Part shown: positions 1 through 38,045 of the stretch, piece after piece
Layout: each line of letters begins with the position of its first letter
Position numbering within the stretch: the first letter of the stretch is position 1
From: Clostridia bacterium
GTDB lineage: Bacteria; Bacillota; Clostridia; Oscillospirales; CAG-272
DNA length: 38,045 nucleotides
Reading direction: 5' to 3'
NCBI GenBank assembly: GCA_017399145.1
Contig: JAFQEG010000038.1
Span: forward strand, 1 to 38,045
The notes under the pieces: generated by a model
The model's input: only the letters and a program-made list of their open reading frames with translations
The model's database searches: none
Told to the model about the DNA's origin: nothing
Translations under genes and position numbers: made by a program

Positions 1-2373
1 ATTTACTTGGTCCTTAAGTGAGCCCTCTGGCAATTGTGATGCAAAGTCCTTAAGCTCGGAGCTGATGTTTCCAAGCTCCTCCTCAAGTGCATCACCCTCA
101 AGGTTTTCGTAACGGTCCTTCATGGACTCTTCCCATTTATCAAGGTCTTCCTTAGCGCCCTCGTAGTCGCCCTCTTCCATCTTGTCCTTAACGTCCTCAA
201 GGCCACTCATTGTGTCGCTTTTATCGAAGTTTTCGAAGTCCTGTGATGTTTGGTTCTTGTCCTGTTGAATTAGGTCATTAATTTCTTGCTTAGCATCGTT
301 AATGGTTGAGTTAATCTCTTCCTTAGATGCATCGTTTTGTAGCTGATCGTGAACGTCCTTGTCTAGCTGGTCAAGCACGTCCTCAATCTTTTCCCATGTT
401 TCGTTGCTAACTTCTGACTTGTCAACGCTATCCTGTACCTTATCTAGCATATCCTCAACTGCAACCTGGTCCTTACCAACCATTTCCTCACGGCCCTCGT
501 GGAACTCGTCAGAGGTTTCCTTGTCCTGCTTTGCGTCGTTGATTGCGTCCTTAAGGTCGGACTCGAATTGGTCGAATGCATCGGAGATTTGCTCGTCTGA
601 CATTTCGCCATTTTCCTTGCTATCCTGAATTGCGCTTTCAAGATTGTCAACCATATCTTGAATTGCGTCCTTCATATCGGAATCAGGAGTATCCTTAATT
701 GCGTTTTCTAGGTCGTTCTTTAGGTCCTCAGCTGCCTGTTGCTTATCCTGCTCGTCAACCTTACCGTCTTGGTTAAGGTCGGTAGGATTCTTAATCTGCT
801 CCTCCATCTTGTCAAGAGCATCGCTAATTGGGTCGTCGCTTGGGTCCTTTTTATCGTCATTGAATTCCTTGTTAAGAGCATCGCTCATATCGCCAAGGTC
901 TTCCTTTAATTGCTCATCCTTTTGAATGTTGTCGGTAATCTTATCAAGGGCATCCTGCTCCTTTTGGAACTCGTCCTTGAATTGATTTTCCATATCCTTC
1001 CATTCCTCGTTGATTGCATCCTTCTTTTCCTCGTCGGTCATTGTTTCGTCCTTTAGGATGTCATCAACCTTTTCCTGTGAATCTTCGATTTTATCAAGGT
1101 CCTCTTGCTTATCCTCCTCGCTTTGGTCGGAGTTTTCAATCTTGTCCTTCATATCCTCGTACATATCGTCAGCGGTATTCTTATCCTCGCCAACGAGCTT
1201 ATCGCTAACCTTGTCAAGCTCCTCTTGAGTCTTGTCAACGATTTCCTCAACCTTATCAACCTTATCCATTGCGTCGATAATATCCTTCTCAGCATCGTCA
1301 AAGGTCTTGTCAAGCTGTTCCTTGTTGGTTGGGTCGGTCTTTACCTGCTCAAGGTTTTCCTTGAAGTTTTCAAGTGCGTCCTTAAGTGGTGAGTCCTCAC
1401 TCTTGTTTTGCTCCTGTTGGTTCTTTTCGAACTCCTCGATTACCTTGTCAAGCTGGTCAGCCATATCCTCGGCAATCTCTTGTCTTTCCTCATCGGTTGT
1501 AGCATTCTCGAGCTTTTCCTTCATGTTTTCGAGTGCGTCCTTAATAAGCTCCTCGTCTTCCTTCTTGATAGCCTCGCCAAGCTCCTTCATATCCTCTTGC
1601 TTTTGAAGCTCATCAGCTAGGTCCTCTTGCTTTTGTTGCTCGTTTTGCTTAATCTCGTCGAACTTTTCCTTGAACTCGTCGTTAACCTGCTCCTTTTCCT
1701 CCTTGGTTGTAGCATTTTCAATTTGCTCCTTCCATTGGTCAAGGGTTTCCTTTAGGTCGTCGGCTTGGTCTTGGTTAATTTCTTCCTTTTCAAGAGCCTC
1801 TTCGATTTCCTCAATGATTTCCTCATAGGTTTGGTCGATTTGGTCTTGAATTTCAATTTCCTCTTGTGTAGGTGCGTTGATGTTTGCGTTGTGAACTGCC
1901 TGTGCTACTATTGTAAGTAGTAAAGCAATTACAAGTACCATAGCAATAGTGGATAGTATTGTAAAGATTGGGAATTTAACCTCTACCTTTTCAATATCTA
2001 GATTTACTAGACGCTTTTCGGTATCCTCTCTTTGCATCTTTGCAACGAAGGATTTGTCGTCCTTAAACTCAAGCATTGTTGAAACGCGATCGTTTAGTCC
2101 AACCTTATCCATTCTCTTTGCAATGTCCTTCATTCCTTGGTCGTAACGCTTTTTAAATAGTGTAATTCCTACTGGAATTGCAACTGCAAGCACTACTGCA
2201 GCAGTAACTATTATTGGTACAAGGCCTATTGTGCCTGTAAAAGCGAAAATTACCGCAAGGATTAATCCAGGTGCGCAACCAGCTAATAGTCCAAGTGCAC
2301 CTGACTTAACGAGCGACTCTACAAGTAATTTGTCCTTGTAGGGCTTAATCATTTCGTTTAGGTTTAGATTCAT
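1..2373 (-). CDS. Membrane-anchored acidic coiled-coil protein (partial, C-terminus outside window)
   Basis: The minus strand is open from the ATG at 2373 to the window edge, about 791 codons, with no stop. Three hydrophobic segments lie near residues 25-46, 50-72 and 135-158. After residue 165 the protein is almost entirely Glu/Asp/Lys/Gln-rich and predicted helical or coiled coil. A segment at residues 94-120 containing VSTMLEF and MQRED separates the second and third membrane helices. Residues 532-543 (bases 745-780) form an EF-hand/dockerin-like calcium loop, DLNQDGKVDEQD. The start is fixed by AGGAGG at 2379-2384, five bases upstream. The topology (a few N-terminal helices, then a long charged region) resembles the DUF4175-like proteins that often accompany MoxR ATPases, but I cannot confirm the family. 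Function unknown. Serine-rich open frames on the opposite strand are shadows of its low-complexity codons. Confidence 0.85.
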   Translation of the reverse strand, partial: MNLNLNEMIKPYKDKLLVESLVKSGALGLLAGCAPGLILAVIFAFTGTIGLVPIIVTAAVVLAVAIPVGITLFKKRYDQGMKDIAKRMDKVGLNDRVSTMLEFKDDKSFVAKMQREDTEKRLVNLDIEKVEVKFPIFTILSTIAMVLVIALLLTIVAQAVHNANINAPTQEEIEIQDQIDQTYEEIIEEIEEALEKEEINQDQADDLKETLDQWKEQIENATTKEEKEQVNDEFKEKFDEIKQNEQQKQEDLADELQKQEDMKELGEAIKKEDEELIKDALENMKEKLENATTDEERQEIAEDMADQLDKVIEEFEKNQQEQNKSEDSPLKDALENFKENLEQVKTDPTNKEQLDKTFDDAEKDIIDAMDKVDKVEEIVDKTQEELDKVSDKLVGEDKNTADDMYEDMKDKIENSDQSEEDKQEDLDKIEDSQEKVDDILKDETMTDEEKKDAINEEWKDMENQFKDEFQKEQDALDKITDNIQKDEQLKEDLGDMSDALNKEFNDDKKDPSDDPISDALDKMEEQIKNPTDLNQDGKVDEQDKQQAAEDLKNDLENAIKDTPDSDMKDAIQDMVDNLESAIQDSKENGEMSDEQISDAFDQFESDLKDAINDAKQDKETSDEFHEGREEMVGKDQVAVEDMLDKVQDSVDKSEVSNETWEKIEDVLDQLDKDVHDQLQNDASKEEINSTINDAKQEINDLIQQDKNQTSQDFENFDKSDTMSGLEDVKDKMEEGDYEGAKEDLDKWEESMKDRYENLEGDALEEELGNISSELKDFASQLPEGSLKDQVN

Positions 2374-2403
2374 AATAACCTCCTAGTTATTGTTTACTTT
2401 AAT

Positions 2404-2432
2404 ATTATAGCATGCGTAACTTTTTTTTGCAA
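2404..2432 (-). promoter_or_regulatory. Sigma-A type promoter of the coiled-coil protein gene
   Basis: On the minus strand TTGCAA (2427-2432) is followed by a 17-base spacer and TATAAT (2404-2409). TGC directly before the TATAAT gives a partial extended -10. It lies about 30 bases upstream of the ATG at 2373. Confidence 0.8.
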
Positions 2433-3120
2433 CTAAAACAAGATTTTTGTGTGTTGTACAACCTTTTTTCGTCGGGTTGCACAATTTTTCCTTTTTTGCA
2501 CTTGATTGTGCCTTGAAAATTTTATTTAAATTGCCCAAAGGTTACGCTGTCTTTGTCATTTAAACAATCACTTCAAGGTGCACTGGCATTAAGGGAATTT
2601 AGAAATTGGCTTTTTCTTCACTCCTTTTCGAATTATTACCCGCTTCACTGGGCTTGAAATATACGGTTTTCGGCTTGGTGACAGGTGGTCATTTTTACCA
2701 CTTGCCCAATCGCCACTATTATAATAACCTACTAGGGTAATTTTTTCCATAGAATTTCCAAAGTTTCGGCTCCTCTTCAGTACATTCTTGGACCATTTTC
2801 ACCTAGTCTTCACACTGTGAATTTTTGCTCACAAATTTTCACATTTCAAGGTTGATTTTTTCACCAAAATTGATGACTCTTTCACACTTTCAGGTAACAC
2901 CATAATTTGAAAATTCACAAATTGTTTACAATTTTGCGAGACACGGCAAGCTATTTACACCAAATTTCGCACTCAATTAACCTTGAACTAATTCCCATTA
3001 CAATCCCAATTTCTCTCCCAATTATGTCCCCTTTCCCACCATTCCCCTTTTCCATTCCCTCGTCCTAATATCCCCAAGCCACACGTCCAATTTTCCTCGT
3101 ACCGCTCACCCGTTTTGGAG

Positions 3121-3190
3121 ACTTCTTATAGGGGGCTTCTTATCTGTCACTTCTTACACAATGTCACTTCCTATCTGTCACTTCTTACAG
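3121..3190. repeat. Five tandem copies of a 14-base motif (ACTTCTTATCTGTC-like)
   Basis: The core ACTTCTTA, allowing one change, starts at 3121, 3135, 3149, 3166 and 3180, so the spacing is 14, 14, 17 and 14 bases. The intervening bases are partly conserved: TATCTGTC follows copies two and four. Function unknown. Confidence 0.75.
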
Positions 3191-3210
3191 AGGTTAGCCG
3201 TTTTTTCAAG

Positions 3211-3239
3211 AAAAAAGACTCTACAAAATGTAGAGTCTT
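3211..3239 (-). terminator. Intrinsic terminator without an adjacent gene
   Basis: An 11-bp perfect stem (3215-3225 with 3229-3239) closes a three-base loop. Read on the minus strand it is followed by a run of six T, covering 3216 down to 3211. No gene ends here; the capsule operon already terminates about 230 bases upstream. Confidence 0.6.
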
Positions 3240-3376
3240 CGATTATTTTTTCGTTTTTACGAATTTTTCTGTATGTGAAGTTAAAATTTCCCTCTTAAAA
3301 AAGAGATTTAGCCAACTTGTAAATAAATTTGTATTATTTGCAAAACAGAATTATGCCTTACTAAAACAAATCCCAA

Positions 3377-3462
3377 ACGTCAACAAAGTTGACTCATAAC
3401 GCTGACCTTGTCGGCTCATAACTTGTCAAGGGCAATCATAACGTTGACGGAGTCAACTCATA
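3377..3462. repeat. Array of four ~22-base units, each a small triloop hairpin
   Basis: Units lie at 3377-3398, 3399-3420, 3421-3440 and 3441-3462, each ending in TCATA followed by AC. Within each unit two 5-6 base arms pair across a three-base loop: GTCAAC/GTTGAC, GCTGAC/GTCGGC, TTGTC/GGCAA and GTTGAC/GTCAAC. The arms differ between units, yet pairing is kept apart from single G-T wobbles in units two and three. The array touches the capsule terminator. Confidence 0.75.
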
Positions 3463-3466
3463 ACTG

Positions 3467-3502
3467 AAAAAGCCTTCCCTGTCGCTTCAGGGAAGGCTTT
3501 TT
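3467..3502 (-). terminator. Rho-independent terminator of the capsule operon
   Basis: A perfect 15-bp stem (3467-3481 with 3488-3502) with a six-base loop starts one base after the capG stop codon. Its GC-rich core is flanked by A5/T5, so it could stop transcription in both directions. Confidence 0.9.
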
Positions 3503-3503
3503 C

Positions 3504-4685
3504 TTATTTTCTCCAAACCATTTTGTTTACGATGCCTGTATAGGACTGAATGATTTTTACCACCTTAGTTGATACGTTTTCGTCGGTGTAAACATCTACG
3601 GGGATACCGTAGTCGCCGTTTTCATTCATATCAATTGCTGTGGTTACAGCCTGTAAAAGTGATTTTTCGTCAATACCGGCTAGGACAAAGCAAGCCTTGT
3701 CAAGTGCCTCGGGTCTCTCGGTTGAGGTGCGAATACAAACAGCTGGGAAAGGATTTCCTACGCTTGTAAAGAAGCTACTTTCCTCAGGTAGTGTGCCACT
3801 ATCAGACACAACGCAAAATGCATTCATTTGCAAATTGTTATAGTCATGGAAGCCAAGAGGCTCGTTTTTGATTACTCGCTTATCAAGGACAAAGCCAGAC
3901 TGCTCTAGCCTTTTTCTTGAGCGAGGGTGACAGGAATACAAAATAGGCATATCGTACCTCTCTGCTAGCTTGTTTATGGCTGTAAAGAGGGACAAGAAAT
4001 TCTTTTCCGTATCAATATTTTCCTCTCTATGAGCTGACAAAAGAATGTATTTCTTCTTTTCAAGACCTAGTCTTTCAAGCACGTTAGATTTCTTGATTTC
4101 ATCAAGATTTTCATGAAGCACCTCTGCCATAGGGGACCCTGTTACATAGGTCCTTTCCTTAGGCAAGCCACACTCGTGTAGGTAACGTCTTGCATGCTCA
4201 GAGTAAGCCAAATTTACGTCGGAGATAATATCAACAATACGTCTGTTTGTTTCCTCGGGTAGGCACTCGTCCTTGCAACGATTACCTGCCTCCATATGGA
4301 AAATAGGAATATGTAGTCTTTTTGCAGAAATTGCAGAAAGACAAGAGTTAGTATCGCCCAAAATCAAAAGTGCATCAGGCTTAATTTGACACATTAGCTT
4401 GTATGAGCAATTGATAATATTGCCAACGGTTTCCCCAAGGTCATCGCCTACTGCGTCCATATACGCCTCAGGGTCAGCTAGCTTTAGGTCACGGAAGAAA
4501 ATTCCGTTTAGATTATAGTCATAGTTTTGACCTGTGTGGGCAAGTACAACGTCAAAATACCTCCTACACTTATTGATAACTGAAGCAAGACGAATTATTT
4601 CAGGTCTTGTTCCTACAATAATAAGTAGCTTTAATCTTCCATCATTTTTGAAGCTTACGCTTGAATAATCAGTTCTAATTCCCAT
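3504..4685 (-). CDS. capG: UDP-N-acetylglucosamine 2-epimerase family protein, CapG-like
   Basis: A non-hydrolysing UDP-HexNAc 2-epimerase of the WecB/CapG family, 393 residues. Visible motifs are GTRPEIIR (25-32), HTGQNYD (50-56), GDTNS (110-114), HMEAGNR (130-136), HREEN (219-223), SDSGTLPEE (294-302) and RTSTERPE (319-326), covering the usual active-site and UDP-binding segments. In Staphylococcus aureus CapG performs the last epimerisation to UDP-N-acetyl-L-fucosamine. The presence of capF immediately upstream and capE further upstream supports that role over plain UDP-ManNAc synthesis. It is the last gene of the capsule operon, 11 bases after capF. The N-terminus is about 18 residues longer than the first conserved strand requires. 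The pathway assignment is inferred from neighbours. Confidence 0.9.
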   Translation of the reverse strand: MGIRTDYSSVSFKNDGRLKLLIIVGTRPEIIRLASVINKCRRYFDVVLAHTGQNYDYNLNGIFFRDLKLADPEAYMDAVGDDLGETVGNIINCSYKLMCQIKPDALLILGDTNSCLSAISAKRLHIPIFHMEAGNRCKDECLPEETNRRIVDIISDVNLAYSEHARRYLHECGLPKERTYVTGSPMAEVLHENLDEIKKSNVLERLGLEKKKYILLSAHREENIDTEKNFLSLFTAINKLAERYDMPILYSCHPRSRKRLEQSGFVLDKRVIKNEPLGFHDYNNLQMNAFCVVSDSGTLPEESSFFTSVGNPFPAVCIRTSTERPEALDKACFVLAGIDEKSLLQAVTTAIDMNENGDYGIPVDVYTDENVSTKVVKIIQSYTGIVNKMVWRK

Positions 4686-4696
4686 TTTTAACTCCT

Positions 4697-5890
4697 TTAT
4701 ACTATTTCGCCGAAGGTGTCGGGCTTATCCTTATCAAATTGCTCGTTTGCCCACATTACAGTAATTAAATCCTCAGTTTCCGACAAATTGATTATATTGT
4801 GTGTATAGCCAGGTAGCATATGAATTGCTTGAATTTTCTCACCGCTTACCTCGAAGCGAAGGACCTCATCATCGCCTATTCTTCTTTGCTCGATAAGTCC
4901 CTTACCTGAAACAACTATGAAAAATTCCCACTTAGAATTGTGCCAATGCTGACCCTTAGTAATTCCCGGCTTTGATATATTTACAGACACTTGTCCGCAT
5001 TTTTCTGTCTTTAAAAGCTCCGTAAAGCTACCTCTTTGGTCTATATTCATCTTTAAATCAAAGCAAGCCTTCTCACGGGGCAAATATGAAAGATAGGTGG
5101 AATAAAGCTTCTTTGCAAAGGACCCCTTTGGTATTTCCGGCATAACTAGGCTTTTTGGTTGATTCTTAAAGGTATCTAAGAGGTCAACTATCTCACCTAG
5201 GGTAACTGTGTGATAGATTGGACAATAGCAGAATTTGCCATTTTCCCTTGGCACAGGGTCGTTGCCCTCATAGTCGCATCTATGTACCTTACCCTCTAAG
5301 GCATTTAGCATTTCCTCGACTAGGTCGTCTATGTACAGAAGAGTAAGAGAGGTTGCCCTATCATTTACTTGTATAGGTAGGTCGTTTGCAATATTGTTAC
5401 AGAAGGTAGCAACAGCAGAATTATAATTAGGTCTGCACCACTTGCCAAAAAGGTTAGGAAAGCGGTAAACTAAGACGCTTGCCCCCGTTTTTTTGCCATA
5501 ATCGAACAACAAATTCTCCCCTTGAAGCTTACTTTTTCCATAGTCCGAGGTTGCATATCTTCCTAAAAGACTTGCTTGAATTGAGGAGGCTAGCATAACG
5601 GGGCATTTGTTTCCACATTCCAAAAGGGCAGAAAGCAATTTGTCGGCAAAGAGGTAATTGCCCTCAAATTCCTTTTCCTCCTTAGGTCTGTTAATTCCTG
5701 CTAGATTAAAAACAAAGTCTGCATTTTTTGCATAGTCTAAAAGATATTCCTCGGGAGTTTCAATATCGTATTCAAAAATATGATTGATTTCGATATTCCT
5801 TGTCCTATCCTTTTTATCTCTTATGTTTTCAAGGGCCCTACAAAGGTTTTTACCTACAAAGCCTCTTGCACCTGTTACAAGTACGTTCAT
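4697..5890 (-). CDS. capF: Bifunctional nucleotide-sugar reductase/epimerase with C-terminal cupin, CapF-like
   Basis: Two domains are visible. Residues 1 to about 250 form a short-chain dehydrogenase fold with GARGFVG (7-13) for NAD(P) binding and a Y117xxxK121 catalytic pair (YGKSK). Residues about 275-397 form a cupin with HWH (near 314-316), a following Glu and a later His near 363 as metal ligands. This architecture is diagnostic of CapF/WbjC/FnlB. The cupin epimerises C3 of the CapE product and the reductase domain then reduces C4, giving UDP-N-acetyl-L-talosamine-type sugar for CapG. The gene precedes capG in the same transcript. A 54-base gap separates it from the nucleotidyltransferase-like gene upstream. 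Confidence 0.92.
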   Translation of the reverse strand: MNVLVTGARGFVGKNLCRALENIRDKKDRTRNIEINHIFEYDIETPEEYLLDYAKNADFVFNLAGINRPKEEKEFEGNYLFADKLLSALLECGNKCPVMLASSIQASLLGRYATSDYGKSKLQGENLLFDYGKKTGASVLVYRFPNLFGKWCRPNYNSAVATFCNNIANDLPIQVNDRATSLTLLYIDDLVEEMLNALEGKVHRCDYEGNDPVPRENGKFCYCPIYHTVTLGEIVDLLDTFKNQPKSLVMPEIPKGSFAKKLYSTYLSYLPREKACFDLKMNIDQRGSFTELLKTEKCGQVSVNISKPGITKGQHWHNSKWEFFIVVSGKGLIEQRRIGDDEVLRFEVSGEKIQAIHMLPGYTHNIINLSETEDLITVMWANEQFDKDKPDTFGEIV

Positions 5891-5944
5891 TTTCTACTCT
5901 TTTCTTAATTTTTTACTTAATTTCCTACACTCTGTGCCACTTTT

Positions 5945-7120
5945 TTAGAAATTATAGGGTATTCCCACATAGTGTAGCTCTGCATCATAGCGTTCAATTT
6001 GCTCGTTAGTTACCTTATCCAAATTGTTCAGTGATGCAATGGCACTGCCTCCCTTTTTCTTAAACAAGGCAGATATAATTCTTACCACCCACATAAGGGG
6101 TAAAAGAATAGCCCAGCCCTTTAAAAATGGGTATTTTCCACACATTTGCTGATATGGTGGAAAAATCATTTGTAATTTTCTTTTTCTCTTGCCTGCTTTT
6201 GCGTTTTTGTTGGCTTGCGCTAGTCTTAGTGCCTCTGCCTCTAGCTTTGCCTTTTTTTCACCATAGGTGCTTGATGCAAAGATTTTTCCCGTGATAAAGT
6301 CGGTTATTTCGTCACCCTCCTTATCGAAAAACCACACGTCAAGGACCCTTTTAGTGTTTTTGTAAAACTCTAGCATACCTATTTTATTTAGCTCGTTTTC
6401 TATGTATTGGTAGTCTAGGCTATTATTTTTTTCGTAAACGTAAAAGTCAGTTAAAAACTTAATACCGATACCGCCATCTCTGTAATGCTTTGCAAAATGA
6501 GTAAATAGGTAAATATAGGTATCGTTTTCCGTCATTTTGTATTCAAAGCGATTTTTGTCTACTCGTGTTAGCCTGTCCCAAGGGTCATCTCCAAAATAGC
6601 TAAACAAATCCTTAGTGTATGAGGGAATTAGCCTTTTGTGCAATTCAAAAACAATCTTGCCCTTTTCCCAAATAATCTCGTGATTACTCTCGGTCTTGTA
6701 GGTATAGCCAAGGTCGGTTAAAATCGCCTTGATTTCCTCATACCTATCCATTTTAGCATACACGTCAATATCGCTCATCATACGCATTTCCGGATAACGG
6801 TATAGCTTTTTTAGGATTGTGCCCTTCATCTTTAGATAAGGGATTTCTGCCTTATCTAGCCTATCGAAGAAGTTCTCTGCCTCCTCAAGCTGAATAGCGC
6901 TATATTGAGTTAGGTTAGCAGTTGACATTAAGAATTTTGTCCCTGCCACACCTAGCTTATCGGTTTTTGCAAGTCCATAGTAAATAAGGGGCACAATTTG
7001 GTGCTTAACTGCAAGCACATACGCCTCCTTTGGGTCAAATTCCTTTGATAAGTCGGGGACTGTGTCTAATAAAGACGCTTTTACGATAGATATAATGTCC
7101 CCCTCAAGGGTAGTTATCAT
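5945..7120 (-). CDS. Uncharacterised nucleotidyltransferase family protein
   Basis: A 391-residue protein with LKMKG (96-100) followed by RMMSDIDVY (113-121), where D117 and D119 are the expected metal-binding pair. This matches the PF14907-type uncharacterised nucleotidyltransferases seen in capsule and peptide clusters. The remainder is helical and basic, with a hydrophobic stretch near residues 330-350 (GWAILLPLMWVVRIISALF) that may touch the membrane. Its ATG overlaps the capE stop by one base (TAATG), so the two are translationally coupled. It interrupts the usual capE-capF-capG order. The target of any nucleotidyl transfer is unknown; possibilities are a sugar phosphate, a lipid-linked intermediate or a regulatory protein. 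Confidence 0.75.
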   Translation of the reverse strand: MITTLEGDIISIVKASLLDTVPDLSKEFDPKEAYVLAVKHQIVPLIYYGLAKTDKLGVAGTKFLMSTANLTQYSAIQLEEAENFFDRLDKAEIPYLKMKGTILKKLYRYPEMRMMSDIDVYAKMDRYEEIKAILTDLGYTYKTESNHEIIWEKGKIVFELHKRLIPSYTKDLFSYFGDDPWDRLTRVDKNRFEYKMTENDTYIYLFTHFAKHYRDGGIGIKFLTDFYVYEKNNSLDYQYIENELNKIGMLEFYKNTKRVLDVWFFDKEGDEITDFITGKIFASSTYGEKKAKLEAEALRLAQANKNAKAGKRKRKLQMIFPPYQQMCGKYPFLKGWAILLPLMWVVRIISALFKKKGGSAIASLNNLDKVTNEQIERYDAELHYVGIPYNF

Positions 7121-8175
7121 TACTTCTCTTCCTTTTTTAATTCCTCTTTTATGTATTCAAGCTGAAGCATCTTATTCTTTACTTCCTCAACGCTTAAAAG
7201 CTCGGTATTATTTGAGTTAAACTCAGTAAGAGTATTTCTCTTAGCGTCACCATCCTTGAAATACTTATCGTAATTCAAGCCACGCTTGTCGCAGGGCACA
7301 CGATAGAAGTTACCCATATCAATTGCGTTTGCACACTCCTCGTTTGTAAGAAGTGTTTCGTACATCTTCTCGCCGTGACGAATACCTATAACCTTAATGC
7401 CTGTTTTCTTTTCCTTGTCAAACAATTCAATTACTGCCTGTGCCTGAGTTTCGATTGTGCAGGCAGGCGCCTTTTGTACTAGAATATCACCACTTTCGCC
7501 ATTTTCAAAGGCAAACAAAACAAGGTCAACTGCTTCCTCTAAGGACATAATAAATCTTGTCATCTTAGGGTCGGTAACTGTTATGTCCTTACCCTGTCTA
7601 ATTTGGTCAATCCAAAGTGGAATAACGGACCCACGTGAGCACATTACATTACCATATCTTGTACAGCAAATCTTAGTTTTTTCAGGGCTAACCGTCCTTG
7701 ATTTTGCAACAATAACCTTTTCCATCATAGCCTTTGAGGTGCCCATTGCGTTTACAGGGTATGCAGCCTTGTCGGTGGATAGACAAATTACAGTTTTAAC
7801 ACCCTCGTCAATGGCAGCGGTAAGCACGTTTTCTGTGCCTAAAACGTTAGTTTTTACAGCCTCGATTGGGAAAAATTCACAGGATGGCACCTGCTTTAAG
7901 GCTGCTGCGTGGAAAATGTAATCAACTCCGTGCATTGCATTTTTAACACTAGCTAGGTCACGCACGTCACCTATGTAAAACTTAATCTTCTCTGCCACCT
8001 CAGGCATTTTTGCCTGAAACTCGTGACGCATATCGTCCTGCTTCTTCTCGTCACGAGAGAAAACTCTTATTTCTCCAATATCTGTCTTTAAAAATCTGTT
8101 TAGCACTGCATTACCAAAGGACCCTGTGCCTCCTGTAATCATTAGTGTTTTTCCTGCAAAAATTGAATTGTTCAT
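7120..8175 (-). CDS. capE: UDP-N-acetylglucosamine 4,6-dehydratase/5-epimerase, CapE-like
   Basis: A 351-residue extended short-chain dehydrogenase. GGTGSFG (15-21) binds NADP. STDKA (133-137) is followed by MGTSK (144-148), where Met occupies the place of the usual YxxxK tyrosine, as in the CapE/WbjB/FnlA type of inverting dehydratase rather than PglF. The expected reaction converts UDP-GlcNAc to the 4-keto-6-deoxy L-arabino intermediate, the first step towards UDP-N-acetyl-L-fucosamine. Downstream capF and capG complete that pathway. It begins 11 bases after the antiporter gene and its stop overlaps the next start. Confidence 0.9.
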   Translation of the reverse strand: MNNSIFAGKTLMITGGTGSFGNAVLNRFLKTDIGEIRVFSRDEKKQDDMRHEFQAKMPEVAEKIKFYIGDVRDLASVKNAMHGVDYIFHAAALKQVPSCEFFPIEAVKTNVLGTENVLTAAIDEGVKTVICLSTDKAAYPVNAMGTSKAMMEKVIVAKSRTVSPEKTKICCTRYGNVMCSRGSVIPLWIDQIRQGKDITVTDPKMTRFIMSLEEAVDLVLFAFENGESGDILVQKAPACTIETQAQAVIELFDKEKKTGIKVIGIRHGEKMYETLLTNEECANAIDMGNFYRVPCDKRGLNYDKYFKDGDAKRNTLTEFNSNNTELLSVEEVKNKMLQLEYIKEELKKEEK

Positions 8176-8186
8176 ATTTATACCTC

Positions 8187-9185
8187 TTAAATTAAAAATC
8201 TTGCTACTGTGTAGCCTACGTAAATTACAAGTAAGCTAATTCCCTGTATTCTTGATAGCCTTTGACGAAATAGCGTTGGTACTACCAAAATCACCATTGA
8301 CAAAAGGGCTACGGGAATATCTAAAATCATTGAAACGGGCATACCTAAAAGCAATTCCTCGCTTGGCAAGGCAAAGGGTGCAATTGTAATTGACACGCCA
8401 GATACCAAGACTAAATTGAATAGATTTGCGCCTATTATGTTACCAAGGGACATATTACTGTGACCCTTAATAAGGGCTGTTATTGCAGTTACTAGCTCTG
8501 GCAAGGACGTACCAAGCGCCACTATTGTAAGGGCAATTAGCGCCTCGCTCATACCAAAGAATTTTGCCATAATGGTTGCGTTGTCAACCATTAGCTTAGC
8601 GCCAACGGCAATAAGGGTAGCGCCAATTATAATAAACGCAATTTCCTTAATTAGCTGAGGTCCCTTCGTCTTAGGGGGCAATACCTCGCCGTATGCTTCT
8701 GTCTCGGCTAATTCCTCAGGAGTATCGTCTTTTCTTCTCATTAATAGAATAGTCGTTACCATATAGCCAATAAAGGTTATTAGCAATACAATTCCTACCC
8801 ATCTTGCAAAGTCCTTTAAGAAAATTGCAATGCATACGTAGAAGATTGCAGTTGCAAAGAAGAATATTGATGGGGCTAAAAGTGGCCTTCTGTCAGCCGA
8901 GGCTGGCTTAATTGCAACTGTTATTGCAGCAATCAAGGCAGTATTACAAATTATCGAGCCTATGGCATTACCATAAGCCATTGACCCAAAGCCCTGAACA
9001 GCCGAGGTGGCAGATACCATAACCTCAGGCAAGGTAGTGCCTATCGACACAACGGTAGCACCTATTAAAATCTGTGGAATTTTAAACCTTTTAGCAATTC
9101 CGGAAGCACCGTCAACAAACCAATCCCCACCCTTAATAAGACATATAAGTCCTACTATAAATAGGGGTATTACGTACCATTCCAT
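8187..9185 (-). CDS. Calcium/sodium (cation/proton) antiporter, CaCA family
   Basis: A 332-residue integral membrane protein with about ten helices in two homologous halves. Each half carries an alpha-repeat: GTTLPE (49-54) and GTSLPE (225-230). GNAIGS and GNIIGAN follow each one. A short acidic, charged loop (about 150-178) separates the halves. This is the layout of YrbG-type K+-independent Na+/Ca2+ exchangers, which export cations at the cytoplasmic membrane. It lies inside the capsule operon between a glycosyltransferase and capE, an unusual place for an ion exchanger. A possible internal promoter lies just upstream, and the start is supported by GAAAGGAAG before ATG. Confidence 0.9.
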   Translation of the reverse strand: MEWYVIPLFIVGLICLIKGGDWFVDGASGIAKRFKIPQILIGATVVSIGTTLPEVMVSATSAVQGFGSMAYGNAIGSIICNTALIAAITVAIKPASADRRPLLAPSIFFFATAIFYVCIAIFLKDFARWVGIVLLITFIGYMVTTILLMRRKDDTPEELAETEAYGEVLPPKTKGPQLIKEIAFIIIGATLIAVGAKLMVDNATIMAKFFGMSEALIALTIVALGTSLPELVTAITALIKGHSNMSLGNIIGANLFNLVLVSGVSITIAPFALPSEELLLGMPVSMILDIPVALLSMVILVVPTLFRQRLSRIQGISLLVIYVGYTVARFLI

Positions 9186-9236
9186 ATATTCTTCCTTTCA
9201 TATAAAGCTATGTTTATTCTTAGTTTATCTTAAAAA

Positions 9237-9266
9237 ATCATACACTGGGCTACACTTTTTTTACAA
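9237..9266 (-). promoter_or_regulatory. Possible internal promoter before the antiporter gene
   Basis: On the minus strand TTGTAA (9261-9266, overlapping the upstream stop codon) is followed by 18 bases and TATGAT (9237-9242), about 50 bases before the antiporter ATG. This is one of the larger gaps in the operon (75 bases). The match is imperfect. Confidence 0.35.
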
Positions 9267-10397
9267 AATGAGCTTTTTTAGGTCCTCTACAAGACCTCTG
9301 TGTAGCTTGTCTATCAAGCCTCGTGAGTCGTACTCGCTCTCTAGGTTAATTGACCTAATTGCTTTTGCAATTTCCTCAGGTGTATCATGCTCGTAAAAGG
9401 TAATGCTATCTCGAAGTGGCGACTCAACCACAGGCAAAACCTTACCACTTACAACCCTTAATCCATTTGATAAATACACAAGTATTTTTGATGGAAACGA
9501 GGTTTTGCTAAAGGGGTCGTTTACGTTTTGAGTAGCTATTCCTATATGGGCGCATTGAAGAATCCTTTTGTAAACCTCACCGCTGTATCGCCCATCAAGG
9601 GTAACCTTACAGCCCGACTTGCCCGATGCCTCAATTGCCTTCATAGTCAGGTAGGCAGTGACCTTTTCGTCACCCGAGCCTAAAATATGTAGGTGATAGC
9701 CCTCGTCAAGATAGGAGGCAGACTCAATTGCATTGATTGCCCCACCCTTTTTAGGGTTAAAGGTACCTGCATATACTAGGTGTATTCTGTTTGTAGCAGA
9801 TGTTTCTAGCACCTCTTCACTGTGATAGGTGCCCATGCAAATTGCATAATGCTTACCCTCGTTTAATTCCTTTTCCAAAACAGACGAGGAAAAGATATAG
9901 GAGTCAGCCTCTTTAATAAAGCTAACCTCTTTTTTGCGTACCCTTTTGTTTTCAGTTACGTCTGCGTAAATCTCGCAAACCTGTAAAATTAGCTTGAATT
10001 TCTTTTTCTTGCGTAGCTTTCTTAGTACGTCAATAAAGGCAAGACTGTGGTAAACAATTACCGTGTCGCCCTCATCAATTAGGCTATCAAGCTCGGAATA
10101 AAGCAATTTTTCTCGCTTTACCTTAGCAATTAGCCTAGCAAAGGGATTTTTGCCCTTATAGGACCCCTTGCACGCAAGATAAGTAAGGGTTGTCCTTTCG
10201 TTAATTTTGGACACTTCCCTCGGTGTTTTCTCGCCACCCCTTCGAGGCGAGGCAGACAAAACACTAATCTCTCCACAAGACTCGTTTAGTGCCTCAATTA
10301 GGTAATTCATCATAGTAACTGCAGTTATAAAGGCAGGTCGTTGTGGGCTATTTGAGTAGTGTCCTAGGTATATTATTTTTGATTTATCTGTTACCAT
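9261..10397 (-). CDS. Glycosyltransferase, GT4-like (GT-B fold)
   Basis: About 378 residues. The C-terminal half has GT-B features: VYAGTFNPKKGG near the domain start, a LDG..SGEVYK segment, then SKTSFPSKILVYLSNGL in the donor-binding position. The last part resembles the Glu-containing GT4 motif but is degenerate. The N-terminal acceptor domain starts with IIYLGHYSNSPQRPAF. I chose the ATG at 10397, which overlaps the rmlB end by 14 bases, over an upstream GTG at 10427 that would overlap more and has no ribosome site at proper distance. Specificity is unknown; being next to rmlB and rmlA it might use the dTDP sugar, but that is only a guess from position. Confidence 0.75.
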   Translation of the reverse strand: MVTDKSKIIYLGHYSNSPQRPAFITAVTMMNYLIEALNESCGEISVLSASPRRGGEKTPREVSKINERTTLTYLACKGSYKGKNPFARLIAKVKREKLLYSELDSLIDEGDTVIVYHSLAFIDVLRKLRKKKKFKLILQVCEIYADVTENKRVRKKEVSFIKEADSYIFSSSVLEKELNEGKHYAICMGTYHSEEVLETSATNRIHLVYAGTFNPKKGGAINAIESASYLDEGYHLHILGSGDEKVTAYLTMKAIEASGKSGCKVTLDGRYSGEVYKRILQCAHIGIATQNVNDPFSKTSFPSKILVYLSNGLRVVSGKVLPVVESPLRDSITFYEHDTPEEIAKAIRSINLESEYDSRGLIDKLHRGLVEDLKKLIL

Positions 10398-11403
10398 ACA
10401 TTTTTTCGTAATAATTCTTGTATTCACCAGAGATAATAGTTTCCCACCATTCTCTGTTGTTAAGATACCAGTCTATTGTCTTATCAATACCCTCGGCAAA
10501 TTTTGTTTCAGGTAGCCAGCCTAGCTCTGTATGTATCTTTGTAGGGTCGATTGCGTAGCGCATATCGTGACCCTTTCTGTCCGCAACATATGTGATTAAG
10601 CTTTCAGGTTTGCCAAGCTTTTTACAAATTAGCTTAACTATGTCGATATTTGCCATTTCGTTATGTCCGCCAACGTTGTAAACCTCGCCAACTCTACCCT
10701 TGTGAATAATTAGGTCGATTGCCTTGCAGTGGTCCTCAACGTATAGCCAATCACGAATATTCTCACCCTTTCCATATACAGGCAAGGGCTTGTCGTTTAA
10801 TGCATTAGCTATCATTAAAGGAATTAGCTTCTCTGGAAAATGGTAAGGACCATAGTTATTTGAGCAACGAGAAATTGTTACAGGTAAGCCAAAGGTCCTA
10901 TGATAAGCCAACACCAAAAGGTCGGCGCTTGCCTTTGATGCACTATATGGACTGCTTGTATGAATTGGTGTATCCTCGGTAAAGAAAAGGTCGGGACGGT
11001 CAAGAGGCAAATCGCCATAAACCTCGTCGGTGGAAACCTGATGATAACGTGTAATTCCATACTTGCGACATGCGTCCATCAATACCTGTGTTCCTAAAAT
11101 GTTAGTTTGCAAGAAAACCTCGGGATTTTCAATTGAACGGTCAACGTGACTTTCTGCTGCAAAGTTTACTATAATATCAGGCTTTTCGTTTTCGAAAATC
11201 TTGTAGATTTCTACCCTGTCGCAGATATTTGTTTTATAGAAGGTAAAGTTAGGATTTTTCATAGCCTCGGCAAGTGTTGACATATTGCCTGCATAGGTAA
11301 GACAGTCAACGCAGATAACCTTGTAATCCTTATATTTATTAAGCAGGTGATAAACGAAGTTAGAGCCTATAAAGCCTGCTCCACCAGTTACTAATATCTT
11401 CAT
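10384..11403 (-). CDS. rmlB: dTDP-glucose 4,6-dehydratase
   Basis: A 339-residue extended short-chain dehydrogenase with GGAGFIGSN (7-15) for NAD binding, STDEVYG (124-130) containing the catalytic Asp-Glu pair, and Y153xxxK157 (YSASK). These are the hallmarks of RmlB/RfbB, which converts dTDP-glucose to dTDP-4-keto-6-deoxyglucose. It directly follows rmlA with no gap. The product can feed RmlC or be aminated by the neighbouring DegT-type enzyme. Confidence 0.96.
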   Translation of the reverse strand: MKILVTGGAGFIGSNFVYHLLNKYKDYKVICVDCLTYAGNMSTLAEAMKNPNFTFYKTNICDRVEIYKIFENEKPDIIVNFAAESHVDRSIENPEVFLQTNILGTQVLMDACRKYGITRYHQVSTDEVYGDLPLDRPDLFFTEDTPIHTSSPYSASKASADLLVLAYHRTFGLPVTISRCSNNYGPYHFPEKLIPLMIANALNDKPLPVYGKGENIRDWLYVEDHCKAIDLIIHKGRVGEVYNVGGHNEMANIDIVKLICKKLGKPESLITYVADRKGHDMRYAIDPTKIHTELGWLPETKFAEGIDKTIDWYLNNREWWETIISGEYKNYYEKMYGNR

Positions 11404-12276
11404 TTATTTGCCCTCCTTGGCAAGTGAGATAAGGTATTGTCCGTAGTCGGTCATTTCTAGCTTTTTTCCAAGGGCTAGTAGCTGGTCTGTGGTGATAAAG
11501 CCACGTCTCCAAGCAATTTCCTCGATACAGGAAACGTAAAAGCCTTGACAATCCTGTACTGTCTTTACAAATTCTGACGCCTTTAGCATACCCTCCGGTG
11601 TTCCTGTGTCTAGCCAAGCCATACCACGACCTAAAAGAGCAACGTTTAGCTCGCCCATTTCAAGATAGGCATTGTTTACAGCAGTAATTTCAATCTCGCC
11701 ACGCTTTGAGGGCTTTACGTTCTTTGCAATTTCAACTACATGGTTGTCGTAAAAATAAAGACCTGGGACAGCATATTTGGATTTTGGATTTTGAGGCTTT
11801 TCCTCAATGGAAATAACCTTGTGGTTTTCGTCAAATTCAACTACGCCAAAGGCGCGTGGGTCCTTTACAGGGTAGCCAAAAATAGTAGCGCCTGTCTTGT
11901 TTTCCATAGCTGTGCGAAGAATTTTTGTAAGGTTAGGTCCGTAGAAAACATTATCGCCTAAAACTAGGCAAACGCTATCGTTTCCAATGTGCTCCTCGCC
12001 TAGGATAAAGGCATCTGCAAGTCCTCTTGGACTTTCTTGTACCTTGTATGTAAGCTTAATTCCCATTTCCTCGCCTGTGCCAAGTAGCTTTTCGTAAACA
12101 GGAGTGTCCTCGGGGGTAGAAATAATCAAAATCTCTCTAATTCCCGCTAGCATCAAAATTGATAATGGGTAGTAAATAAGTGGCTTATCGTAAATAGGCA
12201 AAAGCTGTTTTGATACCGCCTTTGTCATAGGGTAAAGCCTAGTACCCTTTCCGCCTGCTAAAATAATACCTTTCAT
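11404..12276 (-). CDS. rmlA: Glucose-1-phosphate thymidylyltransferase
   Basis: A 290-residue nucleotidyltransferase with the signature [11 protein letters not shown] (8-18), followed by [11 protein letters not shown] and later LGDNVFYG, matching RmlA/RfbA in sequence and length. It makes dTDP-glucose from glucose-1-phosphate and dTTP, the entry point of all dTDP-6-deoxy sugars. It lies nine bases after the aminotransferase gene, with a TAAG/GAGAAG ribosome site, and abuts rmlB. Confidence 0.96.
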
Positions 12277-12285
12277 ATCTTCTCC

Positions 12286-13389
12286 TTAGCTTAAAATTAT
12301 GTCACAAATAAGGTCAACGTCCTCAATTGTCAAATCTGCATACATAGGAAGAGTTAAAACAGTTTCTGCTGCGTGCTTAGCAATAGGTGTGCTTGCAACA
12401 GAGAAGCCGTAGTCCTGTGCGTAGCATTCAAGCTCGTTTGTCAATGGATAGAAATACTTTCTTGCAAAAACTTGGCTTTCTGCAAGCTTTGCTTGTATTT
12501 CATTTCTGTTTAGCTTGTAGCCATCAAAGAATACAGGGAAGTAGGAGTAGTTTTGTCTTACACCCTCTTGTGGTGCAATAAGCTTAATTCCCTCAACTCC
12601 TGATAGCCTTTCAACGTATCTTTTAGCTGCCTCTTCTCTCTTTGCGATTTCATCATCAATATGACGAAGGTTGCAAAGACCCATAGCAGCCTCGTATTCG
12701 TTCATTCTTGCATTTGTGCTTACGTAAGCAACGGACTCATGACTTGTAAAGCCAAAGTTTGTGAGCTGATCAACCTTTGAATAAATTTCCTTATTCTTAA
12801 AGGTAGTAATTCCACCCTCAATTGTGTGGAAAACCTTGGTTGCGTGACAGCTGAACATTGCTGCATCACCAAAGGTACCAACTCCAACGCCGTCGATAGT
12901 TACACCAAAGGCATGGGCTGCATCGTAAATAACCTTCAAGCCGTGCTTATCTGCAATTTCTTGAATTTTCTTAACGTCACAAACGTAGCCGTAAACGTGA
13001 GTTGCAACGATTGCAACTGTTTTGTCTGTGATTAAATCCTCGATTTTATCTGCATCAATGGTGTAATCTCTGTCGTTTATGTCGCAGAATACGGGAATTA
13101 GTCCGTTCCTTGCAATTGCGTGAGTTGTTGAGCAATGGGTGTATGGAGTTGTAATAACCTCACTACCCTTCTTAAAGCCAAAGGCATCAATTGCCACCTC
13201 TAAGGCAACGTGTCCGTTTGCAAAGAGAGCTATGTTTTCAGCACCTAGATAGCCCTGTAGCTTTTCCTCAAATTCTCTGTGCTTTGCGCCTCTGTTTGAC
13301 AACCATCTGGAGTCCCAAAGGCTCTTAATTTCCTCGCAATATTCCTCATAAGACGGCATTGATGAGCGTGTTACGTTAATTTTTTTCAT
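12286..13389 (-). CDS. DegT/DnrJ/EryC1/StrS-type sugar aminotransferase (VioA-like)
   Basis: A 367-residue PLP enzyme. K185 (in SCHATK) is the expected Schiff-base lysine, D156 (YDAAHA) the pyridine-nitrogen partner, and NGHVALE (58-64) the phosphate-binding stretch. The N-terminus (INVTRSSMPSYEEY, then WLSNRG) resembles the VioA/dTDP-4-amino-4,6-dideoxyglucose type of transaminase. It sits between rmlC and rmlA, where rmlD would normally be found. The likely reaction is transfer of an amino group to C4 of a dTDP-4-keto-6-deoxy sugar. The start is set at 13389 by AAGGAGAAG four bases upstream; an upstream in-frame ATG would overlap the rmlC coding end. The exact sugar is not determinable from sequence. 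Confidence 0.85.
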   Translation of the reverse strand: MKKINVTRSSMPSYEEYCEEIKSLWDSRWLSNRGAKHREFEEKLQGYLGAENIALFANGHVALEVAIDAFGFKKGSEVITTPYTHCSTTHAIARNGLIPVFCDINDRDYTIDADKIEDLITDKTVAIVATHVYGYVCDVKKIQEIADKHGLKVIYDAAHAFGVTIDGVGVGTFGDAAMFSCHATKVFHTIEGGITTFKNKEIYSKVDQLTNFGFTSHESVAYVSTNARMNEYEAAMGLCNLRHIDDEIAKREEAAKRYVERLSGVEGIKLIAPQEGVRQNYSYFPVFFDGYKLNRNEIQAKLAESQVFARKYFYPLTNELECYAQDYGFSVASTPIAKHAAETVLTLPMYADLTIEDVDLICDIILS

Positions 13390-13400
13390 ATCTCTTCTCC

Positions 13401-13943
13401 TTAAAAGTTGCAATCAGATTTTTCTAGGCTTGGTGCGTTTTTGTCCTTTTCTGACAAGATAAGCTCATCAAAGCCCCAATTTATATTTATCATCTTATCG
13501 TAGGGGGTAATTGAACGGTCACAGCTTGGCTCGTACAGTGCGTCAACCAAGTACTCAATTTCCGAATTATCCTCTAAATTTATTACTGCATGAGCAAAGC
13601 CCTTTGGAATAAATAATTGCTTTTTGTTTTCCTCGGTTAGTTCATAGCAAACGTGCTTAAGATAGGTTGGTGAGTCCTTTCTTAAATCAATTGCATAGTC
13701 CATTACTCTACCCTTAGTGCAACGAACAAGCTTAGCCTGTGCGTGTGGGTAATTTTGGAAGTGTATACCTCTTACTGTACCCTTTTTCTTTGAAAAGGCA
13801 CAATTTTCCTGTACAGGCTTGAAATCTATCCCTGCATTCTCAAGTGCCCTTGTACTGAACACCTCGTTAAACGAGCCTCGCTCGTCGCTAAAAACTCTTG
13901 GCGTAATTAGCTTTACCTCTTTTATTTCTGTATCAATTATCAT
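13401..13943 (-). CDS. rmlC: dTDP-4-dehydrorhamnose 3,5-epimerase
   Basis: A 180-residue cupin with RGIHFQ (58-63, catalytic His61), AKLVR (70-74, Lys71), PKGFAHAV (113-120) and the DALYEPSCDRSI segment that supplies the active-site Tyr. Length and motifs fit RmlC rather than the shorter 3,4-ketoisomerases (FdtA/QdtA). It would epimerise C3 and C5 of dTDP-4-keto-6-deoxyglucose. A 70-base gap containing a weak dyad separates it from the transporter gene upstream. No rmlD is found in the window, so L-rhamnose synthesis is incomplete here. Confidence 0.92.
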   Translation of the reverse strand: MIIDTEIKEVKLITPRVFSDERGSFNEVFSTRALENAGIDFKPVQENCAFSKKKGTVRGIHFQNYPHAQAKLVRCTKGRVMDYAIDLRKDSPTYLKHVCYELTEENKKQLFIPKGFAHAVINLEDNSEIEYLVDALYEPSCDRSITPYDKMININWGFDELILSEKDKNAPSLEKSDCNF

Positions 13944-14013
13944 TTATTTTCGTCCTTTTGTTATTACCGGAAGCTTCACAAATTAAGCTCCATAAAAATA
14001 TTTTCAAATCCAA

Positions 14014-15294
14014 CTAAAATGGAAACACCAATGGCACGAATACTAAAATACTTGTTAGAACAATTAATACTAATGGCCACGTATATCTAATGTAGTCGGA
14101 AAACTTGTAGCCGGCTACAAGAGTCATTGCTGTTTGTGCGTTTGCTAGTGGTGTACTATATGTCAAGTTTGCCGCGTAAACTATTCCTAATGTAAATGGA
14201 ATTGGGCTGTATCCGTTAGCGATACAAAGCGATAAAGCAATCGGTAGCATTATAACGACAGCAGTAGAGTTTGTAATAAAGTTACTTACAACCATTGTTA
14301 CAACAACAAATATTGCGAATATTATAAAGACAGGAACTCCATTTCCTAAAACTGAGGACAAGGCGTTTCCTATCAAATCGCCTGCGCCACCCTTGGTTAT
14401 GCCTGATGCAATACCTAAACAACCAGCTAGAACAAATACAACAGACCAGTCCATTTTTTTGATAATAGTCTTTTGCTTAACACAACCGGTAATTATGCAA
14501 AGTAAGGCAGCAATAACGGCGGTTAATGCAGTAGAAATCCAAGCACCGATAAACGACACTATTGTGGCAACAAAAATGATAGCCATAATTATTGCCTTTT
14601 TCTTGTCTAGCTCCACCTTTTCGGTTTCGGGGGCGTCAATTGCTTCCGCCTCGGCACCCTCTGTTACTTCTCTATTCCCCCAAATTCTCTTTGCCAATTT
14701 AGGTCCTAGAAGCACAGCATATAATAGATATCCAGCAGTAAGTATTGCGCCGACTAGAGTATAGTCAAACATTCCGATTTCCACACCAGTCATTTCGGAA
14801 AGTATTCCGTTAGCGGTCAATTGTGGTGTCGAGCCTACCAAGGTGCAAGCTCCACCAAACATAGCGCCTAGTGTTACTGGCAAGGTTAAATTCAATCTGT
14901 TCATTTTTTTGTCTGCACGGGCAACACTCTCTATTATAGGAAGAAATATTGCTATAACGGCAGTATTTGATAAGAAGGTGGAAAGCACAGCAGAGGTCAA
15001 TCCAGCCACTAGAATAAATATTCTTTCTTTTCTTCTTGACAAGGAAGTAACCTTCTGACCTATAAACTTAGCAATTCCAGTTTCCTGCATAGCCAAGCCT
15101 ACAACCATCATACCAAACATTAATATTACAACAGAGTTTGAAAATCCTGAAAAAGCATCCTTAAGGTCGCAAACGCCTGTCAAAACAAATAAAAGGCATC
15201 CTAGCACAGCGGTTGCTGCGTTTGGTATTATTCTTGTAACGAATAACACTATGCACAGCACTAAAATAATCAAGCTAATAATTTCTGGTGTCAT
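14014..15294 (-). CDS. SLC13/DASS-type anion (carboxylate) transporter
   Basis: A 426-residue membrane protein with roughly 11-12 helices and the inverted-repeat pattern of the DASS family. SNTAVIAIFLP (109-119) in the first half and SNFITNSTAVVIMLP in the second carry the Ser-Asn-Thr substrate-binding motifs. GSTPQLTANGIL follows the first. A charged cytoplasmic loop (about 200-232) divides the halves. Family members move dicarboxylates, citrate or sulfate, commonly with sodium. The ATG overlaps the preceding ATP-grasp stop (ATGA), with GGAG just upstream, so synthesis is coupled to that enzyme. A nutrient transporter inside a capsule operon is unusual and suggests that its substrate is used in the polymer. 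Substrate unknown. Confidence 0.88.
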   Translation of the reverse strand: MTPEIISLIILVLCIVLFVTRIIPNAATAVLGCLLFVLTGVCDLKDAFSGFSNSVVILMFGMMVVGLAMQETGIAKFIGQKVTSLSRRKERIFILVAGLTSAVLSTFLSNTAVIAIFLPIIESVARADKKMNRLNLTLPVTLGAMFGGACTLVGSTPQLTANGILSEMTGVEIGMFDYTLVGAILTAGYLLYAVLLGPKLAKRIWGNREVTEGAEAEAIDAPETEKVELDKKKAIIMAIIFVATIVSFIGAWISTALTAVIAALLCIITGCVKQKTIIKKMDWSVVFVLAGCLGIASGITKGGAGDLIGNALSSVLGNGVPVFIIFAIFVVVTMVVSNFITNSTAVVIMLPIALSLCIANGYSPIPFTLGIVYAANLTYSTPLANAQTAMTLVAGYKFSDYIRYTWPLVLIVLTSILVFVPLVFPF

Positions 15295-16583
15295 CTGTGC
15301 TCCTCCATCAATTCCTTGGTATCTACATTTGAAAACACCATGTTTTCTCCGTTTTCATTTTTAATTATTAGCGTATCATATATCCAATCAATGGTTTTAC
15401 AAAGTTCATGAATATCCTCACAAACGAGATCTATTTCACAGAAGCGTTGATTAACATTATAATGCTCACCGACGACATCGCCAACCTTGTATTTTTCACA
15501 CATTGATACAACACAGTGGTGGCTTTTCACCTGCTCTGCACCAATTATTTCTGTGATTTTTCCAGGTCTTACGGATATTAACAAATAAGGTGTCAGCTTT
15601 CCTCTTTGCATATATCCATTTTCCAAGCTATGCATTTTGGTTTTTACTTTTCCCAACAATGCAAATTCAATTAAGGGTCTTATTAGGCTTTCGTTATGTA
15701 CTCTTTCGTACATTCTTTCATATTCTGCCCCAGGATATCTCAAGCCTGGATCATAAAAACGAACCGTGTCACCATCAACAAATCCCTGCATAAAGGCAGG
15801 CGCATTTTCAAGTCCGATGCTTTTTAGCATTTGCCTTACTTTTTTATCCGAGCCCTTTAAATACATTTCTATATATTTCGATGGAGCCATTCCCATCATA
15901 GAAACTCTCTCCATTTTATCCTCTATACGTCCTAGCCTTCTGTCTCCTACTCTGGTTAGATACACCTCTTTGTCTATGACAATATATGAAACACAAATAT
16001 CTTTCTTGTTTCCCATATATTTTTCGATTATGGCCTTGCTATTGGCACTTTCCTTTTTTGCTGTCTCAATAGCTTTTATAACGTCATTCTTATTGTAGCA
16101 CACAGCAGAACCTCTGCTACCTCTGCTTATACAAGGCTTTACTAAAAGAGGATATTCCACATCCTTGTCATTATCATTTAAGAAGTACGCCTCGTCATAC
16201 TCAGGAATTACATCAACCCCATGCTCTATACAGCATTTCTTGAACAATGTCTTATCTGTCAAAATTTCAAACTGTTGCTTGGTGCCAAAGCAAGGAAGCC
16301 CTAGTCTTTCACAAATCTGTTGATAAGGCTTTTGACATGCATCAAGGCAAACAGATATTACCCCGTCGATTTTCTCTTTTTTGCAAAAATCTACTATTTC
16401 ATCAATATCAGTGATATTAAACATCAGTTGATAATCTGCCATTTGCTTAGCTGGAGATTTTTCTGTTGGTAAATAGTCTGTTACATAAGTGATTACTCCA
16501 AGCTTTCTTGCCGTTTCAACAACCTTACAGTGCTGAAATGCACCGCCTATTACTAATAGCCTTTTTCCCTTTAAATCCTTCAT
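15291..16583 (-). CDS. ATP-grasp ligase-like enzyme
   Basis: A 430-residue protein of ATP-grasp build. It has a pre-ATP-grasp Rossmann domain (KRLLVIGGAFQHCKVVETA, 7-25), an ATP-binding stretch YPLLVKPCISRGSRGS, then the metal/phosphate region YDPGLRYPG. There Asp and Gly replace the Glu and Asn of the common ExNxR pattern, a variant I believe occurs in capsule-cluster ATP-grasp proteins. A C-terminal domain of about 110 residues resembles that of L-amino-acid ligases. Such enzymes join a carboxylate to an amine through an acyl phosphate. It overlaps both neighbours by four bases (ATGA). Substrates unknown; involvement in amide decoration of a sugar is inferred from context. Confidence 0.8.
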   Translation of the reverse strand: MKDLKGKRLLVIGGAFQHCKVVETARKLGVITYVTDYLPTEKSPAKQMADYQLMFNITDIDEIVDFCKKEKIDGVISVCLDACQKPYQQICERLGLPCFGTKQQFEILTDKTLFKKCCIEHGVDVIPEYDEAYFLNDNDKDVEYPLLVKPCISRGSRGSAVCYNKNDVIKAIETAKKESANSKAIIEKYMGNKKDICVSYIVIDKEVYLTRVGDRRLGRIEDKMERVSMMGMAPSKYIEMYLKGSDKKVRQMLKSIGLENAPAFMQGFVDGDTVRFYDPGLRYPGAEYERMYERVHNESLIRPLIEFALLGKVKTKMHSLENGYMQRGKLTPYLLISVRPGKITEIIGAEQVKSHHCVVSMCEKYKVGDVVGEHYNVNQRFCEIDLVCEDIHELCKTIDWIYDTLIIKNENGENMVFSNVDTKELMEEHR

Positions 16584-17596
16584 AAATTCCTCTTTACTAC
16601 TGTTATTGATAGCTCCTTGTAAGCCCTTATGCCTACACTAGCCTCAAGAATTTTCTTATCTACCTCTTGTCCCTTATGCCAAAGCACAAGTGCCCTTGGC
16701 AAATCACAGCCACCTATATGGCTAAAGGGATAGCCCCCGCCAAATCGAGCATTCATTTCTAGAATATATGGCACTCCGTCAACCAAAAATACGTCAACGT
16801 CCATATTGCCAATATGCCCCACTAGCTTTCCAAGTCGGTTGCATTCCTTATAAATGCTTGGCTCGTCCACAAGCTCTGCAATATCCGTTTCACCAGCACG
16901 CATAGCTATTTTTTTCTTAACTATTGTATTTTGATAATTGCCCTCTAGGTCGTTTATTATGTCTGCACCGTATTCCTGACCCTTAAGACATTCTTGATAT
17001 ATAATCTTGTCCTCAACTAACGAGGATTCATATTTCAAATAGCTTCTATTAATCGCTCTTGTATTTCTTCTGAAATAATACAGAAGTGCCATTTCGTCCT
17101 CGGCAATTGACATAGCAATTGAGCCACAGCCAAAGCGAGGCTTTACAATTACAGGATAGCTTATTTCACCTCTGTCAAGTGCGTTTATAGTATCCTCTAG
17201 TGTAAGATAGGTTTTTGGTACGTTAAATCCATTTTCCTTCAGGAATTGATAGGTTTTCCATTTGTCGTTACAAATATCAATTACTTCCTTACTTGATACA
17301 ACTACTCTTGTGCCAATCTCTGCAAATTTGTCTATATTTTTAGAAAGCACACCTAAGTCAATGTCGAAAAGTGAAAGTAGCATATCTATTTTATTTTCCT
17401 TGCAATAGTCAAGCAAAAAAGGTATGTAATTTTCGTCGTAAATAAGAGGGGCTATAACCGATTTATCTGCATAATGAAATGCGACGGTTTTGTCGTCGGA
17501 GTTGCATACGTGCACAAGTCCGTCATTACCTATTGCTTCCTTAAAGTATTTTACCATGTAAGCACGTCTGCCTACTGAGGTTAAAAGAACGTTCAT
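16580..17596 (-). CDS. ATP-grasp enzyme, carbamoyl-phosphate-synthase-like (PylC-like)
   Basis: A 338-residue protein starting MNVLLTSVGRRAYMV. A Rossmann-like pre-domain (1 to about 100) is followed by the ATP-grasp domain, with YPVIVKPRFGCGS as the lysine-containing nucleotide loop and LEMNARFGGGYPFSH with the canonical Glu, Asn and Arg metal and phosphate ligands. The start at 17596 has AAGGAAAATTAAA upstream; a further upstream ATG would lie inside the GNAT gene. It overlaps the next ATP-grasp gene by four bases. Two dissimilar ATP-grasp enzymes in a row suggest two successive ligations, or one complex. Proteins of this type occur in capsule loci of other bacteria with unassigned function. 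Confidence 0.82.
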   Translation of the reverse strand: MNVLLTSVGRRAYMVKYFKEAIGNDGLVHVCNSDDKTVAFHYADKSVIAPLIYDENYIPFLLDYCKENKIDMLLSLFDIDLGVLSKNIDKFAEIGTRVVVSSKEVIDICNDKWKTYQFLKENGFNVPKTYLTLEDTINALDRGEISYPVIVKPRFGCGSIAMSIAEDEMALLYYFRRNTRAINRSYLKYESSLVEDKIIYQECLKGQEYGADIINDLEGNYQNTIVKKKIAMRAGETDIAELVDEPSIYKECNRLGKLVGHIGNMDVDVFLVDGVPYILEMNARFGGGYPFSHIGGCDLPRALVLWHKGQEVDKKILEASVGIRAYKELSITVVKRNL

Positions 17597-17597
17597 T

Positions 17598-18032
17598 TTA
17601 ATTTTCCTTAATATAATATATAAGATGTAAATCCATTGGTCGTGGCTCATTTTTCATTTTGTATTCAACAAAGCCAAGTCCTTTATAAAGCATAACGGCA
17701 GGAAGGTTTTCCTTAACTGCATACAGATGTACAGAGTCGATTTTCTTTTCTCTGCACAAGCTAATAAACTCCTCAATCAGACTCTTGCCATAGCCACAGC
17801 CCCTTGCTTTTTCAAGTGTTGCAAGAATTGAAACGTAAGCCGAATTATTCTCTATATTTCCCGTATAGCCTGCCACAAGGGACAAAATCTCTCCATTTTC
17901 CTCTCTTGTAAGAATTGTTGCCTTTTCTAAAAGCTTGTCTGCAAATTTATCCAAATCCTGTTTTTTAGAAAGTGGCACGGGAAAATCCTTGTCAACCTGC
18001 TTCAAAAATCGTAAAAGCACTTGCTTCGTCAT
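17598..18032 (-). CDS. GNAT-family N-acetyltransferase
   Basis: A 144-residue single-domain protein. The acetyl-CoA pyrophosphate loop is visible as ARGCGYGKSL (R/Q-x-x-G-x-G/A pattern), preceded by the strand AYVSILATL and followed by the LHLYAVKENLPAVMLYKGLGF segment typical of GNAT motifs A and B. Its ATG overlaps the flippase stop (ATGA). Within this operon a plausible task is acylation of a 4-amino sugar nucleotide made by the DegT enzyme, as VioB-type enzymes do, although VioB itself belongs to another fold. Protein or amino-acid acetylation is also possible. Confidence 0.82.
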   Translation of the reverse strand: MTKQVLLRFLKQVDKDFPVPLSKKQDLDKFADKLLEKATILTREENGEILSLVAGYTGNIENNSAYVSILATLEKARGCGYGKSLIEEFISLCREKKIDSVHLYAVKENLPAVMLYKGLGFVEYKMKNEPRPMDLHLIYYIKEN

Positions 18033-19480
18033 TTCTGTTTCCTTTTCAATTTACTAAACAAAATATTTTTTACAAACACAAAGCCCTTTAGCTTAAGCAT
18101 AGCTGAGCCTAATACGTACATGGCTACGCCTGCGACTATTTGAATTACCAATGTTAAAACTGGATGTAGTATCAACGCATTGCCTATAAAGTAAACCACA
18201 GCAAACATAATCGCCGATAAGACAAATGATGGAAGTATATCCCTCATCTGCTCAAAATAGGAATAACCGATAAGCCTTTTGTTTGGAAATGCATTTACAA
18301 AGCAACTAATAAGTGTTGTAACAAGACCCGTTGCGGCAATTGCTATTGGGGAATCAAAGCAGAATACCGCTATAACAAGGGCGCCTACTCCTATAGCCTT
18401 TTTAACCATTTCTACCTTCAGGTAAATATCGCTTCTGCCCACTGCGTTTATAGCCTGTAGGTTACAACTATGGACAGGCATAAATGCAAGTGAAAAGCAA
18501 TAAATCATCATAAATGGAACAGCTGGCAACCACTTTTCGGTCAAAATAACAGTAATAAGTGGTGTTGCAACCGCTGCAAGTCCCGCCATCATTGGAAAAA
18601 TAACATAGGAGCTTACAACAATAGATGTACGCATTGTAGCCTTAAGCCTTTTCTTGTCGTCCTGCTCCTTTGAAAGCGCAGGTAGCATAACTGCCTGTAC
18701 AGAGCCATTTATTGCATTTATTACAAACTGTGGAAATTGCTTACCTCTGTTGTAATAGCCAAGAGTACCGCTATCGTATTTTTTTCCAACAACAAGACTT
18801 CTTAGGTCTTGATAAAGTGTGTCTATTAAATTGGATACAAGAAGCTTCCAGCCAAAGGAAAGAAGTCTTCCTACCCTTCTAAAATTGCAAGTAATTTTGG
18901 GAACCCACTTTACAGTAAATCCCATAACAATAGTTGTCACTACCACGTTCAAAAGCGTTTGAAGCACAAGCGCCCACACACCACCGCCATTTAATGCAAC
19001 TATGATACCCACAGCACCAGAAATAATTATTCCACTAAGATTTCCTACGAAAACCTTTTTGAAATTCATTTCTCTTCTTACCTTAGCAAGCTGAATTGAG
19101 TTTACAACTCCTGGAAAAAGCATAAGCCCCAACACTCTAAATGGAGTTATAATTGTAGGCATTTCGTAAAAGTCAGCTAACCACGGTGCTAAAAAGTACA
19201 TCACTAAATATAAAACAAAGGTCGTCGTCATAGAAAACCAAAAAACTGATGAAAAGTCATCGTCGTCAATCTTCTTTTTTTGAACAAGCGCCGTATTAAA
19301 TCCGCCTTGTACAAACACCGTTGCCAGCGTTGTAAAAATTATCATTATGGAAAGAACTCCATAATCGTCAGGAGACAATATTCTTGCAAGAATTATTTGC
19401 AAGACAAATTGTACACCTTGAACTCCAAAGCGCTCAAGTAGTTTCCAACCAAGTGCCTTGGATACTGTATTGTTGCTCAT
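18029..19480 (-). CDS. Polysaccharide flippase, Wzx/PST type (MOP superfamily)
   Basis: A 483-residue protein with about 12-14 hydrophobic helices. It begins GWKLLERFGVQGVQFVLQII and continues ARILSPDDYGVLSIM, the standard opening of the WzxC/PST-type exporters. It would flip undecaprenyl-linked repeat units across the cytoplasmic membrane. The basic C-terminus (KLKRKQK) is expected to be cytoplasmic. It follows a GT2 gene by nine bases and overlaps the GNAT gene by four. The conventional name would be wzx. Confidence 0.92.
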   Translation of the reverse strand: MSNNTVSKALGWKLLERFGVQGVQFVLQIILARILSPDDYGVLSIMIIFTTLATVFVQGGFNTALVQKKKIDDDDFSSVFWFSMTTTFVLYLVMYFLAPWLADFYEMPTIITPFRVLGLMLFPGVVNSIQLAKVRREMNFKKVFVGNLSGIIISGAVGIIVALNGGGVWALVLQTLLNVVVTTIVMGFTVKWVPKITCNFRRVGRLLSFGWKLLVSNLIDTLYQDLRSLVVGKKYDSGTLGYYNRGKQFPQFVINAINGSVQAVMLPALSKEQDDKKRLKATMRTSIVVSSYVIFPMMAGLAAVATPLITVILTEKWLPAVPFMMIYCFSLAFMPVHSCNLQAINAVGRSDIYLKVEMVKKAIGVGALVIAVFCFDSPIAIAATGLVTTLISCFVNAFPNKRLIGYSYFEQMRDILPSFVLSAIMFAVVYFIGNALILHPVLTLVIQIVAGVAMYVLGSAMLKLKGFVFVKNILFSKLKRKQK

Positions 19481-19489
19481 TTTTCCTCT

Positions 19490-20443
19490 TTACCTTCTTA
19501 ATTTATTGAGAGAATTCTTTATCTTAGCTAAAAACGGGAAGTGCTTTCTTAAAAAGCCCTTTACCTCTGCCATTTTTCTTTGCTTCAAAAAGTCCTTATA
19601 TTCAGGCCTTCTCAGCTCCTTCTTATTCTTTTCCTCATAAGCTATATTGAATTCAGTTCTTTTAATCATATAGCTAAGAGACTTGTCGTATTCGTAATTG
19701 TAATACTCATTTACAGCCTTTAGCATTCTTAGCTTTTCCTTAGAATGAAGAATACTTTTTTCTCTATTTCTTGCAACATTGACGGTCCACGAGCTTGCAG
19801 TTCCATGGTTATAAGTTGACATAACGTCACACATCGCCCTAACCTTACCACATATTGCACCGTATATGTATAGCTGTATATCTCCAAAGCCCCTTGCATC
19901 AAAGCATTCTGGCTTTTGCATAAATAACTCTTTTCTAAAAACTACTGAGCTTAACTGAAAAATAGTTCCACTACGAATTATCTCATCTACACTATAATCC
20001 CTGTCGCTATTTATCACTGGAATATATGCTTCTGTATTTGTTCTTATATCGTTGACGCGAACACGATGAACGCACATAGAGTAGTCACTGTGGTTATCCA
20101 AAAAATCAATCTGCTTTTGTAGCTTTAAGGGGTCGGTCCAACAATCATCACCCTCACACCAAGCAAGATATTTTCCTCTTGCTCTTGGATATTGGTAAAC
20201 CTTGCTTATTTTGACACCCTTGGAATATTGATTTTCAGCTTGATACAATGGCTTAATTATATCAGGATATCTGGCTTCATATTCTCTTACAATATCAGCT
20301 GTTTTATCAGTTGATGCATCGTCGTGCACTAGCACCTCAAACTTAAAATTAGTTTTTTGCATTACAAAGCCTTCAAGTGCATTTTGTATATACTTTTCAT
20401 GATTATATGTAAGGCACAAAATTGATACCTTTATTTCGTCCAT
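19490..20443 (-). CDS. Glycosyltransferase family 2
   Basis: A 317-residue GT-A enzyme. VSILCLTYNHEKYI opens the nucleotide-binding fold; VHDDAS (39-44) binds the nucleotide sugar; WCEGDDCWTDP (95-105) contains the acidic metal-binding motif and the conserved tryptophan region. The C-terminal 80 residues are basic and amphipathic (ending LAKIKNSLNKLRR), suited to contact with the membrane surface. It would add one sugar to the lipid-linked repeat unit in the cytoplasm. Donor and acceptor unknown. It sits between ugd and the flippase. Confidence 0.9.
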   Translation of the reverse strand: MDEIKVSILCLTYNHEKYIQNALEGFVMQKTNFKFEVLVHDDASTDKTADIVREYEARYPDIIKPLYQAENQYSKGVKISKVYQYPRARGKYLAWCEGDDCWTDPLKLQKQIDFLDNHSDYSMCVHRVRVNDIRTNTEAYIPVINSDRDYSVDEIIRSGTIFQLSSVVFRKELFMQKPECFDARGFGDIQLYIYGAICGKVRAMCDVMSTYNHGTASSWTVNVARNREKSILHSKEKLRMLKAVNEYYNYEYDKSLSYMIKRTEFNIAYEEKNKKELRRPEYKDFLKQRKMAEVKGFLRKHFPFLAKIKNSLNKLRR

Positions 20444-20469
20444 TTTAATTCCCCGCTAATCCACATTAA

Positions 20470-21654
20470 CTAATCCCTACAATATAAATCTCTTGTGTAA
20501 ATCTTGTCCTTTACGTCAGCTAAATCCTTGCTACTTCTATTAGCAACGATTACATCACAGATGCTCTTAAACTCATCAAGATTTTTGATAACCTTACTGT
20601 TAAAGAAGGAATCCTCCTTCATAGTTGGCTCGTAAATAACAACCTCAACGCCCTCTGCCTTAATTCTTTTCATAACACCTTGAATCGAGGATTGACGGAA
20701 GTTGTCGCTATTAGCCTTCATTGTAAGCCTATAAACGCCTACAATTTTTGGCTTCTTTGACAAAATCTGTTCAGCTACAAAGTCCTTACGTGTTTTGTTT
20801 GATTCTACAATTGCGCTAATCAAATTTTGTGGAACATTTTCATAATTCGCTCTTAATTGCTTAGTGTCCTTAGGTAAGCAATAGCCACCATATCCAAAGG
20901 ATGGATTGTTATAATGGTCCCCTATTCGTGGGTCTAAGCAAACACCATCAATAATTGACCTTGTGTCAAGTCCTTTAGTTGCTGCATAGGTGTCGAGCTC
21001 GTTAAAATAAGCAACTCTTAGTGCAAGATATGTATTTGCAAAAAGCTTTATTGCCTCCGCCTCGGTAAGGTCGGGGAAAAGCGTTACAATATTTTCCTTT
21101 ATTGCTCCCTCACAAAGCAAATTGGCAAATTCTCTTGCCTTTTCTTGTAATCGAGCATCATTTTTTGGTGCTCCAACAACAATTCTGCTAGGATACAAAT
21201 TATCGTAAAGTGCATGTCCCTCTCTTAAAAACTCAGGGCTGAAAATAATATTATCGCAACCGAATTTCTCTCTTACACTTACTGTATATCCAACAGGAAT
21301 TGTAGATTTTATAACCATAATTGCGTTTTTGTTAACTGAAATTACCTTTTCAATAACGTTCTCAACCGCTGAGGTGTCGAAGTAATTCTTGTCAGGGTCA
21401 TAGTTGGTAGGGGCAGCAATTACAACAAAATCTGCGTCCTTATATGCCTCTTCGCCATTTAGGGTTGCTCTTAAATCAAGCTCTTTATTAAGCAAATAAT
21501 CCTCGATTTCCTTGTCCATAATTGGTGATTTTTTGTTATTTATCATTTCCACCTTTTCAGGTATAATATCAACAGCTGTTACCTGATGATTTTGAGATAA
21601 AAGCACCGCTATCGATAATCCTACATAACCTGTACCCGCTACTGCAATTTTCAT
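20470..21654 (-). CDS. ugd: UDP-glucose 6-dehydrogenase
   Basis: A 394-residue NAD-dependent dehydrogenase of the short Ugd class. GTGYVGLS (7-14) is the NAD-binding loop, FSPEFLREG (138-146) the substrate-loop segment, K203 a conserved catalytic lysine, and [11 protein letters not shown] (254-264) contains the catalytic C259. It oxidises UDP-glucose twice to UDP-glucuronate, giving the polymer a probable acidic sugar. A 26-base gap follows to the GT2 gene, and an 10-base gap separates it from the upstream GT4 gene. Other nucleotide-sugar dehydrogenases (UDP-ManNAc type) differ in this signature, so UDP-glucose is the likeliest substrate. Confidence 0.92.
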
Positions 21655-21664
21655 AAATATTCTC

Positions 21665-22840
21665 CTATTCGTTTATAGAGTGTGCACACTCTATCGACTT
21701 TTTTGCTATATTGCTATATAAATACACGTCTGTTTTTTCAGAAAGAGCTACATTTTTCATTTTGTAATATTTTTCGGTATAATTAAGCTCTTCAATTTTA
21801 TCCCTTAAGTCCTCTTCTGTTATTGGGAAAACAAAGTCACTGTTTCCACCATTATTTACATGGTCCATTCCATCCCATCTCATAAACACCGCAGGGACCT
21901 TACAAGCACACGCTTGCTCCCAAAGAACGGAATGCTGACCTGGGAACATTACTAGGTCTGCTGAAAGAAAATAATCATATACTCCATCTGCCGGAATCCA
22001 ACCTATATAGTGAGTATTTGGATTATTTTCAAGTGCCTTTTCAAGCTCCTCTTTCACATCGTCCATTATATTTCCAAAAACAATTAGCTTTACGTTGTCA
22101 AAGGTCTTACATGCATTTATTAACAAATGAATGTTTTTCCTTCTATCTATTTTGCCACCTGTAACTATTAAAAGGTCGGTGTCCTTTATATTATACCTTT
22201 CACGAATGCTTTTGCGAATTTGGTCTTTATTAGCAAAATTGATTTTCTCATCATCGGCTCCCATTATCAACACGTCAGCCTTTTCAATAGGAACGCCATA
22301 ATTCTTTATGGCATATACCATTCTCCAAGGAGTAACGCCATACACTCTGCTAACGTAGGGGAGAGTTTTTTTGTTTGCCCTCTTATAAAACCAATTCGCT
22401 AGCTTTCCTTTTTTGCTTTCCTTGGAAAAGCCTATATTGTAATCTAAGTGATTGTCTTGTACAATTACACAATTTGGATTGATTTTTTTCTTATATTTAA
22501 CCACCTGCTTCATGGTGGAGCTTACCATTCCATGATGATATATAAAGTCTGGCTTAATACTCTCAAGGGTAGAATATACGTCTAGCCAAGAATCCAATCT
22601 TCTTGCTAGTGGGCGAAGAGAGGAATGGCTTTTGGACTTCATTCTAATTACTCTTACTCCGTCTTTTAAGATATAATCAGCCTCTGGTACCTCTACAACT
22701 CTTCCATTTTCGTGCATTTTATTGGTAATTATCAAGGTAACCTCATGCCCTAGCATTTTTTGATGCTTAGGTAAAATATTCTCTTGGTAACCCCAATAAT
22801 CGTTGTAGGGCGAGCTTGGTGAAATGTGAACTATTTTCAT
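21665..22840 (-). CDS. Glycosyltransferase family 4
   Basis: A 391-residue GT-B enzyme. The N-terminal domain opens [25 protein letters not shown]-like with a glycine-containing acceptor loop. The C-terminal domain has [15 protein letters not shown] (start of the donor domain), a HYIGWIP strand, then [15 protein letters not shown] leading into a [13 protein letters not shown] donor motif. In that motif the first Glu of the EX7E pair is not obvious. This would be a retaining transferase acting on the repeat unit. The donor is unknown. It is 18 bases downstream of the duplicated GT4 pair but is not closely related to them. Confidence 0.85.
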
Positions 22841-22858
22841 AAATTTTCCTTTTTAAGT

Positions 22859-24043
22859 TTAATTTTTGCTTTTATACAAGGAAACGTACTCCTTAAATTT
22901 ATCCTTTTTGTTGTAGTCACGTGCTCTTTTCACGCACTCTTCCCTTGTAAAGGGCTTGTCTTGACATATACGAACAATTTCCCTCTCAAGGCTGTCAACA
23001 TCGTCTATTTCAACTACACTGCCACAATTCTCGTCAACACACTCAGGGCTTCCCCCTGCATTGAAGGTAACAACAGGAGTGCCACAGGCAAGAGCTTCAA
23101 TATTTACAAGACCAAAGGTTTCCTCTCTTGTGGGATTAGCAAATACGTCACTAGCTGTGTAAATCTCTGCAAGCTCTTTTTGATTTGCAGTTCTATGTAT
23201 TGAAATAATATTTTCTGGTAGCATTTTATCAATGCTATCACTTGTACCAACCAAAACAATTTGATAGTTGCTAGGTAGTCTTTTGGCAAGCTCTAAAAAG
23301 ACGTCAAGTCCCTTTCGCTCCCCCCAACCAAAGGCAACGCCTAGAACGATTTTTTTGTTCTCTAAGCCGTATTTTTCTCTAAAATTACTTTCAGTAGGCT
23401 TGAATATATCTAGGTTAATTCCATTTTTTATAGTTATTGCTGTGCATTCGCCTAAAAAGGATTTCTTAGCTTGATTAACAACCCAATCACTAGGACCGGT
23501 TATTGTTAAATCCAAATCCTTAACAAGTGCTTTCTTCTTTTCATATAACCAATTACTTTTATCAAAAAACCAACTGTATGAAGACCTTTGAGGGCATTTT
23601 TCGCATTTTGTTTTCCATTTTTCGCACCCTGCCATTGCATAGTGTGGGCAATAGCCTGTAAACGCCCAACAGTCATGGAAGGTCCAAAAGGTCTTTATGT
23701 TGTTTTTTCTAATATAGTCAAAAAGCATACCTAAGTGCACATTATGGCTATGCAAATTATGAAGCTGAATTATATCAGGCTTAAAAGCCTCTAGGTGCTT
23801 AATAAGCCTTTTTGTAGCACCTCTTGAATTAAAGCCATATTTTCCAAAAATTCTTGACTTTAATGCTTGAAGCTTAATATATTTGTCGCTTGCATACTTT
23901 ACACCAAGAGGGTAATCACTTTTACCACTTGTGTAAAATATACGATTTTCTATCCCCTCTTGCGACAAAGCCTTGCTAATGCCAATGCATATATTTCCAG
24001 TGCTACCTGAACCACATATAGCATTTATTTGAGCAACTCTCAT
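22859..24043 (-). CDS. Glycosyltransferase family 4, second copy of a tandem pair
   Basis: A 394-residue GT-B enzyme. A Cys cluster (C132, C140, C147, C150, in GYCPHYAMAGC and KCEKCP) follows TFHDCWAFTG, a pattern of the WcaC-like GT4 group that may bind a metal. The donor motif EETFGLVNIEALACGTP holds the EX7E pair. The adjacent upstream gene (24056-25231) is a paralogue with the same layout. The two share a 71-base identical stretch (23829-23899 with 25017-25087) and further near-identical blocks, while other parts are well diverged. The start at 24043 matches that of the paralogue. Both probably transfer related sugars, but substrates are unknown. Confidence 0.9.
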   Translation of the reverse strand: MRVAQINAICGSGSTGNICIGISKALSQEGIENRIFYTSGKSDYPLGVKYASDKYIKLQALKSRIFGKYGFNSRGATKRLIKHLEAFKPDIIQLHNLHSHNVHLGMLFDYIRKNNIKTFWTFHDCWAFTGYCPHYAMAGCEKWKTKCEKCPQRSSYSWFFDKSNWLYEKKKALVKDLDLTITGPSDWVVNQAKKSFLGECTAITIKNGINLDIFKPTESNFREKYGLENKKIVLGVAFGWGERKGLDVFLELAKRLPSNYQIVLVGTSDSIDKMLPENIISIHRTANQKELAEIYTASDVFANPTREETFGLVNIEALACGTPVVTFNAGGSPECVDENCGSVVEIDDVDSLEREIVRICQDKPFTREECVKRARDYNKKDKFKEYVSLYKSKN

Positions 24044-24055
24044 TTTTCGCCTTTC

Positions 24056-25231
24056 TTACTTATATCTGTCTACGTATTTCTCGAAGCATCTTGCGCTATC
24101 GAAGCCCTTAGCCCTCTCTTGACAATCTGTGGAGGAAATCGCGCCTCGCTCACATATTTTCCTAATAGCATTTTCCAACTGGTCAAGGTCGTCAATCTTT
24201 ACGCTAATGCCAGTTTTTTCATCAATTATTTCAGGGCTACCACCTGTTTCAAAGGTTACAACAGGTGTCCCGCAGGCAAGTGCTTCCATATTAACAGTTG
24301 GGTAATTTTCTTCCCTTGTAGGATTTACAAACACATCGCTAGCTGTGTAAATCTCTGCAAGCTCTCTTTGGTTTGCAGTTCTATGTATTGAAATAATATT
24401 TTCTGGTAGCATTTTGTCAATGCTGTCATTCGTTCCAACCAAAACAATTTGATAGTCGCTAGATAGCCTTTTGGCAAGCTCTAAAAAGACGTCAAGTCCC
24501 TTTCTCACACCCCAATCAAAGGCAACGCCCAAGGCTATTTTCTTATTTTCCAAGCCGTGCCTTTGCCTAAAGTCACCCTCGGTAGGCTTAAATACGTCCA
24601 AATTTATTCCGTTATTTATTACTTCTATTTTGAAGTCCTTGAAAAAGGACTTCTTTGCTTCATTTGCAAGCCACTTAGATGGACAAATTACAGTCAAATC
24701 AAGGTCCTTAACTAGCCTTCTTTTTTGTTCCTGTAGCCAACTACTCTTATCAAAAAACCAACTGTATGTGGATTTTTGAGGACAAGCCCTACACTCATCT
24801 GTCCACTTATTGCACCCTGCCAAGTCATAGTAAGGGCAATAGCCTGTAAACGCCCAACAATCATGGAAGGTCCAAAAGGTCTTAATGCCCTTTTCTTTGA
24901 TGTAATTTAGTAGCATACCTAGGTGTACATTGTGTCCGTGTAGGTTGTGCAATTGAATTATATCAGGCTTAAAATCCTCTAGGTGCTTAATGAGTTTCTT
25001 AGTAGCACTTTTTGAGTTAAAGCCATATTTTCCAAAAATTCTTGACTTTAATGCTTGAAGCTTAATATATTTGTCGCTTGCATACTTAACACCAAGTGGG
25101 TAATCGCTTTTCCCACTTGCGTAGTATATGCGATTGTCAATACCACGCTCGGTTAGTAGCTTGCTAATTTCAAGAGCAATCTTGCCTGTGCTACCTGCAC
25201 CACAGGTAGCGTTTATTTGAGCAACTCTCAT
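24056..25231 (-). CDS. Glycosyltransferase family 4, first copy of a tandem pair
   Basis: A 391-residue paralogue of the next gene downstream. It has the same TFHDCWAFTG motif, Cys cluster (GYCPYYDLAGC, ECRACP) and EX7E donor motif (EENYPTVNMEALACGTP). The residues between the two glutamates differ from those of its sister (ENYPTVNME versus ETFGLVNIE), hinting at changed donor or acceptor choice. I set the start at the ATG at 25231, which aligns with the sister gene and has GGGAG upstream; a TTG five codons earlier would overlap the polymerase gene. It follows the polymerase gene by two bases. Confidence 0.9.
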   Translation of the reverse strand: MRVAQINATCGAGSTGKIALEISKLLTERGIDNRIYYASGKSDYPLGVKYASDKYIKLQALKSRIFGKYGFNSKSATKKLIKHLEDFKPDIIQLHNLHGHNVHLGMLLNYIKEKGIKTFWTFHDCWAFTGYCPYYDLAGCNKWTDECRACPQKSTYSWFFDKSSWLQEQKRRLVKDLDLTVICPSKWLANEAKKSFFKDFKIEVINNGINLDVFKPTEGDFRQRHGLENKKIALGVAFDWGVRKGLDVFLELAKRLSSDYQIVLVGTNDSIDKMLPENIISIHRTANQRELAEIYTASDVFVNPTREENYPTVNMEALACGTPVVTFETGGSPEIIDEKTGISVKIDDLDQLENAIRKICERGAISSTDCQERAKGFDSARCFEKYVDRYK

Positions 25232-25233
25232 TT

Positions 25234-26301
25234 TTAACTCTCCCAACAGAATTTATATGGATAAGTATGAAGCATGTCCTCACCATTAAAGCCCTCGTAT
25301 ACAAAGTATCCAAGGAAGAATATTGTCATAACAACAGAAGCTAGCTTTACCACCTGCTCAAAGCCCTTTCTTGGCTTTTGCATCAATTTTGAAAGTGCGA
25401 TGGGCACAAATATCATATAGTAGTAATTCATTCTCATAACTACCATGTTAACAGGAGCAAACAACTGGAAAATAAGACAAATAACTAGAATGTTTCTAAG
25501 TCCTATTTCTTCCTTTGTTAAGCTCTTTTCGTCAATTGCAACAAAGGCAAAGATAACAAACAGTGCAAACAGAATAATCATCATAAAAGCTCCTGTTTGC
25601 TCAGTATCATAAGTATACTCGTCCTTTACAAATTCCTTTAGGAAGTTAAAGATTGGTTCGTTGAATACATAAACCGCCACAATTAAAGGAATTGAGAAAA
25701 ATAAGCCCTTTTCGGTAAATCTTGTATTTACAACAGGATAAAGCGCAAACATAACAAAGGCGGACACGTGAAATTGCATTGCCAAAATTACAAGAAGGAT
25801 AAACCAAATTAGTTTTTTCTTTCTTGCAAGATAGTAAAGTGGCACGGCAATTCCAATTGCAATCACCTGTCTTAACGAAGAGAAGTAGCATGTAAATGGT
25901 GTTGCAACCAAGAATAGTGCAATTGTCAAAACTACGCTCTTATTTTCCTTCACATAAAAGATTACAAGCGGAATAGTTGCTAACACTGCCGCTACAGCCA
26001 TAAGTGCTTGATAGCTACCAAACCAATCGCTAACAATCTTGTTCAAATACAAATAGCCCTTTTCCAATTCAAAGCTATTTGGAACATGCTCCCAACCTAC
26101 ACTCGATACACGATTGTAAATCCACTCATAGTTTCTATTGTCAATTCCAATAGATTTATCTCTTACACAGAGCAGGAATATAAAAATTGCAAAAAATACT
26201 GCAATTGCCACCTTAGGCATTTTGTCTCTTTTGCTACTTGCCGAACAAAAAACGTAAGCAACTATTGGGGGGATTGCAAATAGCAATATATATGGTATCA
26301 T
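25234..26301 (-). CDS. EpsG-family polysaccharide polymerase (Wzy-type)
   Basis: A 355-residue membrane protein with about ten helices. Family features are the extracytoplasmic RDKSIGIDNRNYEWIY region near residues 47-62, TCYFSSLRQVIAIGIAVPLY in the middle, and AMQFHVSAFV shortly after. These are the Arg and His-containing signatures of EpsG/Wzy-like polymerases. It is expected to join lipid-linked repeat units on the outer face of the membrane after flipping. It is the only polymerase candidate in the operon. It abuts the GT2 gene on one side and the GT4 pair on the other. Confidence 0.85.
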   Translation of the reverse strand: MIPYILLFAIPPIVAYVFCSASSKRDKMPKVAIAVFFAIFIFLLCVRDKSIGIDNRNYEWIYNRVSSVGWEHVPNSFELEKGYLYLNKIVSDWFGSYQALMAVAAVLATIPLVIFYVKENKSVVLTIALFLVATPFTCYFSSLRQVIAIGIAVPLYYLARKKKLIWFILLVILAMQFHVSAFVMFALYPVVNTRFTEKGLFFSIPLIVAVYVFNEPIFNFLKEFVKDEYTYDTEQTGAFMMIILFALFVIFAFVAIDEKSLTKEEIGLRNILVICLIFQLFAPVNMVVMRMNYYYMIFVPIALSKLMQKPRKGFEQVVKLASVVMTIFFLGYFVYEGFNGEDMLHTYPYKFCWES

Positions 26302-26302
26302 T

Positions 26303-27289
26303 TTATTTCGCCTTTCCTACTCTTAGCTTAAGATATAGCTTTTTTGCTAAATTCCTTAATTTAGAGTATGTTTTTGTTTTAGTCTTAATAATCCAAAGTC
26401 CAAATGATTTTTTAGGCTTTAGGCTCCTTGCCATTGCAAAGGCATCATCGCCCTCTTTATATCTGGTTTTTAAATATGCGTTTTTGCCGTAAAGGACAAA
26501 AAGCTCATAATCGTCCTTTGCATTGTCCTTTAACCAATTTAAGCATCTGTTCCAAAACATATCCTGCTCAGGATTGTGGTAGGAATAGCCTATTTGAGTG
26601 GACAATTGCTTTGCATGGACACGACCCTGTACAAGCACCTTTGGTATAAAGTGTAGCTTGTAGCCACCCTCGTATAGCCTGTACCACAAATCAACGTCGT
26701 TTATCAGTCTTAATTTTTCATCAAAGCCACCCATTTTATCAAGGACGCTTTTATGAATAAGACAGCCACAGCCATGAAAGTTATATCTTGTTGGCTCGGC
26801 TATTAAATATTTGTTGTCAGTTATGGAATCAATATGCTCAGCAATTTTTAGAAGATCCTTTTCCTTAGGCGTTGAAATCACCTTGCCCTGTGCATTTACC
26901 AGCTCAGAGCCAGTAAACAAAATATGATTTTCAAGCACCTCGCCCTTTTCGTAAAGCTGATTCAGTAGCTTTACCTGCTCACTTAGCTTGTCCTTTTTGT
27001 AAAGGTCGTCGTGAGAAAGCCAAGAAAACCACTCGCCCTGCATTTCCTTAATACCACGATTAAGGGCAGATGATGACCCACCGTTTTCCTTTTCAAAGTA
27101 TCTTATCTTATCACCGTATTTTCCCGCAACCGCCCTTGTTGCACCCTCATCGGGGGATCCGTCATTGACAACTATAATTTCATAATTGTCATAGGTCTGT
27201 GCAAGCGCGCTATCTATTGCCTCTGCCAAATAGTTTGATGCCTTATAGGCAGGAATAACAATAGATATTTTTGGTCTTATCGCTTCCAT
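26303..27289 (-). CDS. Glycosyltransferase family 2
   Basis: A 328-residue GT-A enzyme. ISIVIPAYKASNYL opens the fold, VNDGSPD (41-47) and LSHDDLY (91-97) are the nucleotide- and metal-binding motifs, and ENGGSSSALNRGI (68-80) lies between them. DVDLWYRLYEGG in the second half is the catalytic-base region. The C-terminus is basic. I chose the ATG at 27289, preceded by AGGAG with five spacer bases; an upstream in-frame ATG would overlap the preceding gene. It lies between an early GT4 and the polymerase. Sugar specificity unknown. Confidence 0.9.
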   Translation of the reverse strand: MEAIRPKISIVIPAYKASNYLAEAIDSALAQTYDNYEIIVVNDGSPDEGATRAVAGKYGDKIRYFEKENGGSSSALNRGIKEMQGEWFSWLSHDDLYKKDKLSEQVKLLNQLYEKGEVLENHILFTGSELVNAQGKVISTPKEKDLLKIAEHIDSITDNKYLIAEPTRYNFHGCGCLIHKSVLDKMGGFDEKLRLINDVDLWYRLYEGGYKLHFIPKVLVQGRVHAKQLSTQIGYSYHNPEQDMFWNRCLNWLKDNAKDDYELFVLYGKNAYLKTRYKEGDDAFAMARSLKPKKSFGLWIIKTKTKTYSKLRNLAKKLYLKLRVGKAK

Positions 27290-27297
27290 TTTTTCTC

Positions 27298-28389
27298 CTA
27301 ATTTAAAATAATATTGCAAATATGCTCGTTAATTTTTCTATGGTCAAATTTTTCATCGGCATATTTTCTGGCATTATTTCCCATTTCCTCGACCTTGTCA
27401 GGGTTTTCAAGGAAATATATCATCTTATCTGCCAAGGCTTGAGCATTTTTGACAGGCACTAAAAAGCCGTTGTATCCCTCAACAACAGAATCCCTTGTGC
27501 CATTTGTGTCGCAGGTGATTATCGGCCTACCAACCGATTGTGCTTCCATAATCGACACAGAAAAGCCCTCTCTATACGAAGGCAAAACGTAAACGCCACA
27601 ATCCCTTATAAAGGGTCGCACGTCAGTAGTTGGTCCTAGATAATTTATTGCACCTGAGTCTATATATTCCTTTATATCCTCAGCCTTAACCGTACCCTCA
27701 GGGCCTACTAGGTTAAAGGTAGCCTCTTTGTATTTTTCCTTTACGAGCCTTGCAGCCTCACAGTATTCAAAAATACCCTTAGTCTTAAGAAGCCTTGCAA
27801 TTACCAAAAAGGTATTATTGCTTGTTACAGGCTGACTTGAAAAATGCTCAACATCAACACCTATTCCACCACTAATAACCTCTGTCTGCTCTTCCTTAAC
27901 AAGCCCTCTTTTAACAAAGTCCTTTTTGTCGTCATTGTTTAGGAAAAACACCCTTTTAGAATGCTTAAAGGCCTTCTTGTAGCCGTGGCAAACGTATTTG
28001 CGAATAAGCTTCCACTTTAGTCCGTTATTGATAAAAACGTCGCCCGCACCCTCAACCATTGAATAGATGTTTTCCACACCTGCATTTTTTGCGCCCTGTA
28101 CTCCATAAACATTTGGCTTTAACATAAAGGTAAGGACTATGTCGGGATTGACTCTTTTAATTAATTTTGCATATCTACCCTTTAGTGTCAAAAGCTTAAA
28201 TGGATTTAGTCCTCTGTTAGCATCGTTTAAGCAATAATATTCGACGCCCATTGCTCGTATTTCCTCTTCACACTCGTTATCGAATACAGAAACACAAACC
28301 TTATGTCCTAATGACAATAATTTTTCTATTAGCTTTCTTCTAAAGGTTACTACTGTTGTAGATTTACTACAAGCAAAAAAAATTCTCAC
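27298..28389 (-). CDS. Glycosyltransferase family 4, PglA/CapM-like
   Basis: A 363-residue GT-B enzyme. It opens MRIFFACSKSTTVVTFRRKL with a hydrophilic acceptor loop. TFMLKPNVYGVQGAKNAGV corresponds to the acceptor-site region shared by PglA-, CapM- and WbjE-like enzymes. The donor domain contains FLVIARLLKTKGIFEYCEAA and REGFSVSIMEAQSVGRPII, with an EX7E pair. It directly follows the initiating transferase and its acetyltransferase, so it probably adds the second sugar to the lipid-linked first sugar. That is inferred from position and similarity only. Confidence 0.88.
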   Translation of the reverse strand: MRIFFACSKSTTVVTFRRKLIEKLLSLGHKVCVSVFDNECEEEIRAMGVEYYCLNDANRGLNPFKLLTLKGRYAKLIKRVNPDIVLTFMLKPNVYGVQGAKNAGVENIYSMVEGAGDVFINNGLKWKLIRKYVCHGYKKAFKHSKRVFFLNNDDKKDFVKRGLVKEEQTEVISGGIGVDVEHFSSQPVTSNNTFLVIARLLKTKGIFEYCEAARLVKEKYKEATFNLVGPEGTVKAEDIKEYIDSGAINYLGPTTDVRPFIRDCGVYVLPSYREGFSVSIMEAQSVGRPIITCDTNGTRDSVVEGYNGFLVPVKNAQALADKMIYFLENPDKVEEMGNNARKYADEKFDHRKINEHICNIILN

Positions 28390-28398
28390 ACTATACTC

Positions 28399-29010
28399 CT
28401 ACTTTATCCTTCTTGCAGGTGTGCCTACGTAGGTACCCGCCTCAGTTATTTCCTTAATTACCGTTGAGCCTGCACCGATAATTACGTTTTCACAAACCCT
28501 TGTTACATGAACAATCACCGCTCCTGCACCTAGCCAAGAGTTGTCCCCCAGCGAAGAAACACCACACACAACAGCTTTCGGTGAAACGTGAACGAAATTG
28601 CCAATTTCACACTCATGCTCTACAATTGCACCTGTATTTATCACGGCATGGTCGCCTACTCTAGCAGATGCATTTACAACTGCATTTGGCATAACGACAG
28701 TGCCCTGTCCTATTTTTGCACTAGGGCTGACAACTGCACTGCTATGTATAGCTGTATACCAATTACATTGATATTTTTGCGCTATTTTTCTTCTCGTTTT
28801 ATTATCACCAATGGCTATTACCATTTCACATTCATTCCTATAGCTTAAGCAATCCTCAACCTTGCCTAGTATTGTGGCATCGTAAATTTCCTTGCCACAC
28901 TCATATGCATCGTCAAGAAACCCAACAACAATATCACCCACACTGCGCACAATGTCAGCAATAACTCTTGCATGCCCACCGGCACCGATAATAATTACTT
29001 GCTTACTCAT
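28399..29010 (-). CDS. Hexapeptide-repeat sugar acetyltransferase, PglD/NeuD-like
   Basis: A 203-residue protein with two parts. Residues 1 to about 85 form a Rossmann-like domain (IIIGAGGHARVIADI). A left-handed beta-helix follows, built of hexapeptide repeats such as AKIGQG, ARVGDH and CEIGNF. H132 in VEHECEIG is in the position of the catalytic base of PglD. The family acetylates the 4-amino group of UDP-4-amino-sugars using acetyl-CoA, or O-acetylates sialic acids. Lying between a PglC-like transferase and upstream of a PglA-like enzyme, with a PglE-like aminotransferase two genes before, it most likely completes UDP-diacetylbacillosamine. It overlaps the previous gene by eight bases. Confidence 0.88.
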   Translation of the reverse strand: MSKQVIIIGAGGHARVIADIVRSVGDIVVGFLDDAYECGKEIYDATILGKVEDCLSYRNECEMVIAIGDNKTRRKIAQKYQCNWYTAIHSSAVVSPSAKIGQGTVVMPNAVVNASARVGDHAVINTGAIVEHECEIGNFVHVSPKAVVCGVSSLGDNSWLGAGAVIVHVTRVCENVIIGAGSTVIKEITEAGTYVGTPARRIK

Positions 29011-29740
29011 CCACCGTTTCCTTCTTTTTGTCTATCTCTTCTGGAGTACCCAAAAACTTTTCCATTGTCGCATTTCCCTGTTGCGATATGCCGTCTCTTT
29101 TCAAAACATTTACAACAGTCTTTACAATGATTTTTACATCATCGAATAGGGTTATTTTGTTTATGTAATCCACGTCTAGCTTAAACTTCTCTTCCCAAGA
29201 GATAGCATTTCTACCATTTACCTGTGCAAGACCTGTTAAGCCTGGGCGCACGTTATGCCTTTTTTTCTGCTCACTATTGTATCTTGGAAGATACTCAACA
29301 AGCAAGGGTCTTGGTCCAACTATTGACATTTGTCCTATGAAGATGTTGAAAAGCTCGGGTAGCTCGTCAAGTGAGGTTGAGCGAAGAATTTTGCCATATC
29401 TTGTAAGGCGCTTGTCGTCGGGCAAGAGATTACCGTTTTCATCCCTTTCACAGGTCATTGTGCGAAACTTAACAAGCTTAAAAATCTTTTCATTTTTACC
29501 TGGGCGAAGCTGAGTGAAAAAGGGATTACCCTTCATTTTGATTGCACCTACCACCATAAGCACCAAAAGCACCGGCGATAGTAAAATGATAGCAAGTCCG
29601 CTTAAAAATATGTCGTAAAATCTTTTGAAAAAGCCCTTGTAATAGATTGCTGACAAGCCAACAAAGGCGCAAAGACCTATGAGAGCAATAATTATGTATC
29701 CACCTGTTGTTCCCAAAAGAAACTCCCAAAACTGATCCAT
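29003..29740 (-). CDS. Initiating phosphoglycosyl transferase, PglC/EpsL-like
   Basis: A 245-residue bacterial sugar transferase. After an N-terminal membrane helix (about 14-34), which the minimal PglC lacks, comes KRFYDIFLSGLAIILLSPVLL (39-59), the re-entrant helix with its Ser-Pro break. Catalytic and binding motifs are KFRTM (91-95), LDELPEL (124-130, Asp-Glu pair), VGPRPLL (141-147) and RPGLTGLAQV (165-174). It moves a sugar-1-phosphate from UDP-sugar to undecaprenyl phosphate, starting repeat-unit assembly at the inner membrane face. The pglE- and pglD-like neighbours suggest diacetylbacillosamine as substrate. Confidence 0.92.
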   Translation of the reverse strand: MDQFWEFLLGTTGGYIIIALIGLCAFVGLSAIYYKGFFKRFYDIFLSGLAIILLSPVLLVLMVVGAIKMKGNPFFTQLRPGKNEKIFKLVKFRTMTCERDENGNLLPDDKRLTRYGKILRSTSLDELPELFNIFIGQMSIVGPRPLLVEYLPRYNSEQKKRHNVRPGLTGLAQVNGRNAISWEEKFKLDVDYINKITLFDDVKIIVKTVVNVLKRDGISQQGNATMEKFLGTPEEIDKKKETVDE

Positions 29741-29750
29741 TGTAATCTCC

Positions 29751-30887
29751 TTAATTAAAGAATTTCCTAATTGCCTCTATTACGTAGTCCTGCTCCTCGT
29801 CTGTCATCTTAATGTCACTAGGCAAGCAAAGTCCACGAGCAAAAATGTCCTCGTCAACAGGCTTGTCCTCTACGTAAATGAAGTCGCAATCGCTAAATAC
29901 GGGTTGCATATGCATAGGCTTCCAAATAGGTCTTGTTTCTATGTTTAACTCGTTTAGTGCGTTTAGTAAATCTATCGGGCTTTTGTCAGCACCCTCGTCG
30001 ATTGTCATACAGGTAAGCCAAAAGTTTGGCACAGTATTTTCAAGATAAGGGTTTAGCTTAACAGGAAGTCCCTTGAGCCCCTCTTCATAGCGACGATAGA
30101 TTTTTTCCTTCAAATCTCTATGCTCATCAAGGTGTAAAAGCTGACCTCTACCAATTCCGGCAACAACGTTTGACATACGATAGTTGTAGCCGATTTCCTC
30201 GTGCTGATACCAAGGTGCTTTCTCTCTTGCCTGAGTTGCAAGCTTGAATGCGTGAAGTCGAGCATCCTCGTCGTCGGTAATAAGCATACCACCACCAGAG
30301 GTTGTGATAATCTTATTTCCATTAAAGCTAATTGCGTTGTATTTACCAAAGGTGCCACATTCTCTGCCCTTGTATTTTGCGCCAAGTGCCTCTGCTGCAT
30401 CCTCGATTAGAATAGCATTGTGCTCTCTGCAAATTTCAAGAATCTCGTCCATTTTAGAGGGAGTTCCGTAAAGGTGTGCCAAAACAACCACCTTAGCCTC
30501 TGGATATTTCTCAAATGCCTTTCTCAAGGCACGTGGGTCCATATTCCAGCTATCTTTTTCTGAATCTATGTAAACCTGCTTTCCGCCCTCATAAGTTACA
30601 GGGTTGACGGTTGCCGCAAAGGTCATATCCGAGCATAAAACAACATCACCTCTTTTAATCCCTGCTAGCTTCATAGCCAAATGAAGGGAGGCGGTGCCAG
30701 ATGAAAGGGCAAGGGTCTTAAAGCAATCCTTGGGAAGTCCCCTGTTTAGGTACTCATTCATCTCAATTTCAAAATTATCACAGTTAAAGCCAAGAGGCGC
30801 AATCCAGTTTTTGTCAAATGCCTCTTGTACAAATTTCATCTCCTCGCCGTGCATTGTAGGAGTAGAAAGACCAATTCTCTTTTTCAT
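29751..30887 (-). CDS. UDP-4-keto-sugar aminotransferase, PglE/EpsN-like
   Basis: A 378-residue DegT-family PLP enzyme. K192 (SFNGNK) is the Schiff-base lysine, D163 (EDAAEALG) the ring-nitrogen partner, and SSGTASLHLA (62-71) the phosphate-binding stretch. The opening RIGLSTPTMHGEEMKFVQEAF and GFNCDNFE are typical of the LegC/PglE/EpsN group. It would aminate C4 of a UDP-4-keto-6-deoxy-GlcNAc. The dehydratase that supplies this substrate in the Pgl pathway (PglF) is not in the window; CapE makes a different stereoisomer. It is the first gene of the capsule operon, with AAGGTGG six bases before its ATG. Confidence 0.9.
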   Translation of the reverse strand: MKKRIGLSTPTMHGEEMKFVQEAFDKNWIAPLGFNCDNFEIEMNEYLNRGLPKDCFKTLALSSGTASLHLAMKLAGIKRGDVVLCSDMTFAATVNPVTYEGGKQVYIDSEKDSWNMDPRALRKAFEKYPEAKVVVLAHLYGTPSKMDEILEICREHNAILIEDAAEALGAKYKGRECGTFGKYNAISFNGNKIITTSGGGMLITDDEDARLHAFKLATQAREKAPWYQHEEIGYNYRMSNVVAGIGRGQLLHLDEHRDLKEKIYRRYEEGLKGLPVKLNPYLENTVPNFWLTCMTIDEGADKSPIDLLNALNELNIETRPIWKPMHMQPVFSDCDFIYVEDKPVDEDIFARGLCLPSDIKMTDEEQDYVIEAIRKFFN

Positions 30888-30920
30888 TTTCCACCTTAAT
30901 AATAAAAATATACCTTATAT

Positions 30921-30949
30921 ATTATATATTAAAGATAAAAAAGTGTCAA
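30921..30949 (-). promoter_or_regulatory. Strong sigma-A promoter of the capsule operon
   Basis: On the minus strand consensus TTGACA (30944-30949), exactly 17 bases, then consensus TATAAT (30921-30926). The start of transcription would lie near 30914, giving an untranslated leader of only about 25-30 bases. No room remains for an attenuator, JUMPStart element or riboswitch. Confidence 0.92.
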
Positions 30950-30959
30950 GACAAAAATT

Positions 30960-30986
30960 AAAAGAGGCCACTCGGTAGCCTCTTTT
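30960..30986 (-). terminator. Hairpin terminator upstream of the capsule promoter
   Basis: AAAAGAGGCCAC (30960-30971) pairs with GTAGCCTCTTTT (30975-30986) around a three-base loop with one mismatch. T-rich sequence follows on the minus strand. It lies upstream of the capsule -35 and would insulate the operon from cyclophilin-operon read-through. Its A/T flanks allow bidirectional action. Confidence 0.7.
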
Positions 30987-31066
30987 AGGTTTAAAATTAA
31001 AATAATTTTACATTTTGTTAATAATCTATTCAAGCCTTAATCTTAAATGGATTGAAATTTTCGTCA

Positions 31067-31430
31067 TCTACAACCAAACTAAATTGGACGTATTTGGGCT
31101 GGAAGAAGCAAGCAATTCACGTGAACCCCCAAAACTCATACTTCGTTTCGGGGAACCCCTCCTACGTGAACCCCCAAAACTCATACTTCGTTTCGGGAAA
31201 CCCCTACCACGGCGCACCGCAGATAGGGGACGAAGTCGTACTTTTGTACGTCGAGGTCACTGTCGAGGAGCAACACAGAAATTCGCCGTCTACAACCAAA
31301 CTAAATTGGACGTATTTGGGCTGGAAGAAGCAAAAAAGACGAGGCGCACCGTAAAGCCACAGGCGAAGGCTATCTTGCGATAGTCAAGGTTGTGGGTGCG
31401 GAGCAACGACGTATTTTGCCGCTTATTACA
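31067..31430. repeat. Degenerate direct-repeat element of unknown type
   Basis: The 478-base gap between the cyclophilin gene and the terminator is largely repeat. A 45-base block is perfectly repeated at 31067-31111 and 31289-31333. Between them a 42-base block is tandemly repeated at 31119-31160 and 31164-31205 with one mismatch. GGCGCACCG follows at 31211 and at 31343, each leading into a different stem-loop (CGTAC/GTACG around 31240; GCTATC/GATAGT around 31378) and then GGAGCAAC. So two diverged copies of a larger unit seem to lie head to tail. Open frames of 100-122 codons on the plus strand run through it and show no recognised domain. I see no transposase or CRISPR spacing. Confidence 0.7.
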
Positions 31431-31437
31431 GTCCGAA

Positions 31438-32166
31438 TTAGTGGGATGCGTGGATAGAAATGCTTTTAATTACAGGTCTATTTTCCTTCGCAACTCCACC
31501 ATCGTTGTCGGTATTTTCAATCTCTTCGCAGATTTTGTGTATTATGTCCATGCCACTTGTTACCTTACCGAAGGCTGCGTATTGTCCGTCAAGAGATGTT
31601 GAGTTGTTTGCGGTTGTTGCCTCAACGATAAAGAATTCACTTGTTGCGCTATTTAGTGCGCCTTTTTCTCTTGCCATTGAAAGAATACCCTCGGTGTGCT
31701 TAATTCTGTTTCTTACACCGTTTAGCTGAAACTCGCCCTTAATCTTGTCGGACTCCTTAGGGCTACCGTTTTTGTCAAAGCCACCACCCTGTGCCATAAA
31801 GCCGTCAATGATTCTGTGGAAAACTGTATCGTCATAGAAGCCTGACTCTGCTAGCTTAACGAAGTTAGCAACTGTAATTGGCGCTTCCTTACCGTACAAT
31901 TCAACGTGTAGGGTTCCGTAGTTTTCAATTTCAATTGATGCGTGATGTGTAACAGTTAAATCAGGTGTGCTTGAATTGTTTTTGATTAAATTTACAAGAC
32001 CGATAATACCAAATACGAGCAAAACCGCAAGGGCAACTGCTACAACTGCAATAACGATTGGAGTTGCAATTCTTTTAACCTTCTGTGCTCTTTTTGCCTT
32101 TTCCTTTTCGAATGCCTTTTGCTTAGTTTTTTCTGTAACATAGTTACTGTTTTTCTTCTTAGCCAT
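31438..32166 (-). CDS. Membrane-anchored cyclophilin-type peptidyl-prolyl isomerase
   Basis: A 242-residue protein. A lysine-rich N-terminus (1-33) is followed by one membrane helix (about 34-60) and a cyclophilin domain (about 75-238). Active-site stretches are VFHRII (115-120, catalytic Arg118), GFMAQGG (122-128), a TSEFFI segment, and SLDGQYAAFGKV. The His/Trp region is shortened, as in bacterial cyclophilins. It would catalyse proline isomerisation on the outer face of the membrane, helping exported proteins fold. It follows a 55-residue membrane protein gene by ten bases and shares its promoter. Confidence 0.92.
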   Translation of the reverse strand: MAKKKNSNYVTEKTKQKAFEKEKAKRAQKVKRIATPIVIAVVAVALAVLLVFGIIGLVNLIKNNSSTPDLTVTHHASIEIENYGTLHVELYGKEAPITVANFVKLAESGFYDDTVFHRIIDGFMAQGGGFDKNGSPKESDKIKGEFQLNGVRNRIKHTEGILSMAREKGALNSATSEFFIVEATTANNSTSLDGQYAAFGKVTSGMDIIHKICEEIENTDNDGGVAKENRPVIKSISIHASH

Positions 32167-32176
32167 TTTTTACCTC

Positions 32177-32344
32177 TTAACTTAAAAATATGATTGCAAG
32201 TAGGATTGTGGCACCACCTAGAATACCGAAAACAAAGGCAAGAATAGTCATTAGCCTTATCTTGTTTTTGTCCTTGGCCCTCATCTCTTCAAGCTCTGCC
32301 TTTTTCTTAAGAGTGAGGCGCTTTTTCCTTTTTTTGCCTGCCAT
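32177..32344 (-). CDS. Small basic single-pass membrane protein
   Basis: A 55-residue protein with a strongly basic N-terminus (MAGKKRKKRLTLKKKAE) and one hydrophobic helix (about 32-54). I chose the ATG at 32344, preceded by AAGGGGATAAAA, over an upstream in-frame ATG. No family is recognised. It is co-transcribed with the cyclophilin gene, whose protein has a similar lysine-rich anchor. It might be a partner, but nothing in the sequence proves a function. Confidence 0.65.
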   Translation of the reverse strand: MAGKKRKKRLTLKKKAELEEMRAKDKNKIRLMTILAFVFGILGGATILLAIIFLS

Positions 32345-32376
32345 TTTTATCCCCTTACAAATTAGTTTACCTAGAT

Positions 32377-32405
32377 AGTATAACACAAGGCTATCAATAT
32401 TTCAA
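32377..32405 (-). promoter_or_regulatory. Promoter of the small membrane protein/cyclophilin operon
   Basis: On the minus strand TTGAAA (32400-32405), 17 bases, TATACT (32377-32382). The start codon is about 33 bases downstream. It is divergent from the SCIFF promoter, the two -35 boxes being 33 bases apart. Confidence 0.7.
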
Positions 32406-32438
32406 TCAATTTTTATGACTTTTTTACGCTTTTCCATA

Positions 32439-32467
32439 TTGACAGAATAAATTAGTTGTGATATACT
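32439..32467 (+). promoter_or_regulatory. Promoter of the SCIFF operon
   Basis: TTGACA (32439-32444), 17 bases, TATACT (32462-32467). The SCIFF start codon follows 32 bases downstream, with GGAGG in between. Confidence 0.85.
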
Positions 32468-32499
32468 TTAAGCAACGAAATATTTCGGAGGATTTTAAG

Positions 32500-32649
32500 A
32501 TGGAGCATATCAAAACAATTAAGACAGGCAATCTTTGTGAAAGCGCAAAGAAGGGTGGCTGTGGCGAGTGCCAAACATCATGCCAGTCCGCTTGCAAGAC
32601 AAGCTGTGGTATCGCTAACCAAGCGTGCGAAAATAGCGACAGAAAGTAA
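32500..32649 (+). CDS. scfA: SCIFF ranthipeptide precursor (six-cysteine peptide)
   Basis: A 49-residue peptide opening MEHIKTIKTGNL, with the hallmark core CGECQTSCQSACKTSC (21-36) and a last Cys at 43. The ATG at 32500 follows GGAGGATTTTAAG. SCIFF peptides are almost universal in Clostridia and are cross-linked by the adjacent radical-SAM maturase, forming a Cys-to-Thr thioether. Two departures are visible: position 37, the acceptor Thr as I recall from studied SCIFF peptides, is Gly here, and an extra Cys stands at position 13, giving seven cysteines. The biological role of SCIFF is not settled; quorum sensing has been proposed for ranthipeptides. Confidence 0.95.
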   Translation: MEHIKTIKTGNLCESAKKGGCGECQTSCQSACKTSCGIANQACENSDRK

Positions 32650-32675
32650 TTACTGAAAAACGCACATTAAATTCT

Positions 32676-32709
32676 GGACTGCTAAGGATTCCTTCGCAGT
32701 CCGATTTTA
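32676..32709 (+). terminator. Stem-loop between SCIFF peptide and maturase genes
   Basis: GGACTGC (32676-32682) pairs with GCAGTCC (32696-32702). An inner AAGG/CCTT extension and a T-rich tail (GATTTTATT) follow. It sits between the two genes and could act as a leaky terminator that keeps maturase below peptide levels. No separate promoter for the maturase was found. Confidence 0.6.
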
Positions 32710-32738
32710 TTATAGACTCTTTTTTGAAAGGATTTTTT

Positions 32739-34118
32739 ATGGTACATCAATACAAGCTAGGTGGCTACAATATTGTATTAGACATCTGCTCGGGTGGCGT
32801 TCACGTTGTTGACGACGTATGCTACGACATAATAGAAATATATGAAAAACAGACACGTGACGAGGTAATTTCCTCAATTTGCCAAAAATACGAGGGCAAA
32901 AACGGAATAACAAGGGAAGATATAATTACCTGCTACGACCAAGTAGAGGAGCTTAAGAAAACCGGTCAGCTATTCACTCCCGACACCTTTGAGCCAATGG
33001 CAGACACGCTAAAGCAAAAGACAAGTGGAGTTATAAAGGCGCTCTGCTTACACGTTGCACACACCTGTAACCTAAACTGCTCCTATTGCTTTGCCTCACA
33101 GGGCAAGTATCACGGCGAAAGGGCTGTTATGTCCCTTGAGGTTGGTAAGCGCGCCCTTGATTTTCTTGTAGAAAACTCAGGCACAAGACGTAACCTAGAG
33201 GTTGACTTCTTCGGTGGCGAGCCACTTATGAATTTCCAAATGATAAAGGACCTAGTTGCTTATGCAAGGGAAATTGAGAAGGTACATAATAAAAACTTTA
33301 GATTTACACTTACTACAAACGGTGTATTAATTGACCAAGATGTAATCGATTTTGCTAACCGTGAAATGTCAAACGTGGTCCTCTCTCTTGACGGACGAAA
33401 AGAGGTACACGACAGATACAGGGTTGACTATTTAGGTAATGGTAGCTGGGACAAAATCGTTCCTAAGTTTAAGGACCTGGTCGACCAAAGAGGTGGCAAG
33501 AATTACTATATGCGTGGCACCTTTACTCACGCAAACCCTGACTTCTTAAATGATATAAAGGTTATGCTTGACCTTGGCTTTAATGAGCTTTCAATGGAGC
33601 CAGTTGTATGTGCAAGGGGTGACAAGGAGGAATTAACCGAGGAGGACTTCCCCATTGTTTGCAAGCAATACGAGGACCTAGCGTCCCTTATGATAGAAAG
33701 ACGAAAAGAGGGCAAGGAATTTACCTTCTATCACTATATGATTGACCTAAAGGGCGGACCCTGTATCTATAAAAGGATATCTGGCTGTGGGTCTGGTACT
33801 GAATATATGGCAGTTACCCCTTGGGGAGACTTGTACCCTTGTCACCAATTCGTTGGCGAGGAAAAATACAGACTTGGTAGCATCTACGAAGGTGTTACTA
33901 ATAAGGAAGCACAAAACGAATTTGCATGCTGTAACGTTTACGCACGTCCCGACTGTGCAGACTGCTGGGCTAAGCTATATTGCTCAGGTGGCTGTGCAGC
34001 AAACGCATACCACGCAACAGGTAGCGTAAAGGGTGTTTATGAGTATGGCTGTCGCTTGTTTAGAAAGCGTATGGAATGTGCTATAATGGTTGCAATCGAC
34101 AAGGAATTAAGCGAATAA
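32739..34118 (+). CDS. scfB: SCIFF radical SAM/SPASM maturase
   Basis: A 459-residue protein. An N-terminal domain (1 to about 95) likely recognises the leader peptide. The radical-SAM cluster motif is C110-NLN-C114-SY-C117. FFGGEPLMN is the SAM-binding GGE stretch. The C-terminal SPASM region holds many cysteines (ISGCGSG, LYPCHQF, CCNVYARPDCADCWAKLYCSGGC) for two auxiliary iron-sulfur clusters. It forms thioether cross-links in the SCIFF peptide encoded just upstream. The ATG at 32739, preceded by GAAAGGA, fits better than an in-frame TTG five codons earlier. Family and pairing are very clear. Confidence 0.96.
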   Translation: MVHQYKLGGYNIVLDICSGGVHVVDDVCYDIIEIYEKQTRDEVISSICQKYEGKNGITREDIITCYDQVEELKKTGQLFTPDTFEPMADTLKQKTSGVIKALCLHVAHTCNLNCSYCFASQGKYHGERAVMSLEVGKRALDFLVENSGTRRNLEVDFFGGEPLMNFQMIKDLVAYAREIEKVHNKNFRFTLTTNGVLIDQDVIDFANREMSNVVLSLDGRKEVHDRYRVDYLGNGSWDKIVPKFKDLVDQRGGKNYYMRGTFTHANPDFLNDIKVMLDLGFNELSMEPVVCARGDKEELTEEDFPIVCKQYEDLASLMIERRKEGKEFTFYHYMIDLKGGPCIYKRISGCGSGTEYMAVTPWGDLYPCHQFVGEEKYRLGSIYEGVTNKEAQNEFACCNVYARPDCADCWAKLYCSGGCAANAYHATGSVKGVYEYGCRLFRKRMECAIMVAIDKELSE

Positions 34119-34124
34119 TTTTCC

Positions 34125-34153
34125 ACGGCTTCTTTTTTAAGGAGCCGTTTCTT
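34125..34153 (+). terminator. Terminator of the SCIFF operon
   Basis: ACGGCTTCTT (34125-34134) pairs with AAGGAGCCGT (34139-34148) around TTTT, with one G-T pair. TTCTT follows. It begins six bases after the maturase stop. The next gene starts only 15 bases downstream, so some read-through is likely because no separate promoter is evident. Confidence 0.65.
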
Positions 34154-34167
34154 AAGAAAGGGGAAAA

Positions 34168-35493
34168 ATGACTACTCCTATAATTGATTTTATTAAAGAC
34201 TACCAAGAAAAAAATCCACTTCGCCTTCACGTCCCTGGACATAAGGGCAAGGGCTTTTTAGGTGTTGAGTCTTGGGATATTACTGAAATAAATGGTGCTG
34301 ACTCACTATATTTTGCAAATGGAATAATAAAGGAAAGCGAAAATAACGCAAGCGCTATTTTTGAAAGCCAAGCAACCTTTTATTCCTGTGAGGGGTCCTC
34401 TCTTTGCATTCGAGCTATGCTTTATATGGCAATGAAATGCAAAAGAAAGAGTCAAGGTAACTACGTTTTCGCTACTCGAAATGCCCATTCTTCATTTATT
34501 ACAAGTGCCTCACTTCTAGGCTTTGATGTTATGTGGCTTTTTGGCAGGGATAGCTATCTAAGTGTTGATTTAAGTGATGAAAGCTTGGAAAAAGCCTTGG
34601 AGAGTGTAGATATTTTGCCCTTTGCACTATATGTGACAAGTCCAGATTATCTAGGAAATACCCTTGATATTTCCTCACTTGCAAGGGTGTGCCATAAATA
34701 CGGAATACTATTAATTGTAGATAATGCCCATGGTGCGTATCTTAAATTCTTGACCCCATCAAGACACCCTCTTGACCTAGGGGCTGACCTTTGCTGTGAC
34801 TCTGCCCATAAGACTCTGCCCACCTTAACAGGCTGTGCCTATCTGCACGTTTCCAAGAGTGCACCAAAAGAATTAGCCGACTATGGCAAGGAAGCGCTTC
34901 GCCTTTTTGGCTCAACTAGTCCCTCTTATTTAATGCTTGCATCACTTGATAATGCAAATTCTTATCTAACAGAGGATTATAGGTCCCGTCTTGATAGTCT
35001 TTGCACCCGTGTTAGTAGCCTTAAAAATCGCCTAAGAGGTCGAGGAATTGACGTTTTGGAAAACGAGCCTCTTAAAATCACCATAAAGCCAAAATCAATT
35101 GGCTACACAGGAATACAGCTAGGTAGCCTACTAGAAAGTAATTCAATAATACCTGAGTTTTACGACAAGGATTACCTTGTTTTAATGGTTAGTTGCGAGG
35201 CGGACTGTCTAGATACCCTTGAAGGTGTGCTTACAGCCACCGAGAAAAGAGAGCCAATTTTAGACACTCCCCCACAAATTTTGCCACCAAAAAAGGTATT
35301 CTCTATACGAGACTCCCTTTTCAAGGCTGGTCAGGTGCTACCTCTTGATAGGTGCCTTGGCCGTGTGCTTTGTGTTGGCGCTATCTCTTGTCCCCCTGCG
35401 GTTTCTTTAATCGTATGTGGCGAGGAAATAAACGAAAGTGTAATTGATGCTTGCAAATACTACGGAATCAATACCCTTAACGTGGTAAAATAA
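34168..35493 (+). CDS. Orn/Lys/Arg decarboxylase family PLP protein
   Basis: A 441-residue fold-type I PLP enzyme of the prokaryotic Orn/Lys/Arg decarboxylase family (YaaO-like). RLHVPGHKGKGF (19-30) is the family's N-terminal signature. D185 in VDNAHGA would contact the ring nitrogen, and K215 in DSAHKTLPTLTG is the Schiff-base lysine. The usual Glu of VDEAHG is Asn here. At 441 residues it is shorter than typical members of about 480, with a compact C-terminal domain. Likely a basic amino-acid decarboxylase giving a polyamine, but the substrate cannot be assigned. AAAGGGG precedes the ATG; it may be partly expressed by read-through from the SCIFF operon. Confidence 0.85.
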   Translation: MTTPIIDFIKDYQEKNPLRLHVPGHKGKGFLGVESWDITEINGADSLYFANGIIKESENNASAIFESQATFYSCEGSSLCIRAMLYMAMKCKRKSQGNYVFATRNAHSSFITSASLLGFDVMWLFGRDSYLSVDLSDESLEKALESVDILPFALYVTSPDYLGNTLDISSLARVCHKYGILLIVDNAHGAYLKFLTPSRHPLDLGADLCCDSAHKTLPTLTGCAYLHVSKSAPKELADYGKEALRLFGSTSPSYLMLASLDNANSYLTEDYRSRLDSLCTRVSSLKNRLRGRGIDVLENEPLKITIKPKSIGYTGIQLGSLLESNSIIPEFYDKDYLVLMVSCEADCLDTLEGVLTATEKREPILDTPPQILPPKKVFSIRDSLFKAGQVLPLDRCLGRVLCVGAISCPPAVSLIVCGEEINESVIDACKYYGINTLNVVK

Positions 35494-35495
35494 GG

Positions 35496-35522
35496 AAACG
35501 GAGAATTCATTCTCCGTTTTTT
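35496..35522 (+). terminator. Intrinsic terminator after the decarboxylase gene
   Basis: AACGGAGAAT (35497-35506) pairs with ATTCTCCGTT (35509-35518), and the stem runs directly into six T. It starts a few bases after the stop codon. Confidence 0.88.
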
Positions 35523-35532
35523 CATTTTGGGG

Positions 35533-35561
35533 TTGTATTTATCATTTTTGTTTGATATAAT
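35533..35561 (+). promoter_or_regulatory. Promoter of the DUF1538/P-II operon
   Basis: TTGTAT (35533-35538), 17 bases, TATAAT (35556-35561). The ATG lies 37 bases further, with AGGAGG at 35587-35592. Confidence 0.75.
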
Positions 35562-35598
35562 ATATACAATTGTGTATTAAATTAAAAGGAGGAACAAA

Positions 35599-37227
35599 AT
35601 GAAGGCTTTGAAAAATATTTTTCGCACCTTTAGTGGCTCAATGAGTGAGTCGTTACAGTCTGTTTTGCCTATCTGTGGAATAGTACTACTTCTTTCTATC
35701 TCACTTTCACCCATAATGCCCGGCGTTATGGTTATGTTTCTTCTTGGAGCCTTGTTAATTATCGCTGGTATGAGCATATTTACTATCGGTTCAAATATTT
35801 CAATGGAGCCTCTTGGCGACGGCATCGGTGTTTTGATTGGCAAGTCAAAGAAAAGGGTCTTGCCTGTGCTTATCTGCTTTTTGCTAGGCTTTCTTATCAC
35901 TATTGCCGAGCCTGATTTAACTGTGCTTGCCGAAAAGGTTGACGGAGTTGACAACTGGATTTTAATCGGTCTTGTAGCAATTGGTGTTGGCGCCTTCTTA
36001 GCCCTTGCCTTGATAAGAACAAGACGTAGCATTCCCCTTGCAAAAATCCTAGTTCCCCTTTACTTAATTGCACTTTTACTTGCCTGTGTGCCCTATGCTT
36101 GCGTGGTTTTAGCAAGACTAACAGGTCAAGAATGGCTTACAACCATTGGCTCAATTGAGTTTATTCCAACTGCCTTTGACTCCGGTGGAGTTACAACAGG
36201 TCCTATCACAGTACCATTTATAATGGCACTTGGTGCAGGTCTTGCCTCAATGCGTAAGGATAAGCGCTCTGCCGAGGATAGCTTCGGTCTTGTTGCCCTT
36301 TGCTCAATAGGTCCTATTATTTCCGTTTTAATCCTTAGCCTTATTAAGGGCCCATCTGCCACCGAGGACGCAGGTACGCCTATCACCTACGATATAAACA
36401 CGCAAGAGGCATTTTTAAGATTTCTTGACCCTGAAGGTGGTATTGTTAAGTACATAAAGGAAGTAAGCATGGCATTCTTACCTATCGTTGCTATGTTTGT
36501 TGTCTTTCAGCTTATCTTCAGAAGATTTAACAAAAATCAGGTTGCAAGAATTTGCGTCGGCTTTGTTTATACATACATTGGTCTTGTACTCTTCTTAACA
36601 GGTGCAAACGTTGGCTTTATGCCTGCCGGCGAGCTTATCGGTAGCACACTAGCCTCAACTAGCTACAAGTGGGTGCTTATCCCTATTGGTATGATTCTTG
36701 GCTATTTCGTAGTATCTGCCGAGCCGGCTGTACACTCTCTTAAAAAGCAGGTTGAAGAGGTAACAAACGGCGCTATCTCTCAAAGGTCAATCGGTATTGC
36801 TCTTTCCGTGGGTGTTGCAGTTTCCGTTGGCGTTGCAATGCTAAGAGTTTTAACAGGTATTGCAATCTTGCCAATTCTTATAGTTGGCTACACAGTTCCG
36901 TTGGTAATTACCTATTTCGTACCCCCAATTTATACCGGTATCGCATTCGACTCTGGTGGAGTTGCAAGTGGTCCTATGGCTACTACCTTTATTCTTCCCT
37001 TTGCAATCGGTGCGTGTCAAGCTATGGGTGGTAACGTGCTTACCGATGCATTCGGTGTCGTTGCTATGATTGCTATGACTCCTCTTATTACAATTCAAGT
37101 CCTTGGCTTGATTGGTAAAACTAAGAGAGATAAGAAAATGCGTCAAATCCATAGCGAGCTTGGTCAAATCAGCGATGGTATCGTTTATTATGATGAAGTG
37201 GAGGTAAAGGCACATGGCAAGAAATGA
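35599..37227 (+). CDS. DUF1538 family membrane protein with two repeats
   Basis: A 542-residue integral membrane protein made of two homologous halves. Each half has an EP-containing helix end (AEPDLTVLAE near 103-112; AEPAVHSL in the second half) and a FDSGGVxxGP motif (193-202 and 450-459) in a helix break, followed by a glycine-rich helix and a region with D(S/A)FG. This is the DUF1538 pattern. Members are presumed transporters but the substrate is unknown. The gene overlaps the downstream P-II-like gene by 14 bases, and in such pairs the P-II-like protein probably gates the membrane partner, as GlnK does with AmtB. The promoter and a strong AGGAGG lie just upstream. Confidence 0.9.
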   Translation: MKALKNIFRTFSGSMSESLQSVLPICGIVLLLSISLSPIMPGVMVMFLLGALLIIAGMSIFTIGSNISMEPLGDGIGVLIGKSKKRVLPVLICFLLGFLITIAEPDLTVLAEKVDGVDNWILIGLVAIGVGAFLALALIRTRRSIPLAKILVPLYLIALLLACVPYACVVLARLTGQEWLTTIGSIEFIPTAFDSGGVTTGPITVPFIMALGAGLASMRKDKRSAEDSFGLVALCSIGPIISVLILSLIKGPSATEDAGTPITYDINTQEAFLRFLDPEGGIVKYIKEVSMAFLPIVAMFVVFQLIFRRFNKNQVARICVGFVYTYIGLVLFLTGANVGFMPAGELIGSTLASTSYKWVLIPIGMILGYFVVSAEPAVHSLKKQVEEVTNGAISQRSIGIALSVGVAVSVGVAMLRVLTGIAILPILIVGYTVPLVITYFVPPIYTGIAFDSGGVASGPMATTFILPFAIGACQAMGGNVLTDAFGVVAMIAMTPLITIQVLGLIGKTKRDKKMRQIHSELGQISDGIVYYDEVEVKAHGKK

Positions 37228-37885
37228 TGACAGAATTGTAATGCTTCTTTCCATTATTCAACGTGGTAAGGGTGCAAAATATATCAAAATGCTAAAGGAA
37301 AGCAGTGTACCTCTACACTATCAATGCGTAGGGTCAGGTACTGCATCCTCGGAAATGATGGATATTTTAGGTCTCGGAAGCAGTGACAAGGACATCTTGC
37401 TTAGCTTTACAACCTATAATACAGTTGTTGGTCTTAGCGAGGAGTTAGGCAAGCTAGTTGGCGCAAATATGGGCTTTAACGGTCTTGCAATGGTAATTTC
37501 AACCTCTGCCTTTAGCAGAATTTCGGCAGAAATAATCAAGAGAAACAGTAAACAAGAAAAACAGGAGGGCAAAATGAGTAGCGAATATAAGTACAGTCTA
37601 ATTCTAATATCTGTAAACCGTGGCTTTACCGATGCAGTAATGCAAACGGCAAAAAAGGCAGGCGCAACCGGTGGTACAGTAATCAAGGCACGTCTTGCCG
37701 AGGCACACGAGATTGAGGCTTACGCAAACGAGAAGCTAAACGAGGAAAAAGAAATCGTAACAATTCTTGCCCCCGACAGTGTAAGAAATCAAATCCTTGA
37801 GGACGTAAACGCCGAATTTGGACTAAAGTCCGAAGCACAAGGCACAGTATTTTCCGTACCAGTTGATAAGGTGTTTAAGATATAA
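37214..37885 (+). CDS. Double-domain P-II-like signalling protein
   Basis: A 223-residue soluble protein that appears to contain two ferredoxin-like P-II-type units in tandem (about 8-100 and 125-223). Each opens with a beta strand, VMLLSIIQRGKG and YSLILISVNRGF respectively. A charged linker (KRNSKQEKQEGKMSSEYK, 109-126) joins them. Canonical P-II proteins are about 112 residues; the T-loop tyrosine region is not obvious in either half. It overlaps the DUF1538 gene by 14 bases, so it is translationally coupled and likely regulates that protein by binding a nucleotide or metabolite. The ligand is unknown. Confidence 0.85.
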   Translation: MARNDDRIVMLLSIIQRGKGAKYIKMLKESSVPLHYQCVGSGTASSEMMDILGLGSSDKDILLSFTTYNTVVGLSEELGKLVGANMGFNGLAMVISTSAFSRISAEIIKRNSKQEKQEGKMSSEYKYSLILISVNRGFTDAVMQTAKKAGATGGTVIKARLAEAHEIEAYANEKLNEEKEIVTILAPDSVRNQILEDVNAEFGLKSEAQGTVFSVPVDKVFKI

Positions 37886-37954
37886 ATAAAAAAGGACTTC
37901 GAAACTGAAGTGAACCCCAAATAGTTCACAAAAAAATAAAAAGCATGACAAAGA

Positions 37955-37988
37955 ACAGGAAGAGGAAATCACCTTTTCCTGTTTTTTA
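37955..37988 (+). terminator. Intrinsic terminator downstream of the P-II-like gene
   Basis: ACAGGAAGAGG (37955-37965) pairs with CCTTTTCCTGT (37972-37982), with one G-T pair and a six-base loop, followed by six T. It is well formed for plus-strand transcription, although it lies inside the presumed insertion sequence and covers the last codons of its reverse frame. Confidence 0.75.
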
Positions 37989-38045
37989 ATCGAGTTGTAT
38001 TGTAAAAAATCAGCCAATCTTCAACAAGGGATAGAAATTCTTGAA
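37969..38045 (-). CDS. C-terminal end of a transposase-like protein (partial)
   Basis: Only 24 full codons before a TGA are visible. They read QEFLSLVEDWLIFYNT then TRLKNRKR. The VEDWLIFYNTxRLK pattern is like the end of the DDE integrase core of IS3-family OrfB proteins. The rest lies beyond the window. Its last codons coincide with the plus-strand terminator, so part of the resemblance could be chance. Confidence 0.45.
   Translation of the reverse strand, partial: QEFLSLVEDWLIFYNTTRLKNRKR

What the first reader, a model, noticed from the sequence alone, without database searches (positions are those of the whole stretch)
14014..18032. Coupled SLC13 transporter, two ATP-grasp ligases and GNAT inside a capsule operon: a possible import-and-ligate decoration module
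Seen: four genes in the order GNAT, ATP-grasp, ATP-grasp, SLC13 are packed together (a 1-base gap, then 4-base ATGA overlaps), and the GNAT gene also overlaps the flippase by ATGA. Known: ATP-grasp ligases join carboxylates to amines, SLC13 proteins import di- or tricarboxylates, and the next genes downstream make a dTDP sugar with a VioA-like aminotransferase. Inference: the module supplies a carboxylate and attaches it by an amide bond to an amino sugar before export. I know of no described capsule system with this exact set.
Basis: partly seen in the sequence, partly recalled or inferred. Interest (0 to 1): 0.72.

Follow-up and report, generated by a model that had tools for sequence, protein, structure and literature searches.

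The report
Capsule-sugar decoration module with carboxylate importer
A gut Clostridia surface-polysaccharide operon carries enzymes that probably attach an amino acid or other acid to an amino sugar, next to a membrane carrier that probably supplies the acid; in relatives the carrier and its partner enzyme were swapped together, which suggests a way to vary surface chemistry.

Summary
Confirmed: GNAT, ATP-grasp A, ATP-grasp B and an SLC13/CitMHS-type transporter are tightly packed between the flippase and the dTDP-sugar genes. The exact uninterrupted set was seen only here, but its logic recurs. Of 61 loci scored for ATP-grasp A, 16 have another ATP-grasp beside it; 14 of these carry an acid or amino-acid transporter within three genes (SLC13, DctM-like or APC), against 0 of the other 45, though with few independent origins. 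In the nearest locus found, L039, the genes on both sides are 93-99% identical, but ATP-grasp B is 53% and SLC13 is replaced by a DctM-like permease; both match a third locus at 89-91%, so ligase and transporter were exchanged together. From the aminotransferase side, 12 of 15 DegT loci have ATP-grasps nearby. The GNAT is kin to that of E. coli O121, whose polymer bears N-acetylglycyl-Qui4N. Best reading: an imported acid is ligated to an aminoacylated 4-amino sugar, and GNAT caps it. No enzyme, transport or polymer was tested, and no ATP-grasp of this kind was matched to a known polymer. The chemotype is known; the exchangeable ligase-plus-importer pair is the new part.

The parts
14014..15294 (-). 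SLC13/DASS-CitMHS-type transporter, proposed acid importer
   Evidence: PF03600 214 bits, PF00939 100.7; profile match to VcINDY 4f35 over nearly the whole length, E 7.5e-34; the one PF00939 protein found in its own genome, 76% complete
15291..16583 (-). ATP-grasp ligase B, proposed ligase for the imported acid
   Evidence: PF02786, PF21360 over cut-off; profile best matches 4dim and L-amino acid ligase 3vot; lies in a clade of 10 that all have SLC13 or DctM-like nearby
16580..17596 (-). ATP-grasp ligase A (PRK12767 type), core ligase
   Evidence: NF009404 341 bits over 316; 2pn1 E 1.2e-48; 79-84% identical in two relatives
17598..18032 (-). GNAT acyltransferase, proposed cap on the aminoacyl alpha-amine
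   Evidence: PF00583; best solved match N-alpha-acetyltransferase 30; same subfamily as the E. coli O121 GNAT
18029..19480 (-). Wzx-type flippase
   Evidence: PF13440 322.7 bits; relatives are fused to GNAT in four loci and to an ATP-grasp in one
13401..13943 (-). RmlC, dTDP-4-dehydrorhamnose 3,5-epimerase
   Evidence: TIGR01221 188 bits over 155.75
12286..13413 (-). DegT (VioA/DesI-like) sugar aminotransferase, proposed maker of the acceptor amine
   Evidence: PF01041 309.8 bits; best NCBIfam TIGR04427 DesI 269.8, below its cut-off; phmmer match to E. coli VioA 304 bits
11404..12276 (-). RmlA, glucose-1-phosphate thymidylyltransferase
   Evidence: TIGR01207 471 bits over 360.65
10384..11403 (-). 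RmlB-type dTDP-glucose 4,6-dehydratase
   Evidence: PF16363 302.5 bits; placed as RmlB by context and by kinship to the E. coli-type genes seen in relatives

Best explanation
A surface-polysaccharide decoration module. RmlA, RmlB, (RmlC) and DegT make a dTDP-4-amino-4,6-dideoxyhexose. ATP-grasp A joins an amino acid to the 4-amino group. ATP-grasp B activates a second acid, taken up by the neighbouring SLC13-type transporter, and joins it to the same substituent, forming a dipeptide-like acyl group or a direct amide. GNAT acylates a remaining alpha-amine. The unit is then exported by Wzx. Shown by sequence comparison: gene identities, the recurring association of ATP-grasp A with DegT and Wzx, co-occurrence and joint exchange of ATP-grasp B with its transporter. 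Inferred: substrates, order of steps, direction of transport, and whether the acceptor is the nucleotide sugar or the lipid-linked unit.
For: 1) DegT in 46 of 61 ATP-grasp A loci (37 of 43 with 19 kb or more), UGDH in 4 of 61. 2) From the other side, 12 of 15 family DegT loci have ATP-grasps within about 5 genes, 1 has WbqC, 2 neither. 3) Transporter with a second ligase: 14 of 16 loci against 0 of 45; a Pfam scan of 31 multi-TM proteins (300-560 residues) near ATP-grasp A in the 45 found no such transporter. 4) Joint exchange: window vs L039 RmlC 97, DegT 98.7, RmlA 96.6, RmlB 97.6, GNAT 93, A 94.6% but B 52.7% and SLC13 replaced by DctM-like; L039 vs L040 B 89, DctM 91, small protein 87.5% but DegT 63, GNAT 59, A 83%. 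5) Different transporter families in that slot. 6) Search from the transporter: the best match outside the own genome, G061 (44%), lies between an ATP-grasp and DegT-RmlA-RmlB; the next, G531 (41%), lies among polysaccharide genes. 7) GNAT model scores the O121 GNAT 79 bits; best solved match is an N-alpha-acetyltransferase. 8) Acid- or amino-acid-handling enzymes in other loci: octopine-type dehydrogenase with an amino-acid permease, MmgE/PrpD nearest to IDS-epimerase and cis-aconitate decarboxylase, ornithine-cyclodeaminase type.
Against: No activity, transport or structure data. The co-occurrence has few independent origins: 3 contrasts on supported branches, median sign-test p 0.25. The exact four-gene set recurs only with insertions. 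GNAT of this subfamily was found in 29 of 61 loci (23 as a separate gene, 6 fused), RmlA in 22 and RmlB in 19 of 61 by the thresholds used, so the core is looser than DegT plus ATP-grasp A. L039 differs from the window in more than the ligase-transporter block: no match to its Wzx, and glycosyltransferases and polymerase at 58-94%. Of ten SLC13 loci fetched from the genome searches, eight show no module gene. The window has no supply enzyme of the octopine or MmgE type, and its genome no MmgE/PrpD match (76% complete). ATP-grasp B is below the LAL_C2 cut-off and DegT passes no NCBIfam equivalog cut-off. In E. coli O121 and O123, with published substituents, WbqC and not ATP-grasp stands in the matching place, so the ligase role is by analogy. 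L046 and L049 have a second ATP-grasp without a same-strand transporter.
Confidence: 0.57

Rival explanations
1. The transporter is a nutritional carboxylate carrier that travels with the locus and has nothing to do with the polymer; the ligases use only cytoplasmic amino acids.
For: Eight of the ten SLC13 loci fetched from the genome searches show no module gene, and one was checked to lie near HGD-D dehydratase genes (L148); in L046 the SLC13 is on the opposite strand with a LysR gene and MmgE/PrpD; the window operon also holds a Na+/Ca2+ antiporter; the E. coli O121 and O123 clusters show no annotated importer.
Against: 14 of 16 against 0 of 45 loci, different transporter families in the same slot, joint exchange with ATP-grasp B, and the two nearest SLC13 relatives of the genome searches lie in polysaccharide loci.
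Confidence: 0.18
2. The ATP-grasps amidate the carboxyl group of glucuronic acid (UGDH is in the operon) with amino acids, instead of acylating the amino sugar.
For: UGDH at 20470-21654; uronic-acid amides with amino acids are listed polymer groups (PMC10609480, passages).
Against: UGDH in 4 of 61 ATP-grasp A loci and 5 of 27 ATP-grasp B loci; DegT in 46 of 61 and 15 of 27; 12 of 15 DegT loci carry ATP-grasps.
Confidence: 0.1
3. The ligases make a free small molecule (dipeptide or opine-like acid), and the transporter exports or exchanges it, with the polysaccharide genes as neighbours only.
For: ATP-grasp B resembles L-amino acid ligases (3vot second in the profile search); linked ATP-grasp and GNAT genes are described for peptide-like metabolites (passages of PMC4431377).
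Against: Flippase-GNAT fusion in 4 loci and flippase-ATP-grasp fusion in 1 tie the enzymes to polysaccharide export; recurring DegT and Wzx context.
Confidence: 0.1

Closest known systems
E. coli O121 / Shigella dysenteriae 7 N-acetylglycyl-Qui4N pathway
   Same: rfbB, rfbA, DegT aminotransferase and a GNAT of the same subfamily in one cluster. Qui4N with N-acetylglycyl is listed for S. dysenteriae D7 (PMC10609480 table) and cited to a study of E. coli O121 in PMC3210612 (passages)
   Different: O121 has WbqC where the window has ATP-grasps, and no annotated importer
E. coli O123 3-hydroxybutyryl-D-alanyl-Qui4N pathway
   Same: DegT next to acylation genes; its 324-aa protein is kin to the PLP-like protein of L024 and L036 (218 bits); substituent listed in PMC10609480
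   Different: WbqC, a GNAT not found by the GNAT model, and MaoC; no ATP-grasp, no importer
E. coli plasmid pLAU-OXA3 cluster and Providencia heimbachae cluster (DegT, GNAT, ATP-grasp A)
   Same: DegT, GNAT and ATP-grasp A next to Wzx, RmlA and RmlB-type genes
   Different: One ATP-grasp only and no transporter of these families beside it; the plasmid adds a PALP enzyme
Linked ATP-grasp and GNAT amidoligase operons (Aravind group)
   Same: Two ligases and a GNAT in one operon, read as successive ligation and capping; O-antigen and teichuronopeptides named (passages of PMC4431377)
   Different: Those passages name no importer and no DegT link; the main source, Iyer et al. 2009, was not held and its content is recalled only
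DASS/SLC13 carboxylate transporters (VcINDY)
   Same: Nearly full-length profile match to VcINDY
   Different: Below the TIGR00785 cut-off; the second SNT-like motif reads NST (motif recalled)

Membership tests
ATP-grasp superfamily (both ligases) | Curated Pfam ATP-grasp models over cut-off | tested here: met
   A: PF02655 70.8 over 23.2; B: PF02786 36.3 over 19.8
PRK12767 family (ATP-grasp A) | NF009404 over cut-off | tested here: met
   341 over 316
L-amino acid ligases (ATP-grasp B) | LAL_C2 domain over cut-off | tested here: not met
   PF18603 21.5 under 29.4, so it is not filed as one; the ATP-grasp of L145 passes (37.7)
DASS/SLC13 transporters | CitMHS or Na_sulph_symp Pfam models over cut-off | tested here: met
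   PF03600 214.1, PF00939 100.7
DASS/SLC13 transporters | NCBIfam TIGR00785 over cut-off | tested here: not met
   159.2 under 198.6; hence called SLC13/CitMHS-type, not filed as a DASS member
DASS/SLC13 transporters | Two SNT motifs (recalled) | tested here: inconclusive
   SNT at residues 109-111, second site reads NST; the first is SNI in L044 and L046
VioA/DesI 4-aminotransferases | NCBIfam equivalog cut-off | tested here: not met
   TIGR04427 269.8 under 650; kept as VioA-like only
N-acyl-aminoacyl-Qui4N pathway (O121 type) | DegT plus GNAT of the O121 subfamily | tested here: met
   GNAT model 79 bits to O121, no hit to O123; DegT match 283.6 bits
N-acyl-aminoacyl-Qui4N pathway (O121 type) | WbqC protein | tested here: not met
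   No WbqC among the 30 window proteins scanned, the 26 operon genes included
N-acyl-aminoacyl-Qui4N pathway (O121 type) | Polymer bearing the aminoacyl group | not testable with these tools
   No polymer data for this organism

The most novel reading that the evidence does not exclude
An exchangeable import-and-ligate cassette: gut Clostridia swap a transporter together with its matching ATP-grasp, so that the acid displayed on their surface polysaccharide is drawn from the host, diet or neighbours (for example aconitate, itaconate or imino-dicarboxylate types, as the MmgE/PrpD and octopine-dehydrogenase neighbours hint), and surface chemistry varies without new sugar genes.
Probability: 0.22. 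Interest if true: 0.8.

Novelty: new variant of a known kind. Interest (0 to 1): 0.6.

Why it matters
Amino-acid and acid substituents occur on many bacterial surface sugars (PMC10609480, passages), but, as far as recalled, few of the enzymes that make these amides are assigned. This locus family offers candidate ligases, a candidate cap enzyme and candidate importers, with a natural exchange (L039 against the window) that says which pieces belong together. If the importer feeds the ligase, a surface polymer would depend on an outside metabolite, which can be tested in commensal gut bacteria.

Tried and rejected
Exact four-gene conservation as a test: failed in the strict sense (uninterrupted set only in the window among the 61 scored loci). 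First genome-contig scan with ATP-grasp B alone: no relative; the second, with an ATP-grasp A alignment, gave 72 loci. Structure models: switched off, so no pocket comparison. Uronic-acid amidation: disfavoured by the UGDH counts. E. coli clusters were looked at to find an ATP-grasp with a known polymer: O121 and O123 carry WbqC instead, so no direct match of this ATP-grasp to a structure was found. Ten paper searches, in an open-licence library only and seen as listings, showed no described operon of this kind; passages were read in six papers.

Rows dropped or not examined. Of the 72 loci, 60 were scored, with the window 61. L045, L053 and L096 are relatives whose ATP-grasp A frame the script's ORF picker missed; L102 scored 137 bits, below the 150 used; L103-L110 are weak matches. 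The transporter models were built from the loci themselves; the negative side was checked with Pfam on 31 proteins, of which at most 18 matched any family, and six longer multi-TM proteins (593-748 residues) near ATP-grasp A were not scanned. In the ATP-grasp B set, a multi-TM protein two genes from ligase B in L037 was not scanned with Pfam. The ATP-grasp B tree labels L032 'none'; later showed an amino-acid permease two genes away.
Full report
Observation. Family matches: GNAT, PRK12767-type ATP-grasp (A), a second ATP-grasp (B), and an SLC13/CitMHS-type transporter. Around them lies an operon-like run of 26 genes: PglE-, PglC- and PglD-type genes, glycosyltransferases, an EpsG-type protein, UGDH, a Wzx-type flippase, then rmlC, degT, rmlA, rmlB, a glycosyltransferase-like gene, a Na+/Ca2+ antiporter and CapE/CapF/epimerase-type genes. 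Whether it makes a capsule or another surface polymer cannot be told.

Where it occurs. In 295 genomes of the family (own included), ATP-grasp B has relatives in 17 (E up to 1e-30), ATP-grasp A in 4 (1e-80), the transporter in 3 (1e-20) and DegT in 15 (1e-90). A scan of genome contigs with an ATP-grasp A alignment gave 72 loci, mostly Clostridia, with others from Bacteroidota, Fibrobacterota, Spirochaetota, Mycoplasmatota and Pseudomonadota. Sixty of these plus the window were scored.

The core. ATP-grasp A stands with DegT in 46 of 61 loci, with a Wzx-type flippase in 42, with GNAT of this subfamily in 29 (23 separate, 6 fused), with RmlA in 22, RmlB in 19 and UGDH in 4; these counts depend on the bit thresholds and on contig ends. 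DegT, GNAT and ATP-grasp A next to Wzx, RmlA and RmlB-type genes are seen as far away as Providencia heimbachae, Salinimicrobium (RmlB weak, 128 bits) and an E. coli plasmid, where a PALP-type enzyme sits between GNAT and ATP-grasp. From the DegT side, 12 of 15 family loci have one or more ATP-grasps within about 5 genes, one has WbqC, two have neither. At genome level ATP-grasp B and DegT share 8 of 295 genomes against 0.86 expected, in two of them (G032, G273) at different places.

The variable part. Sixteen of the 61 loci have a further ATP-grasp beside A. Fourteen of them carry, within three genes on the same strand, SLC13 (3), a DctM-like permease (8) or an amino-acid permease (3); a fifteenth, L046, has SLC13 on the other strand; L049 has none. 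None of the other 45 has one. The Fisher value of 5e-12 overstates the case, because only 3 independent contrasts lie on supported branches; over 200 pairings they agree in 2.8 on average and never go the other way. Pfam on 31 multi-TM proteins of those 45 loci found acyltransferases, polymerase-type proteins and the like, one MFS and one AI-2E protein, and no carboxylate or amino-acid transporter; at least 13 matched no family. In a tree of 27 ATP-grasp B proteins, the clade of 10 that holds the window (support 100/100) has SLC13 (4, one on the other strand) or DctM-like (6) nearby in every member. Over the 27 loci, at least 16 have a transporter within three genes, counting L029 (DctM), L032 (amino-acid permease), L036 (GltS-like) and L046.

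Joint exchange. L039 (roe deer colon MAG) is close to the window: RmlC 97%, DegT 98.7%, RmlA 96.6%, RmlB 97.6%, CapE 96.6%, antiporter 92%, GNAT 93%, ATP-grasp A 94.6%. Its ATP-grasp B is only 52.7% and its transporter is DctM-like. Those genes match L040 at 89% (B), 91% (DctM-like) and 87.5% (small membrane protein), while DegT, GNAT and A of L039 and L040 are 63%, 59% and 83% alike; RmlA, RmlB and CapE are 90-93% alike. Other parts of L039 differ from the window too: no match to its Wzx, and glycosyltransferases and the EpsG-type protein at 58-94%. But the ligase-transporter block is bracketed on both sides by nearly identical genes. The DNA match breaks off between window positions about 13,960 and 16,198, apart from one 102-base patch; the upper edge lies inside the conserved N-terminal part of ligase B and should not be read as an exact crossover.

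Search from the transporter. Ten loci of SLC13 relatives were fetched. The nearest, G061 (44%), has Wzx, an ATP-grasp, an MmgE/PrpD enzyme, SLC13, DegT, RmlA and RmlB in a row; the next, G531 (41%), lies among polysaccharide genes with an ATPgrasp_ST protein and UGDH; the other eight show no module gene. In the contig scan, L050 (72%), L044 (36%) and L046 (38%) are beside ATP-grasps.

What the parts hint at. The GNAT profile's best solved match is N-alpha-acetyltransferase 30, and a GNAT model built from 17 locus sequences without E. coli scores the E. coli O121 GNAT at 79 bits and does not find the O123 GNAT. PMC10609480 lists Qui4N with N-acetylglycyl (S. dysenteriae D7), N-acetyl-aspartyl, N-acetyl-allothreonyl and N-(1-carboxyethyl)alanyl groups (passages); PMC3210612 cites N-acetylglycyl on Qui4N to a study of E. 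coli O121 (passages). The O7-type cluster has VioA with VioB and neither GNAT nor WbqC. Loci with the amino-acid permease also carry an octopine-type dehydrogenase (Pfam on L073; L074 and L094 by model), which fits an imino acid such as carboxyethyl-alanine. Two SLC13 loci, L145 and L046, have an MmgE/PrpD enzyme nearby; the one in L145 is closest to IDS-epimerase and cis-aconitate decarboxylase. Four loci fuse GNAT to the flippase and one fuses an ATP-grasp to it, so acylation may take place at the membrane.

Reading. Best supported is a decoration module in which A and GNAT build an acylated aminoacyl group on the 4-amino sugar, and B adds an acid supplied by its own importer. Shown: gene identity, association, co-occurrence and joint exchange. 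Inferred: substrates, order, direction of transport and product. RmlC beside DegT suggests an L-configured sugar; no clear RmlD was seen in the 76%-complete genome, but one further PF04321 hit (54 bits, in a 650-residue frame) was not resolved, so this is weak.

Novelty. The substituent type is known, and ATP-grasp plus GNAT operons have been discussed (passages of PMC4431377). A transporter-plus-ligase pair exchanged as a unit inside polysaccharide loci was not seen in the ten paper searches named in Tried and rejected. It is filed as a new variant of a known kind.

Noticed in passing
window 8187-9185: A calcium/sodium antiporter gene (TIGR00367 200 bits over 179.65) lies inside the polysaccharide operon; also in L039 (92% identical); 2 of 61 loci in all.
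   Followed up: partly
L040 8083-9999, L044 8069-9997, L048 8064-10004, L049 8077-9999: Wzx-type flippase fused at its C-terminus to a GNAT domain in four different loci.
   Followed up: partly
L024 5602-8331: Wzx-type flippase fused to an ATP-grasp domain (909 residues).
   Followed up: partly
L026, L028, L031, L034, L037, L038: One or two ATP-grasps follow DegT/PglE-type aminotransferase and PglC-type genes, close to where the window has its PglD-type gene, perhaps acylating a bacillosamine-type sugar.
   Followed up: no
L145 4052-5428: MmgE/PrpD enzyme closest to IDS-epimerase and cis-aconitate decarboxylase between an ATP-grasp and SLC13 in a polysaccharide operon.
   Followed up: partly
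L116 13800-14774 and L024 8341-9294: An uncharacterised PLP-like protein without Pfam match is shared by the E. coli O123-type cluster and Clostridia loci.
   Followed up: partly
window 5945-7120: Uncharacterised nucleotidyltransferase (PF14907) between CapE- and CapF-type genes, also in L022 and L024.
   Followed up: no
L115: E. coli plasmid pLAU-OXA3 carries a DegT-GNAT-PALP-ATP-grasp polysaccharide gene set beside several insertion sequences; 4 of 5426 E. coli genomes match its ATP-grasp region, all on plasmids.
   Followed up: no
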